Made by a program: the position numbers and the translations under genes. 64,000 bases of DNA from Rhizobiales bacterium 2SD. GTDB taxonomy: Bacteria > Pseudomonadota > Alphaproteobacteria > Rhizobiales > Beijerinckiaceae. The stretch covers positions 124,001 through 188,000 of the forward strand of contig SCMY01000006.1 of assembly GCA_005502805.1 (NCBI GenBank). The letters run 5' to 3'. This document shows positions 1 to 64,000 of this stretch, one piece after another. Below the pieces are notes generated by a model. The model did not search any database. It saw only the letters and a list, made by a program, of their open reading frames with translations, and had not been told where the DNA came from. Each line of letters opens with the position of its first letter. Position 1 is the first letter of the stretch.

Positions 1-434
1 GGCAGGACCAGTGGAATATCGGCCTCGCGGCCGAGCGCGCTGTCGCGATTGGCGGTGATAGCGATCAGGCCGACGCGGAAGCGGCGAGTATAGCCGACGA
101 TGGCCGAGAGCTCGACCGCCTCGCCCGACCAGGACAAGGCGATGACGACGTCCTCCGGCTGGACCATGCCGAGATCGCCATGGCTGGCCTCGGCCGGGTG
201 AACGAAATGCGAGGGCGTACCGGTCGAGGCGAGCGTCGCCGCGATCTTGCGGCCGACATGGCCGGATTTGCCCATGCCGGTGACGATGACACGGCCGGAG
301 GAGGCGCGGATCATCTCGACGGCGGCGGCGAAAGGTTCGGCGAGGCCGTTGCCGATCGCCTGGTGCAGGGCATCGAGCCCGGCGCGTTCGGTGGCGATGG
401 TGCGAAGGGCGGAGGCGCTGATGGTCGCGGTCAT
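1..434 (-). CDS. kdsD: Arabinose-5-phosphate isomerase (KdsD/KpsF family), 5' part only
   Basis: The reading frame begins at 434 and runs off the left edge, giving the first 144 or so residues of a roughly 320-residue family. The visible part is a SIS sugar-isomerase domain, with the glycine-rich GMGKSGHVGRKIAATL segment, the PAEASHGDLGMV segment and the ALSWSGEAVE segment that bind the sugar phosphate. The family interconverts ribulose-5-phosphate and arabinose-5-phosphate, the first committed step of Kdo synthesis for lipopolysaccharide, in the cytoplasm. The CBS pair expected at the C-terminus is outside the window, so KdsD cannot be told from a shorter GutQ-like paralogue. It is divergent from the outer-membrane protein gene at 557, with 122 bases between them. 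Confidence 0.85.
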   Translation of the reverse strand, partial: MTATISASALRTIATERAGLDALHQAIGNGLAEPFAAAVEMIRASSGRVIVTGMGKSGHVGRKIAATLASTGTPSHFVHPAEASHGDLGMVQPEDVVIALSWSGEAVELSAIVGYTRRFRVGLIAITANRDSALGREADIPLVL

Positions 435-556
435 GGAGCGCGCCTCTAGCACGGCGCAGGCCCGCCTGGCCACCGGTGGCACCGCATTGACGCGGCATTA
501 ACCCTCTTCGTTCTAACTCCATTAACCATGCGCGCCGAGCCGGCGCGATCAAGTCT

Positions 557-2140
557 TTGCCTCGCCGGAGCACCGTCGCGCCCGTGTCTCGTTTCGCCCA
601 GATCTGCTGGCTGGCCGGCGTCGCAGGCTGCTGCGGCGTCGCCGGGCTGGCAAGCTGGCCGGAGCAGGCCCTGGCGCAGACGCAGCCGGCCGACATGCCG
701 GCGCGCGCGCGTTCCCCCGCCTTGCGGACCGGTACGCCCAACTATGTCGCGCAAAGGCCGAACTCGACGCCCGGAACTGCATCTGCCCTGCCTGATGGTG
801 TCGACGATGCCGCCCCAGCGCCGCGCGGCCGCTCCAGCGCGATCTCGAGCAGCCAGCCCACGCGCGCCAGCCAGCCGGTCCGATCCTCACGCCTGCGCGG
901 CGTCACCCAGCGCGAGTTCCGTGCGCCGCCGCAGACGGTGTCCAGCCTGCCGCCGACCCTCCCACCCGCACCCGAGCCGCGCAAGCGCAAGCGGCCGGAG
1001 GAAGACCCCTACGCACCGCTCGGCCTGCGGCTCGGCAATGTCATCCTGCGCCCGGCGATCACCGGCTCGGTCGGCTATGACAGCAATCCCGAGCGCATCT
1101 CAGGGCCGAGCAAGGGCTCGCTGTTCACCCGCACCGAGGGCGAACTCGGCGTCCAGTCCGACTGGAACGTGCACGAGCTCACCGGCATGCTGCGCGGCGG
1201 CTACAGCCGCTATTATCGCAACGACAGTGCCTCGCGCCCGGACGCGGAAGGCAACATGTCGCTGCGGCTCGACGCGACGCGCGACACTCGCATCCTGCTC
1301 GAATCGCGCCTTCGGCTCGATACGCAGCGTCCCGGCTCGCCCGACCTGACCTCCGCCGTACAGGGGCGGCCGATCACCTGGAACTATGGCGGCGCGGCCG
1401 GCGTCACCCACGACATCAATCGCCTGCAGCTGACCTTGCGCGGCTCGGTCGACCGGCAGGACTATGAGGACGCCAATCTCGGCAATGGCCGGACGCTCAG
1501 CCAGGCCGACCGCAACCAGACGCAATACGGCCTGCGCCTGCGCGCCGCCTATGAGGTGACGCCGGGCTTCAAGCCCTTCGTCCAGGGCGAGATCGACACC
1601 CGCCAGTTCGACCAGAAGGTCGATTCCAGCGGCTATATGCGCTCCTCCGACGGCTATACGGTCCGCCTTGGCTCGACCTTCGAGATCAGCCGCATGCTCA
1701 CGGGCGAGGTCACGGCGGGCTATCAGGACCGCAAATACGAGGACGGCCGCCTGCGGAACCTGCGCGGCTTCATCGGCGATGCGGCGATCCTGTGGACGCC
1801 GACGCCGCTGACGACGGTGACGCTGCGCGGCACGGCCGAGCTCGGCGACACCACCATCCCCGGCTCGAGCGGCACGACGGCAAGGCGCGTCAATCTCGAA
1901 GTGGCGCATGCGCTGCGCCGCAACCTGACCGTCACCGGCTTCGCCGGCTATGGCCGCACCGAATATGACGGCCAGGACTTGCGCGAGGACCTGTCCACCA
2001 TCGGCGCGAGGATCGAGTACAAGCTGACCCGGACCTTCTCGGTCCGCGCCAGCTTCACCCATGAGCGACTGAATTCGACCAACCAGGGCTCGGACTATAC
2101 CGCGAATGTCGCGCAGGTCGGCTTGAGGGTGCAGTTCTGA
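557..2140 (+). CDS. Outer membrane beta-barrel protein (BBP2_2-like)
   Basis: This 527-residue protein starts with a signal peptide (hydrophobic run followed by EQALAQ), then a proline/arginine-rich low-complexity linker to about residue 150. About 370 residues of alternating beta strands follow, with repeated LRLRAAYEV- and VRLGSTFEI-type strands and a C-terminal strand ending in VQF, the aromatic terminus typical of barrels recognised by the Bam machinery. Outer-membrane barrels of the BBP2_2 type have this arrangement. The substrate is unknown. The start is uncertain. The frame opens at a TTG (557), but the GTG at 584 gives a more compact signal peptide and has a GGAG about 13 bases upstream. 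No ATG in frame precedes the signal peptide. Confidence 0.8.
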   Translation: MPRRSTVAPVSRFAQICWLAGVAGCCGVAGLASWPEQALAQTQPADMPARARSPALRTGTPNYVAQRPNSTPGTASALPDGVDDAAPAPRGRSSAISSSQPTRASQPVRSSRLRGVTQREFRAPPQTVSSLPPTLPPAPEPRKRKRPEEDPYAPLGLRLGNVILRPAITGSVGYDSNPERISGPSKGSLFTRTEGELGVQSDWNVHELTGMLRGGYSRYYRNDSASRPDAEGNMSLRLDATRDTRILLESRLRLDTQRPGSPDLTSAVQGRPITWNYGGAAGVTHDINRLQLTLRGSVDRQDYEDANLGNGRTLSQADRNQTQYGLRLRAAYEVTPGFKPFVQGEIDTRQFDQKVDSSGYMRSSDGYTVRLGSTFEISRMLTGEVTAGYQDRKYEDGRLRNLRGFIGDAAILWTPTPLTTVTLRGTAELGDTTIPGSSGTTARRVNLEVAHALRRNLTVTGFAGYGRTEYDGQDLREDLSTIGARIEYKLTRTFSVRASFTHERLNSTNQGSDYTANVAQVGLRVQF

Positions 2141-2152
2141 CCGCGTGGGCTC

Positions 2153-2773
2153 TCAGCCCTCGTATGCCTCCAGGAACGCCTCGACGCTCAGCGCCCGGAA
2201 ATCATCGAGCGCGGTGCGCAAGGCGGCGTGCTCCCAGTCCCACCAGGCCAGCGCCTTCAGCCGCTCTCCGATCTCTTCCGGGAAACGCCTGCGGATGATG
2301 CGGGCCGGGTTGCCGGCGACGATGGTGTAGTCGGGTACGTCCTTGGTCACGACGGCGCCGCCCGCGATCACCGCGCCGGTGCCGATGCTGCGGCCGGCGA
2401 GCACGATGGCGCCATGGCCGATCCAGACATCGTGGCCGATCGCGACCGGCGTCGAGCGGCGCCAGTCGAAGAAGGCGGCCTCGTCCTCAGCATCCTCGAA
2501 ATAGGCGCTGGCGCGATAGGTGAAATGCGCCTGGCTCGCCCGCTGCATCGGGTGATTGCCGGGATTGATCCGGGTATGCGCGGCGATCGAGCAGAACTTG
2601 CCGATCGTCGTGTAGATGATGTTGGAATCGTTCACGACATAGGAATAGTCGCCGAGCGTCGATTCCGCGAAGACGGTCCGGGCGCCGATCTCGGTATAGC
2701 GGCCGAGCACGGCGTCTCGGACATTCGCGGTCGGATCGATCACGGGCTGGAGCCCGAGCTTCTTGCCTGCCAT
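2153..2773 (-). CDS. Hexapeptide-repeat acyltransferase of the phosphonate cluster
   Basis: The 206-residue product is a left-handed beta-helix transferase. Isoleucine/valine-led hexapeptide turns cover residues 10-60 and again about 110-165, where IGHDVWIGHGAIVLAG and GAGAVVTKDVPDY-like segments resemble xenobiotic (chloramphenicol/streptogramin) acetyltransferases. The ending AGNPARIIRRRFP is also typical. It is the last gene of the leftward phn operon, 22 bases after the DUF1045 gene. Members of this subgroup are found in phosphonate clusters, so acetylation of a phosphonate or intermediate is a reasonable inference; the substrate is not shown. The frame extends upstream to 2905 inside the preceding gene, but the ATG at 2773 is preferred because it avoids that overlap and begins the conserved part. 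Confidence 0.75.
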   Translation of the reverse strand: MAGKKLGLQPVIDPTANVRDAVLGRYTEIGARTVFAESTLGDYSYVVNDSNIIYTTIGKFCSIAAHTRINPGNHPMQRASQAHFTYRASAYFEDAEDEAAFFDWRRSTPVAIGHDVWIGHGAIVLAGRSIGTGAVIAGGAVVTKDVPDYTIVAGNPARIIRRRFPEEIGERLKALAWWDWEHAALRTALDDFRALSVEAFLEAYEG

Positions 2774-2795
2774 GACGGCTTCCTTGCGAGATGTG

Positions 2796-3497
2796 CTAGC
2801 CGAGCGGAATGCTGTCGAGCAGCACGAAGCGGCTGCTGCGGCTCGCCTGCTTGAAGATGGCGACGCGGTCGATCTGCACAGGGCCCGCCGGCACCGCCTG
2901 CGCATGGGCCTCAGTCAACGCCGCCTTGACGGGAGCGACTTGCTCATCCGGCAATGAGCCGGTCAGCGTCATGTGGAAGCGGAAGGCGTCGCCGACATAG
3001 GGGTAGCCATAGGCTTCGAGATAGGCCCGGTGCGCCGGCGTCAGCGGGCTTTGCAGCCGCCGCGCCAGATCGGTTGCGGAGAGCGGCGCCCGGAACGGCT
3101 CGAAGGCCTGGACGATGTCGAAGGCGAAGCGCTGCAGCGCCTCGCTCGGTTCCGGCGGCGTCAGCGCAATGAAGCGGCCGAGCGCGTTGACGCTGAGCCC
3201 GGTGAGCCTAACCGGCGGACGCCCGGCGACATAGTTGCGGGCGAAGGCGCGCAGGGCGCCTTCGTTGCGGCCATTGGCGAGCTCGAACGGCGCCTTCAGC
3301 GTGGCGTGGAAGCCGTAACGGCGCGGCTCGGCGGTGAGCTCCGGCCAGTCGAGCCCTTCGCAGCCCGGCGGAACCGCGAAGTCGATGTCCGCGCCGGTAA
3401 CGGCGTCATAGCCCAGCGTCGCGCTGCCGAAGCGCCAGAGGGCGCTGTCGGCGGCGGGGGCGTAGTAGAGCGCGTAGCGCGGCGCGGTCTGGGTCAT
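2796..3497 (-). CDS. DUF1045 phosphonate-cluster protein, 2H phosphoesterase-like
   Basis: The protein has 233 residues and two short histidine motifs, HATL at residue 64 and HMTL at residue 175, spaced as in 2H phosphodiesterases, which cleave cyclic phosphates. DUF1045 genes are a regular part of rhizobial C-P lyase clusters. Here the gene lies between phnM (7 bases upstream) and the hexapeptide transferase. Because the C-P lyase route yields a ribose 1,2-cyclic phosphate and no phnP is present in the window, it may act on that intermediate or a related one. This is inference from motif and position. The start at 3497 opens MTQTAPRYALYYAP, which matches the beginning of the fold. Confidence 0.75.
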   Translation of the reverse strand: MTQTAPRYALYYAPAADSALWRFGSATLGYDAVTGADIDFAVPPGCEGLDWPELTAEPRRYGFHATLKAPFELANGRNEGALRAFARNYVAGRPPVRLTGLSVNALGRFIALTPPEPSEALQRFAFDIVQAFEPFRAPLSATDLARRLQSPLTPAHRAYLEAYGYPYVGDAFRFHMTLTGSLPDEQVAPVKAALTEAHAQAVPAGPVQIDRVAIFKQASRSSRFVLLDSIPLG

Positions 3498-3504
3498 GCT
3501 GTGC

Positions 3505-4644
3505 TCAGAAGGCCCGGCGTCCCTGCGACCAGACGGTGGCGATCACCGGCGTCGCGCCCAGCGCCTTGAAGCGCATGAGATCGGCGCGCAGGCCCGGCTT
3601 GAGATGGCCGCGATCTCTGAGGCCAAGGATGTCGGCGACCTTCCAGGTCACCTTGGCCATCGCCGCCGGCAGGGTGATGCCGTGCTTGTCGTGGAGCTTG
3701 AGCACGGCCTGCAGCAGGCTCGCCGGGACATAATCGGAGGAGAGCCCGTCGAGCAGGTCCTTCTCGGCGAGCTCGGCCACCGAGACCCCGCCGGAATGCG
3801 AGCCGCCACGGACGACGTTGGGCGCGCCGGCGATGGTGGCGAGGCCGCGCTGCTTGGCGGCTTCCGCCGCCTCGACCGTGGTCGGGAATTCCGAGATCAC
3901 CGCGCCCGAGGCGATGCCGGCCTCGACATGCTCGATCGTGGTGTCGTCATGGGTCGCGATCGGGATGCCGCGCGCCTGGAACATCTCGACCACGGCGCTC
4001 CAGTTGCGCCCGACATTGGCTGTTCCCTCGCGCTGGCGGACGGTGACGTCCTCCTCGAACTCGGCTTCGGTCTTGCCGTTGCCGAGCGCGTAGGTGCGCA
4101 GATGCGCGATGTCGCGCCATTGCCGCTGGCCGGGGGTATGGTCCATCAGCGAGACCAGCTGGACGAGGCTATCGTCCTGATAGGGCTCGATGTCCCTCAG
4201 CAGGTCGGGGCTGGTCAATTCGCAGCGCATGTGGATGCGATGGTCGATGCGGAAGACGTTTTCGGCGGTGCCGAGCCGCAGCGCATCCATCACATCGGCG
4301 AAGATGTCCTTGCGGTAGTCCTTGGCCGAGAAGGGCGTGCCGGCGCAGATCGCGTCATAGACGGTGGTGACGCCGGCGGCGGCCATCTGCGCATCATGGA
4401 CCAGCGCCGCCGCCAGCCCGTTCGGCCAGAAGACCTTGGGGCGCGGCATGAAGTGCTTTTCCATGTTGTCGGTGTGCATCTCGACGAGGCCGGGCGCGAC
4501 ATAGTCGCCCTGGACGTCGATCGCTTCCGGCAGGGAGGAGCGACCCTGGTCGACCGAGCTTATGCCGCTCTCGTCGAAGGCGATGGTCCCGGTGACGACC
4601 TCGTCCTCGAGGATCAGGCGGGCATTGGTCAGGATGGTGGACAT
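3505..4644 (-). CDS. phnM: Alpha-D-ribose 1-methylphosphonate 5-triphosphate diphosphatase PhnM
   Basis: This 379-residue member of the amidohydrolase superfamily removes pyrophosphate from the triphosphate intermediate formed by PhnGHIL, giving the 5-phosphate substrate of PhnJ. The early metal-site segment APGLVEMHTDNMEKH (about residues 50-64) is the PhnM form of the usual HxH motif. The later segments THDDTT and ISEFPTTVEAA (about residues 220-250) are also PhnM-like, and the length matches the family. The ATG overlaps the phnL stop codon in an ATGA arrangement at 4642-4646, so the two are translationally coupled. It belongs to the leftward phn operon. Confidence 0.93.
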   Translation of the reverse strand: MSTILTNARLILEDEVVTGTIAFDESGISSVDQGRSSLPEAIDVQGDYVAPGLVEMHTDNMEKHFMPRPKVFWPNGLAAALVHDAQMAAAGVTTVYDAICAGTPFSAKDYRKDIFADVMDALRLGTAENVFRIDHRIHMRCELTSPDLLRDIEPYQDDSLVQLVSLMDHTPGQRQWRDIAHLRTYALGNGKTEAEFEEDVTVRQREGTANVGRNWSAVVEMFQARGIPIATHDDTTIEHVEAGIASGAVISEFPTTVEAAEAAKQRGLATIAGAPNVVRGGSHSGGVSVAELAEKDLLDGLSSDYVPASLLQAVLKLHDKHGITLPAAMAKVTWKVADILGLRDRGHLKPGLRADLMRFKALGATPVIATVWSQGRRAF

Positions 4645-5342
4645 CAGGCGGCCTTCCGGAAATCGGTGATGTCGAGATAGCGGGTCGCGACAGCCTCTCG
4701 CACGGCCTCGTCATGGAAGATACCGACGATTGCCGAGCCCTGCTCGCGCGCTTCGGCGATCAGCCTGACCACGACATTGCGGTTGTTGGCATCGAGCGAG
4801 GCGGTCGGCTCGTCGATCAGCATGATCGGCGAGGGATCGACGAAGGAGCGGGCGATGTTGACGCGCTGCTGCTCGCCGCCGGAGAAGGTCGCAGGGGCGA
4901 GATCCCAGAGGCGCTGCGGCAGGTTGAGGCGGGCCAGCATCGCCTTGGCGCGTTCGCTCGCCTCCTCGGGAGAGACGCCGCGGGCGAGCAGCGGGTCGCG
5001 AACGATGTCGAGCGCCGTGACACGCGGGATCACCCGCAGGAACTGCGAGACGAAGCCGAGCGTGCGGCGGCGGATGTCGAGGACGGTGCGCGGCACGGCC
5101 GAGACGATGTCGATCTGCCGGCCGCCATGGGTGATGGCGATGGCGCCGGAGGTCGGCCGGTAATTGCCGTAGAGGATGCGCAGCAGGCTCGATTTGCCGG
5201 CGCCGGACGCGCCGGCAAGCACCAGCGCCTCGCCGGCGGCGACCGAAAAGTTGACGTTGTCGAACACCGGCAAGCGCACGCCGCCCTGATTGTGCAGGGT
5301 GAATTCCTTGGCGACGTTCTCGACGTGAATCATCGTGGTCAT
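4644..5342 (-). CDS. phnL: Phosphonate C-P lyase system ABC-type protein PhnL
   Basis: The product is a 232-residue ABC-family ATPase with Walker [10 protein letters not shown] (about residue 44), signature [15 protein letters not shown] and Walker [13 protein letters not shown]. It resembles PhnL by length and by the N-terminal [16 protein letters not shown]. PhnL works with PhnG, PhnH and PhnI in the reaction that attaches the phosphonate to the ribose of ATP. No permease accompanies it, which fits a catalytic rather than transport role. It is separated from phnK by 166 bases carrying a family A palindromic repeat, unlike the overlapping joints elsewhere in this operon. It overlaps phnM downstream. 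Confidence 0.93.
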
Positions 5343-5394
5343 GATCGAGATGCCTTGCGGGTTCGGGGTGACGCGGTTGTGACGAAGGCTCCAC

Positions 5395-5489
5395 CGTCAT
5401 GCTCGCCCTTGTGGCGAGCATCCACGTCTTGAACACCGCTCTGGCAGCAGGAAGACGTGGATGGTCGGGACAAGCCCGACCATGACGGG
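5395..5489. repeat. Family A intergenic palindromic repeat, copy 1
   Basis: The unit begins CGTCATG and ends CATGACG. It contains two small hairpins, CTCGCC-CTTGT-GGCGAG and GGTCGGGACAAGCCCGACC. Internal arms ACGTCTT and AAGACGT pair across the centre, so the whole element can fold as a bulged palindrome. Near-identical copies lie at 12181-12281 and 40494-40587, and related ones at 39885-39967 and 50506-50614. It occupies the phnK-phnL gap. A REP/BIME-like or non-autonomous mobile element is the likely nature. Confidence 0.85.
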
Positions 5490-5508
5490 AGAGATGGTGG
5501 CGAGAAGC

Positions 5509-6315
5509 TCATACGGTGAGCACCGCCGAGGTAAGCAATTGCGTGTAGGCGTGATGGGGGTCGTCGAGGACCTGGTCGGTCAGGCCTTGCTCGACGACGC
5601 GGCCATCCTTCATCACCATTAGACGATCGGTGAGCAGGCGCGCGACGGCGAGATCGTGGGTGACGATGATCGCGGCGAGGCCGAGATCGCGCACCAGCAC
5701 GCGCAGCAGGTCGAGCAGGCGGGCCTGGACGGAGACGTCGAGGCCGCCGGTCGGCTCGTCCATGAAGACGAGCTTCGGCTCGGAGACCAGCACACGGGCG
5801 ATCTGCAGGCGCTGCTGCATGCCGCCGGAGAACTGGCGTGGCCGGTCGTCGATGCGACCTGCCGCGATCTCGACACGCTGCAGCCAGTCGAGCGCGGTCT
5901 CGCGGATCTTGCCGTAGTGCCGCGCGCCATTGTCCATCAGGCGCTCGCCGACATTGCCGCCGGCCGAGACGTCCATGCGCAGGCCGTCGCGCGGATTCTG
6001 GTGGACGATTCCCCACGCGGTGCACATCAGCCGGCGCCGCTCCTGCTCGGCAACCGAGTAGATGTCGAGCGGCTCAGTACCGCCCCGGAACAGCACCTGC
6101 CCCTCATCGGGCTTGTCGATGCCGGCAAGGCAACGCAGCAGGGTCGACTTGCCCGAGCCGGATTCGCCGACGATCCCCAGCACTTCACCCGGCCAGAGGT
6201 CGAAGGAGACGTCGGCGCAGCCGATACGCTCGCCATAGAAGCGGGAGACACCGGCGACCGAGAGCAGTGGGGCAGGATCGAGCCCGAGTTCCTGCGGATT
6301 GACCTGCATGTTCAT
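5509..6315 (-). CDS. phnK: Phosphonate C-P lyase system ABC-type protein PhnK
   Basis: The product is a 268-residue ABC ATPase with Walker A GESGSGKST, signature FSGGMQQRLQIARVL, Walker B LVFMDEPTGGLD and the late HDLAVARLL switch histidine. The oligopeptide-ABC-like sequence and the PhnJ neighbour identify it as PhnK, which binds the PhnGHIJ core complex and is needed for C-P bond cleavage in vivo. The start at 6315 overlaps the phnJ stop codon in an ATGA arrangement. The frame stays open upstream to 6402, but that extension lies inside phnJ and is arginine-rich shadow sequence. A family A repeat separates this gene from phnL. Confidence 0.94.
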   Translation of the reverse strand: MNMQVNPQELGLDPAPLLSVAGVSRFYGERIGCADVSFDLWPGEVLGIVGESGSGKSTLLRCLAGIDKPDEGQVLFRGGTEPLDIYSVAEQERRRLMCTAWGIVHQNPRDGLRMDVSAGGNVGERLMDNGARHYGKIRETALDWLQRVEIAAGRIDDRPRQFSGGMQQRLQIARVLVSEPKLVFMDEPTGGLDVSVQARLLDLLRVLVRDLGLAAIIVTHDLAVARLLTDRLMVMKDGRVVEQGLTDQVLDDPHHAYTQLLTSAVLTV

Positions 6316-7238
6316 GGCTTGGCCTCGTCTTCGACCAGATGCAGCGCCGAGGCGTCGGCGAGCATGGCGCCGCGATGGCCCTCGGCCCGCCGCGTCTCGC
6401 AATGATGGCTGTCGGAGCAGACGAACATCCGCCCGCCCTGGTCGTCGATCACCACCTCGTCGAGATAGGAATCGGCGGCGCCGCAGAGCGCGCAGGGCTG
6501 CTCCCAGCTCTGGATGCGGAAGGGATGGTCGTCGAAGTCGAGGCTGCGCACGCTGGTATGTGGCGGCACCGCATAGATGCGCTTCTCGCGGCCGGCGCCG
6601 AAGAGCTGCAGCGCCGGCGACATCTGCATCTTCGGATTGTCGAATTTCGGGATCGGCGACGGCGCCATCACATAGCGGCCATTGACCATGACCGGGTAGT
6701 CATAGGTCGTCGTCACCTCGCCGAAGCGGGCGATGTTCTCGTAGAGCTTGACCTGCATCAGCCCGTATTCGGCCCAGGCGTGCATCTTGCGCGTCTCGGC
6801 CTCGTGCGGCTCCAGCTTCCTCAGAGGCTCGGGCTGCGGCACCTGGTAGACCATGATCTGTCCGGCCTTCAGCGGCGCCTCGGGGATGCGGTGGCGGGTC
6901 TGGATGATCGTCGCCTCATCGGTCGCCTCGGTGGTACGCGCATCGGCGGTGCGCTCGAAGAAGCGGCGGATCGAGACGGCGTTGGTGGTGTCGTCGGCGC
7001 CCTGGTCGATGACTTTCAGCGTGTCGTCCGGGCCGATGATCGCGGCGGTGACCTGGATGCCGCCAGTGCCCCAGCCACGGGCGAGCGGCATCTCGCGCGA
7101 GCCGAACGGCACCTGGTAGCCGGGAATCGCAACTGCCTTGAGCAGTGCGCGGCGGATCATCCGCTTGGTCTGCTCGTCGAGATAGGCGTAGTTGTAGGCC
7201 GGCCTGGTCTCGTCGCTGATGCTCTGGTGCACGGTCAT
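6312..7238 (-). CDS. phnJ: Alpha-D-ribose 1-methylphosphonate 5-phosphate C-P lyase PhnJ
   Basis: This 308-residue enzyme is the radical S-adenosylmethionine lyase that breaks the carbon-phosphorus bond, releasing the alkane and the ribose cyclic phosphate. The four-cysteine cluster is intact: C249, C252, C274 and C280 with spacing C-X2-C-X21-C-X5-C, the same spacing as in the Escherichia coli enzyme. The N-terminal YNYAYLDEQTKRMIRR and the central GYQVPFGSREMPLARGWGTG region are typical. Both ends overlap neighbours by four bases (phnI upstream, phnK downstream), showing tight coupling of the core complex genes. Confidence 0.97.
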   Translation of the reverse strand: MTVHQSISDETRPAYNYAYLDEQTKRMIRRALLKAVAIPGYQVPFGSREMPLARGWGTGGIQVTAAIIGPDDTLKVIDQGADDTTNAVSIRRFFERTADARTTEATDEATIIQTRHRIPEAPLKAGQIMVYQVPQPEPLRKLEPHEAETRKMHAWAEYGLMQVKLYENIARFGEVTTTYDYPVMVNGRYVMAPSPIPKFDNPKMQMSPALQLFGAGREKRIYAVPPHTSVRSLDFDDHPFRIQSWEQPCALCGAADSYLDEVVIDDQGGRMFVCSDSHHCETRRAEGHRGAMLADASALHLVEDEAKP

Positions 7239-8356
7239 TCCGCGGCCTCCGGCAGGGCTTCGCTCTGTTGATCGGCAAGGCGCTGCTCGCGCTCCTTGCG
7301 AATGCGGCGGATCAGTTCGAGCTCGCCCTGGAAATCGACATAGTGCGGCAGCTTGAGATGCTCGACGAAGCCGGCCGCCTCGACATTGTCGGAGTGGTAG
7401 AGGACGAATTCGTCCTGCTGGGCCGGATAGGTCGCCGCCTCCCCGAACTCGCGCGCCTTCAGCGCCCGGTCAACCAGCGACATCGACATCGCCTTGCGCT
7501 CGCTATGGCCGAAGGAGAGCCCGTAGCCACGGGTGAACTGCGGCGGCACCTCCTTGGAGCCGGCGAACTGGTTGACCATCTGGCATTCGGTCAGGGTGAC
7601 GTCGCCGAGATCGACGGCGAAGCCGAGCTCCTCCGGGACGTATTCGACGGCGACCTCGCCGACACGGACCTCGCCGACGAAGGGGTGGCTGTTGCCGTAG
7701 CCGCGCTGCACGGAGTAGCCGAGGCCGAGCATGAAGCCCTCGTCGCCGCGCGCCATCGCCTGCAGGCGGACATCGCGGTCGGCCGGGAAGGTGACGGGCT
7801 CGCGGGTGAGATCGAAGGGGCGCGGATCGCCTGCCGGTGGCGCTTCCTCCTCCATCAAACCCTCGGCGCCGAGAATGTCGGGCACGCGCGGCATCGAGGC
7901 GTCGAGCGGCTGCGTGGCCGGGCGGGCCGGGCTCTCAGCCGGAGCAGCCTGATCCATCAGCGTGAAGTCGAAGAGCCGGTGGGTGTAGTCATAGGTCGGG
8001 CCGAGCACTTGGCCGCCCGGGAGGTCCTTATAGGTGGCTGAGACGCGGCGGCGGATCGACATCTTCGCGGTATCGAGCGGCTCGGAGGAGCCGAAGCGCG
8101 GCAGGGTGGTGCGATAGGCGCGCATCAGGAAGGCGGCCTCGATCGCATCGCCCTGCGCCTGCTTCAGCGCCAGCGCGGCGAGATCGGGGTCATAGAGCGA
8201 GCCCTCGTTCATGACGCGCCCGCAGGCGAGGCCCATCTGCTCGCGGATCTGCGCGACGCCGAGCTCCGGCACGTTCTCATCGCCGCGACGTGCCTCGGCG
8301 ACGAGATCATGGGTTGCGAGGATGGCGGCTTCGCCGCCTTTGACCGCGACATACAT
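7235..8356 (-). CDS. phnI: C-P lyase core subunit PhnI
   Basis: The 373-residue product is a little longer than the E. coli protein (about 354). PhnI carries the nucleosidase activity that, with PhnG, PhnH and PhnL, moves the phosphonate onto the ribose of ATP with loss of adenine. The start MYVAVKGGEAAI at 8356 is the family start, and the upstream open frame to 8641 overlaps phnH and is not used. Recognisable segments include EQMGLACGRVMNEGSLYDPDLAALA and the C-terminal HLKLPHYVDFQGELELIRRIR. The stop codon overlaps the phnJ start. Confidence 0.95.
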   Translation of the reverse strand: MYVAVKGGEAAILATHDLVAEARRGDENVPELGVAQIREQMGLACGRVMNEGSLYDPDLAALALKQAQGDAIEAAFLMRAYRTTLPRFGSSEPLDTAKMSIRRRVSATYKDLPGGQVLGPTYDYTHRLFDFTLMDQAAPAESPARPATQPLDASMPRVPDILGAEGLMEEEAPPAGDPRPFDLTREPVTFPADRDVRLQAMARGDEGFMLGLGYSVQRGYGNSHPFVGEVRVGEVAVEYVPEELGFAVDLGDVTLTECQMVNQFAGSKEVPPQFTRGYGLSFGHSERKAMSMSLVDRALKAREFGEAATYPAQQDEFVLYHSDNVEAAGFVEHLKLPHYVDFQGELELIRRIRKEREQRLADQQSEALPEAAE

Positions 8357-8378
8357 TAGTAACGCTCCCGGCGGGGCA

Positions 8379-8984
8379 TCAGCGGATCTCCACGATTTGC
8401 GTCGAGCGCGGCAGGCCGAGCACCTGCGCGCCATGGACCAGCAGAACGTCGACACCGAGCGGGTAGACTGCAGCGTTGTCTTCGACCTCGGCCCAGAAGG
8501 CGGGGCGCAGGCCAGTCGGGGCGATGCTGCGCTGGCCGGCGATCCCGGGGCCTTCGAGCGTGACGGCCTCGCCACCGTCGAGCCCGGCACACTGGACGAG
8601 CACCGTGGTCGAGCGATCGGGGAACTGATCGTCGCCGGCATTGAAGGCGGCGAGCTTCGGCTCGGTCGCGGCGCCGTCGATCACGGCGAAGGCCGCCTTG
8701 GCGGGATCGTCGACGAGTGCGGCGCCACAATGGAAGCGCAGCCAGGCGCCGGCAGGACCGTCGCGCAGGGCGGCCGGCAGCCAGATCGGGGTCTCGTAAT
8801 CGGCCAGCGTCAGCAGCGCGACGGCAGTCGCCGGCTCGAGCCCTGCGGGCGGCACGACCGCATCGCCGAGATCGCAGGCGAGGCCAGGCTCCGAGAGCGC
8901 GGCCAGCAGAGCGCGGAAGGCGCCTTGCGATTGGAAGACCGGGTCGGCGAAGCCGGCGCCGATGAGGGTGTCGTTGGGAGTCAT
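8379..8984 (-). CDS. phnH: C-P lyase core subunit PhnH
   Basis: This 201-residue protein is a non-catalytic subunit of the PhnGHIJ complex. The start MTPNDTLIGAGFADPVFQSQGAFRALL and the LADYETPIWLP and TTVLVQCAGL segments match the family, and the length is usual. The ATG overlaps the phnG stop by one base in an ATGA arrangement (8982-8986), and 22 bases separate it from phnI. No departures from the family are evident. Confidence 0.93.
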   Translation of the reverse strand: MTPNDTLIGAGFADPVFQSQGAFRALLAALSEPGLACDLGDAVVPPAGLEPATAVALLTLADYETPIWLPAALRDGPAGAWLRFHCGAALVDDPAKAAFAVIDGAATEPKLAAFNAGDDQFPDRSTTVLVQCAGLDGGEAVTLEGPGIAGQRSIAPTGLRPAFWAEVEDNAAVYPLGVDVLLVHGAQVLGLPRSTQIVEIR

Positions 8985-9424
8985 CAGCCGCCCCTGACCA
9001 GCGTGAAGAAATCGACCTTGGTGGCAGCCGCCTTGCGCGAGGCGAGTTCGCGGGCTGCCTGCTGCTTCTGCGCCAGCGCGAAGACGCCGCGCCGCAGCGG
9101 GCCGGTCTCGATCTCGCTTTGGAGGAGCGCGTCGGTGACAGCGGCGAGGCGCGCCTTGCGCCCGTCGCGGCCGAGTGCATAGGAGAAGCCCATGGCGCCG
9201 CCTTCCAGCCGGACGACGCAGCGCGTCACCGTCGCCTCGCCGAGGTTGAAACGGCGGCCGGCGCCGCCGGCGCGACCCTCGACCATGACGGTGCCGGTCT
9301 CGGGCGCCTTGAGCAGTTCATGCGTCGGCAACGGCCCGGCCTGCTGCAGCAAGGCGTCGATCTCGCCTTGCGTTGCACGAGCCAGCACTGCCATCCAATG
9401 CTGGCGTGTTGCGATGTCCGTCAT
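8984..9424 (-). CDS. phnG: C-P lyase core subunit PhnG
   Basis: The protein has 146 residues and is the first gene of the leftward C-P lyase operon. It includes the family segments RQHWMAVLARATQGEID and FNLGEATVTRCVVRLEGG followed by the glycine-rich YALGRDGRKARLAAVTDALLQ. PhnG is part of the heteromeric PhnGHIJ core that activates phosphonates. The ATG at 9424 is preferred over the upstream in-frame start at 9445. The two HutC-type operators at 9454-9461 and 9487-9494 lie just upstream, so repression by PhnF is likely. Confidence 0.93.
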   Translation of the reverse strand: MTDIATRQHWMAVLARATQGEIDALLQQAGPLPTHELLKAPETGTVMVEGRAGGAGRRFNLGEATVTRCVVRLEGGAMGFSYALGRDGRKARLAAVTDALLQSEIETGPLRRGVFALAQKQQAARELASRKAAATKVDFFTLVRGG

Positions 9425-9453
9425 GCCGTGTCGGCCTCTCGCCAAGCGCTAAT

Positions 9454-9461
9454 GTCTAGAC
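9454..9461. promoter_or_regulatory. HutC-type PhnF operator, site 1
   Basis: GTCTAGAC is a perfect palindrome and an exact match to the HutC-subfamily GntR operator pattern GTMTAKAC. It lies 30 bases upstream of the phnG start in the phnG-phnF divergent gap. The regulator next door is a HutC-type GntR protein, so autoregulation plus control of phnG is the simplest reading. Confidence 0.7.
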
Positions 9462-9486
9462 TAAGATAAGTCTGCCGCTTGAAAAG

Positions 9487-9494
9487 GTCTATAC
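9487..9494. promoter_or_regulatory. HutC-type PhnF operator, site 2
   Basis: GTCTATAC matches GTMTAKAC exactly. The surrounding GGTCTATAC resembles the operator reported for mycobacterial PhnF (TGGTATAGACCA, read on the other strand). Its centre is 33 bases, about three helical turns, from site 1, so two dimers could bind the same face. It ends 18 bases before the ATG at 9513. Confidence 0.7.
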
Positions 9495-9512
9495 ATTTTG
9501 GATGAAATTTTG

Positions 9513-10301
9513 ATGACGGGAACGCCGGACAATCAGGGCGGCGATGGTGGCACGGCCTGGCGGCGGATCGCCGACGCGCTGGCGGCTTCGATCGAGCAGG
9601 GCGAATACGAGCCCGGCGACACGCTGCCGGCCTCGGTCGCGCTGGCCGAGCGCTATGGCGTGCACCGGCATACGGTACGCCAGGCCTTCCGACATCTCGC
9701 CGAACGTGGATTGGTCACGGTCTCACGCGGCCGTGGCACGCAGGTGACGGCGCCGCGCTTCCCTTACAAGCTCGGCCGCCGCGTCAGCATGCGCACCAAT
9801 TTCGGGGCTGCAGGCATCGCGGTGTCGGGTGCTGTGCTGGCGTCAGAGATCGTCGCCGGTGAGGCGGAGCATTGCGCGCTGCTCGGGCTGCCCGCGGGCA
9901 CGCCGCTCTGGGCGATCGAGACCTTGAGCCGGGCGGGCGGCACGCCGGTCGGCACCGGCATCCACTATCTCAGCGTCGAGCGCTTCCCGCGCTTCGACGA
10001 GATTCTGACCGAGGCCGGATCATCGATCACCGCCGCTTTCAAGGCCTGCGGAATCTCCGATTACGTCAGGCGCTCGACGCGGCTGGCGGCGCGGCTCGCC
10101 GGGGAGCGCGAGGCGGCGCTGCTCAAGATCGAGCCGGGCGCGGCCGTGCTGACCTCGGATGCGATCGACGCTCTGCCCGACCTGACGCCGATCCACATCG
10201 TCAACAGCGTCTTCGCCGGCGAGCGCATGGAGATGGTGGTCGAGCCGTTTGAAGAATCTCCTTCTCCCCTCGGGGGAGAAGGTGGCAGCGCGAAGCGCTG
10301 A
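9513..10301 (+). CDS. phnF: GntR/HutC-family phosphonate regulator PhnF
   Basis: The 262-residue product has an N-terminal winged helix (about residues 10-75, with LPASVALAERYGVHRHTVRQAFRHLAERGLV and the wing SRGRGTQV) and a C-terminal UTRA ligand-binding domain (about 85-240). Position next to phnG and two matching operators mark it as the repressor of the C-P lyase operon. The start is taken as the ATG at 9513. A TTG at 9498 in the same frame would begin only 3 bases after an operator. The last 16 residues (EESPSPLGGEGGSAKR) and the stop codon are encoded by a family B repeat, so the ancestral C-terminus has probably been replaced or extended. Confidence 0.88.
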   Translation: MTGTPDNQGGDGGTAWRRIADALAASIEQGEYEPGDTLPASVALAERYGVHRHTVRQAFRHLAERGLVTVSRGRGTQVTAPRFPYKLGRRVSMRTNFGAAGIAVSGAVLASEIVAGEAEHCALLGLPAGTPLWAIETLSRAGGTPVGTGIHYLSVERFPRFDEILTEAGSSITAAFKACGISDYVRRSTRLAARLAGEREAALLKIEPGAAVLTSDAIDALPDLTPIHIVNSVFAGERMEMVVEPFEESPSPLGGEGGSAKR

Positions 10302-10397
10302 CGGATGAGGGAAGAACGGCCGTAACCTGCCGTCGTCTTACCCGGTCGTACTGCCCTCATCCCCCTGCCGGGACCTTCTCCCCCGAGGGGAGAAGGC
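10258..10397. repeat. Family B palindromic repeat, copy 1 (enters phnF)
   Basis: The left arm at 10258-10311 contains the perfect hairpin CTTCTCCCC-TCG-GGGGAGAAG, then a GCGCGAAGCGC hairpin and GATGAGGG. The right arm at 10353-10397 is its inverted counterpart, CCCTCATCC then CCTTCTCCCCC-GA-GGGGAGAAGG. The left arm is the same over about 50 bases as 22414-22464. The left arm encodes the last residues and stop of PhnF. The right arm ends 6 bases before the convergent phnE2 stop, so the element may also act as a bidirectional transcription barrier. Confidence 0.85.
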
Positions 10398-10402
10398 GGA
10401 TG

Positions 10403-11257
10403 TTAGATCGCCCGCTTGCCGATGATCGCGAAGCGCAGCCTGTTCGAGAGGAAGTCGATCGCCGTCACCGCCGCCAGGACGAGCAGGATCAGGAAGGAGA
10501 CCTGCTGCCATTCGAGCGTGCGGATCGTCTCGGCGAGATAGAGGCCGATGCCGCCGGCGCCGACGATGCCGATGATGGTCGAGGAGCGGGTGTTCGACTC
10601 GATGTAATAGAGTACCTGGCTGGCGATCACCGGCAACACCTGCGGGATCAGGCCGAAGCGGATCTCGTGCAGCTTGCCACCGCCGACCGATGCGACGCCG
10701 TCGACCGGCTTGCGGTCGGCCGATTCGATCGCTTCGGAAAACAATTTGCCGAAGGCGCCGAGATCGCTGGTCATGATCGCCAGCATGCCGGCGAACGGGC
10801 CGAGGCCGACGACATTGACCCAGATCAGCGCCCAGATCAGCGCGTCGACGCCGCGCACCGTGTCGAGCGAGCGCCGGGCGAAGAAATGCACTATGCGGTT
10901 GGCGACGACGTTCTTGGCGGCGAGGAAGCCGAGCGGGAAGGCGAGGATCGCCGCCAGGATCGTGCCGAGGAAGGCGATGGCGATGGTCTCGAACAGAGCC
11001 TTGACGAAGATGATGGCGCGGGCGAGCGAACCCGGGTCCGGCGGCAGCATCAGCACGACGAAGCTGCCGAGATTGGAGAAGCCGGCGATGATCTTCCAGA
11101 GCGAGGTCTCGAGTGTCGTCAGCCCGTAGAGGAAGAGCCCGACCAGGCCGCCGATGACGGCGATGGTGATGAGCTTGGTCTTCAACGAGCCGTCGATCGC
11201 GTCCTTGTGGCGGGCGATCAGCGCGGCGCGGTCATTGGGCGAGAGGGCGAGCGTCAT
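10403..11257 (-). CDS. phnE: Phosphonate ABC transporter permease PhnE2
   Basis: The 284-residue inner-membrane permease has about six predicted membrane segments. Its BPD_transp_1 coupling region includes SEAIESADRKPVDGVASVGGG and the late STIIGIVGAGGIGLYLAETIR segment, both characteristic of PhnE. Its ATG overlaps the stop of the preceding permease gene in an ATGA arrangement at 11254-11257. Paired PhnE paralogues probably form a heterodimeric channel with the PhnC ATPase. A much longer open frame reaching 12223 is produced only by reading the neighbouring gene out of frame. It converges on phnF across a family B repeat. Confidence 0.92.
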   Translation of the reverse strand: MTLALSPNDRAALIARHKDAIDGSLKTKLITIAVIGGLVGLFLYGLTTLETSLWKIIAGFSNLGSFVVLMLPPDPGSLARAIIFVKALFETIAIAFLGTILAAILAFPLGFLAAKNVVANRIVHFFARRSLDTVRGVDALIWALIWVNVVGLGPFAGMLAIMTSDLGAFGKLFSEAIESADRKPVDGVASVGGGKLHEIRFGLIPQVLPVIASQVLYYIESNTRSSTIIGIVGAGGIGLYLAETIRTLEWQQVSFLILLVLAAVTAIDFLSNRLRFAIIGKRAI

Positions 11258-12135
11258 TTGCCGTGCTCCAGGCTGAGCAGCGCATGGCGCAGGCGCTCGG
11301 TGCCGTAATCGATCAGCATCACCGTGACGATGATCAGCAGGAGGATGGCGCTGACATCGGTGAAGTAGAATTTGCGGATCGCCTCGATCAGGTCCTGGCC
11401 GATGCCGCCGGCGCCGACGAAGCCCATGATCGAGGCGCCGCGGACATTGATCTCGAAGCGCAGCAGCGCATAGCTGGCGAAGTTCGACAGCACTTGCGGC
11501 ACCACCGCGAAGCGGATGGTCTGCCACCAGCCGGCGCCGGTCGCGGTCAGGCCGTCGACCGGCTTCATGTCGATGTTCTCGACCACTTCCGAGAACAGCT
11601 TGCCCATCGCGCCCATGGTGTGGATGGCGATGGCGAGCACGCCGGGCAACGGGCCGAGGCCGAAGGCGATGACGAAGATCAGCGCGAAGACGATTTCGGG
11701 GACGGTGCGGCAGAATTCGAGGAAGCGGCGCGTGCCCCAGCGCAGCCAGGGTGAGCGCCCGAGGTTGCTGGCGGCGGTGAAGCAGAGCAGGAAGCCGCCG
11801 ATGGCGCCGAGCACGGTACCGATATAGGCGATCAGCAGCGTCTGCCAGAGCAGCTTGAGCCAACCGTTGAGGCCCCAATACCATTCCTTGAGATCGGCTC
11901 CGAGCGTCGCGAAGCGCAGGGTCGGCATGGTCTCGAGGATGTATTTCGGGAAGCGCCAGGCGTTCTCGGCGAATTTCGCGAAGTCGACCTCGGCGCCGAT
12001 GCCGGCGAGCATGACGCAGGCGATGAAGACGCCCAAGCCGAGCAGGGTCTGGAGCCGCTTGGCCGCCATTTCGCGCCGATAGAGCTCGGCATGGGCGGCG
12101 ATGGCCGGGTCGTTGCGATCGATCGCGAGTGTCAT
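11254..12135 (-). CDS. phnE: Phosphonate ABC transporter permease PhnE1
   Basis: This is a 293-residue paralogue of the next gene, with an N-terminal membrane segment (TLLGLGVFIACVMLAG) followed by a periplasmic stretch and the BPD_transp_1 core. The coupling-region segment SEVVENIDMKPVDGLTATGAG and the ASIMGFVGAGGIGQDLIEAIR segment parallel those of PhnE2. It follows phnD, separated by 162 bases containing a family A repeat, and overlaps PhnE2. Together they would form the membrane channel for phosphonate uptake. Confidence 0.92.
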   Translation of the reverse strand: MTLAIDRNDPAIAAHAELYRREMAAKRLQTLLGLGVFIACVMLAGIGAEVDFAKFAENAWRFPKYILETMPTLRFATLGADLKEWYWGLNGWLKLLWQTLLIAYIGTVLGAIGGFLLCFTAASNLGRSPWLRWGTRRFLEFCRTVPEIVFALIFVIAFGLGPLPGVLAIAIHTMGAMGKLFSEVVENIDMKPVDGLTATGAGWWQTIRFAVVPQVLSNFASYALLRFEINVRGASIMGFVGAGGIGQDLIEAIRKFYFTDVSAILLLIIVTVMLIDYGTERLRHALLSLEHGK

Positions 12136-12180
12136 GATGGGTCCGTCGCCGGAGGAGGGGGCGGCGAGTAGGCGCCGCGG

Positions 12181-12281
12181 CCGTCATGCTCGCCCTTGTG
12201 GCGAGCATCCACGTCTTGAACACCGCACGCGATCAGTGAAGCGAAGACGTGGATGGTCGGGACAAGCCCGACCATGACGGG
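12181..12281. repeat. Family A intergenic palindromic repeat, copy 2
   Basis: It repeats the 5395-5489 element almost base for base in both outer thirds (CGTCATGCTCGCCCTTGTGG at one end, ATGGTCGGGACAAGCCCGAC at the other), while the centre differs in sequence and length. It lies between phnD and phnE1 within the importer operon. A hairpin here could protect upstream phnCD mRNA or lower expression of the permeases. Confidence 0.85.
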
Positions 12282-12297
12282 TAGCGGGTATGGAGAC

Positions 12298-13215
12298 TTA
12301 CGACGACTTCTTCTTGCGGAGAGCGTCGACGAACTTGTTCAGCTCGATGATCGGGTCGTAGGCCTTGTTGTCGACGGCGACGAGCGGGCCCTGCTTGCCT
12401 TCATAGATCTTGTCGAAGGCGGCCTTGTCCTTGGTGGCGAGGTTGAGGACGGCGTCGCGGATCTTGGTCTTCAGCTCGGTCGGGAGTTCGCTGAGGTAAG
12501 CCATCGGCGAGTTCACGATCTGCTCGGACTTGTAGATGATCCGGAAATCGTCCGCCTTGACCATCTTCTTGCGATCCATGCGCAGCAGGTTGGATTCCTG
12601 CTCGTCGTTCCACCAGTTGGCGGCGATGTCGACGGTGCCTTGCTGCAGGGCGATGACCGCGTTCTCGTGGCTGCCGGTGTAGACGACCTTGCCGAAATAG
12701 GTCTCCGGCTCGATCTTCATGCCGTCGAGCGCGAAGCGCGGGACGTTGTTGCCGGAGGTCGAGTTCGGGTCGACCAGGCCGAGGTTCTTGCCCTTCAAGT
12801 CCTCGATCTTCTGATAGGGCGAGTCCTTCTTCACGTAGAAGACCGAGTAGTAGCCCTTGGTGCCGTCGAGGTTGGTCTCGATCGCAAAGGCGTCGATCTT
12901 GGCGCCGGTCATCAGCGCGCGGGCGAAGGAGGCGGGGCCGTACATGCCGATATGGATGTTGCCGGCGCGCTGGCCCTCGATGATCGCGGCGTAGTCGTTG
13001 GCGATGCGCAGGGTGACCTTGGTGCCGAGCTCCTTCGCGAGATAGTTCACGAAGGGGGTGTAGCGCTCGACGACGCCCGAAGCGTTCTCGGCCGGGATGA
13101 TGGCGAAGACGAGCTCGGGATACTTGGCCTTCCAGTCCTGGGCGAAAGCCGGGGCAGCGAGGGTTGCGGCAAGGCCGGCGGCGGCGAGCGTGAGGGTATG
13201 ACGACGGGTCAGCAT
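12298..13215 (-). CDS. phnD: Phosphonate ABC transporter substrate-binding protein PhnD
   Basis: The 305-residue periplasmic protein has an N-terminal export signal (RR pair, hydrophobic run and APAFAQ cleavage region). The mature part has the PhnD hallmarks: AIIPAENASGVVERYTPFVNYL near the start, IGMYGPASFARAL, and LVDPNSTSGNNVPRFAL where serine and asparagine contact the phosphonate group. Length is normal. It follows phnC by 81 bases and precedes the family A repeat and the permeases. Double arginine in the signal could suggest Tat export, but the general Sec route is equally possible. Confidence 0.94.
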   Translation of the reverse strand: MLTRRHTLTLAAAGLAATLAAPAFAQDWKAKYPELVFAIIPAENASGVVERYTPFVNYLAKELGTKVTLRIANDYAAIIEGQRAGNIHIGMYGPASFARALMTGAKIDAFAIETNLDGTKGYYSVFYVKKDSPYQKIEDLKGKNLGLVDPNSTSGNNVPRFALDGMKIEPETYFGKVVYTGSHENAVIALQQGTVDIAANWWNDEQESNLLRMDRKKMVKADDFRIIYKSEQIVNSPMAYLSELPTELKTKIRDAVLNLATKDKAAFDKIYEGKQGPLVAVDNKAYDPIIELNKFVDALRKKKSS

Positions 13216-13296
13216 GGTGGTGCTCCTTTGAAAGACAATCGGCAGTGAAGGGAAGGGATAGGCTCAGATCGTAGGCTTCGGCGCAGAGTGGCCGGG

Positions 13297-14121
13297 TCAG
13301 GCGGCGCTCTGCTTGGCGCGCTTGGCTTCCTCGGTGGCGATCGCCTCGAGCGCGTCGAGCGCTTCGGCGCCGGCATCCTTGGCCTCGATGCCGTAGAGCT
13401 CGGCGGCGAGCTCGCTGGTCAGGGCGTGCGGCGGGCCGTCGAACACGACCTTGCCGGCGGCCATGCCGATCAGGCGGTCGCAGTACTTCGCGGCGATATC
13501 GAGATGGTGGAGATTGCTGATCACGGTGATGCCGTCCTCGCGGTTGATGCGGAACAGCGCGTCCATGACGATCTGGGTGTTGCGCGGGTCGAGCGAGGCG
13601 ATCGGCTCGTCGGCGAGGATGATCTTGGGTTCCTGCACCAGCGCGCGGGCGATGGCGACGCGCTGCTGCTGGCCGCCGGAGAGCGTCTCGGCGCGCTGGG
13701 CGAGAAGATGGCCCATGTCGAGCCGTTCGAGGGCGGCGATGGCGCGGACCTTGTCGTCCTGGGAGAAGCTCTTGACCAGCGTCAGCGCCGCCGAGCGATG
13801 GTTGAGGCGGCCGAGCAGCACATTGGTCAAAACGTCGAGGCGGCCGACCAGGTTGAACTGCTGGAAGATCATCGCCGTGTCGCGCCGCCAGCCGCGCAGC
13901 GCCGCGCCGCGCAGGGCCGTGACGTCACGATCCTCGCTGAGGATGCGGCCCTCGCTGGCGTCGGCGAGGCGGTTGAGCATGCGCAGCAGTGTCGACTTGC
14001 CGGCGCCCGAGCGGCCGATGATACCGACCATCTCGCCGCGCGGAATCGACAGGGTGACGTTGTCGACGGCGGCCTTGCCACCGAAACGCTTGGTCAGACC
14101 CTCGATACGCAGCATCAACAC
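13297..14121 (-). CDS. phnC: Phosphonate ABC transporter ATP-binding protein PhnC
   Basis: The product is a 274-residue ATPase with Walker [10 protein letters not shown], signature [15 protein letters not shown], Walker [13 protein letters not shown] and a switch histidine in NLHHLDIA. It is first in the importer operon phnC-D-E1-E2. The HH following NL is the usual PhnC form. The start codon at 14121 has GGGAGAG nearby as ribosome-binding site; a second in-frame ATG lies two codons later. A Pho box at 14160-14177 lies 38 bases upstream, so expression should rise in phosphate starvation under PhoB. Confidence 0.93.
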
Positions 14122-14159
14122 TCTCCCGCGATTGCGGGACGATGCGGTATCGGCGGCAG

Positions 14160-14177
14160 ATGACAGCGCCGTGACAG
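14160..14177 (-). promoter_or_regulatory. Pho box upstream of phnC
   Basis: On the minus strand the sequence is CTGTCAC-GGCG-CTGTCAT: two seven-base CTGTCAN direct repeats separated by four bases, the classical PhoB site geometry. It is oriented toward phnC. GATACC, eight bases downstream, could serve as the -10 element. No comparable site is seen in the phnG-phnF gap, which suggests import is phosphate-controlled whereas the lyase operon is PhnF-controlled. Confidence 0.75.
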
Positions 14178-14264
14178 GAGGCGGAGCATTCCGGGACGAT
14201 CAAGCCCGGAACACGGTCATCAAACGTCAACCATGTCGCTCGGGCCGTGGCTCGAGCTGCTGCG

Positions 14265-14921
14265 TCAGGCTCCGCGCAGGAGCAGATCGACGCAGGCTGC
14301 GACGTAGGTCTTGCACTCGGCCGGCGGCGCCCGCTCGATGCCGAGCAGGCCGCGCACCTGGTGGAAGCCGCGCAACATGCCAATGAACTGCTCGGCGAGC
14401 CGGTCCGCCTCCTCGCGAGCAAGCACACGCGACAGGCCATCACCCGATCGTGAACGCTGCGCGAGCAGAGCGGAGAGATCCGTGATCATGCGTCCCGCTC
14501 CGGCCTCATAGGCTGCCTGTCCCAATTCGGGAAAGCGAGCGGTTGCTCCGATGATGAGGCGGTGCAGATCGAGCGAGGCGGGATGCAGCATCATCGCCAT
14601 GGCATCCTCGCCGAGGCGCTGCAGAATGCTGCGCAGATCACCGGTTTTGCTGCGCGGGCGGCGCAGCGGAATCGTCAATTTTTCAGTGAGTTCGCTGCAG
14701 ATCGCCAGGAACAGCGCCTGCTTGTCCGCGAAATGGCTGTAGATGGTCTGCTTGGAGACGCCGGCACGCTGCGCGATCTGGTCGAGGCTGGCGCGGTCGA
14801 AGCCTTCGGCCAGGAACGTCTCGGAAGCAGCCTTGGTGATCGCGTCATGTTTATCCGGCCGTGATTTTTCGGCCGGCATCTGTCTTGCTTCTGCAGCGGG
14901 GGCGCTACCGCGTCCGTGCAT
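14265..14921 (-). CDS. TetR/AcrR-family regulator of the adjacent RND pump
   Basis: This 218-residue regulator has an N-terminal TetR helix-turn-helix (ITKAASETFLAEGFDRASLDQIAQRAGVSKQTIYSHFADKQALF, about residues 28-72) and a C-terminal ligand domain of the AefR-like type. It is divergent from the membrane fusion protein gene at 15016, with an inverted repeat between them, so repression of the pump and of itself is likely. The start at 14921 gives a 14-residue basic extension; an alternative ATG at 14879 removes it. The inducer is unknown. Confidence 0.87.
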   Translation of the reverse strand: MHGRGSAPAAEARQMPAEKSRPDKHDAITKAASETFLAEGFDRASLDQIAQRAGVSKQTIYSHFADKQALFLAICSELTEKLTIPLRRPRSKTGDLRSILQRLGEDAMAMMLHPASLDLHRLIIGATARFPELGQAAYEAGAGRMITDLSALLAQRSRSGDGLSRVLAREEADRLAEQFIGMLRGFHQVRGLLGIERAPPAECKTYVAACVDLLLRGA

Positions 14922-14957
14922 TGTTCATTCCGTCACGCTTCCGCCCTCAAAGGGTGC

Positions 14958-14986
14958 TTATCAAACTAGACCGTCCAGTCTAGAAT
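14958..14986 (+). promoter_or_regulatory. RND-1 promoter with TetR operator
   Basis: CTAGAC and GTCTAG arms (14966-14971 and 14978-14983) form a perfect inverted repeat around six bases, a usual TetR dimer site. Candidate promoter elements TTATCA (14958) and TAGAAT (14981) are 17 bases apart with the operator covering the spacer and the start of the -10 box. The fusion protein ATG follows 30 bases later. The promoter assignment is inference from spacing. Confidence 0.55.
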
Positions 14987-15015
14987 ATGTCCGTACTACC
15001 GGAGCGTCCAGCCTG

Positions 15016-16125
15016 ATGAAGCGTTTTCTCCTCCTTATCCTGATCGCCGGGCTGGCGGGTGGCGGGTATTACGGTTACCGCTACCACTACAAGCCGAGCA
15101 ACCAGCAGGCGCAGGCGCAAGGCGTCTCTCCTGCGCAAAGTCCGGCCGTTCCGGTCGAGGTCGGCACGATCGAGCTCACCTCCGTGGCCGAGGAGGTCGA
15201 GGCGCTCGGAACGCTGGCGGCCGACGAATCCGTGGTGATCGCTCCCGAGATCGCGGGCCGTGTCGTCTCGCTCGGCTTCAAGGAAGGCGAGCGGGTCAAC
15301 AAGGACCAGCCGCTGGTCATGCTCGACACCGCCATCCTCGATGCGGAGCTGAAGCAGGCGCAGGCCGATCTTTCGCTGGCGCGCGACACCTATGAGCGTA
15401 ACCGTTCGCTGGTGCAGCGCGGCGCCGGCACCCAGGTGGCGCTGGAGCAGTCGACTGCGCAGCTCGCCTCGCAGGAGGCGCGCCTGCAGCTGGCTCAGGC
15501 CAAGCTCGCCTTTGCGACGATCAAGGCGCCGTTCACCGGTGTGGTCGGCTTGCGCGCGGTCGGCGTCGGTGACTTCGTCTCCATCGGCAAGCAGCTGATC
15601 ACGCTGACCAACATCGATCCGATCAAGGTCGATTTCCGCGTGCCGGAGATCTACCTGACGCAGCTCAAGGTCGGCCAGCCGATCCAGCTCAAGGTCGATG
15701 CGGTGCCCGACCGGCCCTTCGCCGGCAAGATCTTCGCGATCGATCCGGTGGTCGACATCAACGGTCGTGCGGTCAGGCTGCGCGCCACCGTGCCCAATGC
15801 CGACCTCGTCCTGAAGCCCGGCCTGTTCGCCCGCGTGACCATCATGGTCGACAAGCGCGAGAATGCACTGGTCATCCCGGAGACGGCGGTGGTGCCGGAC
15901 GGTCTCAGCAAGACGGTCTTCATCGTCGAGAACGGCAAGGCCAAGCGCCTGCCGGTCGAGCTTGGCAAGCGCCTGACCGGCAAGGTCGAGGTGGTCAAGG
16001 GGCTGAAGGCCGGGGTGCAGATCGTCACCGCCGGGCAGATGCGCCTGCGCGAGGGGGCGACCGTCTCGATCAAGGAACGGACCGTGGTCCAGACCAGCTC
16101 GCTGCCGGGCGCCGTGCAGCGATGA
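15016..16125 (+). CDS. RND efflux periplasmic adaptor (membrane fusion protein), system 1
   Basis: The 369-residue protein has a single N-terminal hydrophobic anchor (FLLLILIAGLAGGGYYGY) and the usual adaptor order. A first lipoyl half comes before a coiled-coil hairpin (about residues 105-165, LKQAQADLSLARDTYERNRS onward), then the second lipoyl half IKAPFTGVVGLRAVGVGDFV, then the beta-barrel and membrane-proximal domains. It links an inner-membrane RND pump to an outer-membrane channel. The stop codon overlaps the start of the pump gene by four bases. The frame is open further upstream to 14743, but that region is the divergent regulator and promoter. No outer-membrane channel gene is nearby. 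Confidence 0.92.
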   Translation: MKRFLLLILIAGLAGGGYYGYRYHYKPSNQQAQAQGVSPAQSPAVPVEVGTIELTSVAEEVEALGTLAADESVVIAPEIAGRVVSLGFKEGERVNKDQPLVMLDTAILDAELKQAQADLSLARDTYERNRSLVQRGAGTQVALEQSTAQLASQEARLQLAQAKLAFATIKAPFTGVVGLRAVGVGDFVSIGKQLITLTNIDPIKVDFRVPEIYLTQLKVGQPIQLKVDAVPDRPFAGKIFAIDPVVDINGRAVRLRATVPNADLVLKPGLFARVTIMVDKRENALVIPETAVVPDGLSKTVFIVENGKAKRLPVELGKRLTGKVEVVKGLKAGVQIVTAGQMRLREGATVSIKERTVVQTSSLPGAVQR

Positions 16126-19100
16126 GCCTGTTTGAGCTTTTCGTCCGCCGGCCGGTCCTTTCGACCGTCCTCAGCCTGCTCGTCGTCCTGATCGGCTTCG
16201 TCTCCTATACGCGCCTGACGGTGCGCGAATACCCGAACATCGACGAGCCGATCGTCTCGGTGCAGACGGTCTATCGCGGCGCCAGCGCCGAGATCATCGA
16301 GACGCAGGTCACGCAGATCCTGGAGAACTCGATCGCCGGCATCGAAGGCATCGAGATCATCAACTCGACCAGCCGCCAGGAGCGCAGCCAGATCTCGGTG
16401 CGTTTCCGGCCGGATGTCGATCCCGACGTGGCGGCGTCCGATGTGCGCGACCGCGTCAGCCGCGTGCGCGGCCGCATGCCCGACGAGATCGACGAGCCGA
16501 TCATCGCCAAGGTCGAGGCTGACGCCCAGCCGGTGATGTACCTGTCGCTGACCAGCTCGCGGCACTCGCCGCTGGAGCTGACCGACTTCGCCGACCGCTT
16601 CATCGCCGACCGCGTCCAGAACATCACCGGTGTCGCCGAGGTCCGCATCCTCGGCCAGCGCCAATACGCCATGCGCATCTGGCTCGATCGCGCCCGGCTC
16701 GCCGCCTACAACATCACCGTCCAGGAGATCGAGGCGGCGCTGCGCGCCCAGAACGTCGAGATTCCCTCCGGCCGGATCGAGAGCAACGACCGCGAATTCA
16801 CCGTGCTCTCGCAGACCAGCCTGAACACGCCCGAGCAGTTCCGCGAGATCACGGTCAAGGACGCCAACGGCTTCCCGGTCAAGCTGCGCGACATCGCCAA
16901 GGTCGAGCTCGGCGCGCGCGAGGAGCGCAATGCCGCCTGGTTCCGCGGCAACCCCTCGGTGACGATCGGCATCGTCAAGCAGGCGACGGCCAATCCGCTC
17001 GACGTCTCCGCCGGCGTCGTCGCCGCGCTGCCGAGCATCCGCGAGGATTTGCCCGACGGCATGGCGATCGCGACCTCCTATGACACCTCGATCTTCATCG
17101 ATCGTTCGATCAAGGCGGTCTACACCACGATCGGCGAGGCGGTCGTCCTCGTCGTCCTGATCATCTTCCTGTTCCTGCGTTCGCTGCGCGCGACGCTGAT
17201 CCCGCTCGTGACGATTCCTGTCTCGCTGATCGGCGCCTTCGCGCTGATGTATGCGATGGGGTTCACCGTCAACACGCTGACCCTGCTCTCGATGGTGCTC
17301 GCTATCGGTCTTGTCGTCGACGACGCGATCGTCGTGCTCGAGAACATCCACCGCCACATCGAAGAAGGGATGGAGCCGACCAAGGCGGCGATCAAGGGCA
17401 TCAACGAGATCGCCTTCGCGGTCGTCGCGATGACGCTGACGCTGGTTGCGGTCTATGCGCCGATGGCCTTCTCGACCGGGCGTACCGGCAAGCTCTTCGT
17501 CGAGTTCGCGCTGACGCTCGCCGGCGCGGTGCTGGTCTCGGGCTTCGTCGCGCTGACGCTGACGCCGATGATGTGCGCCAAGCTGCTGAAGCACCATGAC
17601 AAGCACAATTGGCTCTACAATATCCTGGAGCGCTTCTTCGAGGCGCTCGCCAGCGGCTATCGTCGCTCGCTGCGTTTTGCACTGTCGGTCAGGCCGCTGG
17701 TCGTGCTGCTGGCGCTCGGCGTTGCCGGCGGTAGCTATTTCTTCTTCACCAACCTGCGCTCGGAGCTCGCGCCGGTCGAGGATCGCGGCACCATCACCGC
17801 GATCGGCGTTGCGCCCGAGGGCGCGACTATGGCCTTCACCGCCGACTATGCAAGGCGCGTCGAGGACTATTTCAGCAAGATCCAGGAGGTCGAGACCTAT
17901 CTCGTCATCGTCGGCTTCCCCGACGTGACGAGGGCGATCGCCTTCGCGCGTCTGAAGCCCTGGGAAGAACGCCAGCGCAAGCAGCAGAATCTCGTCGCCG
18001 AGATCAATAAGGGGCTGTCGCAGATTCCCGGCATCCGCCTGTTCGCGACCAATCCGCCCTCGCTCGGCCAGGGCGGCGCCAACAGCAAGCCGGTCGAGTT
18101 CGTGCTGCGCTCCTCCGATCCTTACGTGACGATCAAGGAGAACGTCGACAGGCTGATCGCCGAGGTCCAGGGCAATCCGGCGCTGACCAATATCGAGACC
18201 AACCTCATCCTCGACAAGCCGCAGATCAAGGTCTCGATCGACCGCCAGCGCGCCGCCGATCTTGGCGTCGGCGTCGACGTGATCGGCCGCACCATGGAAA
18301 CGCTGCTCGGCGGCCGCCAGGTCACGCGCTTCAACATGAATGGCGAGCAATACGACGTCATGCTGCAAGTCGCGGGTGCTGAGCGCAGCACGCCGCAGGC
18401 GCTGCAGTCGATCTATCTGATGGGCCGCGGCGGCCAGGCGGTGCAGCTCTCCAGCCTCGTCCAGATCGAGGAGAACGTCGCGCCCAAGGAGCTGATCCGC
18501 TTCAACCAGCTGCGTTCGGCGACGATCACCGCCGTGCCCGGGCCGGGCTACTCGCTCGGCGATGCCTTGAACGTGCTGGAGCAGGGGGCGGCCAAGGTGC
18601 TGCCGGCCTCGTTCCAGACCGACTATTCCGGCCAGAGCCGCGAGTTCAAGCAGTCGGGCTCGTCGATCCTGCTCGTCTTCCTGCTGGCGCTCGGCTTCAT
18701 CTATCTGGTGCTGGCGGCGCAGTTCGAGAGCTTCGTCGACCCCGTGGTGATCATGGTGTCCGTGCCGCTCTCGATCACTGGCGCGCTCGCGGCGCTCTAT
18801 TTCTCAGGCGGCACGCTCAACGTCTACAGCCAGATCGGCCTGATCACCCTGGTCGGCCTGATCACCAAGCACGGCATCCTGATCCTCGAATTCACCAACC
18901 AGCTGCGCGAGGAAGGGCACGAGATGATCGACGCCCTGGTCGACGCGGCGGAATTGCGCCTGCGGCCGATCCTGATGACGACGGGCGCGATGGTGCTGGG
19001 TGCGGTGCCGCTGGCGCTGGCGGAAGGCGCCGGTGCCGAAAGCCGCTCGCAGATCGGCTGGGTGATCGTCGGCGGCATGACCTTCGGCACGCTGCTCACG

Positions 19101-19196
19101 CTCTATGTCGTGCCGGTCGCCTACAGCTACATGGCGCGGACCAAACACGGCTCGCGCCATGCCCCGGCCGAGGCGCACCCGCAGCCGGCGGAATGA
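16122..19196 (+). CDS. RND efflux transporter, HAE1-type, system 1
   Basis: This 1024-residue inner-membrane pump has the RND plan of two repeats, each with one membrane helix, a large periplasmic porter/docking loop, and five more helices. The proton-relay segment GLVVDDAIVVLENIHRH (about residue 400) keeps the paired aspartates. The second-half GLITLVGLITKHGILILEF segment holds the partner lysine. The N-terminus FVRRPVLSTVL and VREYPNIDEP are typical of hydrophobe/amphiphile exporters. It forms an operon with the adaptor and is probably repressed by the TetR protein at 14265. The substrate range cannot be inferred from sequence alone. Confidence 0.93.
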   Translation: MSLFELFVRRPVLSTVLSLLVVLIGFVSYTRLTVREYPNIDEPIVSVQTVYRGASAEIIETQVTQILENSIAGIEGIEIINSTSRQERSQISVRFRPDVDPDVAASDVRDRVSRVRGRMPDEIDEPIIAKVEADAQPVMYLSLTSSRHSPLELTDFADRFIADRVQNITGVAEVRILGQRQYAMRIWLDRARLAAYNITVQEIEAALRAQNVEIPSGRIESNDREFTVLSQTSLNTPEQFREITVKDANGFPVKLRDIAKVELGAREERNAAWFRGNPSVTIGIVKQATANPLDVSAGVVAALPSIREDLPDGMAIATSYDTSIFIDRSIKAVYTTIGEAVVLVVLIIFLFLRSLRATLIPLVTIPVSLIGAFALMYAMGFTVNTLTLLSMVLAIGLVVDDAIVVLENIHRHIEEGMEPTKAAIKGINEIAFAVVAMTLTLVAVYAPMAFSTGRTGKLFVEFALTLAGAVLVSGFVALTLTPMMCAKLLKHHDKHNWLYNILERFFEALASGYRRSLRFALSVRPLVVLLALGVAGGSYFFFTNLRSELAPVEDRGTITAIGVAPEGATMAFTADYARRVEDYFSKIQEVETYLVIVGFPDVTRAIAFARLKPWEERQRKQQNLVAEINKGLSQIPGIRLFATNPPSLGQGGANSKPVEFVLRSSDPYVTIKENVDRLIAEVQGNPALTNIETNLILDKPQIKVSIDRQRAADLGVGVDVIGRTMETLLGGRQVTRFNMNGEQYDVMLQVAGAERSTPQALQSIYLMGRGGQAVQLSSLVQIEENVAPKELIRFNQLRSATITAVPGPGYSLGDALNVLEQGAAKVLPASFQTDYSGQSREFKQSGSSILLVFLLALGFIYLVLAAQFESFVDPVVIMVSVPLSITGALAALYFSGGTLNVYSQIGLITLVGLITKHGILILEFTNQLREEGHEMIDALVDAAELRLRPILMTTGAMVLGAVPLALAEGAGAESRSQIGWVIVGGMTFGTLLTLYVVPVAYSYMARTKHGSRHAPAEAHPQPAE

Positions 19197-19343
19197 TCGG
19201 CGATCCGGGTAGAGGATATCCGGATAGCCCATAGCGGAAACCTCTATTCGCTTTCGCCGGCGGCGGCCGCTAACCCGTCCGGCGGCGGCGCTCAATGAGC
19301 GAGAACTCAGGCAGCCGCCCGTAACCTGAACGGGAGGAACGGC

Positions 19344-20324
19344 ATGAGGATCGGTTTCTGGCTCAAGGCTGCGGCGTTCGCTGCCTCCATGGCAAGCGCG
19401 GTCGCACAGGCGCAGAATTTCCCGAGCAAGCCGGTCACCATGTTGATCCCGTTCGCCGCAGGTGGGCCGACCGACGTGGTCGGGCGTCTCGTCGGCGAGC
19501 ATATGAGCCGCACGCTCGGCCAGCCGGTGATCATCGAGAATGCGGTTGGTGCCGCCGGCACGCTGGCCGGGCAGCGCCTGATGGCCTCGCCCGCCGACGG
19601 CCATGTCATCCTGATCGGCCATACCGGCACGCATGCCGCAGCGGTCTCGCTCAATCCCAACCTGAAATACCGGCCGGTCGAGGATTTCGCTCCGGTCGGG
19701 CTGGTCAACACCAACCCGATCTTCCTGACCGTGCGCAAGACCCATCCGAGCGCGACGCTCTCCGAGTTCGTCACCTGGGTGAAAGCGAACGAGAAGGCGG
19801 CCAGCAACGCCCATGCCGGCGTCGGCTCGGTCAGCCACACCACCTGCCTGCTGTTTAACACCGTCGTCGGGGTCAAGCCGAACGGCGTGCCCTATCGCGG
19901 TACCGGCCCGGCGATGAACGACCTCGTTGCCGGCCAGGTCGACTATCTCTGCGACCAGGCGGTCAATGTCGCTCCGCAGCACCGCGCCGGCACGATCAAG
20001 ACGCTCGCCGTCGCCTCGACTGCCCGCGCGACGGCGCTGCCGGACGTGCCGACCAGCACGGAAGCCGGCGTGCCCGGCTTCAAGGTCGAGGTTTGGAACG
20101 CCATGTTCGCGCCGAAGGACACGCCGGCGCCGGTCGTCGCCAAGCTGAATGGAGCGCTGAAAGCAGCCCTTGCCGATGCGACGGTCAAGGCCAAGCTCAA
20201 CGAGCTCGGCGCCGAAATCCCCTCGGCCGAACTGCAGGAGCCGGCTGGCCTGCGCAGCTTCGTCGGCGCCGAGATCGAGCGCTGGGCGCCGATCATCAAG
20301 GCGAGCGGCGTCAAGATCGAGTGA
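19344..20324 (+). CDS. Tripartite tricarboxylate transporter (Bug/TctC) binding protein, orphan
   Basis: The 326-residue product is an exported periplasmic binding protein with a signal peptide (cleavage near AVAQAQ). The Bug fold signatures are IPFAAGGPTDVVGRL near the start, GAAGTLAGQRLMASPADGHVIL, and VPYRGTGPAMNDLVAGQVDY. A strong GGGAGGA ribosome-binding site precedes the ATG. No TctA or TctB gene adjoins it, as is common for this abundant family; it may pair with the tctBA genes at 30746-32747 or with another membrane pair. It converges on pbpC with only three bases between the stops. The ligand is unknown; carboxylates are usual. Confidence 0.88.
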   Translation: MRIGFWLKAAAFAASMASAVAQAQNFPSKPVTMLIPFAAGGPTDVVGRLVGEHMSRTLGQPVIIENAVGAAGTLAGQRLMASPADGHVILIGHTGTHAAAVSLNPNLKYRPVEDFAPVGLVNTNPIFLTVRKTHPSATLSEFVTWVKANEKAASNAHAGVGSVSHTTCLLFNTVVGVKPNGVPYRGTGPAMNDLVAGQVDYLCDQAVNVAPQHRAGTIKTLAVASTARATALPDVPTSTEAGVPGFKVEVWNAMFAPKDTPAPVVAKLNGALKAALADATVKAKLNELGAEIPSAELQEPAGLRSFVGAEIERWAPIIKASGVKIE

Positions 20325-20327
20325 GGA

Positions 20328-22577
20328 CTACTGCAGCCTAACCGAAACACTCTCGCTGGCGCCGGCGGCGTCGATCACCGAGATGCGCACGAAACCCTTG
20401 CCGGGTGGCTGCCAGGCGGCTTCCCGGCGCTTCACCGCCGCCATCACCGGCGCGCCGTCGACCAGCCAGGTGAAAGGGGCGACGCCGCCGGAGACCTTGA
20501 GGTTGAGCTGCGGGGCACCGTCGACCGCCGAGGCGGAAAGATCGATCTTCGCGCCCTCGGGTGGGAAGGCGAGCTTGAGGCCGGGCGTGGCCAGAGCTGC
20601 GACCGTCTTTGGTACGTCCTGGCGTAAGTGCCGCAGCGGCGGCGGCAAGGTCGCGCTGCTGGCGGCGATCGTGCCCGGCGGCTGCACGAAGGGGTGTGGG
20701 TCGAGGCCGATGCGCGCGAAGGCGTCGAACAGGATCGGCGCCGCGACGACCCGCCCGACGAGGCCGGGCACCGCGGCATTGTCGGGCCGGCCGACCCAGA
20801 CGCCGATCGTATGCTTGCGGTCGAAGCCGACGGCCCAGGCGTCGCGATAGCCATAAGACGTGCCGGTCTTGTAGGCGATCCGGCCCGGCGGGGCGTTGAG
20901 TGGCGACGGCGCGCCGAGCAGCGTATCGGCGACATACCAGGCGGCGACCGGCTCGACGAGGCGCAAAGGCGGCTCGGCCACGCCGCTCGCCGGCTTCACA
21001 TGCAGCGGCACCACTTCGCCGCCACGGGCGAGGCCGACATAGAGCCGGGTCAGGTCGGAGAGCGTGATGCCGAGGCCGCCTAGACCGATGGCAAGGCCGG
21101 GTGCGCCGCCATCCTTGGGCATGGCGATCGCCGCGCCGGCATCCTTCAACCGCGACAGGAAGCGCTGCGGGCCGACGGCCGAGAGCAGCTCGACAGCCGG
21201 CAGATTGAGCGAGAGCTGCAGCGCCTTGCGGGCGCTGACCATGCCCTGGAAACCGAGGTCGAAATTCTCGGGAACATAGAGACCGTAGCGGGTCGGCCGG
21301 TCCTCCAGCATGGTCTCGGGATGGGCGAGACCGTTGTCGAAGGCGAGCGCGTAGATGAAGGGTTTTAGCGCCGAGCCGGGCGAGCGCAGCGCCTGTGTCA
21401 GGTCGAGCGAGCCGGCGCGTCCGGCGTCGAAATAATCGACACCGCCGACCGAGGCGCGGACCTCGCCGGTCTCGTTGTCGGCGACGAGGATGGCGATCGA
21501 GAGCTGCGGGCCTTGGCCGATGGCGCGCTCGCGGGCGAGCTGTTCCAGGCTCGCTTGCCAGCGCGCATCGATGGTCAGGCGCTGGCTGCGCTCACCTGGC
21601 GCCTCGGCGACGACCTGCTCGGCCGTATGCGGGGCGAGATTGGGGAAGGGCTTGCGTGCCGTCGGCACCGGCTCTTCGCGCGCGGCGGCGACCTCGTCGG
21701 AGGTCGCAAGCCCTGCGGCTTCGACCCGGGCGAGCACGCGCTCGCGCGCCTTTCGCGCGGCGTCCGGGAAACGGTCGGGCCGGCGCGTCTCCGGCGATTG
21801 CGGCAGGGCGACGAGCAGCGCCGCTTCGGCGGTCGAGAGCCGCTTCGGCTCCTTGCCGAAATAGGCGAAGCTCGCGGCGCGCACCCCTTCGAGATTGCCG
21901 CCGAACGGGGCGAGGGTGAGATAGAGGTCGAGAACTTCAGTCTTGCTGAAGCGCCGGTCCAGCTCGACCGCGCGCACCGCCTGCCGGAGCTTGGCGGATA
22001 ACGAGCGTTCCTGGCGCGGCTCGAGCAGACGGGCGACCTGCATGGTCAGCGTCGAGCCGCCCGAGACGATGCGGCCGTTCGCCAGCATCTGCGCGGCCGC
22101 CCGCACCACGCCGAGCGGGTCGATGCCGGCATGATCGTCGAAGCGCTTGTCCTCGAAGGCCTTGAGCATGGCGAGGTAGCGCGGATCGACGTCATCGGCG
22201 CCGACCGGCAGCTTCCAGCGCCCGTCACTGGTGACGAAGGGGCGCAGCAGCTTGCCCTCGCGGTCGAGCACTACGGTCGAACGGTCGCGCGCGGCGGCGA
22301 AGTCGATCGGGGGGAGGGTGGAGGCGTACCAGACGAGGGAGGCAGCGGTTGCGGCCACCAAGGCTAGAGCGCCTGCGCCAGCAAAGGCGAGCCGACGCGG
22401 CCAGGCGCGCTTTCCTTCTCCCCTCGGGGGAGAAGGTGGCAGCGCGAAGCGCTGACGGATGAGAGCCGCCCAGCTTGCGGCAAGCCCACCACCTGTCGCG
22501 CCGGCCCTCACCCCATCCCTCTCCCCTGAGGGGAGAGGGGGCTCCGTCGCGCTTGGCCCTTCGTGCGGCGCGCTCAC
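20328..22577 (-). CDS. pbpC: Penicillin-binding protein 1C (bifunctional peptidoglycan synthase)
   Basis: The 749-residue protein has an N-terminal cytoplasmic tail, a membrane anchor (about residues 61-83), a GT51 glycosyltransferase domain with EDKRFDDHAGIDPLG and GGSTLTMQVARLL, a transpeptidase domain with SPGSALKPF, SLN and YKTGTSYG, and the PBP1C C-terminal domain. It polymerises and crosslinks peptidoglycan in the periplasm. It follows the alpha-2-macroglobulin gene, the usual pairing. The start is taken as GTG 22577, seven bases after that gene's stop; the open frame reaches 22631 inside it. Residues about 13-55, just before the anchor, are encoded by a family B palindromic repeat. No usable start lies between repeat and anchor, so the repeat appears to be truly translated. 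Confidence 0.88.
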   Translation of the reverse strand: MSAPHEGPSATEPPLPSGERDGVRAGATGGGLAASWAALIRQRFALPPSPPRGEGKRAWPRRLAFAGAGALALVAATAASLVWYASTLPPIDFAAARDRSTVVLDREGKLLRPFVTSDGRWKLPVGADDVDPRYLAMLKAFEDKRFDDHAGIDPLGVVRAAAQMLANGRIVSGGSTLTMQVARLLEPRQERSLSAKLRQAVRAVELDRRFSKTEVLDLYLTLAPFGGNLEGVRAASFAYFGKEPKRLSTAEAALLVALPQSPETRRPDRFPDAARKARERVLARVEAAGLATSDEVAAAREEPVPTARKPFPNLAPHTAEQVVAEAPGERSQRLTIDARWQASLEQLARERAIGQGPQLSIAILVADNETGEVRASVGGVDYFDAGRAGSLDLTQALRSPGSALKPFIYALAFDNGLAHPETMLEDRPTRYGLYVPENFDLGFQGMVSARKALQLSLNLPAVELLSAVGPQRFLSRLKDAGAAIAMPKDGGAPGLAIGLGGLGITLSDLTRLYVGLARGGEVVPLHVKPASGVAEPPLRLVEPVAAWYVADTLLGAPSPLNAPPGRIAYKTGTSYGYRDAWAVGFDRKHTIGVWVGRPDNAAVPGLVGRVVAAPILFDAFARIGLDPHPFVQPPGTIAASSATLPPPLRHLRQDVPKTVAALATPGLKLAFPPEGAKIDLSASAVDGAPQLNLKVSGGVAPFTWLVDGAPVMAAVKRREAAWQPPGKGFVRISVIDAAGASESVSVRLQ
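22413..22540. repeat. Family B palindromic repeat, copy 2 (inside pbpC)
   Basis: The left arm 22413-22464 is the same as that of copy 1 at 10258-10310 over about 50 bases. The right arm 22505-22540 is a diverged inverted counterpart with the perfect hairpin CCTCTCCCC-TGA-GGGGAGAGG. The element is read through in pbpC as the proline/glycine-rich tail segments LPPSPPRGEG and PPLPSGERDG, without stops or frameshift. Confidence 0.85.
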
Positions 22578-22584
22578 TTCAGAC

Positions 22585-25500
22585 CTACCTTGCCGACGTG
22601 ATCTCGATCGTGCCGAAGCCCGTCCTGCCAAAACGGTCCGGCCGGTACATGTCCTCGATCACCGCCGCCGGGGCGACATAGCGGCCGGGCGAGACAGCCC
22701 GGGCGATATAGGCGACCGTATAGGACAGCGGGGCATTCTTGCCGCCATTGCGCTCGAAAGCCGCGACGAAACGGTCGTCGCGCGCCTCGGTATGGACAGG
22801 CGAGACCTCCTGCTTCAGCCAGTTCAAGCCCTCGACCGAAGCGCCCTCGGTCAGCTTGGCGTTCTCGATCTCGAGGCCGGCTGGAACGGGATCGACCAGC
22901 AGCAATCGGCCATAGCGCGAGGTGGGCTCGGTGACCTTGAGCGCGACGACATAGCGCTCGTTCTGGCGCAGGCGCGAGGGATCGACCCGCTCGCCCTTCA
23001 TGGTGAAGAGCGTGCGCTCCAGCCCAAAACCCTGGTTGAGGGCCGGTTCCGGCGTCGACGGGATGCCGGAGACGGTGATCACGGCATTGGCCGAGGCGGT
23101 GCCGGGATTGCCGATCACGAGAGGCTTCGCCTCAAGCGAGGCCTGTGGGACCGTGCGGTAGAAGGCGCCCTTGCGCTCGGCGCCGTCGACGGTCAGCGCC
23201 ATGCCCTCGGCGTCCTTGGCCATGGCGGCGGCGGCCATCGCCATCCACATGTTCTCCTGCGTCGAGGTGTAGCGCGCGTTCTGGCGCGCGTTCTGGACGA
23301 CATCGGCGGCGCGGGAGAGATCGGCGCGCTCGCCCTTGCTCTCGGCGATCAAAGTGAGGATGCCGGCGCCGTCGCGCAGCCGCGATCCATAATCGGGGCG
23401 TGACAGGCCGTCATCGCTGGCCTGCTGCAGCGTTCCCAGCGCGCTGCTGAAAGCCGCGCGGCCGCGGGTGCGGTCGCCGAGCAGCGAGAGCGCGGCGCCG
23501 ATCTGGGCGCGGGCGAGGGGTGAGCCGAAATCGCCGAGCTTGTTGTCGGCGAGATAGCGCAGATCGCCCATCACCGGCCGCCCATTGCGGGCGAGCACGT
23601 AGAGCGCATAGGCGATGCCGGCGGCATCCTCCTTGTTGATCTCGCTGGTGTTGACGACCTGGTTGCGCAGGCGGTCGAGCGCCATGTTGAACGCCGTCTG
23701 CGGCACCGCGAACTGGCGCTCGCGGGCGCGGGTCAGGAAGTCGGTGACGAAGGCGTCGAGCCAGAGATCCTCGCCGCCGACGCCCCAGAGGCCGAAGGAG
23801 CCGTTATTGCCCTGGCGGGCGAGCACACGCTCGATCGCGGCGGTGACGCGCTCATCGGCATTGCCGTCGAGTGCGAGGCTTTCCATGGTGGCGAGCCGGT
23901 TGACCACCAGCAGTGGCAGCGCCCGGCTGATGGTCTGCTCGGTGCAGCCATAGGGGTAGCGGTCGAGCGCCTTCAGCACGGCGGCGACGTCGAGCGCCGC
24001 GACCGGCGAGACCGAGACCGAGACCGCGCCGGAATCCGGCACGAGATCCGCCATCAAATCGGAGGAGACGGTGAGCGAGCCGCCGCCCGGGATCGGGCGG
24101 ACGATCCGGCGCGCGATCGTCTGGGTCGAGGGCTGCACCCGCACGGCGAGGTTCTGCACGGTACCGATGCCGTTGGGGCCGGTGACCTTGACGTCGAAGC
24201 TGGCGCGGCCGAGGCCGGCGGCGGTGACCGGGATCGTCAGCGAGCTCTTGGCGCCGGCGGCCATGGTCATGCTGCGGCGGGTCGCGTCGGCCGCGACCAC
24301 GACCGGGCCCTTGACGTCGAGATCGACGAGATAGGAGCCGGCCGGCCCCTCGACATTGTCGATCTGCAGGTGGAAGCGCGACTGGTCGCCGAGCGCCAGG
24401 AAGCGCGGCAGCGTCGCCTGGGCCACGATCTGGTCGCGCACGAAGACGTCGGCGCTGGCCTGGCCGGTGCGGCCGGCGCTCCAGGCCACCGCCATGACGC
24501 GCACGGAGCCGTTGAAGGCCGGCAGTTCGAAGTCGATCTTGGCGGTGCCGTCCGGCCCGAGCTTGACCACGCCGGAATAGCGCGCCAGCGGCTCCTGCGT
24601 CGGCGCCTCGCCATTGAGCTGCGGGGCGGCGTCGCCGCCGGAGCGGATCGCGCCGCGCGCGCCCTGCATGCCGTCGATCAGGTAGCCGTAGAGGTCGCGC
24701 AGTTCATGGCCGAGCTGGCGCTGGCCGAAGAAGTATTTGGTCGGATCGGGGCTCTCGAAGCGGGTCAGGTTGAGGATGCCGATATCGACCGCGGCGACGG
24801 TGATGAAGGCTTCTTCGCCTGCTTTCGCGCCCGTGACCTTGACCGGGAGCGACAGCGTCGAGAGCGGGCGCACGAGGTTGGGCGCGCCGAGATCGATGGC
24901 GAGGTTGCGCTCCTCCTTGCCGACGCTGAACCAGGCGAGGCCGATGGCGCGGCCGGGCATGCGTTGCGCCGCCGTGTCCATGGGGCGATGGGCCAGCACG
25001 ACGAGATAGGCGCTGGCGCCCCAGTCGGACTTGGCGGGGATGGTCACCGTCGTGCCATTGGCCGGCACGTCGACGGTGCGAATCTCGGCGACGCGATCGC
25101 TCATCACCGCCAGCGTCGCCTTGCCGGCGAAGCGCGGGGTGAGGCGCACCTGCATGCTCTCGCCATTGGCATAGGACGGCTTGTCGAGGGCGACGTCGAG
25201 CACATCCGGCTGGTCGGCGGTCTTCTCGGTCTCGTAGCCGACATTGAAGGAGACGCTGGTCTCGGTCGCCTCGCCGCCGTCGGCGCTGACGTCGAGCCGG
25301 TAATTGCCCCACTGCACGGGGGCGGCGATGCGGGCCGGAGCGTTCTCGGCGACGGCGATCTCGCCATCGGCGACGCGGCGGGTCGTCTTCACACCCTCAT
25401 AGTTCCAGCGGCCGTCTTGGTAGAACCACTGATAGTTGCGGGTGACCTTGGACAGCGTCCATTTCACGCCCTGGCGAGCGATGCGGCGGCCGTCGCCCTG

Positions 25501-27831
25501 CGCCATGATCACGTCGAAGGTCGCGGTCTGGCCGTTGCCGAGTTCGCCCTCCTTGAAGGCCTTGCGCACGCCGATGGCGGCGCCCTTCGGCACGATCGGC
25601 ATGGTGACCGAGCGGGCGATGGCGCGCCCGCCGGGCTCGCCGACGCGCACGGTCAATTCGACCTCGAGCGGCCGGTTGGTCTCGGGCTGCGCGACCGGAT
25701 TGGCGATCGTGACTTTGCCGTCGGCGCCGGTTTTGGCGGCGTCCTCGAACTCGCTCTGCTGCGGCTCGAAGGCCTCGTCGGTCAGGCCGACCTCGTAGCC
25801 GGCGAAGCCAGGGATCGCGGTCTCACCCGCCGAACGCACGGTCATCGAGCCGGTGACGTCGAGATCGGAGCCGGGCGCGCCATAGAGATAGCGGGCGTTG
25901 ACGTCGATCTCGGCCGGCTCGCCGGCCTGCAGCACCTGCTTTTTCGGGGCGAGCGTCAGCTCCAGCCGCTCGGGGACATAGTCCTCGACCAGGAAGGAGA
26001 TTTCGCCGATCGCGGCGCCCTTCGGATCGGAATAGGCCTGGACGCGCCAGGTGCCGGTCTGGGCGCCGGAGATCAGCGGGATCGAATGGGCGCGGCCACC
26101 GGCGCCCTGGTCCTCGACCTGGCGGCGGCGATATTCGACGCCGTCGGGCCGTTTGACGACCAGCGTCAGCGGCAGGCCGGAGACGGCGGCGCCCTTGGCG
26201 TCGCGCAGCAGCGTCGTCAGGTAGACGGTCTCGCCGGAGCGATAGACGCCGCGCTCGGTATAGAGGAAGGCGTCGAGCCCGGCCGGGGCGACGCGGCCCT
26301 TCACGCCGCGATCCGAGAGATCGAAGGCGGTCTGCTTCAGGTCGAGGAAGCCGTAATCCTCGGCGAGGCTGGCGGTGACGAGGCCGGGCGCGTTGCCGCC
26401 CTGGCCTTTGGCGAGGGCGGCATCGAAGCGGGCATAGCCGTCGCGGTCGGAGCGGACGGTCGCCAGCACTTCGTTATTGCGGGCGATCAGGCGCAGTTCG
26501 GCATTGGCGACGGGCGAGGCGTCGGCGAGCGAGCGCACCAGCACATGCACGCCGTCCGGTCCCGAAAACGAGGTCAGGCCGAGATCGGAGACGACGAACC
26601 ATTGCGTCGCGCGGGTGGTGCCGTCGTAGTCATAATCGCTGTCGCTATCCGAGCTCGCAGCCTTGCTGGTACCGGTCGGCTTGGCGAACATCACATAGAC
26701 GCCGGGCTGGAGCCGGCCGACGGCTTCCAGCACGGGGAAGGCGGTGGTGACGTCCTTGTTGAGCTCCGACTTCACAGCCATCGTGCCCTTCCAGACGCTC
26801 GAGCCCTTGTCCGACGCGATCTGATTGGCGTTGTAGCTGCCGAGCTGCGTGAGGAAGTCGTCGGAATGGACCGAGCCGATCAGGTTGCGGTCGCCGATGC
26901 GCATGACTTCGAGGTCGAGGCTGTCGGCGTTGACCGAGACGACCGGCACGCCCTGCTGGCCGGTGCGCGGCAGCACATAGTTCTTGCCGGTGAAGCGCAC
27001 GGAGGGGGCGCGGTCGCGGACATAGACCTCGTAATCGGCCGATTTCAGCAGCTTCTCGTCGGGGAGGGCCGAGGGCACGCCCTGGCGGATGACGAAGCCG
27101 TAGCGCTCGCCATGGCGCAGGCCGTCGACGCAAAGCTGGCGATCCTCGCCGCTGACGGCGAAATCACCCTTGCCGGTGATGGCGACGTAAGGCGCGAAAT
27201 CGACGCCGCTGCGCGCCAGGGGTTCGGAGAACTGGAAACAGGCGCGCGGGCTCGCCGCGTCCGAATCGACCTTGTTCGAGAGCAGGCGGAAGCCTCGCTG
27301 GGCCCGCAGCGCCTCATAGTCAGCGCGCAGCGAAGCGTTGTCGGCAAGGTCAAGGCTGAGGCGATAGGTGGTCAGCGCCGGGCGCCAGAGCTCGTGCTTT
27401 TCGAAGACGCGGGCGAGCACGCCGAGCGAAGTGGCTTCATCCGGACGGGAGGTCGAGCGCTGATAGGCGAGATAGGCGGAGCTGATCGCGCGTTCGCGCA
27501 GTTCGTAGCGCTCACGATAATCGCGCGGCTCGATGCCGCTTGCCGCCTGCGCCATCAGGCGCCAGCCGCCGGGGTTGGCGGGATCGGCGACCGCCGCGGC
27601 ATTGGCGAGCGGGAGCGCAGCGCGGGCGTCGCCGCGGTTGAGGGCGGCGGTGCCGTCGCGCAGCAAGGTGGCGAAGGGGCGCTGGCCGGCCGGGAGCTCG
27701 CGCTTCAACCGTTCTTCCAGGCGCTGGCCGTCGCTGGCGAGATCGGGCCGGACATAGGCCTTCTGCGCGAAAGCGGGTCCGGCGGCGACAGTCAGGCCGA
27801 GCAGGAGGGCGAGACGGACGAGATGGCGCAT
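22585..27831 (-). CDS. Bacterial alpha-2-macroglobulin family protein
   Basis: The 1748-residue periplasmic protein resembles the E. coli YfhM type but is somewhat longer. A signal peptide (MRHLVRLALLLGLTVAAGPAFAQ) is followed by an N-terminal helical region, a series of MG domains and the thioester region. The CTEQ thioester motif lies near residue 1290 (within YPYGCTEQT), so it should covalently trap attacking proteases. The paired PBP1C could then repair the wall. No cysteine follows the signal, so unlike E. coli YfhM it does not look like a lipoprotein. The start at 27831 gives a clean signal; the frame is open to 27993. pbpC lies 7 bases downstream. Confidence 0.93.
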   Translation of the reverse strand: MRHLVRLALLLGLTVAAGPAFAQKAYVRPDLASDGQRLEERLKRELPAGQRPFATLLRDGTAALNRGDARAALPLANAAAVADPANPGGWRLMAQAASGIEPRDYRERYELRERAISSAYLAYQRSTSRPDEATSLGVLARVFEKHELWRPALTTYRLSLDLADNASLRADYEALRAQRGFRLLSNKVDSDAASPRACFQFSEPLARSGVDFAPYVAITGKGDFAVSGEDRQLCVDGLRHGERYGFVIRQGVPSALPDEKLLKSADYEVYVRDRAPSVRFTGKNYVLPRTGQQGVPVVSVNADSLDLEVMRIGDRNLIGSVHSDDFLTQLGSYNANQIASDKGSSVWKGTMAVKSELNKDVTTAFPVLEAVGRLQPGVYVMFAKPTGTSKAASSDSDSDYDYDGTTRATQWFVVSDLGLTSFSGPDGVHVLVRSLADASPVANAELRLIARNNEVLATVRSDRDGYARFDAALAKGQGGNAPGLVTASLAEDYGFLDLKQTAFDLSDRGVKGRVAPAGLDAFLYTERGVYRSGETVYLTTLLRDAKGAAVSGLPLTLVVKRPDGVEYRRRQVEDQGAGGRAHSIPLISGAQTGTWRVQAYSDPKGAAIGEISFLVEDYVPERLELTLAPKKQVLQAGEPAEIDVNARYLYGAPGSDLDVTGSMTVRSAGETAIPGFAGYEVGLTDEAFEPQQSEFEDAAKTGADGKVTIANPVAQPETNRPLEVELTVRVGEPGGRAIARSVTMPIVPKGAAIGVRKAFKEGELGNGQTATFDVIMAQGDGRRIARQGVKWTLSKVTRNYQWFYQDGRWNYEGVKTTRRVADGEIAVAENAPARIAAPVQWGNYRLDVSADGGEATETSVSFNVGYETEKTADQPDVLDVALDKPSYANGESMQVRLTPRFAGKATLAVMSDRVAEIRTVDVPANGTTVTIPAKSDWGASAYLVVLAHRPMDTAAQRMPGRAIGLAWFSVGKEERNLAIDLGAPNLVRPLSTLSLPVKVTGAKAGEEAFITVAAVDIGILNLTRFESPDPTKYFFGQRQLGHELRDLYGYLIDGMQGARGAIRSGGDAAPQLNGEAPTQEPLARYSGVVKLGPDGTAKIDFELPAFNGSVRVMAVAWSAGRTGQASADVFVRDQIVAQATLPRFLALGDQSRFHLQIDNVEGPAGSYLVDLDVKGPVVVAADATRRSMTMAAGAKSSLTIPVTAAGLGRASFDVKVTGPNGIGTVQNLAVRVQPSTQTIARRIVRPIPGGGSLTVSSDLMADLVPDSGAVSVSVSPVAALDVAAVLKALDRYPYGCTEQTISRALPLLVVNRLATMESLALDGNADERVTAAIERVLARQGNNGSFGLWGVGGEDLWLDAFVTDFLTRARERQFAVPQTAFNMALDRLRNQVVNTSEINKEDAAGIAYALYVLARNGRPVMGDLRYLADNKLGDFGSPLARAQIGAALSLLGDRTRGRAAFSSALGTLQQASDDGLSRPDYGSRLRDGAGILTLIAESKGERADLSRAADVVQNARQNARYTSTQENMWMAMAAAAMAKDAEGMALTVDGAERKGAFYRTVPQASLEAKPLVIGNPGTASANAVITVSGIPSTPEPALNQGFGLERTLFTMKGERVDPSRLRQNERYVVALKVTEPTSRYGRLLLVDPVPAGLEIENAKLTEGASVEGLNWLKQEVSPVHTEARDDRFVAAFERNGGKNAPLSYTVAYIARAVSPGRYVAPAAVIEDMYRPDRFGRTGFGTIEITSAR

Positions 27832-28046
27832 GGCTCGGTCTCCGAAAAGGCGGGCGGCCGGATAGTTGCCGCGGCAGGCGTCGACGCGATGACGGATCAT
27901 CACGTTGCGCTGCGCGAAGCTAGCACCGGGCGCGTCGGGCGCAACTCGACTTGCGATCGGTTGAGCCGTTCTCGCCTCTTGCCTCTGCGGCAAGGCTGAC
28001 GCTGAATGGCGCCGCGTCGCGGCGCGGTCTGGATGAGGAGAAGGTC

Positions 28047-29423
28047 GTGCTCAAAGTTTCCTCTTGGATCGGTATCGCGGGCGTCCTCGCCTGTCTCAAT
28101 GTCGTGCAGGCGCAGCAGCCGGCCGATCCGCGCCTGGCCGCGGCGACGCAGAGCTTCTCCGCCTTGCCCGAAGCTGAGCGCAAGGCGATCCAGTCCGATC
28201 TGATCTGGACAGGGCATCTCAACAGCGCCGCCACCGGCAATTTCGGTCCGCTGACCTTCCGCGCCGTGAACGGCTTCAAGGCCGGGCGTGGCCAGCCCGA
28301 CGGGCAATTGACCCCGGCCGAGCGCCAGGAACTGGCGCGGCTCGCGAAGACGGCGCGCGACGCTGCTGGCTTTGCCGTGATCACCGACCAGCCGACCGGT
28401 GTCCGCATCGGCATCCCGCAAAAGCTGCTGCCGAAGCGCGAGGCGACTCCGACCGGCGGCAGCCGCTGGCAGAGCGCCGACGGCAAGATCACGCTCGACG
28501 TCAGCGCGGGGCCAGCGACCGAGCCGCTGCAGGCGATCTTCGAACGCGCCATCGCGGTCAATCCGAACATCCAGCGCAAGGTCACCTACAAGCTGCTGCA
28601 GCCGAGCTTCTTCGTCGTCGCCGGCGAGACGCCGACCGGAAAGTTCTTCCGGCGGCAGGCGCTCGGCCCGTCTGGCCTGCGCGGTTTCTCGGTCGGTTAC
28701 GACAAGGGCGTCGCCGCGACCTTCGACAAGGTGGTGACCGCGATCGCCGACAGTTTCGAGCCATTCCCGAGCGGGGCGCCTCCGGCTCCCGCGCCGACGC
28801 CGGCGGCTCCCGGTGCGCCCGCCGTGGCGGCTGCTCCGGCGCAGCCCGCGACCGAGCGCTTCGGCGTCGGCCTCGTCGTCGGCAAGGAGCTGGTGCTGAC
28901 GGCGCGCGCTGCGGTCGATCCTTGCAAGGGGCTCAAGGTCGGCACCCGCCCAGCCAAGCTGCGGGCGCAGGATCAGGCGAGCGGGCTCGCCTTGCTCGAC
29001 GTGCCCGGGCTCGCCTCCGGTGCCGTGCCGGGGCTGCGCGATGCTGCGCCCGCCGTGAAGGAGGCGGTCGTCGTGCTCGCCTATGATGGAACCGCCACCG
29101 CGCGCACCGCGGTCGCGCTGCCCGGAGAGGTGATGAGCGACGCCGTGCTGGCACCTCTGCAGCCCGGTGGCGCCGGCAGCCCGGTCTTCGATCGTCAAGG
29201 ACGTCTCGCCGGGTTGGTCACCGCCAACCCCTCCGACAAGGCTCTGATCGCCGGCGTCGCGCCGCAGCGCAATCATGCGATCGCCGGCGTCGTACAGCTC
29301 AAGGCGATGCTGGAGAAGGCCGACGCAAAGCCTGCCGCCGCCGCAATGGGCGGCGAACTCAGCACCGGCGCGATCGCCGAGGCCGCCGGCAAGAGCGTGG
29401 TGCCGATTGCTTGCGGGCTCTGA
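28047..29423 (+). CDS. Exported trypsin-fold protein with peptidoglycan-binding-like N-terminus; catalytic triad lost
   Basis: The GTG at 28047 gives 458 residues with a purine-rich GAGGAGAAGG just upstream and a signal peptide (VLACLNVVQAQ). Residues about 20-105 resemble a PG_binding_1 helix bundle (GHLNSAATGNFGPLTFRAVNGF). An alanine/proline linker near residue 240-270 leads into a chymotrypsin-like barrel. There the expected His, Asp and Ser positions read LTARAAV (about 284; normally TNxHVV), ASGLALLDV (about 313; normally DLALL) and GGAGSPVFD (about 374; normally GNSGSPVFD). All three catalytic residues appear replaced, so it is probably a pseudoprotease. It is divergent from the alpha-2-macroglobulin gene, with 215 bases between starts; a functional link is speculative. 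Confidence 0.75.
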   Translation: MLKVSSWIGIAGVLACLNVVQAQQPADPRLAAATQSFSALPEAERKAIQSDLIWTGHLNSAATGNFGPLTFRAVNGFKAGRGQPDGQLTPAERQELARLAKTARDAAGFAVITDQPTGVRIGIPQKLLPKREATPTGGSRWQSADGKITLDVSAGPATEPLQAIFERAIAVNPNIQRKVTYKLLQPSFFVVAGETPTGKFFRRQALGPSGLRGFSVGYDKGVAATFDKVVTAIADSFEPFPSGAPPAPAPTPAAPGAPAVAAAPAQPATERFGVGLVVGKELVLTARAAVDPCKGLKVGTRPAKLRAQDQASGLALLDVPGLASGAVPGLRDAAPAVKEAVVVLAYDGTATARTAVALPGEVMSDAVLAPLQPGGAGSPVFDRQGRLAGLVTANPSDKALIAGVAPQRNHAIAGVVQLKAMLEKADAKPAAAAMGGELSTGAIAEAAGKSVVPIACGL

Positions 29424-29570
29424 TGCTCACAGCGTGATCGTGCATACAGCATACAAAGATAGTTGCCTCGCCAGCGGCGATCGGTTCTGATAGCGAGAAA
29501 TCAAGAAAGCCGCGCCGACGGGCGAAGAAGCTTTCAAATTTTAAATCGATTGAACGGGAGGAAGACGATT

Positions 29571-30563
29571 ATGAGCAAAATCAGCAGACGTTCGGTCCTT
29601 GCAGGCGCAGCGGCAGCAGGCGCTACAGGCCTGATCGTACGCCCGGCCATCGGCCAGGCGCAGTATCCGAGCCGGCCGATGACGATGATCTGCCCGTGGG
29701 GCGCGGGCGGCGGCACCGACGCGACGGCGCGCATCGTCGCGCAATTGCTGGAGAAGGATCTCGGCCAGCCCGTCAACGTGGTGAACCGCACCGGCGGCTC
29801 GGGCGTCGTCGGGCACCAGGCGATCGCCTCGGCCCCGGCCGACGGCTACACGATCGGCATGCTGACGGTCGAGATCGCGATGATGCGCCATCAGGGCCTG
29901 ACGGAGCTGAAGTCGACCGACTATGCCGCGCTCGGCCTGATGAACGAGGACCCGCCGGGCGTGCAGGTCTCGGCCTCCGGCCCCTACAAGGACATCAAGG
30001 AGCTGGCTGCGGCGATCAAGGCCGCCCCTCCCGGCAAGCTCAAGGCATCCGGTACAGGCCAGGGCGGCATCTGGCATCTCGCGCTGGTCGGCTGGCTGGT
30101 CGCGATGGGGCTGAAGCCCGACCATGTCGCCTGGGTGCCGTCGAACGGCGCCGCGCCCGGCATGCAGGACCTGGCGGCGGGCGGCGTCGACATCGTCACC
30201 TGCTCGGTGCCGGAAGCGCGCGCGATGATCGACGCCGGCAAGGCGAAGTCGCTGGCGATCATGGCGAGCGCGCGCAATCCCCAGTTCAAGGACGTGCCGA
30301 CCCTGAACGAGTCGCTCGGCATCAACTACTCGGTTGGCGCCTGGCGCGGCATCGGCGCGCCCAAGGCGGTGCCGGCCGACATCCAGGCCAAGCTCACGGC
30401 ATCGTTGAAGAAGGCCTTCGATTCGAAGGAATACCAGGACTTCATGAACTCGCGCGGCTTCGGCATGAAGTTCGCCGACGGGCCGGGCTTCGCCAAGTTC
30501 ATGGCCGACAGCGACACCTCGATGGCGTCAGCGATGAAGGCCGCGGGTCTGTCGAAGGCCTGA
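29571..30563 (+). CDS. tctC: Tripartite tricarboxylate transporter substrate-binding protein TctC
   Basis: The 330-residue periplasmic binding protein of the Bug family has a strong GGGAGGAAG ribosome-binding site. The N-terminus SRRSVLAGAAAAGATG matches a twin-arginine export signal. Recognisable segments are ICPWGAGGGTDATARI, TGGSGVVGHQAIASAPADGYTIG and VPSNGAAPGMQDLAAGGVDI. It is first in a tctC-B-A operon, although 182 bases with an inverted repeat separate it from tctB, which may allow surplus binding protein. The transported carboxylate is unknown. Confidence 0.92.
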   Translation: MSKISRRSVLAGAAAAGATGLIVRPAIGQAQYPSRPMTMICPWGAGGGTDATARIVAQLLEKDLGQPVNVVNRTGGSGVVGHQAIASAPADGYTIGMLTVEIAMMRHQGLTELKSTDYAALGLMNEDPPGVQVSASGPYKDIKELAAAIKAAPPGKLKASGTGQGGIWHLALVGWLVAMGLKPDHVAWVPSNGAAPGMQDLAAGGVDIVTCSVPEARAMIDAGKAKSLAIMASARNPQFKDVPTLNESLGINYSVGAWRGIGAPKAVPADIQAKLTASLKKAFDSKEYQDFMNSRGFGMKFADGPGFAKFMADSDTSMASAMKAAGLSKA

Positions 30564-30579
30564 CGGGAACCTGTTCTGG

Positions 30580-30684
30580 TCGTCCCGGGCGAGCGTAGCT
30601 CGACCCGGGACCCATTCCGGAACCTTCTTCGGAAAGGCTCAGGAATGGATCCCGGATCTCCGCTTCGCTCCGTCCGGGATGACC
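30580..30684. repeat. Intergenic palindromic repeat between tctC and tctB
   Basis: A long imperfect inverted repeat: TCGTCCCGGGCGAGCG with a GACCCGGGAC partner, then CCATTCC/GGAATGG, and the closing ATCCCGGATCTCCG/CGTCCGGGATGACC portion pairing with the opening TCGTCCCGG. It resembles family A in architecture but differs in sequence. It may stabilise tctC mRNA relative to tctBA. Confidence 0.65.
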
Positions 30685-30745
30685 GAGACGTCTTGATCCA
30701 GGGCACGTTGATGTGGCGTGCCTTCCATTCACGAGAATTCGCAGC

Positions 30746-31237
30746 ATGTTGTTGTCAGACCGCGTGACCGGCGGCGTCATCGCGACGCTCGGCGCCACCG
30801 CTTTCTTCTATGGCTCGAAACTGCCGCCGGTGCCGGGCCAGCAGGTCGGCCCCTCGGCTTTCCCGATGGTGGTCGGCGCAGGGCTCGTGCTCTGCGGCGT
30901 CATGATCGTGCTCGGCGTCGGCCGCCATTTCGAAGAGGTCGCCGAGGCCGATGTCGTGAGCCACAGCACGCCGGAAGAGCTCGAGCCATTGCCGGCCTGG
31001 CGCAACTGGCTGGCGCTGCTGCCGCCGGCGTTGCTGATCTTCTACGCGCTCGTTTCCGAAAAACTTGGCTTCCTGCCGACGGCAGCGATCATGGTGCTGA
31101 CCGCGAGTCTGGCCTTCGGCGCCAGGCCCAAGCTGGCGGTGCCGCTCGCAATCATCGCGCCTTTCGTCATCAACCTGATCTTCCTCAAGCTGCTGCGCGT
31201 GCCCCTGCCCGGCGGCCTGCTGCCCTTCCCCTGGTGA
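30746..31237 (+). CDS. tctB: Tripartite tricarboxylate transporter small membrane subunit TctB
   Basis: The 163-residue inner-membrane protein has four predicted helices, as in TctB: one after the start (GGVIATLGATAFFYGS), one around FPMVVGAGLVLCGVMIVLGV, and two in the second half (LALLPPALLIFYALV and AIIAPFVINLIFLKLL). The start at 30746 is chosen because it begins the first helix; an upstream in-frame start lies at 30713. The stop is seven bases before tctA, and the two membrane subunits act as a unit. Confidence 0.87.
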   Translation: MLLSDRVTGGVIATLGATAFFYGSKLPPVPGQQVGPSAFPMVVGAGLVLCGVMIVLGVGRHFEEVAEADVVSHSTPEELEPLPAWRNWLALLPPALLIFYALVSEKLGFLPTAAIMVLTASLAFGARPKLAVPLAIIAPFVINLIFLKLLRVPLPGGLLPFPW

Positions 31238-31244
31238 GGCCGCG

Positions 31245-32747
31245 ATGAACACCGTCATCCAGGCCTTCGGGCTCGTCTTCCAGCCGGATGTGATGATCGC
31301 GATCGTCGCCTCCGCCTTCTACGGCCTCACCGTCGGCGCCTTGCCCGGCCTCTCGGCGACGATGGCGACGGCGCTGCTCGTGCCCGTCACCTTCTATCTC
31401 TCGCCGATCGCGGCGATCGCCACCATCATCACGGCCTCGGCGATGGCGATCTTCTCGGGCGACATCCCGGGCTGTCTGCTGCGCATTCCCGGCACGCCGG
31501 CTTCGGCCGCCTATACCGACGAAGCCTATGCGATGACGCGCAAGGGCGAGGCTGAGACGGCGCTCGGCATCTGCCTGTGGTTCTCGGCGCTCGGCGGCAT
31601 TGCCGGCACGCTCTCATTGATGCTGATCGCGCCGCTGCTGGCCGAGATGGCGCTGTCCTTCTCGACCTATGAGAACTTCTGGCTCGCCATGCTCGGCCTG
31701 ATGTGCTCGACGCTGGTGGCGCGCTCCTCGCCGATCAAGGCGATAGCGGCGATGCTCCTCGGCCTGCTGATCACCTGCATCGGCATCGACAATCCCGGCG
31801 GCGTGCCGCGCTTCACCTTCGGCTCGACCGACCTGCTCGGAGGCATCGAGGTGATCCCGGCGCTGGTCGGCGTCTTCGCGCTCGCCGAGGTGATGCGCTC
31901 GCTGACCGAGCGCGAGCCGCCGAAGCTGGAGAACCGCCGGCTCGGCTCGATCCTGAAGGGTCAGTGGGAGCTGACCAAGAAATATCCGAAGCAGCAGGCG
32001 CGCGGGAACCTGATCGGCATCATCATCGGCGTGCTGCCGGGCGCCGGCGCCGACATGGCGGCCTGGGTCAGCTACGCCATGGCCAAGCGCTTCTCGAAGA
32101 CGCCGGAAAAATTCGGCACCGGCCATCCCGAAGGGCTGATCGAGGCCGGTGCCTCCAACAACGCCTCGCTCGCCTCGGGCTGGGTGCCGGCGCTGCTGTT
32201 CGGCATCCCTGGCGACACCATCACCGCGATCGCGATCGGCGTGCTCTACATGAAGGGGCTCAATCCCGGCCCGACGCTGTTCTCGTCGCAGGCGTCGAGC
32301 ATGTACGCGCTCTACATCATCTTCATCATCGGCAACATCATCATGATCCCGCTCGGCATCATCATGATCCGGCTGGCGAGCAAGGTCGTCGGTGCGCCGC
32401 GCTCGGCGGTGATGCCGGTGATCATGATCTTCTGCGCGGTCGGCGCCTTCGCCACGGCGGGCAACAACCTGTTCGCGGTCTACTGCGTCGCCATCTTCGG
32501 CCTGATCGGCTTCGTGATGGAGAAGAACGGCTATCCGGTCGCGGCTATGGTGCTCGGCATCGTCATGGGCACCATGGTGGAGCAGAGCTTCGTGACCTCG
32601 CTGATCAAGTCGGACGGTTCGATCCTGCCCTTCTTCAGCCGGCCGGTCTCCTCGGTGCTGGCGGCGATGACCTTCGGCGCGCTGCTCTGGCCCGTCTTCG
32701 TCTGGACGATGCGCAGGCTGAGGACGGAGCGGCCGGCGACGGCCTGA
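31245..32747 (+). CDS. tctA: Tripartite tricarboxylate transporter large membrane subunit TctA
   Basis: The 500-residue protein has about 11-12 membrane segments and is the transport channel of the TTT system. The glycine-rich signatures are clear: GLTVGALPGLSATMATALLVPVTF near the start, IPGTPASAAYTDEAYAMTRKGEAETALGI, and the second-half LPGAGADMAAWVSYAMAKRFSKTPEKFGTGHPEG and GIPGDTITAIAIGVLYMKGL. Transport uses the ion gradient with ligand delivered by TctC. The gene follows tctB closely and is followed 45 bases later by priA. Confidence 0.95.
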   Translation: MNTVIQAFGLVFQPDVMIAIVASAFYGLTVGALPGLSATMATALLVPVTFYLSPIAAIATIITASAMAIFSGDIPGCLLRIPGTPASAAYTDEAYAMTRKGEAETALGICLWFSALGGIAGTLSLMLIAPLLAEMALSFSTYENFWLAMLGLMCSTLVARSSPIKAIAAMLLGLLITCIGIDNPGGVPRFTFGSTDLLGGIEVIPALVGVFALAEVMRSLTEREPPKLENRRLGSILKGQWELTKKYPKQQARGNLIGIIIGVLPGAGADMAAWVSYAMAKRFSKTPEKFGTGHPEGLIEAGASNNASLASGWVPALLFGIPGDTITAIAIGVLYMKGLNPGPTLFSSQASSMYALYIIFIIGNIIMIPLGIIMIRLASKVVGAPRSAVMPVIMIFCAVGAFATAGNNLFAVYCVAIFGLIGFVMEKNGYPVAAMVLGIVMGTMVEQSFVTSLIKSDGSILPFFSRPVSSVLAAMTFGALLWPVFVWTMRRLRTERPATA

Positions 32748-32792
32748 GGTTGCTGCCGGCTATCGCACCGAATCAGTGCTAGAGACGGGCGC

Positions 32793-34982
32793 ATGGACGA
32801 TGCGCTCGACGAAGGGCAGGGCGGTGGCGGCACGGTCGAGGTGCTGATCCCGCTCGGTCTCGACCAGGCCTATAGCTATGCCGTGCCGCCGGGACTGAAG
32901 CTCGCGCCGGGCGATGTCGTGCAGGTGCCGCTCGGCCCGCGCGAGACGGTCGGCGTCGTCTGGGAAGCCGGCTCCGGCCGCGGCGGTAACCTGAAGAAGG
33001 TGGTCGGCAAGCTCGACATGCCGCCGCTCGATCCGGCGCTGCGCAAGCTGGTCGACTGGGTCGCCTGGTATACGCTCGCCGCCAAGGGCTCGGTGCTCGC
33101 GCTGGCGCTGCGTCGCCCGCCCGACGATACGCCGGAACGGCCGAAGCTCGGCGTGAGATTGATCGGCGCGCCGCCGGCGCGGATGACGCCGGCCCGGGCG
33201 CGGGCCATCGCCGCCGCCGAGGGTGGGCTGCTGATCGGCAAGTCGGCGCTGGCCGAGGCGGCCTCGGTCAGCACGGCCGTGATCGATTCGCTCGTCGATG
33301 CCGGCACGTTTTCGGTGGAGGCGCTACCGCAGGAGGCGATCGCGGCGCGGCCCGATCCGGATCACGCCACGCCGCAGCTTTCAGACGACCAGCGCGCGGT
33401 CGGCGATGTGCTCGCCGAGCTCGTGCGCAAGCAGTCCTGGCAGGTCGCACTGCTCGAGGGCGTGACGGGGTCAGGCAAGACCGAGGTCTATTTCGAGGCC
33501 GTCGCCGAGGCGATCCGGCTCGGGCGCCAGAGCGTCATCCTGATGCCGGAGATCGCGCTGACCGCGCAGTTCATCGACCGCTTCGAGGCGCGCTTCGGCG
33601 TCAGGCCCGGCCTGTGGCATTCGGCCGTGAGCGGGCGACGGCGCGAGCGCCTGCAGGCGGCGATCGCCAAGGGCGAGGCGCTGGTGGTGGCGGGCGCGCG
33701 CTCGGCCCTGTTCCTGCCTTACAAGGATCTCGGCCTGATCGTCATCGATGAGGAGCACGAGGCCGCCTACAAGCAGGAGGACGGCGTCGCCTATCACGCC
33801 CGCGATATGGCGGTGGTCCGTGGGCGCATCGAGAACGCACCGGTGGTCCTGGCCTCGGCGACGCCCTCGCTGGAAACCCGCGTCAATGCCGAGCGCGGCC
33901 GCTATCTCCATCTCAAGCTGCCGGAGCGTTTTGGCGGGCGCGAGCTTCCGACGCTCGGCCTGGTCGACCTGCGCAGGGACAAGCCCGAGCGCGGTCGCTG
34001 GCTCTCGGGGCAGCTGATCAAGGCGGTCGAGGCCAATCTCGAGGCGAAGGAGCAGTCTTTGCTCTTCCTCAACCGGCGCGGCTATGCGCCGCTGACGCTT
34101 TGCCGCGACTGCGGCCATCGCTTCCAGTGCCCGAACTGCTCGGCCTGGCTGGTCGACCACCGTTTCCGGCGGGCGCTGGTTTGCCATCATTGCGGCCATG
34201 TCGAGCGCCGGCCGCATGAATGTCCCGCCTGTCATCAGCCGGAAAGCCTCGTCGCCTGTGGGCCAGGCGTCGAGCGTCTGGCCGAGGAGGTCGCGACCCT
34301 GTTCCCGCAGGCGCGCTCGATCGTGCTGTCGAGCGATTTTCCTGGAGGAACCGAGCGCCTGAAGCAGGAGCTGATGGCGGTGGCGGAGGGCGAGTTCGAC
34401 ATCGTCATCGGCACGCAGCTCGTCGCCAAGGGCCACAACTTCCCGGGGATGACGCTGGTCGGAGTCATCGACGCCGATCTCGGCTTGACCTCTGGCGATC
34501 CGCGCGCGGCCGAACGCACCTTCCAGGTGCTCAGGCAGGTCACCGGCCGGGCCGGGCGCGGCGAGAAGCCGGGGCGGGCGCTGCTGCAGACCCATGACCC
34601 CAATCATCCCGTGCTGAAGGCGCTGATCTCCGGCGATCCCGAGCGCTTCTATGCGGCGGAGACGGCGGCGCGCGAGGCCGCCGGTCTGCCGCCCTTCGGC
34701 CGCCTCGCAGGGCTGATCGTCTCGGCGAATTCGCAAGGGGAGGCCGAGACCCATGCGCGGGCGCTGGCGCGTTGCGCCGAAGCGCCGGCTGGTGTCGCCG
34801 TGCTCGGCCCGGCTGAGGCGCCGCTCGCTATCCTGCGCGGACGCCATCGCATGCGGCTGATCGTGCGCACCGCGCGCGAGATCAACCTGCAGGACTATCT
34901 GCGGGCTTGGCTGAAACGGGCGCCGCGGCCGAAAGGCTCGGTCAGAGTCGCGGTCGACGTCGATCCGCAGAGCTTCCTTTAG
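32793..34982 (+). CDS. priA: Primosomal replication restart helicase PriA
   Basis: The 729-residue 3'-5' DNA helicase has the usual length. An N-terminal DNA-binding domain is followed by a superfamily 2 helicase core with Walker A GVTGSGKTEVY, the DEEH box (VIDEEHEAAYKQ) and the ATPSLET segment. The zinc region with eight cysteines spans LCRDCGHRFQCPNC and VCHHCGHVERRPHECPAC, followed by the second helicase domain (GTQLVAKGHNFPGMTLVG). PriA reloads the replisome at stalled forks in the cytoplasm. It lies upstream of the atp operon but probably has a separate transcript; a GACGGCC/GGCCGTC hairpin without a T tract lies just after the stop. Confidence 0.96.
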   Translation: MDDALDEGQGGGGTVEVLIPLGLDQAYSYAVPPGLKLAPGDVVQVPLGPRETVGVVWEAGSGRGGNLKKVVGKLDMPPLDPALRKLVDWVAWYTLAAKGSVLALALRRPPDDTPERPKLGVRLIGAPPARMTPARARAIAAAEGGLLIGKSALAEAASVSTAVIDSLVDAGTFSVEALPQEAIAARPDPDHATPQLSDDQRAVGDVLAELVRKQSWQVALLEGVTGSGKTEVYFEAVAEAIRLGRQSVILMPEIALTAQFIDRFEARFGVRPGLWHSAVSGRRRERLQAAIAKGEALVVAGARSALFLPYKDLGLIVIDEEHEAAYKQEDGVAYHARDMAVVRGRIENAPVVLASATPSLETRVNAERGRYLHLKLPERFGGRELPTLGLVDLRRDKPERGRWLSGQLIKAVEANLEAKEQSLLFLNRRGYAPLTLCRDCGHRFQCPNCSAWLVDHRFRRALVCHHCGHVERRPHECPACHQPESLVACGPGVERLAEEVATLFPQARSIVLSSDFPGGTERLKQELMAVAEGEFDIVIGTQLVAKGHNFPGMTLVGVIDADLGLTSGDPRAAERTFQVLRQVTGRAGRGEKPGRALLQTHDPNHPVLKALISGDPERFYAAETAAREAAGLPPFGRLAGLIVSANSQGEAETHARALARCAEAPAGVAVLGPAEAPLAILRGRHRMRLIVRTAREINLQDYLRAWLKRAPRPKGSVRVAVDVDPQSFL

Positions 34983-35239
34983 CCGGATTCAGGCCGGACG
35001 GCCGCGCGGGCCGTCGCGATGTGCATCCTCTGCTTCTTTCGACCGCATCCAAAGCATGGGAGACGGGTATTTCGTTGGTTGCACACCCCGAAACCCCATG
35101 CTATCGCACCGCCGCAATCCAAGCGCCGCAAGCCCTGGAACAGGTTTGTCGTGCGCTTGATCATCGCAGCGTCGGGGCCATGCACTCCACCTTCGCCAGA
35201 AGGTCGCCGGAGCGGTCCCTTGGAAGAGAGAGCGAGAGC

Positions 35240-35811
35240 GTGGCCGAGGGCGGATCGCAGGAACAATCCCCTGTCTCGGGTGTGGCCGAGCGCTACGCGA
35301 CGGCTCTGTTCGAGCTGGCGACCGAAGCCAAGGCGGTCGACGCCGTCACCGTGGATCTCGCTGGTTTCGGCGCGCTGGTCGATGAAAGCCCCGACCTGCG
35401 CCGCTTGATCGAAAGCCCTGCTTTCTCGACCCAGGATCAGGTTGCCGCCGTCACTGCGCTGCTCGACAAGGCCGGGATTTCCGGGCTCGCCGCCAATTTC
35501 ATCAAGTTCGTCGCCAGCAAGCGCCGCCTGTTCGCGCTGCCGGGCATGATCCGCGCCTTCCGCGCCAAGGTCGCCGAGGCCAAGGGCGTGGTCAGCGCCG
35601 AGGTCACGCTGGCCGAGCAGCCCTCGGCTGCCCAGCTCAAGGACATCACCGCCGCCCTCAAGGAGGTTGCGGGCAAGGATGTCGACGTCTCGCTCAAGGT
35701 CGACCCGGCCATCATCGGCGGCCTCGTCGTCAAGATGGGCTCGCGCATGGTCGATGCGTCCCTGAAAACCAAGCTCAATTCTATTCGTCTTGCCATGAAA
35801 GAGGTCGGCTG

Positions 35812-35812
<1 letters not shown>
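35240..35812 (+). CDS. atpH: F1F0 ATP synthase subunit delta
   Basis: The 190-residue product (counted from GTG 35240) belongs to the OSCP/delta family, the stalk piece joining the F1 head to the peripheral stalk. Typical segments are [14 protein letters not shown] at the start and [29 protein letters not shown] at the end. The GTG is preferred because a GGAAGAGAG ribosome-binding site precedes it; an ATG at 35180 in the same frame would add 20 residues of unlikely composition. It heads an F1-only operon, as usual in alphaproteobacteria, with F0 genes elsewhere. The 257 bases upstream, after priA, should hold the operon promoter, which I could not pinpoint. Confidence 0.93.
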
Positions 35813-37344
<1,532 letters not shown>

Positions 37345-37422
37345 TCATTGCGAGCGCAGCGAGGCAATCCAGCCCCGCTGCGCACCAGTTCTGGATGCTT
37401 CGTCGCTGCTCCCTGCAGTGAC
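37345..37422. repeat. Intergenic palindromic repeat between atpA and atpG
   Basis: The arms TCATTGCGAGCGCAGCGAGG...CAATCCAG and CTGGATGCTTCGTCGCTG...GCAGTGA form an imperfect inverted repeat of a sort widely scattered in this bacterial order. It begins on the base after the atpA stop codon and lies within the F1 operon. A stem here could affect atpA-atpG transcript processing. Confidence 0.65.
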
Positions 37423-37442
37423 GGATAGGGGATCAAGACCGG

Positions 37443-39834
<2,392 letters not shown>

Positions 39835-39884
39835 GTTTCACGGGCCATTCCGGCCGGCTCCAGCCGGCCGGGAGGCGTGACATG

Positions 39885-39967
39885 CGTCATTCTCGGGCTT
39901 GTCCCGAGAATCTCTGGACGGGAAGATACTGGTTTCAGGGATGGTCGGGTCAGGCCCGACCATGACG
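39885..39967. repeat. Family A-related palindromic repeat between atpD and atpC
   Basis: It keeps the family A outline: CGTCATTCTCGGGCTTGTCC with its CTCGGG/CCCGAG hairpin at one end, GGTCGGGTCAGGCCCGACC at the other, and CATGACG closing. The centre is shorter and unlike the other copies. It lies 20 bases before the atpC start, so it could lower epsilon subunit expression relative to beta. Confidence 0.8.
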
Positions 39968-39986
39968 AGCCTGGAGAGATTTTACG

Positions 39987-40400
39987 ATGGCCACCTTCAA
40001 GTTCGAACTCGTCTCGCCGGAGCGCATCCTGTTCTCGGGCGATGCCGTCAGCGTCATCGTGCCGTCGGTCGAGGGCGAGATGACCGTGCTCGCCGGTCAC
40101 GCGCCGGTCGTAGCCGTGCTGAAGCCCGGCATCGTCCTGGTCCAGACCGACTCAAGCAACGGCAAGGAATTCTTCGTCTCGGGCGGCCTCGCCGAGATCA
40201 ACGCGACGAGCGTAACCATCCTGGCCGAGCAGGCCCGCTTCCTCGAGGACGTCGACACCGCCGTTCTCGACGCGGAAATCCTGACCGCCGAGACCCGCCA
40301 TGCCGGTTCGCATGACGAGGCCGAGAAGAAGCGCCTGCATGACCAGCTCGTGCAGCTGCGCGAGTTCAAGGGCGTGTTCGAGCAGCGCAAGGCAGCTTGA
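39987..40400 (+). CDS. atpC: F1F0 ATP synthase subunit epsilon
   Basis: The 137-residue protein has an N-terminal beta sandwich (FKFELVSPERILFSGDAVSVIVPSVEGEMTVLAGHAP) and a C-terminal helical part rich in charged residues (EAEKKRLHDQLVQLREF). It couples the rotor to F1 and can inhibit ATP hydrolysis. It is the last gene of the operon and is followed by a strong terminator hairpin at 40424-40453. Confidence 0.96.
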   Translation: MATFKFELVSPERILFSGDAVSVIVPSVEGEMTVLAGHAPVVAVLKPGIVLVQTDSSNGKEFFVSGGLAEINATSVTILAEQARFLEDVDTAVLDAEILTAETRHAGSHDEAEKKRLHDQLVQLREFKGVFEQRKAA

Positions 40401-40423
40401 GCCAAGTCCACTGGACGGAATTG

Positions 40424-40453
40424 AAAAGGCCGGGAGCTCGCTCCCGGCCTTTT
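40424..40453 (+). terminator. Intrinsic terminator of the atp operon
   Basis: Perfect 14-base arms AAAAGGCCGGGAGC and GCTCCCGGCCTTTT flank a two-base loop, followed by CGTT. The stem is GC-rich and ends in a T run, 24 bases after the atpC stop. The A run on the other side means it could also end leftward transcripts of mcl2. Confidence 0.9.
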
Positions 40454-40493
40454 CGTTATGGCCTCAGTGGGCATCCCTGTCGGGCGGTTTTCG

Positions 40494-40587
40494 CGTCATG
40501 CTCGGCCTTGTGCCGAGCACCCACGTCTTGAACACCACACCACCTGAAGGAAGGCGTGGATGGTCGGGACAAGCCCGACCATGGCGG
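40494..40587. repeat. Family A intergenic palindromic repeat, copy 3
   Basis: This copy shares CGTCATGCTCGGCCTTGTGC, the middle CCACGTCTTGAACACCAC and the closing GGATGGTCGGGACAAGCCCG with the copies at 5395 and 12181. Compensating changes (CTCGGC/GCCGAG in place of CTCGCC/GGCGAG) keep the first hairpin paired, which argues that the structure is under selection or was built in before spread. It lies between the atp terminator and the mcl2 stop. Confidence 0.85.
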
Positions 40588-40596
40588 AGTGGGTTG

Positions 40597-41472
40597 TTAC
40601 GCCGCGATCGCCTCGGCCAGCGCCACCACGCGCTTGGCCATCTCGGCATGCAGGCGCTCGACCATGCGGCCGTCGAGCTGGATCGCGCCCTTGTCGGCGT
40701 TCGCGGGCTCGTCGAAGGCCGAGATGATGGCACGGGCGCGGGTCAGCTCGGCTTCCTCTGGTGCGAAGACGTTGTTCGCGACCGCGACCTGGTTGGGATG
40801 GATCAGGGTCTTGCCGTCGAAGCCGAGATCGCGGCCCTGTTCGCACTCGGCCTTGAAGCCGGCTTCGTCCTTCAGGTCGTTGTAGACGCCGTCGACGACA
40901 TCGATGCCGTGGGCGCGGGCGGCCAGGATCGCCGTGGTGAGCCAGGGCAGCATCGGCGCGCGGCCCGGCACGAAGCGGGCGCGCGTCTCCTTGGCGAGGT
41001 CGTTGGTGCCGAGGATGAAGCAGGCGAGGCGGGTCGAGGGATCGCGGGCGGCGCGGGCGATCCTCTCGCAATCGAGGATGGCGAGCGGTGTCTCGATCAT
41101 AGCCCAGACCTGCGTCTCCGGCTTGGCCCAGAGCCCGGTCAGGCGATGGCCGATCTCGATCAGCGTCTCGGGCGAGGACACCTTCGGGATCAGGATCGCA
41201 TCGGGCGCGGCTTCGGTCGCGGCCGCAAGGTCGGCGTCGAACCAGGGCGTGTCGATGCCGTTGGTGCGGATGACGAGCTCGCGCCGGCCATAGCCGCCGG
41301 CCTTCACAGCGGCGCAGACCTGCTCACGCGCCAGCTCCTTGGCGTCGGGGGCGACCGCATCCTCGAGATCGAGGATCAGCGCATCGGCGGCGATCTCGCG
41401 GGCCTTTTCCAGGGCGCGGGCATTAGAGCCCGGCATATAGAGGACGCTGCGGCGCGGACGGATATCGGTCAT
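40597..41472 (-). CDS. mcl2: (3S)-malyl-CoA thioesterase-like protein of the CitE family
   Basis: The 291-residue HpcH/HpaI aldolase-family enzyme opens RRSVLYMPGSNARALEKA and contains LILDLEDAVAPDAK, where glutamate and aspartate bind magnesium. The HGIDVVDGVYNDLKDE and CEQGRDLGFDGKTLIHPNQ segments strongly recall Rhodobacter Mcl2, which hydrolyses (3S)-malyl-CoA to malate and CoA in the ethylmalonyl-CoA pathway. The related malyl-CoA lyase Mcl1 is longer. Citrate-lyase beta-like naming is the alternative. mch, at 44083 on the other strand, encodes an enzyme of the same pathway. Confidence 0.82.
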   Translation of the reverse strand: MTDIRPRRSVLYMPGSNARALEKAREIAADALILDLEDAVAPDAKELAREQVCAAVKAGGYGRRELVIRTNGIDTPWFDADLAAATEAAPDAILIPKVSSPETLIEIGHRLTGLWAKPETQVWAMIETPLAILDCERIARAARDPSTRLACFILGTNDLAKETRARFVPGRAPMLPWLTTAILAARAHGIDVVDGVYNDLKDEAGFKAECEQGRDLGFDGKTLIHPNQVAVANNVFAPEEAELTRARAIISAFDEPANADKGAIQLDGRMVERLHAEMAKRVVALAEAIAA

Positions 41473-41573
41473 TATGGTTCTCCGGATTGAGGGTCGCCGG
41501 GTTCGCTGCAGTGCACACTAAGCTGCGCCGCAATGCAATGTCAGTTGTGCGAAAGACGGATGACGGGACGGTG

Positions 41574-42320
41574 ATGGGCTGGATTGCCGGGGTCGATGGC
41601 TGCAAGGCGGGCTGGATCGCGGCCTTCTCCGATCTGTCCGAGGCAGAGCAGCCCTTCTTCCGCGTCGTCGCGTGCTGGAGTGATCTCCTCGCCGGCCCGC
41701 TCGTGCCGGAGCTGATCGCGGTCGACATGCCGATCGGCCTGCCGGACCGGATCGCCGGATCCGGGCGTGGGCCGGAGCAGGGGGTGCGGGCGCTGCTCGG
41801 CGAGCGGCAATCTTCGGTGTTCTCGATCCCGTCGCGCAGCGCGGTCCAGGCTGCCGACTATGGCGAGGCCTGTCGGCTGGCGCTGGCGACCTCCGAGCCG
41901 CCGCGCAAGGTCTCGAAACAGGGCTTCCATCTCTTTCCGCGCATCCGTGAGATCGACGCGCTGTTGCAGGCCGAGCCGGTTTGGCGCGCGCGCATCTATG
42001 AGACGCATCCCGAGCTCGCCTTCGCGACCATGCGCGGTGCGCCGCTGCTGCACCCGAAGAAGATCAAGGGGGTGGTCAATCCGGCCGGAATGGCCGAACG
42101 CCGTGCGCTGCTGCTGGCGGCAGGGCTGCCAGAGGCAATCGTGCATGCCAGACCGCCGCGCGGCGCTGCCGCCGATGATGCGCTCGACGCACTCGCCGCG
42201 CTGGTCGTCGCCCGGCACATTGCCGGCGGGCGTGGCAGGCCCTTTCCCGATCCGCCGGGACGCGATAGCCAAGGGCTACCTATCGCGATCTGGACCTTTG
42301 CGGATCGCTCCCTCGCCTAG
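41574..42320 (+). CDS. DUF429 family protein (predicted RNase H-fold nuclease)
   Basis: From the ATG at 41574 the product has 248 residues and begins MGWIAGVDGCKAGWIAAF, the usual DUF429 start with an early aspartate. The segment IAVDMPIGLPDR and the late AADDALDALAALVVARHI supply further acidic residues, consistent with the RNase H-like fold proposed for the family. Biochemical function is unknown. An in-frame ATG at 41538 would add 12 residues. It precedes the dehydratase gene by 9 bases, suggesting a shared transcript. Confidence 0.78.
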   Translation: MGWIAGVDGCKAGWIAAFSDLSEAEQPFFRVVACWSDLLAGPLVPELIAVDMPIGLPDRIAGSGRGPEQGVRALLGERQSSVFSIPSRSAVQAADYGEACRLALATSEPPRKVSKQGFHLFPRIREIDALLQAEPVWRARIYETHPELAFATMRGAPLLHPKKIKGVVNPAGMAERRALLLAAGLPEAIVHARPPRGAAADDALDALAALVVARHIAGGRGRPFPDPPGRDSQGLPIAIWTFADRSLA

Positions 42321-42329
42321 GACTCTGCC

Positions 42330-43283
42330 ATGACAGACAAGCCTGTGTCGCGCTCGATGATCGAGGCCGCGGCCGACCGCATTGCCGGCCATGCCCGCAC
42401 CACTCCGGTGATGCGGCTCGGCACCGGCGCCTTCGGCTCGCGCGCCGATGTCTCGCTCAAGCTCGAATCCCTACAGCATGCCGGCTCGTTCAAGACCCGC
42501 GGCGCCTTCAACAATCTGCTCTCGCTCGATGTTCCCGCCGCCGGCGTCGCTGCTGCCTCCGGCGGCAATCACGGCGCTGCCGTCGCCTATGCCGCCGGCA
42601 AGCGCGGCGTGAAGGCGACGATCTTCGTGCCGGAGATCTCGCCGGCCGCCAAGATCGAGGCGATCCGCCGCTTCGGCGCCGAGGTCCGGATCGGCGGCGC
42701 GCAATATGACGATGCCCAGGCCGCCTGTGACAAGTTCGTGGCCGAGACAGGCGCGCTCAAGATCCATCCCTTCTCGGCCAAGGAGACGATCGCCGGCCAG
42801 GGCACGCTCGGGCGCGAATGGCACAAGCAGGAACCCGATCTCGACACCGTACTGGTCGCGGTCGGTGGCGGCGGTCTGATTTCCGGCATCGCCGCCTGGT
42901 TCGCCGGCACCAGCGTCAAGGTCGTCGGCGTCGAGCCGGAGGGTTCGCGCGCATTACAGGCCGCCTTCGAGGCGAAGGGGCCGGTGACGGTGACTGTTGC
43001 CTCGGTCGCAGCCGATTCGCTCGGCGCCCGCAATGTCGGGCAGCTCGTCTATGACGTCTGCAAGGACACGGTCGACCATGTCGCGCTGGTGTCGGACGCG
43101 GCGATCGTCGAAGCGCAGCGCGTGCTCTGGCGCGATTTCCGCCTCGCAGTCGAGCCGGGCGGCGCAGCGGCGCTCGGCGCGCTGATCGGCGGCTCCTACA
43201 AGCCGCAGCCCGGCGAGCGCCTCGGCGTCCTCGTCTGCGGCGCCAATGTCGACCTCGCCAAGCTGGTCGAGATCACCGCATGA
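42330..43283 (+). CDS. PLP-dependent threonine/serine dehydratase family protein
   Basis: The 317-residue type II PLP enzyme has the cofactor lysine in GSFKTRGAFNNLL (residue 55), the substrate loop ASGGNHGAAVAYAAG and the phosphate-binding glycine loop AVGGGGLISG. Without a regulatory ACT domain it resembles the catabolic dehydratases and serine racemase-like proteins rather than biosynthetic IlvA. It probably deaminates threonine or serine, or acts on a hydroxyamino acid such as 3-hydroxyaspartate. It overlaps the racemase-like gene by four bases (ATGA), which points to a joint role in amino-acid breakdown. Confidence 0.83.
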   Translation: MTDKPVSRSMIEAAADRIAGHARTTPVMRLGTGAFGSRADVSLKLESLQHAGSFKTRGAFNNLLSLDVPAAGVAAASGGNHGAAVAYAAGKRGVKATIFVPEISPAAKIEAIRRFGAEVRIGGAQYDDAQAACDKFVAETGALKIHPFSAKETIAGQGTLGREWHKQEPDLDTVLVAVGGGGLISGIAAWFAGTSVKVVGVEPEGSRALQAAFEAKGPVTVTVASVAADSLGARNVGQLVYDVCKDTVDHVALVSDAAIVEAQRVLWRDFRLAVEPGGAAALGALIGGSYKPQPGERLGVLVCGANVDLAKLVEITA

Positions 43284-44008
43284 GCAGGCGGGGCATCGCG
43301 AAGGGCGGCAAGGCGCTCTACGGCGCGCCGCTTGGCGTGCTGATGCTGGAGGCGCGCTTCCCGCGCATCTTCGGCGATATGGGCAATGCCACGACCTGGC
43401 CCTTCCCGGTGCTCTACCGCGTCGTTTCGGGTGCGAGCCCCGAGAAGGTGGTGCTGAAGGGAGCGGCCGGGCTGCTCCCGGACTTCGTCGCGGCGGCGCA
43501 GGAGCTGGTCCGGCACGGTGCCGAGGCAATCACCACCAATTGCGGCTTCCTCTCACTGTTCCAGCAGGAGCTCGCGGCTGCGGTCGGCGTGCCTGTCGCG
43601 ACCTCCTCGGTGATGCAGGTGCCCTGGGTGCAGGCGACCTTGCCGCCCGGCAAACGCGTCGGTCTCGTCACCGTCTCGGCCGCGACCTTGACGCCGCAGC
43701 ATCTGAGCGCGGTGGGCGTCCCCGCCGACACGCCGGTGACCGGCACCGAGAACGGCCGCGAATTCTTCCGCGTGCTGATCAAGGCCGAGAAGGAGGAGAT
43801 GGATATCGACCTCGCCGAGCAGGACGTGGTCGAGGCTGCCCAGCGCTTGGTCGCCGGGCATCCAGAGGTTGGCGCCATCGTGCTCGAATGCACCAACATG
43901 CCGCCCTATGCGGCTGCGGTGCAGGCGGCGACGGGCTTACCGGTCTATGACATCTATTCGATGATCACCTGGTTCCATGCGGGCTTGAGGCCACGCGACT
44001 TCCGCTAG
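43280..44008 (+). CDS. Aspartate/glutamate racemase family protein
   Basis: The 242-residue protein has two cysteine motifs of the cofactor-independent racemase superfamily, TTNCGFL (C88) and LECTNMPPYA (C204), about 116 residues apart as expected for a catalytic pair. The N-terminal LGVLMLEARFPRIFGDMGNATTWPFPV is also seen in uncharacterised members. Hydantoin racemase and maleate isomerase are relatives, so the substrate is open. Translational overlap with the dehydratase upstream suggests it supplies or removes one enantiomer for that enzyme. Confidence 0.78.
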   Translation: MSRRGIAKGGKALYGAPLGVLMLEARFPRIFGDMGNATTWPFPVLYRVVSGASPEKVVLKGAAGLLPDFVAAAQELVRHGAEAITTNCGFLSLFQQELAAAVGVPVATSSVMQVPWVQATLPPGKRVGLVTVSAATLTPQHLSAVGVPADTPVTGTENGREFFRVLIKAEKEEMDIDLAEQDVVEAAQRLVAGHPEVGAIVLECTNMPPYAAAVQAATGLPVYDIYSMITWFHAGLRPRDFR

Positions 44009-44082
44009 CCTTCGACTTCGGACCAGCTTTACGACGGGCCGCGCCGCAGCGCACAATGAAAGCCCGCCGCGAGAGCACGTCG

Positions 44083-45144
44083 ATGTCTGAAATCACCAGC
44101 AAGACCAATACCGGCCGCTACTTCGAGGATTTCCGGCTCGGCGAGACGATCGTCCACGCGACGCCGCGCACGGTAACGGTCGGAGACGTCTCGCTCTACA
44201 CCGCGCTCTACGGGTCGCGCTTCGCGGTGCAGTCCTCGGACGCTTTCGCCAGTGCGATCGGCTACCCTGCCGCACCGGTCGACGACCTCCTCGTCTTCCA
44301 CATCGTCTTCGGCAAGACCGTGCCGGATATCTCGCTCAATGCGGTTGCCAATCTCGGCTATGCCGATGGCCGCTTCCTCAAGCCGGTCTTCCCGGGCGAC
44401 ACGCTCTCGACCACCTCCGAGGTGATCGGGCTGAAGCAGACCTCGGGCGGCGATGCCGGCATCGTCTATGTCCGCTCGATCGGCCGCAACCAGCGTGGTG
44501 AGATCGTGCTGAGCTATGCTCGCTGGGTGCTGGTCCGCAAGCGCCAGCCGGGCACGCCAGCCGCATTCGAGCAAGTGCCGGAGCTGCCGAAGAGTGTCGC
44601 GCCGGAGGCGCTGGGCGAGGGCTGCCCGCCGCTGCATCCTGCCGCCTATGACGATGCGCTCTCGGGCTCGCCCTTCCGCTGGGGCGACTACCGGGCGGGC
44701 GAGCGGATCGACCATGTCGACGGCATGACCGTCGAGGAGGCCGAGCACCAGATCGCGACCCGGCTCTACCAGAACACCGCCAAGGTGCATTTCGACGCCT
44801 ATGGCGCGCGCGAGACCCGTTTCGGCAAGCGCTTGATCTATGGCGGCCACGTCATCAGCCTGGCGCGAGCCCTGTCCTTCAACGGCCTCGGCAACGCCTT
44901 CCACATCGCCGCGATCAATGCCGGTCGCCATGTCTCGCCGCTCTTTGCCGGCGACACCGTCTTCGCCTGGAGCGAGGTCCTGGAAACGGCGGAAGTGCCC
45001 GGGCGCGAGGATGTCGGGGCGCTCAGGCTTCGCCTCGTCGCGACCAAGAACCTGCCCTGCAACGAATATCCGCTGAAGCACGCCGACCAGTATGCCGACG
45101 GCGTGATCCTCGATTTCGACTACTGGGCGCTGCTGCCGCGCTGA
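44083..45144 (+). CDS. mch: Mesaconyl-CoA hydratase (2-methylfumaryl-CoA hydratase)
   Basis: The 353-residue protein contains two MaoC-like hot-dog halves. The first is NTGRYFEDFRLGETIVHATPRTV through FGKTVPDISLNAVANLGYADGRFLKPV, the second RAGERIDHVDGMTVEEAEHQIATRLYQNTAKVHFDA. These segments closely match the mesaconyl-CoA hydratase of Rhodobacter. The enzyme hydrates mesaconyl-CoA to beta-methylmalyl-CoA in the ethylmalonyl-CoA pathway, used when growing on C1 or C2 compounds. An alternative ATG at 44056 adds nine residues; 44083 is preferred because of the nearby GCGAGAG. It follows the racemase-like gene by 74 bases. Confidence 0.92.
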   Translation: MSEITSKTNTGRYFEDFRLGETIVHATPRTVTVGDVSLYTALYGSRFAVQSSDAFASAIGYPAAPVDDLLVFHIVFGKTVPDISLNAVANLGYADGRFLKPVFPGDTLSTTSEVIGLKQTSGGDAGIVYVRSIGRNQRGEIVLSYARWVLVRKRQPGTPAAFEQVPELPKSVAPEALGEGCPPLHPAAYDDALSGSPFRWGDYRAGERIDHVDGMTVEEAEHQIATRLYQNTAKVHFDAYGARETRFGKRLIYGGHVISLARALSFNGLGNAFHIAAINAGRHVSPLFAGDTVFAWSEVLETAEVPGREDVGALRLRLVATKNLPCNEYPLKHADQYADGVILDFDYWALLPR

Positions 45145-45153
45145 GCGACCTCG

Positions 45154-45492
45154 TCAGCGCGATTTCGTATCTTCGCCGATCTTCCTGACGCTGACCTTGC
45201 CCTTGGCGTCGACCGTCGCTTCGTAGGTCAGGAGGTCGGTCCGCTCCTCCTGCGCGATAGAGACGGTGAAGGACGTCGTCGAGTTCTGCTTGATCGCGCT
45301 GATGCCACCGCCGCCGACCTGGGTGTAGGTCCGGCTGATATCGGCGAGGATCGCCTCGATGATGCATTTTGAGCGTTCGATCGCGTTCATCTGGCAGCGC
45401 TTTCCTGTGGCGTGAGCCGGGCCGAGCAAGCCGAGCATCCCGCTGAGAACGAGAATGATCATGGCAAGGTTTCGCGGGGCGGTTGACGTCAT
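45154..45492 (-). CDS. Small exported protein of unknown function beside a metalloprotease
   Basis: The 112-residue product has a clear signal peptide (MIILVLSGMLGLLGPAHA, cleavage near residue 28) and a mature part of about 84 residues with two cysteines (C33 and C43) that could form a disulfide. The C-terminal half alternates polar and hydrophobic residues (TSFTVSIAQEERTDLLTYEATV), suggesting beta strands. I do not recognise the family. It lies directly downstream of the metzincin-like gene; an alternative ATG at 45522 overlaps that gene's stop in an ATGA arrangement. An inhibitor or immunity role toward the protease is possible but unproven. Confidence 0.6.
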   Translation of the reverse strand: MTSTAPRNLAMIILVLSGMLGLLGPAHATGKRCQMNAIERSKCIIEAILADISRTYTQVGGGGISAIKQNSTTSFTVSIAQEERTDLLTYEATVDAKGKVSVRKIGEDTKSR

Positions 45493-45518
45493 CGCGGTTC
45501 CGCCGGGTCGAATGGCTG

Positions 45519-46451
45519 TCATTTGCGATTTGGCCGGGTCGTCAGCATGGCGTTCGTCGCGACCTCCGCCGGTAGCCGCGGGTAGAGCTTCTGCAGCTTG
45601 GCTTCCCAGTCGCCCGTCGCCAGGGCATTGCCCTTGCCGGAGAGCGCGACCATCGCCTTGCGCCAGGGCATCGCGTGGCTGAGCCGCAGCTGCATGCCCT
45701 GACCCATCACCGAATACTTGTCGACATCGGCGACGCCGTAGCAGTTCGACGCGTTGGTGTCGCCGCCGGGCGGGCAATGCGGCTTGCCGACATCGACATG
45801 CGCGAGCCCGAGCAGATGACCGATCTCATGGACATGGGCGCGCTGCATGATCGGCTTGCCTTTGCTGTTGCGGCCCTTCTTCACGGAATTGATGTCCAGG
45901 CTGTCATACAGCTTGGCATGCGAGCCGAACCAGGTCTCGCTCTTGTGCAGCCGGACCACGTCGATGACGTGATGGTGGCCGCCGAGCTTGATGTCGCGAT
46001 CCTCGATCTTCAGAAGGCACCAGATGTTGGGTCGGTACCGCAAGCTCGTGCTGTCATCGGCCCGGAAGCCGGCAGGGAGCCAGGACTTGCCGTCCCAGGG
46101 CCGGATCCCGACCGGATTATGCTGGATCCAGATGCCGAGCGGATTCTTCTCGCACTCGTAGAGCGGGAAATTGTTGGAAAGCCAGAACTTGCCGTTCCAG
46201 AAGCGGGTCGCCGACGCCACGAAGTTCTGCTTCCATAGATTCCAGCTGCCGGTCGTCCATTTGACGATCTTGCGGGTCGTTTCGGCGGGATCTCCATAGT
46301 CGTGATAGGCGCCTTCGGCTGTGCCGCCGGCTGGGTTGATCTGCCGGAAGCCGAGCTTCAGCGTCAATGTCAGCTCTGCATTGGTGTAGGCATCGCAGCG
46401 GTCGGTGTTCAGTTCGGCCTCGAACTGCGGAAGGCTCATCGCCAGCTTCAT
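45519..46451 (-). CDS. Metzincin-type zinc metalloprotease, no visible signal peptide
   Basis: The 310-residue protein carries HEIGHLLGLAH at residues 208-218, an exact HExxHxxGxxH zinc site (H208, H212, H218, catalytic E209), followed by a candidate Met-turn SVMGQGM with M249, the combination that defines metzincins. The first 200 residues are tryptophan- and asparagine-rich (KWTTGSWNLWKQNF, RFWNGKFWLSNNFPLYE) and unfamiliar. No signal peptide or membrane segment is seen at the ATG chosen (46451) or in the extension to 46556. Six cysteines are scattered through the chain. It forms a two-gene unit with the small exported protein and is divergent from sdhC, 250 bases away. Confidence 0.72.
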   Translation of the reverse strand: MKLAMSLPQFEAELNTDRCDAYTNAELTLTLKLGFRQINPAGGTAEGAYHDYGDPAETTRKIVKWTTGSWNLWKQNFVASATRFWNGKFWLSNNFPLYECEKNPLGIWIQHNPVGIRPWDGKSWLPAGFRADDSTSLRYRPNIWCLLKIEDRDIKLGGHHHVIDVVRLHKSETWFGSHAKLYDSLDINSVKKGRNSKGKPIMQRAHVHEIGHLLGLAHVDVGKPHCPPGGDTNASNCYGVADVDKYSVMGQGMQLRLSHAMPWRKAMVALSGKGNALATGDWEAKLQKLYPRLPAEVATNAMLTTRPNRK

Positions 46452-46701
46452 GAATGCTCTCGTTCCGTGCGATGGTGGCCTGGAGGGAGTGACGCGGTGC
46501 GCTTGTCCGGCTTTAGGCGGTTTTCGCCGGGCGTCCGCTCCCGGGAGCGAGATCAAGGAAAGTTACAGATTTCAGATTATGTAACCGCACTTTCGCCTGC
46601 CGCATTGCAGCAAGGGGGCGGTTTCGTTAGACAACCATTCACTCTAGAACGATACCAAGCGATCTTCGCTTCGTGAGCTTGAAGGGTCGGGAGTTCAAGA
46701 C

Positions 46702-47094
46702 TTGGCCGAGTCCAGACCGGCGGCGCGCCCGCTTTCACCGCATCTGCAGATCTACCGTTGGTCCTGGACCATGGCGATGTCGATCGCCCACCGCGCCACC
46801 GGCTCGGCGCTTTATGGCGGTACGCTGCTGATCGCGCTCTGGCTCATCGCCGCCGCCTCCGGCCCGGCCGCTTACGAGACGGCGCAGTGGATCGCCGGCT
46901 CCTTCCTCGGTCGGCTCGTGCTGTTCGGTTACACCTTCGTCCTGCTGCACCACATGGTCGGCGGCCTCAGGCATTTCGTCTGGGACCTTGGCCACGGCTT
47001 CGATCCGCAGACCCGCACCAACCTCGCCAAGTACAGTGTCGTCGTCTCCGGCGCGCTCACCGTGCTGGTCTGGCTCATCGCCCTGACGCGCTGA
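46702..47094 (+). CDS. sdhC: Succinate dehydrogenase cytochrome b556 subunit SdhC
   Basis: The 130-residue membrane subunit has three helices and the family signatures RPLSPHLQIYRWSWTMAMSIAHRATGSAL and the haem-ligand segment LLHHMVGGLRHFVWDLGHG. It anchors the catalytic SdhAB pair and takes part in ubiquinone and haem b binding. The start appears to be the TTG at 46702, with GGGAG ten bases upstream; no in-frame ATG lies before the conserved region. The 250 bases upstream are comparatively AT-rich and contain TTAGAC (46627) and a GTTACA/TGTAAC inverted repeat (46562-46585), candidate control elements for the operon. Confidence 0.94.
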   Translation: MAESRPAARPLSPHLQIYRWSWTMAMSIAHRATGSALYGGTLLIALWLIAAASGPAAYETAQWIAGSFLGRLVLFGYTFVLLHHMVGGLRHFVWDLGHGFDPQTRTNLAKYSVVVSGALTVLVWLIALTR

Positions 47095-47105
47095 GGAATA
47101 CGGCA

Positions 47106-47498
47106 ATGCTCTCCAACTCCTCGATGCGCACTCCGCTCGGCCGCGTCCGCGGCCTCGGCTCCGCCAAGTCCGGCACTGGTCATTTCTGGCTCCAGCGCGT
47201 CACAGCCGTCGCCAACGTCATCCTGACGATCGGCTTCCTCTGCGTCGTGCTCTCGCTGATCGGCAAGCCCTACGGCGCCGCCATCGCGACGCTGGCCAAG
47301 CCACATGTCGCGATCCTGATGCTGCTCTTCGTCGTGTCCGGCGCCGTCCACATGCGCCTCGGCATGCAGGTCGTCATCGAGGACTATGTCCATCATGAGG
47401 GGCTGAAGATCTTGGCCGTGATGGCCAACACCTTCTTTGCGATCGCCGTCGGCGCCGCCTGCGCCTTCGCGCTCCTGAAGATCTCGTTCGGAGGCTGA
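47106..47498 (+). CDS. sdhD: Succinate dehydrogenase membrane anchor subunit SdhD
   Basis: The 130-residue protein has three predicted helices and the alphaproteobacterial SdhD pattern: [30 protein letters not shown] at the start and [20 protein letters not shown] before the last helix, where histidine and aspartate/tyrosine contribute to the haem and quinone site. It starts 11 bases after sdhC and ends 2 bases before sdhA. The frame is open upstream into sdhC, but the ATG at 47106 fits the family. Confidence 0.94.
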
Positions 47499-47500
47499 TC

Positions 47501-49333
47501 ATGGCGATCACCCGCGCCCGCCCCGTCCCGGCCTATACCGGCCAGGCCTACCCGATCACCGACCACACCTTCGACGTCGTCGTCGTCGGCGCCGGCGGCG
47601 CCGGGCTTCGCGCCACGGTCGGCTGCTCGCAGGCTGGCCTGCGTACCGCCTGCATCAGCAAGGTCTTCCCGACCCGCTCGCACACCGTCGCGGCCCAGGG
47701 CGGCGTCGCCGCCTCGCTCGGCAATATGGGCAAGGACACCTGGCAGTGGCACATGTACGACACCGTCAAGGGGTCGGACTGGCTCGGCGACCAGGACGCG
47801 ATCGAATATCTCGTGCGTAACGCGCCGGCCGCCGTCTACGAGCTTGAGCACTGGGGCGTGCCGTTCTCGCGCACGGAGTCCGGAAAAATCTACCAGCGCC
47901 CCTTCGGCGGCATGACCACCGATTTCGGCAACGGCCCGCCGGCCCAGCGCACCTGCGCTGCCGCCGACCGCACCGGCCATGCCATGCTGCACACGCTCTA
48001 TGGCCAGGCTCTGCGCTACAACACCGAGTTCTTCATCGAGTACTTCGCCATCGACCTGATCATGGACGAAGACGGTCATTGCCGCGGCGTGATCGCGCTC
48101 AAGCTCGATGACGGCACGCTGCATCGCTTCCGCGCCCAGCAGACGATCCTGGCGACCGGCGGCTATGGCCGTGCCTATTTCTCGGCAACCTCGGCCCATA
48201 CCTGCACCGGCGACGGCGGCGGCATGGTGCTGCGCGCCGGCCTGCCGATGCAGGACATGGAGTTCGTGCAGTTCCACCCGACCGGCATCTACGGCTCGGG
48301 CTGCCTGATCACCGAGGGCGCGCGCGGCGAGGGCGGCTACCTCACCAATTCCGAGGGCGAGCGCTTCATGGAACGCTACGCCCCCTCGGCCAAGGACCTC
48401 GCCTCGCGCGACGTCGTCTCACGCTCGATGACGATGGAGATCCGGGCCGGCCGCGGCGTCGGCAAGGACAAGGACCACATCTACCTGCATCTCGACCATC
48501 TCGACCCAAAGATCCTGCACGAGCGCCTGCCCGGCATCTCGGAGAGCGCCAAGATCTTCGCCGGCGTCGACGTCACCCGCGAGCCGATTCCGGTGATCCC
48601 GACCGTGCACTACAACATGGGCGGCATCCCCACGAACTTCCACGGCGAGGTGCTGACCAAGGTCGACGGCGATCCGGACCGGGTCGTGCCCGGCCTGATG
48701 GCGATCGGCGAAGCCGCCTGCGTCTCCGTGCACGGTGCCAACCGCCTCGGCTCGAACTCGCTGATCGACCTCGTCGTCTTCGGCCGCGCCGCGGGCCTGC
48801 GCTGCGCCGAGACCGTCAAGGCCGGCGAGAAGCAGCCGGAGCTGCCAGCGAACTCGGCCGATCTCTCGCTGACCCGCCTCGACAAGTACCGCAATGCCAA
48901 GGGCGGCACGCCGACCGCGGTGCTGCGCGACAAGATGCAGCGGACCATGCAGTCCGATTGTGCCGTCTACCGGACCGGCGAGACGCTCGAGGCTGGCCAC
49001 AAGGCGATCCACGAGGTCTGGGCCGGGATCACCGACATCGGCACCACCGATCGCTCCCTGATCTGGAACTCGGACCTGATCGAGACGCTGGAGTTCGAGA
49101 ACCTGATCACCCAGGCGGTCGTCACCATGGACTCGGCGCTGCAGCGTCCGGAAAGCCGCGGCGCCCATGCCCGCGAGGACTATCCGGACCGCAACGATAA
49201 GGACTGGATGAAGCACACGCTCGCCTGGATCGACGACGAGAAGCGCACCGTCACGCTCGATGACCGTCCGGTGCACACCTACACGCTCTCGAACGACATC
49301 GAATACATCAAGCCGAAGGCGCGGGTGTATTGA
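47501..49333 (+). CDS. sdhA: Succinate dehydrogenase flavoprotein subunit SdhA
   Basis: This 610-residue catalytic subunit oxidises succinate to fumarate with covalently bound FAD. The FAD fold [17 protein letters not shown], the flavin-attachment region [18 protein letters not shown], and the active-site segments [26 protein letters not shown] and [22 protein letters not shown] are all present. Length is standard. It is followed by a small membrane protein gene rather than directly by sdhB. Confidence 0.98.
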
Positions 49334-49350
49334 ACGGCAGCGCCAACACG

Positions 49351-49710
49351 ATGCGTCTTTCAGCTCATTTGTTTGGCTGCATTCTGGTGGGGGCGCTGAC
49401 CTGCGGCCCTGCCTACGCTGCCGGTGGAGAGATGCCGTCGCTGTTTGGTTCCGTTGTCCTCGGTATTCTGCTGGTGGTCGGTCTCGCGCTGTATGCGGTT
49501 CCGCCAAAGTACACGGTGATGCTTGTCGTCGCTCTCTGGGTTGGCGGGCTGGCTCTCGCCGTCGCCCAATACGGCATCTCAGGCATAGCGCTCCGAGCTG
49601 CAACGTTTGGATTGCTGATGACGTGTCTCACTTTGCCGATCGCTGCCGGATGGTTGCTGAGGCACATCGCAAGAAAGCGCTTTTCTCAAATCGGAACGCG
49701 TCATGGCTGA
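49351..49710 (+). CDS. Small membrane protein of unknown function inserted between sdhA and sdhB
   Basis: The 119-residue product has a signal-like N-terminus ([16 protein letters not shown]) and about three further hydrophobic segments ([38 protein letters not shown] and [19 protein letters not shown]), ending in a basic tail [17 protein letters not shown] do not recognise the family. The stretch has more A/T at third positions than its neighbours, suggesting a later arrival. Its end overlaps the sdhB start by eight bases, so the two would be co-translated. A TTG at 49330 is an alternative start that overlaps the sdhA stop. It could be an accessory of the complex or an unrelated insertion. 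Confidence 0.6.
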
Positions 49711-50488
49711 ATTCAATCTCCCGCAGAACTCCCGCCTGACCGAGGGCAAGGCTTGGCCGAAGCCGGCCGGTGCCAAGAAGGTCACCGAGTTCAAGATCTA
49801 TCGCTGGAACCCGGACGACACCGCCAATCCGCGCACCGACACCTATTATGTCGACCGCGACGATTGCGGGCCGATGGTCCTCGACGCGCTGATCTGGATC
49901 AAGAACAAGGTCGACCCGACGCTGACCTTCCGGCGTTCCTGCCGTGAGGGCATCTGCGGTTCCTGCGCCATGAACATGGACGGCAAGAACGGGCTCGCCT
50001 GCACCACCGGCATCGATGAATGCGGGGCTAGGGGCAAGGTCGCGATCTATCCGCTGCCGCACATGCCGGTGGTCAAGGACCTCGTTCCAGACCTGACCCG
50101 CTTCTACGCCCAGCACGCCTCGATCGAGCCCTGGCTCAAGACGACGACGCCGGCGCCCGAAAAGGAATGGAAGCAGGCCAAGGACGACCGCGAAAAGCTC
50201 GACGGTCTCTATGAGTGCATCCTCTGCGCCTGCTGCTCGACCTCCTGCCCGAGCTATTGGTGGAATGGCGATCGCTATCTCGGCCCGGCCGCGCTGCTGC
50301 AGGCCTATCGCTGGCTGATCGACAGCCGCGACGAGGCCACCGGCGAGCGTCTCGACAATCTCGAGGACCCGTTCCGGCTCTATCGCTGCCACACTATCAT
50401 GAACTGCGCCAACGCCTGCCCGAAGGGTCTCAACCCGGCCAAGGCGATTGCGGAAGTCAAGAAGATGATGGTGGCCCGCCAGGTCTGA
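49703..50488 (+). CDS. sdhB: Succinate dehydrogenase iron-sulfur subunit SdhB
   Basis: The 261-residue electron-transfer subunit has a 2Fe-2S motif ([21 protein letters not shown], cysteines about residues 74-94). Two further cysteine clusters for 4Fe-4S and 3Fe-4S centres follow ([16 protein letters not shown] and [17 protein letters not shown]). It passes electrons from FAD in SdhA to ubiquinone. The ATG at 49703 lies inside the end of the small membrane protein gene. It ends the operon, and a family A-like palindrome lies 18 bases after the stop. Confidence 0.98.
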
Positions 50489-50505
50489 GGCGGCTGCCTG
50501 CAGCG

Positions 50506-50614
50506 CGTCATGCTCGGGCTTGACCCGAGCATCTCAGGCCGGAGAAAGCTCCGGTCGGCGCCTTCTCGTCACGAGATTCTCGGGTCTGCGCTTCGCTTCG
50601 CCCGAGAATGACGC
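50506..50614. repeat. Family A-related palindromic repeat after sdhB
   Basis: It opens CGTCATGCTCGGGCTTGACC with the CTCGGG/CCCGAG hairpin, contains the inner hairpin CCGGAGAAAGCTCCGG, and closes with TTCTCGGGTCTGCGCTTCGC then CCCGAGAATGACG. Outer ends CGTCATGCTCGGG and CCCGAGAATGACG pair. It could end or protect the sdh transcript. The remaining 120 bases up to creD show nothing recognisable. Confidence 0.75.
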
Positions 50615-50738
50615 GAGGCTCGGTCTCATCTCCGCAATTCCGCCGCCGATTTCGCCGGTTTCGGCCCTCAATCCATCACGCCCGCGACAAGACGCCGCGC
50701 TCTCTTCGTGCTGCTAAGTCACTGCATGAGGGCGAATC

Positions 50739-52157
50739 ATGTCGCAAGAGCAAGGGCAACAGACCGAAAGCAAGCCTGAACCTCCACTCCTGTCCCTCGG
50801 CATCACGCCGCGGCGGTTCGGGCGCAGCCCCGGCCTGAAATTCTTCGTCATCGGCTTCCTGGCGCTGCTGCTGCTGATCCCGCTGATGTTCGTCTCCAGC
50901 CTGCGCGGCGAGCGTTCGGCCACCGCCAATCTGGCCGCCCGCGAGATTGGCGATGCCTGGGGCCGCGAGCAGATCGTCGGCGGCCCGGCTTTGCTGGTGC
51001 CTTATCTGGTTCCGCCCAAGAATGCCGTCTCGGCGCCGACGCGCGAGGTCGCGGTCTTCCTGCCCGACGATCTCCAGGCCAGTTCGGAAGCACAGACCGA
51101 GATCCGGCGGCGCTCGATCTTCGACGTGCCGGTCTATCGCGGCAAGGTCGCGCTCAACGCCCGCTTCCTGCCGCCCGACTTCAAGGCGATCACCTCGGAG
51201 GAGGTGCAGCCGCTCTGGAATGAGGCGGTGCTCGGCGTCGGCGTCGGCGATGTCCGCGGGCTGAAGAACCGGGCCATGGCGCAAATCCGCGATGGCGCCG
51301 CGATCGAGTTCGAGCCGACGCTGGGCGCCGGCATCCGCGACGGCAACGGCATCCACGCCGCCTTGCGCGGTGTCGACCTGACCAAGCCGCTCACTGTCGA
51401 AGTCGGGCTCGACCTCAATGGCTCGCGCAGCCTGTCGATCGTGCCGCTGGCCAAGAACAGCGCGCTCCGGATGAGCTCGAACTGGCAGCATCCGAGCTTC
51501 TCCGGCGCACATCTGCCGGATGACCGGGTGATCGACGCCAACGGCTTCTCGGCTTCCTGGCGGGTCTCGCATCTGGCGCGCAATCTGCCGCTCGCCTTCA
51601 CCTATGACCGGCGTGCTGACGTGACCTTCCTCGCCGGGGCTGTCGGCGCGCGTTTCTACCAGCCGGTCGATCTCTATCAGCTGGTCGAACGCGCCATCAA
51701 ATACGGCATCCTGTTCGTCGGCGCGGTCTTCCTGGCCGTGTTCGGGCTGGAGCTGGTGGCGCGCGACAACCTCCATGCCGTCCAGTACACGCTCGTCGGC
51801 TTCGCGCTGGTGCTGTTCTATGTGCTGCTGCTGTCGCTGGCCGAGCATCTTGGCTTCCTGACCGCCTATCTTGCGGCGGCCGCGGCGACGACGGCGCTGA
51901 TCGCGCTCTATATCGGCCTCGTCCTGCGCAGCGTTGCGCGCGGCGCGGTCCTGGGGCTGATCCTCGCCACCGGCTACGGGCTGGTCTATGCGCTGCTGAA
52001 GTCGGAGGATTTCGCCCTGCTCGCCGGAGCGATCGGCGCCTTCGTCGCGCTGACGGCGCTGATGCTCGGCACGGCCAGGGTCAACTGGTCCGGTCTCGGC
52101 GACGGCGTCGCGAAGAGCGTCACCCGCGAGCCAGAGCAGCCGAGCGCTTCGGCGTGA
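50739..52157 (+). CDS. creD: Inner-membrane protein CreD
   Basis: The 472-residue protein has one N-terminal membrane helix (FFVIGFLALLLLIPLMFV), a large periplasmic domain of about 270 residues including GPALLVPYLVPPKN and NWQHPSFSGAHLPDDR, and about six closely packed C-terminal helices. This is the CreD (colicin E2 tolerance) plan. In enterobacteria creD is under CreBC control and affects envelope integrity, but its molecular action is unclear. No creBC genes are nearby, so the control here is unknown. It converges on the DadA-like gene with 3 bases between stops. Confidence 0.9.
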   Translation: MSQEQGQQTESKPEPPLLSLGITPRRFGRSPGLKFFVIGFLALLLLIPLMFVSSLRGERSATANLAAREIGDAWGREQIVGGPALLVPYLVPPKNAVSAPTREVAVFLPDDLQASSEAQTEIRRRSIFDVPVYRGKVALNARFLPPDFKAITSEEVQPLWNEAVLGVGVGDVRGLKNRAMAQIRDGAAIEFEPTLGAGIRDGNGIHAALRGVDLTKPLTVEVGLDLNGSRSLSIVPLAKNSALRMSSNWQHPSFSGAHLPDDRVIDANGFSASWRVSHLARNLPLAFTYDRRADVTFLAGAVGARFYQPVDLYQLVERAIKYGILFVGAVFLAVFGLELVARDNLHAVQYTLVGFALVLFYVLLLSLAEHLGFLTAYLAAAAATTALIALYIGLVLRSVARGAVLGLILATGYGLVYALLKSEDFALLAGAIGAFVALTALMLGTARVNWSGLGDGVAKSVTREPEQPSASA

Positions 52158-52160
52158 CGC

Positions 52161-53405
52161 TCAGGACAGATAGCGACCCGGCGCGAAAGGCGCCGGGTCG
52201 GCCGGAGCCTGTTCGCCGCAGACCAGAGCGGCCAAAATCTCACCCGTCACGGGCCCGGTCGAGAAGCCGATATGCTGGTTACCGAAAGCGAGCCAGAGGC
52301 CGGGCTGGCGTGGGGCTTCGCCGATCATCGGCAAGGAATCCGGCAGGGTCGGGCGCGAGCCACGCCAGGTCGTATCTTCCGCCGGCTCCGTCAACGGAAA
52401 GGCCTCGCGGGCCCGCGGCAGCACCTGTTCGATCTGGGCGTGATCGTCGGGTGCGTCGCGGTGGGCGAGCTCGACGCCGCTGGTCAGGCGCAGGCCCAGC
52501 TCCATCGGTGCCAGCATGTAGGACGCTTCGACATCGTAGATCGGCCGGTTGAGGAAGCGTCCCTGCGCCGGCTTGTAATGACGGTGATAGCCGCGCTCGA
52601 CATTGAGCGGCACCTTGAGGCCGAGCGGGCGGAGCAGATCGGCGCTCCAGGGTCCGAGTGCGACGACCGCGAGATCGGCGTCGTGTTGTGAGCCCTTGGC
52701 GGTGACGCGCCAACCTTCGCCCTGCTTCGACAGTCCGGTGACGTCGTCGCGCAGGATCGTGCCGCCGCGGGCGGCGAAGAGTGCGGCGTAAGCCTCGACC
52801 ACCGCACCCGGCCAATCGACCGAAGCGCTGTCCTTGTGGTGCAGGGCGGCCGAGAAGATCGGGTTCAGGCTCGGCTCCAGCGCCGAGAGCGCCTGCCGGT
52901 CGAGCGCCTCGATGCGCACGCCATGGTCTTTGAGGAAGGTCCGGCGCGCTTCGGCGGCGGTCCGGCCGGCCTCGCTGCGCCAGAGTTCGAGGAAGCCGGT
53001 GTCGCGCAGGCGCCAGGCGATGCCGGCCTCGGTCATCAGCCGCTTGTGCAGCGGCAGGGAAGGGGCGATCAGGCTTTCCAGCGCCGCGACGCGGTGGTTG
53101 AGCCGCTCCGGCCTGGCCTCGTTGAGGAAACCGAGGATCCAGCCGGGATTGGCCAGCAGATGGCCGAGCCGATAGCGCACCGCCGCATGCCGGTTGCTCA
53201 GGTACTTCGGCAGGTTCTTCCACAGGCCGGGATTGTTGAGCGGCATGATCGAGGAGCGGCTGATCACGCCGGCATTGCCGTAGGAGGTCTCGCGGCCGGG
53301 CTCGCGCCGGTCGATCAGCGTGACCTTGAGGCCGCGCTTTTGCAGCGCGAGCGCGCAGGAGACGCCGACCATGCCGGCGCCGATGACGATGATGCTGCGA
53401 GTCAC
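52161..53405 (-). CDS. FAD-dependent D-amino-acid dehydrogenase (DadA-like)
   Basis: The 414-residue flavoprotein of the DAO superfamily has the dinucleotide fold IIVIGAGMVGVSCALALQKRGLKVTLIDRREPGRETSYGNAGVIS at its start and LWLAFGNQHIGFSTGPVTGEILAAL at its end, where FAD is held. It resembles DadA, which oxidises D-amino acids to keto acids and passes electrons to the respiratory chain. Opine or glycine oxidase-like functions remain possible. The start is the GTG at 53405, which overlaps the stop of the glutamine amidotransferase gene (GTGA), so the pair is translationally coupled. Confidence 0.84.
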   Translation of the reverse strand: MTRSIIVIGAGMVGVSCALALQKRGLKVTLIDRREPGRETSYGNAGVISRSSIMPLNNPGLWKNLPKYLSNRHAAVRYRLGHLLANPGWILGFLNEARPERLNHRVAALESLIAPSLPLHKRLMTEAGIAWRLRDTGFLELWRSEAGRTAAEARRTFLKDHGVRIEALDRQALSALEPSLNPIFSAALHHKDSASVDWPGAVVEAYAALFAARGGTILRDDVTGLSKQGEGWRVTAKGSQHDADLAVVALGPWSADLLRPLGLKVPLNVERGYHRHYKPAQGRFLNRPIYDVEASYMLAPMELGLRLTSGVELAHRDAPDDHAQIEQVLPRAREAFPLTEPAEDTTWRGSRPTLPDSLPMIGEAPRQPGLWLAFGNQHIGFSTGPVTGEILAALVCGEQAPADPAPFAPGRYLS

Positions 53406-54193
53406 GCGATGAGACCCTGGTCGGCCGGTTCCTTCAGCCAATGGTCGAGGAAGCCGTCGAGCCAGGCGCGTACGGGCGGGTCGTACTGATACCAACCCTC
53501 AAGATGCTGGTGACGCAGCTGGGCGCCCGGCATCAGCGTGCGCTCATGGGCGCGCACCGACCAGCGGCACATCATCGCCAGCGTCACCTCGGGATGGAAC
53601 TGGAGCCCGTAGGCCTTGCCGCCGGTGCGGATCGCCTGAACCGGGAAATCACCGCCGGTCGCCAGGCATTCGGAGCCGGTCGGACAATCGAAACCCTCGC
53701 GGTGCCATTGATAGACCGTGCCCGGCCAGATGCAGCCCGTCGCGGTGGCGTCGGCATGACCGGCCTGCGTCAGGCGGAGCGGGTAGTAGCCGATCTCGGC
53801 CCGCCCCTCGGCATGGGTGTAGACTGTCGCGCCGAGATGGCGGGCCAGCATCTGCGCGCCCAGGCAGAGGCCGAGAAAGGGCGCCTCCTCCTTCAGGCAG
53901 ACGCCGATCCAGTCGGTCTCGGCCTTGACGAAGTCGTCGGGATCATTGGCGCTCATCGGCCCGCCGAAGATCACCGCGCCGGCATGACCCTGCATGGTCT
54001 GCGGCAGCGGATCGCCGAAGCGGGGCTTGCGGATATCGAGGGCATGCCCGCGCTCGGCGATGAGGCGGCCGACACGGCCGGGCGTCGAATGCTCCTGATG
54101 GAGCACGATCAGCACGGGCTTCTTCGGCGGCGGCAGGCTGTCGAGGGTGCGGAGCCGGCGACGAGTCGGGAAACGATAGGACAGATCGTTCAT
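53402..54193 (-). CDS. Class I glutamine amidotransferase-like protein
   Basis: The 263-residue protein has the nucleophile elbow GLCLGAQML (C110) and the late LQFHPEV (H200, E202), the complete triad of class I glutamine amidotransferases related to the GMP synthase domain. No synthase domain is attached, so it may act as a stand-alone hydrolase of a gamma-glutamyl or related amide, as with the glutamine amidotransferases of polyamine breakdown. It is first in a two-gene unit with the DadA-like enzyme. The ATG at 54193 is chosen; the open frame to 54322 lacks conserved sequence. Confidence 0.82.
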   Translation of the reverse strand: MNDLSYRFPTRRRLRTLDSLPPPKKPVLIVLHQEHSTPGRVGRLIAERGHALDIRKPRFGDPLPQTMQGHAGAVIFGGPMSANDPDDFVKAETDWIGVCLKEEAPFLGLCLGAQMLARHLGATVYTHAEGRAEIGYYPLRLTQAGHADATATGCIWPGTVYQWHREGFDCPTGSECLATGGDFPVQAIRTGGKAYGLQFHPEVTLAMMCRWSVRAHERTLMPGAQLRHQHLEGWYQYDPPVRAWLDGFLDHWLKEPADQGLIA

Positions 54194-54406
54194 CGCGGCG
54201 TTCGATTGCGCTCCCGAGACAGGATTCTCCCGCCGGACCCCAGCTAAAATGCTGTCTGCCGGCCCCTGCAGCAAGCAAATTATGCGCCGCGCTCCGGCAT
54301 GGCCGAGGCCAGCGCCGTGCATGCTCCGTGCAATCTTCCCTCAATATTCATGCCGAAATGCAACCCATAGTGATGATCGTGGTTGACTTCGCAGTCAGGC
54401 TCAGGC

Positions 54407-54430
54407 ATGAGAATGAACATTCATTCTCAT
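54407..54430 (+). promoter_or_regulatory. TetR operator of the RND-2 operon
   Basis: ATGAGAATGAA and TTCATTCTCAT form a perfect 11-base inverted repeat around CA. It lies 14 bases before the TetR start, with TTGACT (54383-54388) upstream as a possible -35 element. The length and symmetry suit a TetR dimer or pair of dimers, implying autoregulation of the regulator-adaptor-pump operon. Confidence 0.8.
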
Positions 54431-54444
54431 CGCTTCAGAGAAAT

Positions 54445-55086
54445 ATGTCGCAGGTCGTCACCTCCTTCTCGGCCGAGCGCGGCCTCTCGGAACGCCACGT
54501 CCACATTCTGGATGCGGCCGAGCGCGTTTTCGCGCGCGCCGGTTTCCATGCCGCGACGATGAACGACATCGCCGTCGAGGCCGCGATGAGCCCCGGCAAT
54601 CTCTACCGCTACTTCTCCTCGAAGGATGCGATCATCGCCGGCATCAGCGAGCGCGACCGGACCGAGGTCGCCGCCGATTTCGCCCAGCTCGATCCGGGCA
54701 AGGGCGGGCTGCTCGACCAGCTCGAGGAGCTCGGTCGCCAGCATATGGTGCACAAGCCACGCGAGAAGGCGATCATCGCCCTGCAGATCTGGGCGGAAGC
54801 TGCGCGCACAGCCGAGATGGCGCAGATCTGTGCCAGCTTCGACGACATGGTCGAGCACGGGCTCGGTGCTGCCGTCGCGGCCGCCGTCGCGAGCGGCGAA
54901 TTGCCGAGCAATCTCGATCAAGCGCGTTTTCTGACGGCGCTGTTCATGATGGCGGACGGCTTCTTCTGCCGGCGCGCCGTCGATCCGAATTTCGACGCCG
55001 CTGCCGGCGCCGATGCCCTGTTCGCCGCGATGCGGGGGCTGGCGCAGGTCATGCTGCTGCCGCCTTCCGGCGATCCAACCTCTTAA
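54445..55086 (+). CDS. TetR-family regulator of the second RND operon
   Basis: The 213-residue regulator has a TetR helix-turn-helix at about residues 15-60 (ILDAAERVFARAGFHAATMNDIAVEAAMSPGNLYRYFSSKDAII) and a helical ligand domain. It is first in an operon with the adaptor gene (15 bases downstream) and pump gene. The ATG at 54445 follows the perfect operator palindrome. Longer in-frame starts (to 54328) would place the operator inside the coding sequence and are not favoured. The inducer is unknown. Confidence 0.87.
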   Translation: MSQVVTSFSAERGLSERHVHILDAAERVFARAGFHAATMNDIAVEAAMSPGNLYRYFSSKDAIIAGISERDRTEVAADFAQLDPGKGGLLDQLEELGRQHMVHKPREKAIIALQIWAEAARTAEMAQICASFDDMVEHGLGAAVAAAVASGELPSNLDQARFLTALFMMADGFFCRRAVDPNFDAAAGADALFAAMRGLAQVMLLPPSGDPTS

Positions 55087-55101
55087 AGACGAAGACCAAC
55101 C

Positions 55102-56289
55102 ATGCCCGCTACGACCAAGACCCTGATCCTGCTGCCGCTCGTCGCGCTCGCCGGCGTACCGGCAGTCGCTTTCGCCCAGGCGCCGGCCTCGGCCGCAACC
55201 TCCCAGCAGCAGCCATCCACCGGACCGGCGATCACCGTGACCTCGGCCAAGCGCGGCGAGATCGTGCAGAGCGTGGTTGTTTCCGGCTCGATGGTTGCGC
55301 GCGACGAGGTGCTGGTCGCTCCCGAGGTCGATGGCTTCGTCATCACCGAGCTGCTTGCCGAGGAGGGCGACCGCGTCGCCGCCGGGCAGGTGCTGGCCCG
55401 GCTGTCGCGCACCACGCTCGAGGTGCAGCGCGCCCAGAACGACGCGCAGGTCAAGCGCGCCGAAGCGGCGGTCGACCAGGCCAAGGCACAGATCGTCGAG
55501 GCCGAAGCCAATCTCGTCCAGGCCAACAACGCCTTCGATCGGACGAAGGCGTTGCGCGACAGCGGCAATGCCAGCCTGGAGACCTTCGACCAGCGCTCCG
55601 CCACGGCGCGTGGGGCGCAGGCGCGCTTGAACTCGATGAAGCAGGCACTTGCGATCACGACCGCCGACCTGGCGCTGGCCCAGGCCCAGGGGCGCGACAT
55701 CGAGGTCAGGCTGGCGCGCACTGAGATCAAGGCGCCCAAGGCTGGCATCGTCAGCCGCCGCAATGCGCGGCTGGGTGCCATGGCGACGCTGGCGGCGGCT
55801 GATCCGCTGTTCAAGATCATCGCCGACGGTGCGATCGAGCTCGAAGCGGATGTCGCCGAGGTTGAGCTGCCCAATCTCAAGGTCGGGCAGGCGGTCGCGG
55901 TCACGCCGGCCGGCTCGGAGAAGCCGCTCGAGGGCACGATCCGCCTGATCTCGCCCGAGGTCGACAAGGCCTCGCGGCTCGGACGGCTGCGCATCACGCT
56001 GACCGGGAATCCACCGGTCGCCGTCGGCTCCTTCGCGCGCGGCGTGATCGAGACCGGTCGCAAGACCAGCATCGTACTGCCGCTTTCAGCGATCACCTAT
56101 GCGCGCGGCGGCGCCATGGTGCAGGCCGTCAAGGATGGGCGGGTGACGACCAAAAAGGTCGTGCTTGGCCTGATCGGCGGCGGGCGCGCCGAGATCGTCT
56201 CCGGCCTCGCCGAAGGCGAGAGCGTGGTCGCCCGCGCCGGCACCTTCGTGCGCGACGGCGACATGATCACGCCGATCGTGACGAACTGA
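55102..56289 (+). CDS. RND efflux periplasmic adaptor (membrane fusion protein), system 2
   Basis: The 395-residue exported adaptor has a signal peptide ending near AFAQAPA and a glutamine-rich spacer. The first lipoyl half is VLVAPEVDGFVITELLAEEGDRVAAGQVLARL, followed by a long coiled-coil hairpin (about residues 110-205, rich in alanine, glutamine and arginine). The second lipoyl half is IKAPKAGIVSRRNARLGAMA, followed by barrel domains. It connects the pump encoded 12 bases downstream with an outer-membrane channel that must be encoded elsewhere. The sequence is clearly distinct from the system 1 adaptor. Confidence 0.92.
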   Translation: MPATTKTLILLPLVALAGVPAVAFAQAPASAATSQQQPSTGPAITVTSAKRGEIVQSVVVSGSMVARDEVLVAPEVDGFVITELLAEEGDRVAAGQVLARLSRTTLEVQRAQNDAQVKRAEAAVDQAKAQIVEAEANLVQANNAFDRTKALRDSGNASLETFDQRSATARGAQARLNSMKQALAITTADLALAQAQGRDIEVRLARTEIKAPKAGIVSRRNARLGAMATLAAADPLFKIIADGAIELEADVAEVELPNLKVGQAVAVTPAGSEKPLEGTIRLISPEVDKASRLGRLRITLTGNPPVAVGSFARGVIETGRKTSIVLPLSAITYARGGAMVQAVKDGRVTTKKVVLGLIGGGRAEIVSGLAEGESVVARAGTFVRDGDMITPIVTN

Positions 56290-56301
56290 CGGGAGCCCTG
56301 C

Positions 56302-59300
56302 GTGAACGTCAATTTCTCCGCCTGGTCGATCCGGAAGCCGGTTCCGTCGATCCTGCTCTTCGTCGTGCTCTGCGTGCTCGGCCTGCTCTCGTTCTCGAAG
56401 CTGCCGGTGACCCGCTTCCCGAACATCGACGTGCCCTTCGTCTCGGTGACGGTGACCCAGTCGGGCGCCGCTCCGGCCGAGCTGGAGAGTCAGGTCAGCA
56501 AGCGCGTCGAGGACGCGGTCGCCAACATCACCGGCGTGAAGCATGTGATGTCGACGCTGACCGACGGCTCCTCGGTGACGCTGGTCGAGTTCAGGCTCGA
56601 AACCAATACCGATCGTGCCGTCAACGACGTCAAGGACGCGATCGCCAAGATCAGAGCCGATCTGCCCCGCACCATCGACGAGCCGGTGATCCAGCGCATC
56701 GATGTCGAGGGCCAGTCGATCCTGACCTATGGCGCCTCCTCGCCCGGCCTGACGCTGGAGCAACTCTCCTGGCATGTCGACGACGTCGTCGCACGCGAAC
56801 TGCAGGGGCTGAAAGGCGTCGGCCGTGTCGAGCGCTATGGCGGCGTCGACCGCGAGATCAGGATTTCGCTCGATCCCGACCGGCTGCTGGCGCTCGGCAC
56901 CACCGCCGGCGAGGTCAACCGCCAGATCCGCGCGACCAATGTCGATCTGGCCGGCGGGCGCGGCGAGGTCGGTGGCCAGGAGCAGGCGATCCGCACCCTC
57001 GCCAGCGCCAAGACCGTCGCCGAGCTCGCCGACAGCAAGATCCAGCTCACGGGCGGGCGCGAGGTGCGCCTGAAGGAGCTCGGTCGCGTCGAGGACTCCA
57101 ATTCCGAGCCGCGCGCCTTCGGCCGGCTGAACAAGCAGCCGGTCGTCTCTTTCGCCGTGTTCCGTTCGAAGGGTTCGAGCGAGCTCTCGGTCAAGGATGT
57201 CGTTGCGGCCAAGATCGAGGATCTCAACAAGCGCTACCCGACGATCGCGCTGAAGCCGATCGACGATGCCGTCGCCTACACTCACGGCAACTACAAGGCG
57301 GCGATGGAGACGCTGCTGGAGGGGGCTGCTCTCGCCGTGCTCGTCGTCTTCGTCTTCCTGCGTAACTGGCGGGCGACGCTGATCACGGCGATTGCATTGC
57401 CGCTTTCGGCCATTCCCACGTTTTGGGCGATGGAGATTCTCGGCTTCTCGCTGAACCTGGTCAGCCTGCTCGGCATCACCCTCGTGACCGGCATCCTGGT
57501 CGACGACGCCATCGTCGAGATCGAGAACATCGTCCGGCATATGAAGATGGGCAAGTCGCCCTATCGTGCCGCGATGGAGGCCGCCGACGAGATCGGCCTG
57601 GCGGTCATCGCGATCACCCTGACCATCGTCGCGATCTTCGCGCCCGTGTCGTTCATGGGCGGCATTGCCGGGCAATATTTCCGCCAGTTCGGCCTCACCG
57701 TCGCGATCGCTGTGTTGTTCTCGCTCCTGGTCGCGCGCCTGATCACGCCGATGATGGCGGCCTATCTGATGAAGCCGGTCAGGCATGACGAGCCCAAGGA
57801 CGGCTTCATCATGCGCGGCTACACCTGGCTGCTCGAAGCCTCGCTGAAGAAGCGGCGCATCCCGTTGCTGCCGCGTTTCAACGGCTCGCGGCGCTGGCGG
57901 ACGATGCCGTTCAACACCGCCTATCTCACTTTGGTCGTCGGCTTTGCCTTCCTGTTCGTCTCGATCCAGGCGACGGCGCTGCTGCCGACCGGCTTCTTCC
58001 CCGAGGAGGACACCGCCCGCATCGTCGCATCGGTCGAGCTGCCGCCGGGCGCGACGCTGGAGGATACTACCGTCGCCACCGACAAGATCGTCGACAAGCT
58101 GCGCGAGATCCCGCAGGTCACCAACGTCTTCGTGCTTGGCGGCGCCTCGCCGACCGGGCAGCGCGAGGTCCGCCGCGCCGCGGTCTTCATCCTGCTGACG
58201 CCGAAGGCTGAGCGTGATGTCCCGCAGAAGGAGCTCAAGGTCACGATCGCCGAAAAGCTGGCGAGCGTTCCCGATGTCCGCGCCTGGTACGTCAACGAGC
58301 GTGGCGAGCGCGAGATGGCGTTCTCGATCCTGTCCAAGGACGGCGATGCGCTCGACGAGGCCGTGGCGAAGATCGAGGCGCGCATGCGCCAGGTCGACGG
58401 CTACCTCAATGTCGCCACCGCCGGCTCGCTGAGCCGGCCGGAAATGCGCATCACGCCGAAGCTGGAGCAGGCCGCCAATCTCGGTGTCACGCCGGAGGCG
58501 ATCTCGGAGGCGCTGCGCGTCGCCACCATCGGCGACATCGGCCCCAACCTCGCCAAGTTCAACGCCGGCGACCGGCTGGTGCCGATCCGCGTCCAGCTCG
58601 ACGAAGCCGCCCGCACCGATATCCGCAACATCGCGGCGCTGCGCGTCATCAGTGCGTCCGGCGTCTCGGTTCCGCTCACCGCCGTGGCGGAGATTGGCTT
58701 CGGCGAGGGGCCGTCCTCGATCGACCGCTATGATCGCGTCCGCCGCGCCGCCATCGGCGCCGATCTGAAGCGCGGCTTCGAGCTCGGCACGGCGCAGGAG
58801 AAGTTCCAGGAGATCGTCAAGGAGGTCGGCCTGCCCGAAGGCGTGCGCATCGCCGCCACCGGCGACGCCGAGATCCAGGGCGAGGTGGTCGAGGGCTTCA
58901 TCACCGCGATGACCACCGGCCTGATGCTGGTGCTCGCCGTGCTGATCCTGCTGTTCGGCTCGGTCTTCCAGCCGATCACCATCCTGCTCTCGCTGCCGCT
59001 CTCCTTCGGCGGCGTGGTGATCGCCCTGCTCGCCACCCACAACCCGGTCTCGATGCCGGTTTATATCGGCCTGCTCATGCTGATGGGCATCGTCACCAAG
59101 AACGCGATCATGCTGGTCGATTTCGCGGTCGAGGAGGTCGCGCGCGGCAAGGACCGGATGACGGCGCTGCTCGAAGCCGGCCACAAGCGCGCCCGGCCGA
59201 TCGTGATGACCACCATCGCCATGGGTGCGGGCATGCTACCCTCGGCCTATGGTGTCGGCGATGGCGGCGAGTTCCGCGCGCCGATGGCGATCGCGGTGAT

Positions 59301-59526
59301 CGGCGGCCTGATCGTCTCGACCGTGCTCTCGCTCGTCTTCGTGCCGTCCTTCTATGTGGTGATGGACGATCTCGGCCGGCTCACCGGCTGGATCTTCGGC
59401 CGCTTCTTCGGCAAGGCCGAGGACGAGAGCAGCTGGACTGCGATCAGCGAGGAGGAGACACCGGGCGAAGCCAGCGCCAAGGCGATGGCCGGCAAGCTGC
59501 CGCCGCCTCGGCTGGCGGCGGAGTGA
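56302..59526 (+). CDS. RND efflux transporter, system 2
   Basis: The 1074-residue inner-membrane pump has the duplicated RND plan. The relay segment GILVDDAIVEIENIVRH in the first half keeps the aspartate pair, and LLMLMGIVTKNAIMLVDFAVE in the second half carries the lysine. It begins FSAWSIRKPVPSILLF. The N-terminal helix, porter loops and the LAVLILLFGSVFQPITILLSLPLSFGGVV membrane region are normal. The C-terminus carries a 50-residue acidic tail after the last helix. It is the last gene in the TetR-controlled operon and is followed by an intrinsic terminator. Its substrate is not inferable. Confidence 0.93.
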   Translation: MNVNFSAWSIRKPVPSILLFVVLCVLGLLSFSKLPVTRFPNIDVPFVSVTVTQSGAAPAELESQVSKRVEDAVANITGVKHVMSTLTDGSSVTLVEFRLETNTDRAVNDVKDAIAKIRADLPRTIDEPVIQRIDVEGQSILTYGASSPGLTLEQLSWHVDDVVARELQGLKGVGRVERYGGVDREIRISLDPDRLLALGTTAGEVNRQIRATNVDLAGGRGEVGGQEQAIRTLASAKTVAELADSKIQLTGGREVRLKELGRVEDSNSEPRAFGRLNKQPVVSFAVFRSKGSSELSVKDVVAAKIEDLNKRYPTIALKPIDDAVAYTHGNYKAAMETLLEGAALAVLVVFVFLRNWRATLITAIALPLSAIPTFWAMEILGFSLNLVSLLGITLVTGILVDDAIVEIENIVRHMKMGKSPYRAAMEAADEIGLAVIAITLTIVAIFAPVSFMGGIAGQYFRQFGLTVAIAVLFSLLVARLITPMMAAYLMKPVRHDEPKDGFIMRGYTWLLEASLKKRRIPLLPRFNGSRRWRTMPFNTAYLTLVVGFAFLFVSIQATALLPTGFFPEEDTARIVASVELPPGATLEDTTVATDKIVDKLREIPQVTNVFVLGGASPTGQREVRRAAVFILLTPKAERDVPQKELKVTIAEKLASVPDVRAWYVNERGEREMAFSILSKDGDALDEAVAKIEARMRQVDGYLNVATAGSLSRPEMRITPKLEQAANLGVTPEAISEALRVATIGDIGPNLAKFNAGDRLVPIRVQLDEAARTDIRNIAALRVISASGVSVPLTAVAEIGFGEGPSSIDRYDRVRRAAIGADLKRGFELGTAQEKFQEIVKEVGLPEGVRIAATGDAEIQGEVVEGFITAMTTGLMLVLAVLILLFGSVFQPITILLSLPLSFGGVVIALLATHNPVSMPVYIGLLMLMGIVTKNAIMLVDFAVEEVARGKDRMTALLEAGHKRARPIVMTTIAMGAGMLPSAYGVGDGGEFRAPMAIAVIGGLIVSTVLSLVFVPSFYVVMDDLGRLTGWIFGRFFGKAEDESSWTAISEEETPGEASAKAMAGKLPPPRLAAE

Positions 59527-59536
59527 AAGGGAAATC

Positions 59537-59562
59537 AAGGGCCCGCCTTCGAGCGGGCCCTT
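59537..59562 (+). terminator. Intrinsic terminator after the RND-2 operon
   Basis: Arms AAGGGCCCGC and GCGGGCCCTT pair perfectly around a six-base loop, followed by CTGCTTTCTG. The stem lies 10 bases after the pump stop codon and 12 bases before the convergent exported-protein gene, so it may serve both. Confidence 0.8.
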
Positions 59563-59574
59563 CTGCTTTCTGGG

Positions 59575-60099
59575 TCAATTCTCCCGCAGCGAGAGGTCGA
59601 GATTCTGCCCCTTGCCGGGCTGGCTGCCGCGTAGTGTGAGTGCGACCCCGCTCTGCTGGCGCGATATCGTCAGCGTCGCCGGCGGGTTCGGGCGGACGCT
59701 TTCGGCCGTTTCGTTGAAGGCGAGGGTCAGCCGCTGGCCCTGCCGGCTGCCGGAAAGCCTCGCCACCGTGCCAGTGCTCTCCTTGAAAGTGCCGGCATAG
59801 CGCCCGGTTTTGGAATCGTGGCGCAATTCGATCCGGATTGTCGCGCTGAAGATGGCGGCGGTGCTGCAGCTGCCGTCGAGGCTGAGGCGCGCGCCCTCCT
59901 GGTCGCCGTTGAATTGGCATTTCAGTGCACGGCTACTGCCGCCGGCATTCTGAAGCGTGCCGTTGCCGCTGAAGCGGCCCTCCAGCGAGCTGAGAAAGCT
60001 CGTTTCGCCGCTATCGGCGCCTTGCTGGGTCGCTCCCGGTTGCGCCAGCATCAGCAGCGCTGTCGCGGTGAGCGCCGTCGCCATGCGATGTCCTGCCAT
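59575..60099 (-). CDS. Exported protein of unknown function, beta-rich
   Basis: The 174-residue product has a signal peptide (about residues 1-24, ALTATALLMLAQPGATQQ). The mature domain is predicted to be mostly beta strands with regular polar/hydrophobic alternation (GRFSGNGTLQNAGGSSRALKCQFNG; FSATIRIELRHDSKTGRYAGTF; PPATLTISRQQSGVALTLRG). Two cysteines at about residues 61 and 78 could form a disulfide. The pattern recalls small calycin-like periplasmic proteins of this order, but I do not recognise a named family. An alternative ATG five codons in (60084) gives a shorter signal. It converges on the RND-2 terminator. Confidence 0.7.
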   Translation of the reverse strand: MAGHRMATALTATALLMLAQPGATQQGADSGETSFLSSLEGRFSGNGTLQNAGGSSRALKCQFNGDQEGARLSLDGSCSTAAIFSATIRIELRHDSKTGRYAGTFKESTGTVARLSGSRQGQRLTLAFNETAESVRPNPPATLTISRQQSGVALTLRGSQPGKGQNLDLSLREN

Positions 60100-60185
60100 G
60101 ATCGACCCTCCTGCCGGCTAAACGTCTCAGCGGCGGTTTTGATCAATCCTGGCTGACAATATGCGCTGGTCGTGCCTGGGAAGGC

Positions 60186-60704
60186 TCACGCCACTTCGGG
60201 CTCAGCCTCGGCCGTGCGCTTGCGCTCCACCGCACAGCGATAGGCTTCTGTCAGCTCGTCGAGGACGGATCGCGCCGGCCGCGGCGCGTCGAGATGAAGA
60301 AAGCGCAGTTCATCCATGAATTTCTGCCAGAGAGCGGGCCCGCCCTCGGCCAGGATCTCGGCGCGGATCGACATCTCAGGCGTCACTGGCAGGAAGCGCC
60401 GGCCCCAATCGGCCATGGCGGCGAAGACCGGCACCAGCGAGATCCCCATTTCGGTCAGACTGTAGATGCCCTTCTGCTTGTGGCTGGCGTCGTCGCGGCG
60501 CGAGATCAGCCCGTTCTCGAGCAATCGCTTCAGCCGGTCGGCGAGGATGTTGGAGGCGATGCCTTCGTCGGATTTCGCCAGCAATTCGCGATAGTGCCTG
60601 CGATTGCCGAACATGATGTCGCGCAGGACGATCAGGCTCCAGCGATCGCCGAGGATTTCGAGCGTCAGGTTGATCGGACAGCCCGAGCGGCCGGTCTCTT
60701 TCAT
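60186..60704 (-). CDS. HxlR-family winged-helix regulator
   Basis: The 172-residue protein has the HxlR layout: CPINLTLEILGDRWSLIVLRDIMFGNRRHYRELLAKSDEGIASNILADRLKRLLENGLI (about residues 9-68) forms the winged helix, and a roughly 70-residue C-terminal extension follows. The early cysteine (C9) is the position used for redox sensing in some relatives. The start at 60704 has GGAGAGA upstream; the open frame extends to 60821. It is divergent from the DHFR-like gene, with inverted and direct repeats between, so it probably controls both. Confidence 0.86.
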   Translation of the reverse strand: MKETGRSGCPINLTLEILGDRWSLIVLRDIMFGNRRHYRELLAKSDEGIASNILADRLKRLLENGLISRRDDASHKQKGIYSLTEMGISLVPVFAAMADWGRRFLPVTPEMSIRAEILAEGGPALWQKFMDELRFLHLDAPRPARSVLDELTEAYRCAVERKRTAEAEPEVA

Positions 60705-60716
60705 GCGTCTCTCCAA

Positions 60717-60778
60717 AACTGCTTGCATTCTACAATCGGTTTCGCTAGAAGCCAACTGCTTGCAAATCGCAAGCAGTT
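60717..60778. promoter_or_regulatory. Candidate HxlR operators in the divergent gap
   Basis: AACTGCTTGC occurs at 60717-60726 and again at 60754-60763, where it pairs with GCAAGCAGTT at 60769-60778 as a perfect ten-base inverted repeat around five bases. Three copies of one half-site in the 109-base gap between hxlR and the reductase gene suggest a cooperative operator acting on both promoters. Confidence 0.7.
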
Positions 60779-60813
60779 TGACGGCGCTGCACAGCGCCTG
60801 CATGGAGGATGCG

Positions 60814-61374
60814 ATGGCCAAGGTGATCGTCTGGAATCTCGTGACGCTGGACGGCTATTTCGAAGGCAAGGAGAAGTGGGATCTGTCGTTTCACAACGAC
60901 GCCTGGGGCGAGGAGCTCGATGCGCTCAGCAAGGAGTTCGGCCGGCGCGCGCAATGCCTCGTCTTCGGCCGTGTCACTCATGACGGGATGAAGGCTTATT
61001 GGACCTCGGCCGAGGCGAAGGAGGACAGCGAGGTCACGCGCTATATGAACGCGCTGCCCAAGCTGGTCGCCTCGCGCAGCGTTCAGACCTCCGACTGGAA
61101 CAACACCCGCGTCACCGCCGATATCGTCGGCGAGATCGCCAAGCTGCGGGCTGCCCCGGGCAAGGATGTCCTCGTCTTCGGCAGCGCAGAGCTGATCGAC
61201 ACCTTGCTGAAGGAAAAGCAGGTCGACGAGCTGATGTTGGCGCTGGTGCCGGTGCGGCTTGGCGCCGGCACGCCGTTCTTCAAGTCTGGCAATGAGCGCC
61301 AGAAGCTCGACCTGCTGGAGAGCCGGCCGCTCAAGAACGGCACGGTGATCCTGCGCTACACTACCGGGAACTGA
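60814..61374 (+). CDS. Dihydrofolate reductase family (RibD C-terminal domain) protein
   Basis: The 186-residue protein has a DHFR-like fold: VIVWNLVTLDGYFEG at the start, the LVFGRVTHDGMKAYW nicotinamide-cofactor region, and GKDVLVFGSAELIDTLLKEKQVDELMLALVPVRLGAGTPFF near the end, typical of the YyaP/YwjB-like branch with a RibD C-terminal domain. It is probably an NADPH-dependent reductase of unknown substrate. A GGAGG ribosome-binding site precedes the ATG at 60814. Pairing with an HxlR regulator is frequent in this family and suggests induction by a stress or an aromatic compound. Confidence 0.85.
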   Translation: MAKVIVWNLVTLDGYFEGKEKWDLSFHNDAWGEELDALSKEFGRRAQCLVFGRVTHDGMKAYWTSAEAKEDSEVTRYMNALPKLVASRSVQTSDWNNTRVTADIVGEIAKLRAAPGKDVLVFGSAELIDTLLKEKQVDELMLALVPVRLGAGTPFFKSGNERQKLDLLESRPLKNGTVILRYTTGN

Positions 61375-61407
61375 GGCGGTGGCGCGCAGGCTTGCGGAAG
61401 GGCACGT

Positions 61408-62316
61408 TTACCCCTTCCGCACCATCAGCACCGCCGCCAGGATCGCGACGCCGCCGAAGGCTTGGGCCGGCGAGGGCCGCTCGGCGAAGATCGCCCAGGC
61501 GGCGAGCACCGAGACCAGTGCCGGCCAGACCATGACCAGCGAGGCGGCGTTGGCTCCGTAATGGCCGAGCGCCAGCGTGATCAGGCCCTGGCCCATGGCA
61601 TGCGAGACCAGGCCGAGCGCGGCGACGGCGAGCCAGCCGGTCAGGCTCTGCGGCAGGATGGTCTCGCCGAGGCCGAGCGCCGCTACGATGCAGAACACGG
61701 CGCAGATCGCGCTTGAGATCAGGCCGATGCGGCCTGAGGCAGCACGATTGCGGGCGCGGCGGACGGCGAGGATATAGGCGGCGTAGGAGAAGGCGGCGCC
61801 GATGGCGAGGCCATCCCCGAGCATGCCACTGGAAAGCGACGTCGCCGCCCCGAACTTCGGCAGCACCAGCAGGCCGGCGCCGCCGATGGCGAGCAGCAGG
61901 GCGCCGAGGATGCGCCGCGTCGGCTTCTCGCCGAACAGCAGCCAGCCGCCGAGGATGACGCCGACCGGCGAGAGATTACCGAGCAGGGAGGCGTTGGCGA
62001 TCGAGGTGAAGCCGAGCGAGGCGTTGTAGAGCACGACGTCGACGCCGAAGGCGAGGCCGGCGAGTGCGATCGGCAGCATGGCGCCGGGTTTCACGCCCTC
62101 GGTCCGGTCGCGGCGATCCTCCAGCGCCATCCAGGCGGCGAGTACCGGCAGCGCGAAGGCCATGCGCCAGAAGCCGGCGGCGGCCGGGCCGACATCGGCG
62201 AAGCGCACGAAGATGCCGGAGAAGCCGATGCAGGTCGCGCCGAGCACCAGCAGCAGGAACATGCCGAGCGCCGGGCTGGCGGGTCGGTCAGGCAAGGAGA
62301 GGCTCGGGGCGGACAT
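61408..62316 (-). CDS. EamA/DMT-superfamily membrane transporter
   Basis: The 302-residue inner-membrane protein has ten predicted helices in two EamA repeats. The first includes GATCIGFSGIFVRFADVGPAAAGFWRMAFALPVLAAW and the second GDGLAIGAAFSYAAYILAVRRARN. Such proteins usually export amino acids or other small metabolites, but the substrate is unknown here. It is divergent from the LysR gene at 62485, which may control it; the 168-base gap also holds a palindromic repeat. Confidence 0.88.
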   Translation of the reverse strand: MSAPSLSLPDRPASPALGMFLLLVLGATCIGFSGIFVRFADVGPAAAGFWRMAFALPVLAAWMALEDRRDRTEGVKPGAMLPIALAGLAFGVDVVLYNASLGFTSIANASLLGNLSPVGVILGGWLLFGEKPTRRILGALLLAIGGAGLLVLPKFGAATSLSSGMLGDGLAIGAAFSYAAYILAVRRARNRAASGRIGLISSAICAVFCIVAALGLGETILPQSLTGWLAVAALGLVSHAMGQGLITLALGHYGANAASLVMVWPALVSVLAAWAIFAERPSPAQAFGGVAILAAVLMVRKG

Positions 62317-62343
62317 GGGTCAGGCTTTCAGGGCGAGAAATCC

Positions 62344-62399
62344 ACAGCCCCCATCCCGAGGAGCCGCGAGCTGCGACCACTCCTCAGGATGGGGGCTGT
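62344..62399. repeat. Intergenic palindromic repeat between EamA and LysR genes
   Basis: Arms ACAGCCCCCATCCCGAGGAG and CTCCTCAGGATGGGGGCTGT pair with a single mismatch around a 16-base centre. Similar GAGGAG...CTCC(T) palindromes are common between genes in Hyphomicrobiales. The T-rich GTTTCGTT after the right arm would also allow a terminator function, although no transcript obviously ends here. Confidence 0.75.
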
Positions 62400-62484
62400 T
62401 TCGTTGCCTCAATATGGCCCGCTTCCAGCAATCGGAAAAACGGATTATTCTGATTTATCTATCACCGCTTCCGATGGAGCGATC

Positions 62485-63351
62485 ATGTCGACCCATCTCG
62501 ATCTCGATGCTCTGGCCATGCTTGTCGCCGTCGCCGAGACCGGCGGCTTCACCGCGGCGGGCCAGAAGCTCGGGCGCACGCAATCGGCGATCTCCGGTCG
62601 CATCCAGGATCTGGAGGTCACGCTCGGCAAGCAGTTGTTGGAACGCTCGCGCCGCGGCGTCACGCCGACCGAAGCCGGCGAGCGGCTGCTGGCGCAGGCC
62701 CGCCGCCTGCTCGCGATCGAGCGCGAGGCGAGGGCAGAGCTCGACGGCGACAAGGCCGTGGGCCGCCTGCGCATCGGTCTGCCGGACGACTATGTCGACG
62801 CTTACCTGCGGCCGTTGATCGTGCGTTTCGCCGAGGAGCACCCGCGCGTCGAGATCGAGGTGCATTGCGAACTCTCGAAACGGATCGAGCCGGCAGTCGC
62901 GGCTGGCGAGCTCGACCTTGCCGTGATTACCCAGGACCCTGGCCGGCCGAAGGGCGAGCGCCTCAGGCGCGAGCCGCTGGTCTGGGTCGCGGCGCGTGGT
63001 CATCGGCCGGAGCTGAGTGACGTGCTGCCGCTCGGCCTGTTCAACGAGGGCTGCCGAGCGCGTCCGCGCATCCTGAACGCGCTGCAGGCGGCGGAGCGGC
63101 CGCACCGGCTGGTGTTCTCATCCTCGCATATGGCCGGCTTGCTCTCGGCCGTCGAGGCGGGCCTGTGCGTCACCGCGATCACCGAGAGCGCGGCGCCCGC
63201 ATCATTGCGCCGGCTGGAGCTGTCCGAGAACCTGCCCGCGCTGTTCGAGCTCTCGGTCGCGCTGGTGATCGCGCCGCAGGCCGGCATCGCGGCGCGCCAT
63301 TTCGCGCAGGCTCTGCGCGAAGCGATGGCGGCGCCGCGGCTGGTGGCGTGA
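62485..63351 (+). CDS. LysR-family transcriptional regulator
   Basis: The 288-residue protein has an N-terminal LysR helix-turn-helix (LDLDALAMLVAVAETGGFTAAGQKLGRTQSAISGRIQDLEVTLGKQLLER) and a periplasmic-binding-like effector domain (from about residue 92, RLRIGLPDDYVDAYLRPLIVRF). The ATG at 62485 begins the conserved domain; the frame is open to 62389 without conserved residues. The divergent EamA exporter is the most likely target by position. The inducer is unknown. Confidence 0.88.
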   Translation: MSTHLDLDALAMLVAVAETGGFTAAGQKLGRTQSAISGRIQDLEVTLGKQLLERSRRGVTPTEAGERLLAQARRLLAIEREARAELDGDKAVGRLRIGLPDDYVDAYLRPLIVRFAEEHPRVEIEVHCELSKRIEPAVAAGELDLAVITQDPGRPKGERLRREPLVWVAARGHRPELSDVLPLGLFNEGCRARPRILNALQAAERPHRLVFSSSHMAGLLSAVEAGLCVTAITESAAPASLRRLELSENLPALFELSVALVIAPQAGIAARHFAQALREAMAAPRLVA

Positions 63352-63357
63352 GGCGTG

Positions 63358-64000
63358 TTACTCCGCCGCCTGCGGCTTCAGCACGCCGCGGCGGATCTGG
63401 TCTTCTTCGATCGACTCGAACAAAGCGCGGAAATTGCCCTCGCCGAAGCCGTCATCGCCCTTGCGCTGGATGAACTCGAAGAAGATCGGGCCGACCACGG
63501 TGGCCGAGAAGATCTGGAGGAGCACCTTGCTCATCCGGCCTTCCTTGGAGCCGAGCGCGACCGCGCCCTCGCCGTCGATCAGGATGCCGTTGGCCTTGAG
63601 GCGGGCGACCGGCTCGCCATGGTTTGGGACGCGGCCGTCGACCTTCTCGTAATAGGTCTCGGGCGGCGAGGGCATGAAGGGCAGGCCGTTCTGCCGGAGC
63701 TGCTCGACGCTGGTATAAATGTCGCGCGAGCCGAGCGCGACGTGCTGGATGCCCTCGCCCTTGTACTGGCGCAGGTACTCCTCGATCTGGCTCTTGTCGT
63801 CGAGGGATTCGTTGATCGGGATGCGGATCTTGCCGCAGGGCGAGGTCAGCGCCCGCGAGATCAGCCCGGTGAGCTTGCCCTCGATGTTGAAGAAGCGGAT
63901 CTCACGGAAATTGAAGAGCTCGCCATACCAGTCGGCCCAATGGTCCATGCGGCCGCGCATGACGTTGTGGGTGAGGTGGTCGAGGTAATACATCCCGGCC
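63358..64000 (-). CDS. hppD: 4-hydroxyphenylpyruvate dioxygenase, 3' part only
   Basis: The frame enters from the right edge, so only the C-terminal 213 or so residues of a roughly 360-residue enzyme are visible. All three iron ligands are present: the first histidine in LDHLTHNV, the second in [11 protein letters not shown], and the glutamate in [22 protein letters not shown] converts 4-hydroxyphenylpyruvate to homogentisate in tyrosine breakdown. The visible domain is the catalytic vicinal-oxygen-chelate repeat, and the C-terminus is complete. It converges on the LysR gene with 6 bases between stops. Confidence 0.95.

Follow-up and report, generated by a model that had tools for sequence, protein, structure and literature searches.

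A metzincin-like protease and its small exported partner as a candidate type VI secretion effector-immunity pair

Why would a bacterium encode a zinc protease without an export signal directly upstream of a small protein that is itself exported? Such a gene pair lies in the 64,000-nucleotide stretch of DNA from Rhizobiales bacterium 2SD analyzed here (hereafter, the window). An earlier note on this DNA proposed that the two genes encode a toxic protease delivered by a specialized secretion route and a periplasmic inhibitor or immunity protein. The features of the locus are as follows.

45519-46451, minus strand: protease gene, 310 amino acids, stop codon included in the coordinates (ATG at 46451, stop at 45519-45521); putative type VI secretion system (T6SS) effector
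45798-45830, minus strand: zinc site HEIGHLLGLAH, protease residues 208-218, read from the sequence
45696-45707, minus strand: Met-turn of the protease, M249-G250-x-G252 (VMGQG), unchanged across all 23 aligned sequences
46047-46142, minus strand: insertion of 32 residues (approximately 104-135) in the protease, shared by none of the 22 homologues aligned with it
45154-45492, minus strand: small-protein gene, 112 amino acids, stop codon included in the coordinates (ATG at 45492, stop at 45154-45156); proposed periplasmic immunity protein
45409-45492, minus strand: signal peptide of the small protein, residues 1-28, recognized by eye from a hydrophobic core and AHA (26-28) before the cut

The two genes share the minus strand and lie between neighbors that, by eye, are MaoC-like and sdhC-like, and the small gene starts 26 bases past the protease stop codon. 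The anatomy described in the earlier note holds: the protease combines a full HExxHxxGxxH site with a Met-turn and, judged by eye, has no hydrophobic N-terminus, and the closely coupled downstream gene encodes a product with a leader ending in AHA and a mature part of 84 residues that includes two cysteines, C33 and C43. For both genes, Ka/Ks values of 0.18-0.25 relative to two Bosea relatives indicate purifying selection at the protein level, so that the pair is not a chance arrangement of reading frames. The 32-residue insertion is in frame; part of it resembles, by eye, the adjacent WNGKFWL stretch, and the segment (46047-46142, minus strand) gives a DUF2510 match below the threshold.

The first 200 residues of the protease, which according to the earlier note match nothing familiar and could form a targeting domain, indeed produced no match above the cut-off in Pfam or NCBIfam; the protease as a whole matches the Reprolysin profiles of Pfam weakly. 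This region is, nevertheless, conserved in the 22 aligned relatives and, in the structural model, lies within the catalytic domain. The model, which was built with 23 sequences, has a mean pLDDT of 87.7 and a pTM of 0.85 and consists of one domain, into which the N-terminal region packs; low confidence is limited to the region of the insertion (residues 114-130, pLDDT below 50). A separate N-terminal targeting domain is thus not supported and was rejected, the respective region being part of a single, predicted metzincin-like domain. In a second-look structure alignment, the 50 rows listed have Z scores of 5.2-6.8, mostly over model residues 7-270; these include ADAM, ADAMTS, pappalysin, MMP, karilysin and snapalysin structures, and are all metzincins as far as the titles tell. 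Foldseek returned nothing with E < 0.2 for the same model, and a PDB sequence search with the protease gave chance-level rows only. Judging by the motif and by this consistent though weak fold similarity, the window protease is a predicted divergent metzincin.

The small protein is modeled, from a four-sequence alignment, with one helix packed against a sheet of four strands (mean pLDDT 74.8; above 90 in the core). Its best fold match is a designed cystatin-fold protein (Z 9.3, rmsd 1.9, 72 residues). A second designed protein comes next (Z 7.8), and the remaining rows, mostly NTF2-like and VirB8-like structures, have Z of at most 7.4; Foldseek found nothing with E < 0.04. Given a model based on four sequences and these mixed matches, the predicted cystatin-like fold tells nothing certain about the function. 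None of 25 small proteins matched any Pfam family, Inh included, at E 0.01.

To trace the pair, we scanned 84,980 species genomes with a four-sequence alignment as the query and obtained 32 loci, for which protease identity is given as that of the best tblastn segment. In all 24 loci with protease identity of at least 43% (23 genomes), the protease gene is directly followed by one that encodes a homologue of the small protein. These loci span Bosea, Reyranella, Rhodobacteraceae, Sphingomonas, Azoarcus, Rubrivivax, Competibacteraceae, Methyloprofundus, Teredinibacter and others; the genome with the window is Bosea-like, the closest named carriers being Bosea sp. and a Boseaceae bacterium. The HExxHxxGxxH motif is present in each of the 24 loci, including L120 and L122, where the surrounding reading frame is interrupted at other points, and a strict search pattern for the Met-turn matched in 22. 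Among the small proteins (25 aligned rows), C33 is conserved throughout and C43 in all but one; the aligned relatives likewise start, by eye, with a hydrophobic leader, apart from the L123 row, which comes without its start. The protease alignment (A6) comprises 22 of the 32 scan loci; omitted are L104, which is a near duplicate, L120, which has an internal stop, the frameshifted L122, L123, whose end is unclear, and the distant L127-L132. The small-protein alignment (A7) likewise omits L104; it includes two of the L114 copies (three in all) and a single L117 copy (of two), and the L123 row starts inside the protein, no start having been identified for it.

Fifteen more distant relatives of the protease (G066, identical to L129, G025, G019, G167, G456, G538, G592, the second copy in G011, L125-L128 and L130-L132) present a different picture: the small-protein profile, which matched in all 24 loci above, matched nowhere in their examined sequence, which includes no downstream part for L128 and is partly lost at contig ends for G025, L128 and some other MAG loci. 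Because this profile was built from A7, its matches in the A7 loci arise by construction, and what it adds is the absence in these 15 relatives and the extra tandem copies described below. Protease homologues without the small gene, the observation that the earlier note named as one that would speak against the pair, were therefore not encountered at identities of 43% and above (24 of 24 paired) but are the rule among the distant relatives (0 of 15 paired).

In a search of the order, 42 of 397 genomes matched, five of them over the full length (two are genus carriers); the other matches, short, with E from 1.9e-6 to 1e-3 and mostly over the zinc motif, were taken for other metalloproteases and set aside, with the exception of a second, weaker match in G011, which was retained as a distant relative. 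This paralogue (L082:9175-10152, plus strand), which G011 encodes in addition to the pair, contains HEVGH without the usual spacing of the third histidine and has no Pfam match at E 0.1. At E 1e-7, class- and phylum-wide profile searches, which were weak in that only 5-6 candidates per genome were scored, yielded no matching genome beyond the genus.

Within the genus, a DNA search of 67 genomes located both genes at the same site in eight species. A ninth carrier, G232, has both elsewhere (64% and 47% identity), on a short contig beside a transposase gene; that contig also carries genes resembling HigB/HigA (by eye). In 45 of the 58 genus genomes without the pair, the site is empty, the flanks being no more than about 250 bases apart by hand count (for example, 35 bases in G052); the remaining 13 comprise G189, in which 944 bases separate the flanks, and genomes with one flank or none. 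Judging by the empty sites and the transposase gene next to the G232 copy, the pair is gained or lost as a unit and can move. In loci L111, L112 and L123, assigned to Rhodobacteraceae by title, the pair follows an msrA-like gene and is succeeded by malic-enzyme-like and/or mutS-like genes (by eye), a neighborhood that is a recurrent insertion place.

Several loci depart from the simple arrangement in what would be the antidote or the toxin. Three tandem small genes are present in Azoarcus locus L114 and two in L117 of the same genome, and, in 2 of the 24 loci, the protease is broken, by an internal stop (L120) or by frameshifts (L122), with the small gene intact. The distances between the partner proteins correlate, with a Mantel r of 0.84 for 21 pairs and 0.63 for the 17 pairs left after the removal of near duplicates, values reached in 0 of 10,000 permutations; this correlation speaks to co-inheritance and not to contact, given that shared ancestry alone can produce it.

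The genome with the window locus encodes VgrG, TssA, TssB, TssC, Hcp, TssE, TssF, TssG and TssH in a cluster on another contig (VgrG and TssC were called by profile and the others by eye). Co-occurrence of the pair with T6SS in other genomes, which the earlier note suggested checking, was borne out: TssC (PF05943) is present in all 27 carrier genomes, 9 of 9 in the genus (where loci L101-L105 are the members G132, G205, G011, G229 and G232, counted once) and 18 of 18 outside it, compared with 38 of 200 genomes in a phylum sample that included the genome studied here. For the 18 carriers outside the genus against this sample, the Fisher p is about 2e-12; one of them, G1342, has a divergent TssC copy (E 3e-41) and no other. 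The complete co-occurrence in the genus is weak evidence because T6SS is common there anyway (52 of 67 genomes; 9 of 9 carriers vs 43 of 58 non-carriers, p 0.086). Narrower comparisons were made around two carriers, with all phylum, genus and family background genomes taken regardless of the presence of the pair. TssC was found in 4 of 30 other genomes from the genus of the Sphingomonas carrier G1345 and in all three carriers titled Sphingomonas, and in 7 of 30 others from the family of the Tabrizicola carrier G1338 and in all five carriers of that group, assigned by title. Of the genomes searched for TssC, seven have a distant relative only; four match PF05943 and three do not, one of the latter (L131) having a TssC of PF17541.

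Physical proximity to T6SS genes, also raised in the earlier note, was seen at a minority of loci only. We searched flanks of up to 10 kb by tblastn with nine T6SS proteins of the genome itself and two proteins of the G167 cluster. The only linked pair locus (1 of 24) is that of Contendobacter (L122), where TssH, TssG, TssF and TssE follow from about 3.5 kb beyond the small gene; no T6SS gene was detected in the examined flanks of the window locus and of the other 23 of the 24 related loci. Nor does the window protease contain a delivery domain of the VgrG, PAAR or Rhs type detectable with Pfam.

Among the 15 distant relatives, four (G167, G456, G538 and L131) are inside T6SS clusters and 11 are not beside T6SS genes, so this is a wider protease group that is partly T6SS-linked. 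In G167, VgrG and TssA on one side are followed by an exported DUF1036 protein and the protease, and then by TssH; the DUF1036 gene (L078:3611-4120, minus strand) is directly downstream of the protease relative, where an immunity gene would stand. In G456 and G538, which come from one genus and are not independent, the protease relative, with an extra N-terminal part, is directly behind TssH. The Chitinophagaceae locus L131 encodes VgrG, a DUF4123 protein, a large protein, the protease relative, a ClpV-type ATPase and TssC of PF17541. One further relative, G592, has a C-terminal OmpA domain (PF00691); such domains usually bind peptidoglycan, which suits a periplasmic site of action. Beside the T6SS cluster and protease relative of G538, there is also a protein with a CHAP domain and an unassigned N-terminal region (L076:10207-11157, minus strand) that looks like another T6SS effector candidate.

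Taken together, the pairing in 24 of 24 loci, the tandem small genes, the intact small genes beside broken proteases and the presence of TssC in 27 of 27 carriers vs 38 of 200 sampled genomes argue for the core of the earlier proposal, namely delivery of the protease by a specialized secretion route together with a periplasmic antidote. Most probably, the two genes are a T6SS effector-immunity pair, that is, a periplasm-acting metalloprotease and its immunity protein. From the features of the pair, we infer T6SS-dependent secretion, toxicity and action in the periplasm, direct inhibition of the protease by the small protein, and the nature of the substrate.

The same anatomy, a signal-less metzincin with a small periplasmic inhibitor, is familiar from serralysin-Inh pairs, in which the protease is secreted by the type I route and the periplasmic inhibitor guards the producer. 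A serralysin-like protease exported through an ABC-type system, with the inhibitor protecting the cell from leakage, would further account for the weak Zn_serralysin profile matches in 4 of 23 family members (best E 3e-5) and for the best Foldseek row of the protease, an alkaline protease at E 0.21. However, the window protease scores 11.7 bits with this profile against a cut-off of 500 and contains no RTX repeats (GGxGxD/N), and none of the 25 small proteins matches Inh or any other Pfam family; on the missing repeats and the missing Inh match, type I secretion was rejected. By eye, no HlyB/HlyD-type exporter pair was recognized in the neighborhoods, although other ABC transporter genes occur (L081, L082, L110), and T6SS is present in all 27 carriers, so we regard this explanation as very unlikely. 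Only slightly less improbable is a toxin-antidote pair delivered by another machine, such as a type IV killing system or an extracellular contractile particle, or released by prophage lysis. That the pair is mostly far from T6SS genes would fit this possibility, as would the distant relative G019, which is located beside prophage-like genes and an integrase (by eye); against it are the complete co-occurrence with T6SS among the carriers searched, far above the background, and the lack of any protease match in viral contigs or phage records.

The least probable alternative is a self-directed, housekeeping module, with the protease and the exported protein acting in the envelope or stress response of the producer and nothing being injected. 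Conservation of the small protein under purifying selection and the constant position in eight genus species are compatible with such a role, but the distribution is patchy (9 of 67 genus species) and spans distant classes, the pair moves as a unit, the antidote occurs in tandem copies, and it is retained where the protease is broken.

Other origins were also considered and rejected. As cargo of phages or plasmids, the pair found no support, the window protease being unmatched in phages, plasmids and viral contigs; in the plasmid search, the protease of the relative L107 and the small protein were unmatched as well. Nor does it belong to a known defense family, with no PADLOC match and a single, chance-level PHROGs row. 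Separately, the protease relative of G019 (L081, approximately 5281-9289) has an extra N-terminal domain and adjoins the integrase at the edge of the prophage-like genes (by eye).

The earlier note considered the pair the best candidate for an undescribed system, which is too strong a claim because T6SS metallopeptidase effector-immunity pairs have been published; the comparisons below draw on the parts of the cited papers that were available. The closest precedent is VgrG2b, which does no harm in the cytoplasm but is toxic once in the periplasm, requires its HEXXH motif, and is bound by the exported protein PA0261 that protects against it (PMC6899460). In view of this precedent, the observations on the pair are consistent with a T6SS effector that acts in the periplasm and its immunity protein. 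VgrG2b-PA0261 and Tpe1-Tpi1, as described there, share with the window pair a zinc metallopeptidase effector with a small gene directly downstream, a toxin that acts in the periplasm (inferred for the window protease) and an exported immunity protein with cysteines (PMC6899460). Pairs in T6SS loci are described there and, for the family studied here, are represented by Contendobacter L122. The proteases differ in that VgrG2b and Tpe1 have HEXXH in a thermolysin-like fold, given as “HEXXH+E” in a figure legend of PMC12992299, a paper on a further member of that family, whereas the window protease has HExxHxxGxxH in a metzincin-like model; the “HEXXH+E” signature does not describe the related loci, where a third histidine is present in 24 of 24. 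Furthermore, the window protease stands alone, whereas VgrG2b is fused to VgrG, a distinction drawn from descriptions and not from sequence comparison.

Metzincin-type T6SS toxins have some precedent as well. The Salmonella SPI-6 protein SESEF3709_03438 is a computationally identified candidate T6SS effector with a Reprolysin_4 domain (PMC10469887); according to that paper, it lies in a T6SS cluster. It resembles the window protease in having a metzincin-type (M12B) domain and in being encoded beside a gene for an exported putative immunity protein and, compared by description, has 243 amino acids against 310. An M12-family metalloprotease is listed among the T6SS-associated toxins of four Acinetobacter genomes (PMC6838775). 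This table entry shares the metzincin class with the window protease, which implies that metzincin-class T6SS toxins have been proposed before; by its description, the Acinetobacter toxin differs in its 878-879 residues and in the DUF4123-containing protein of the same row. The Listeria Mtz-Tim system (PMC8235301) is likewise a two-gene combination of a metzincin and a small inhibitor-like protein at the cell envelope but, according to the parts available, involves a secreted metzincin that cuts a lipoprotein, a TIMP-like partner, a phage-derived locus and a Gram-positive host. Tox-MPTase1-5 (PMC3482391) are, similarly, zincin-like toxin peptidases of bacterial conflict systems; they are HExxH domains of Rhs-type toxins, and the portion of their description that was available contains no standalone pair. 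An M91 PAAR-Rhs effector of Salmonella Dublin contributes to competition (PMC8867033), and passages of PMC6833914 retrieved with metalloprotease terms contain nothing on the protease/small-protein family. None of the libraries searched has a name for the family, and no description of the family was found in the literature, where most subscription papers were outside the search, so that this absence is not proof. The pair is thus best read as an unnamed family of a known kind, that of T6SS metallopeptidase effector-immunity pairs.

Under the T6SS reading, the protease would fold in the cytoplasm without a signal peptide, be loaded onto the T6SS and be injected into neighboring bacteria, where, as a zinc metzincin, it would cut an envelope protein or a peptidoglycan peptide in the periplasm. 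The producer would export the small protein, with its predicted cystatin-like arrangement of a helix on a four-stranded sheet, through Sec, and there it would bind and block protease injected by sister cells. This proposal would explain both halves of the initial question: the protease has no signal because the T6SS machine delivers it, and the antidote is exported because the toxin of sister cells arrives in the periplasm.

Animals have cystatin-like inhibitors of metzincins. It is conceivable, though on balance somewhat doubtful, that the pair represents a widespread T6SS effector-immunity family of Alpha-, Beta- and Gammaproteobacteria, with a metzincin that attacks targets in the periplasm and is blocked by a bacterial cystatin-fold protein, a convergent echo of the animal inhibitors, with distant protease relatives reaching as far as a Chitinophagaceae T6SS cluster. 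T6SS effectors encoded away from T6SS genes are hard to find, and the pair provides a compact candidate effector family that occurs in no fewer than 27 genomes with a T6SS; going by the record titles, many of these genomes are environmental. If the proposal is correct, it would add a metzincin to the periplasm-acting T6SS proteases, together with a small exported inhibitor whose predicted fold is cystatin-like, and the substrate of the protease would point to an important component of the cell envelope.
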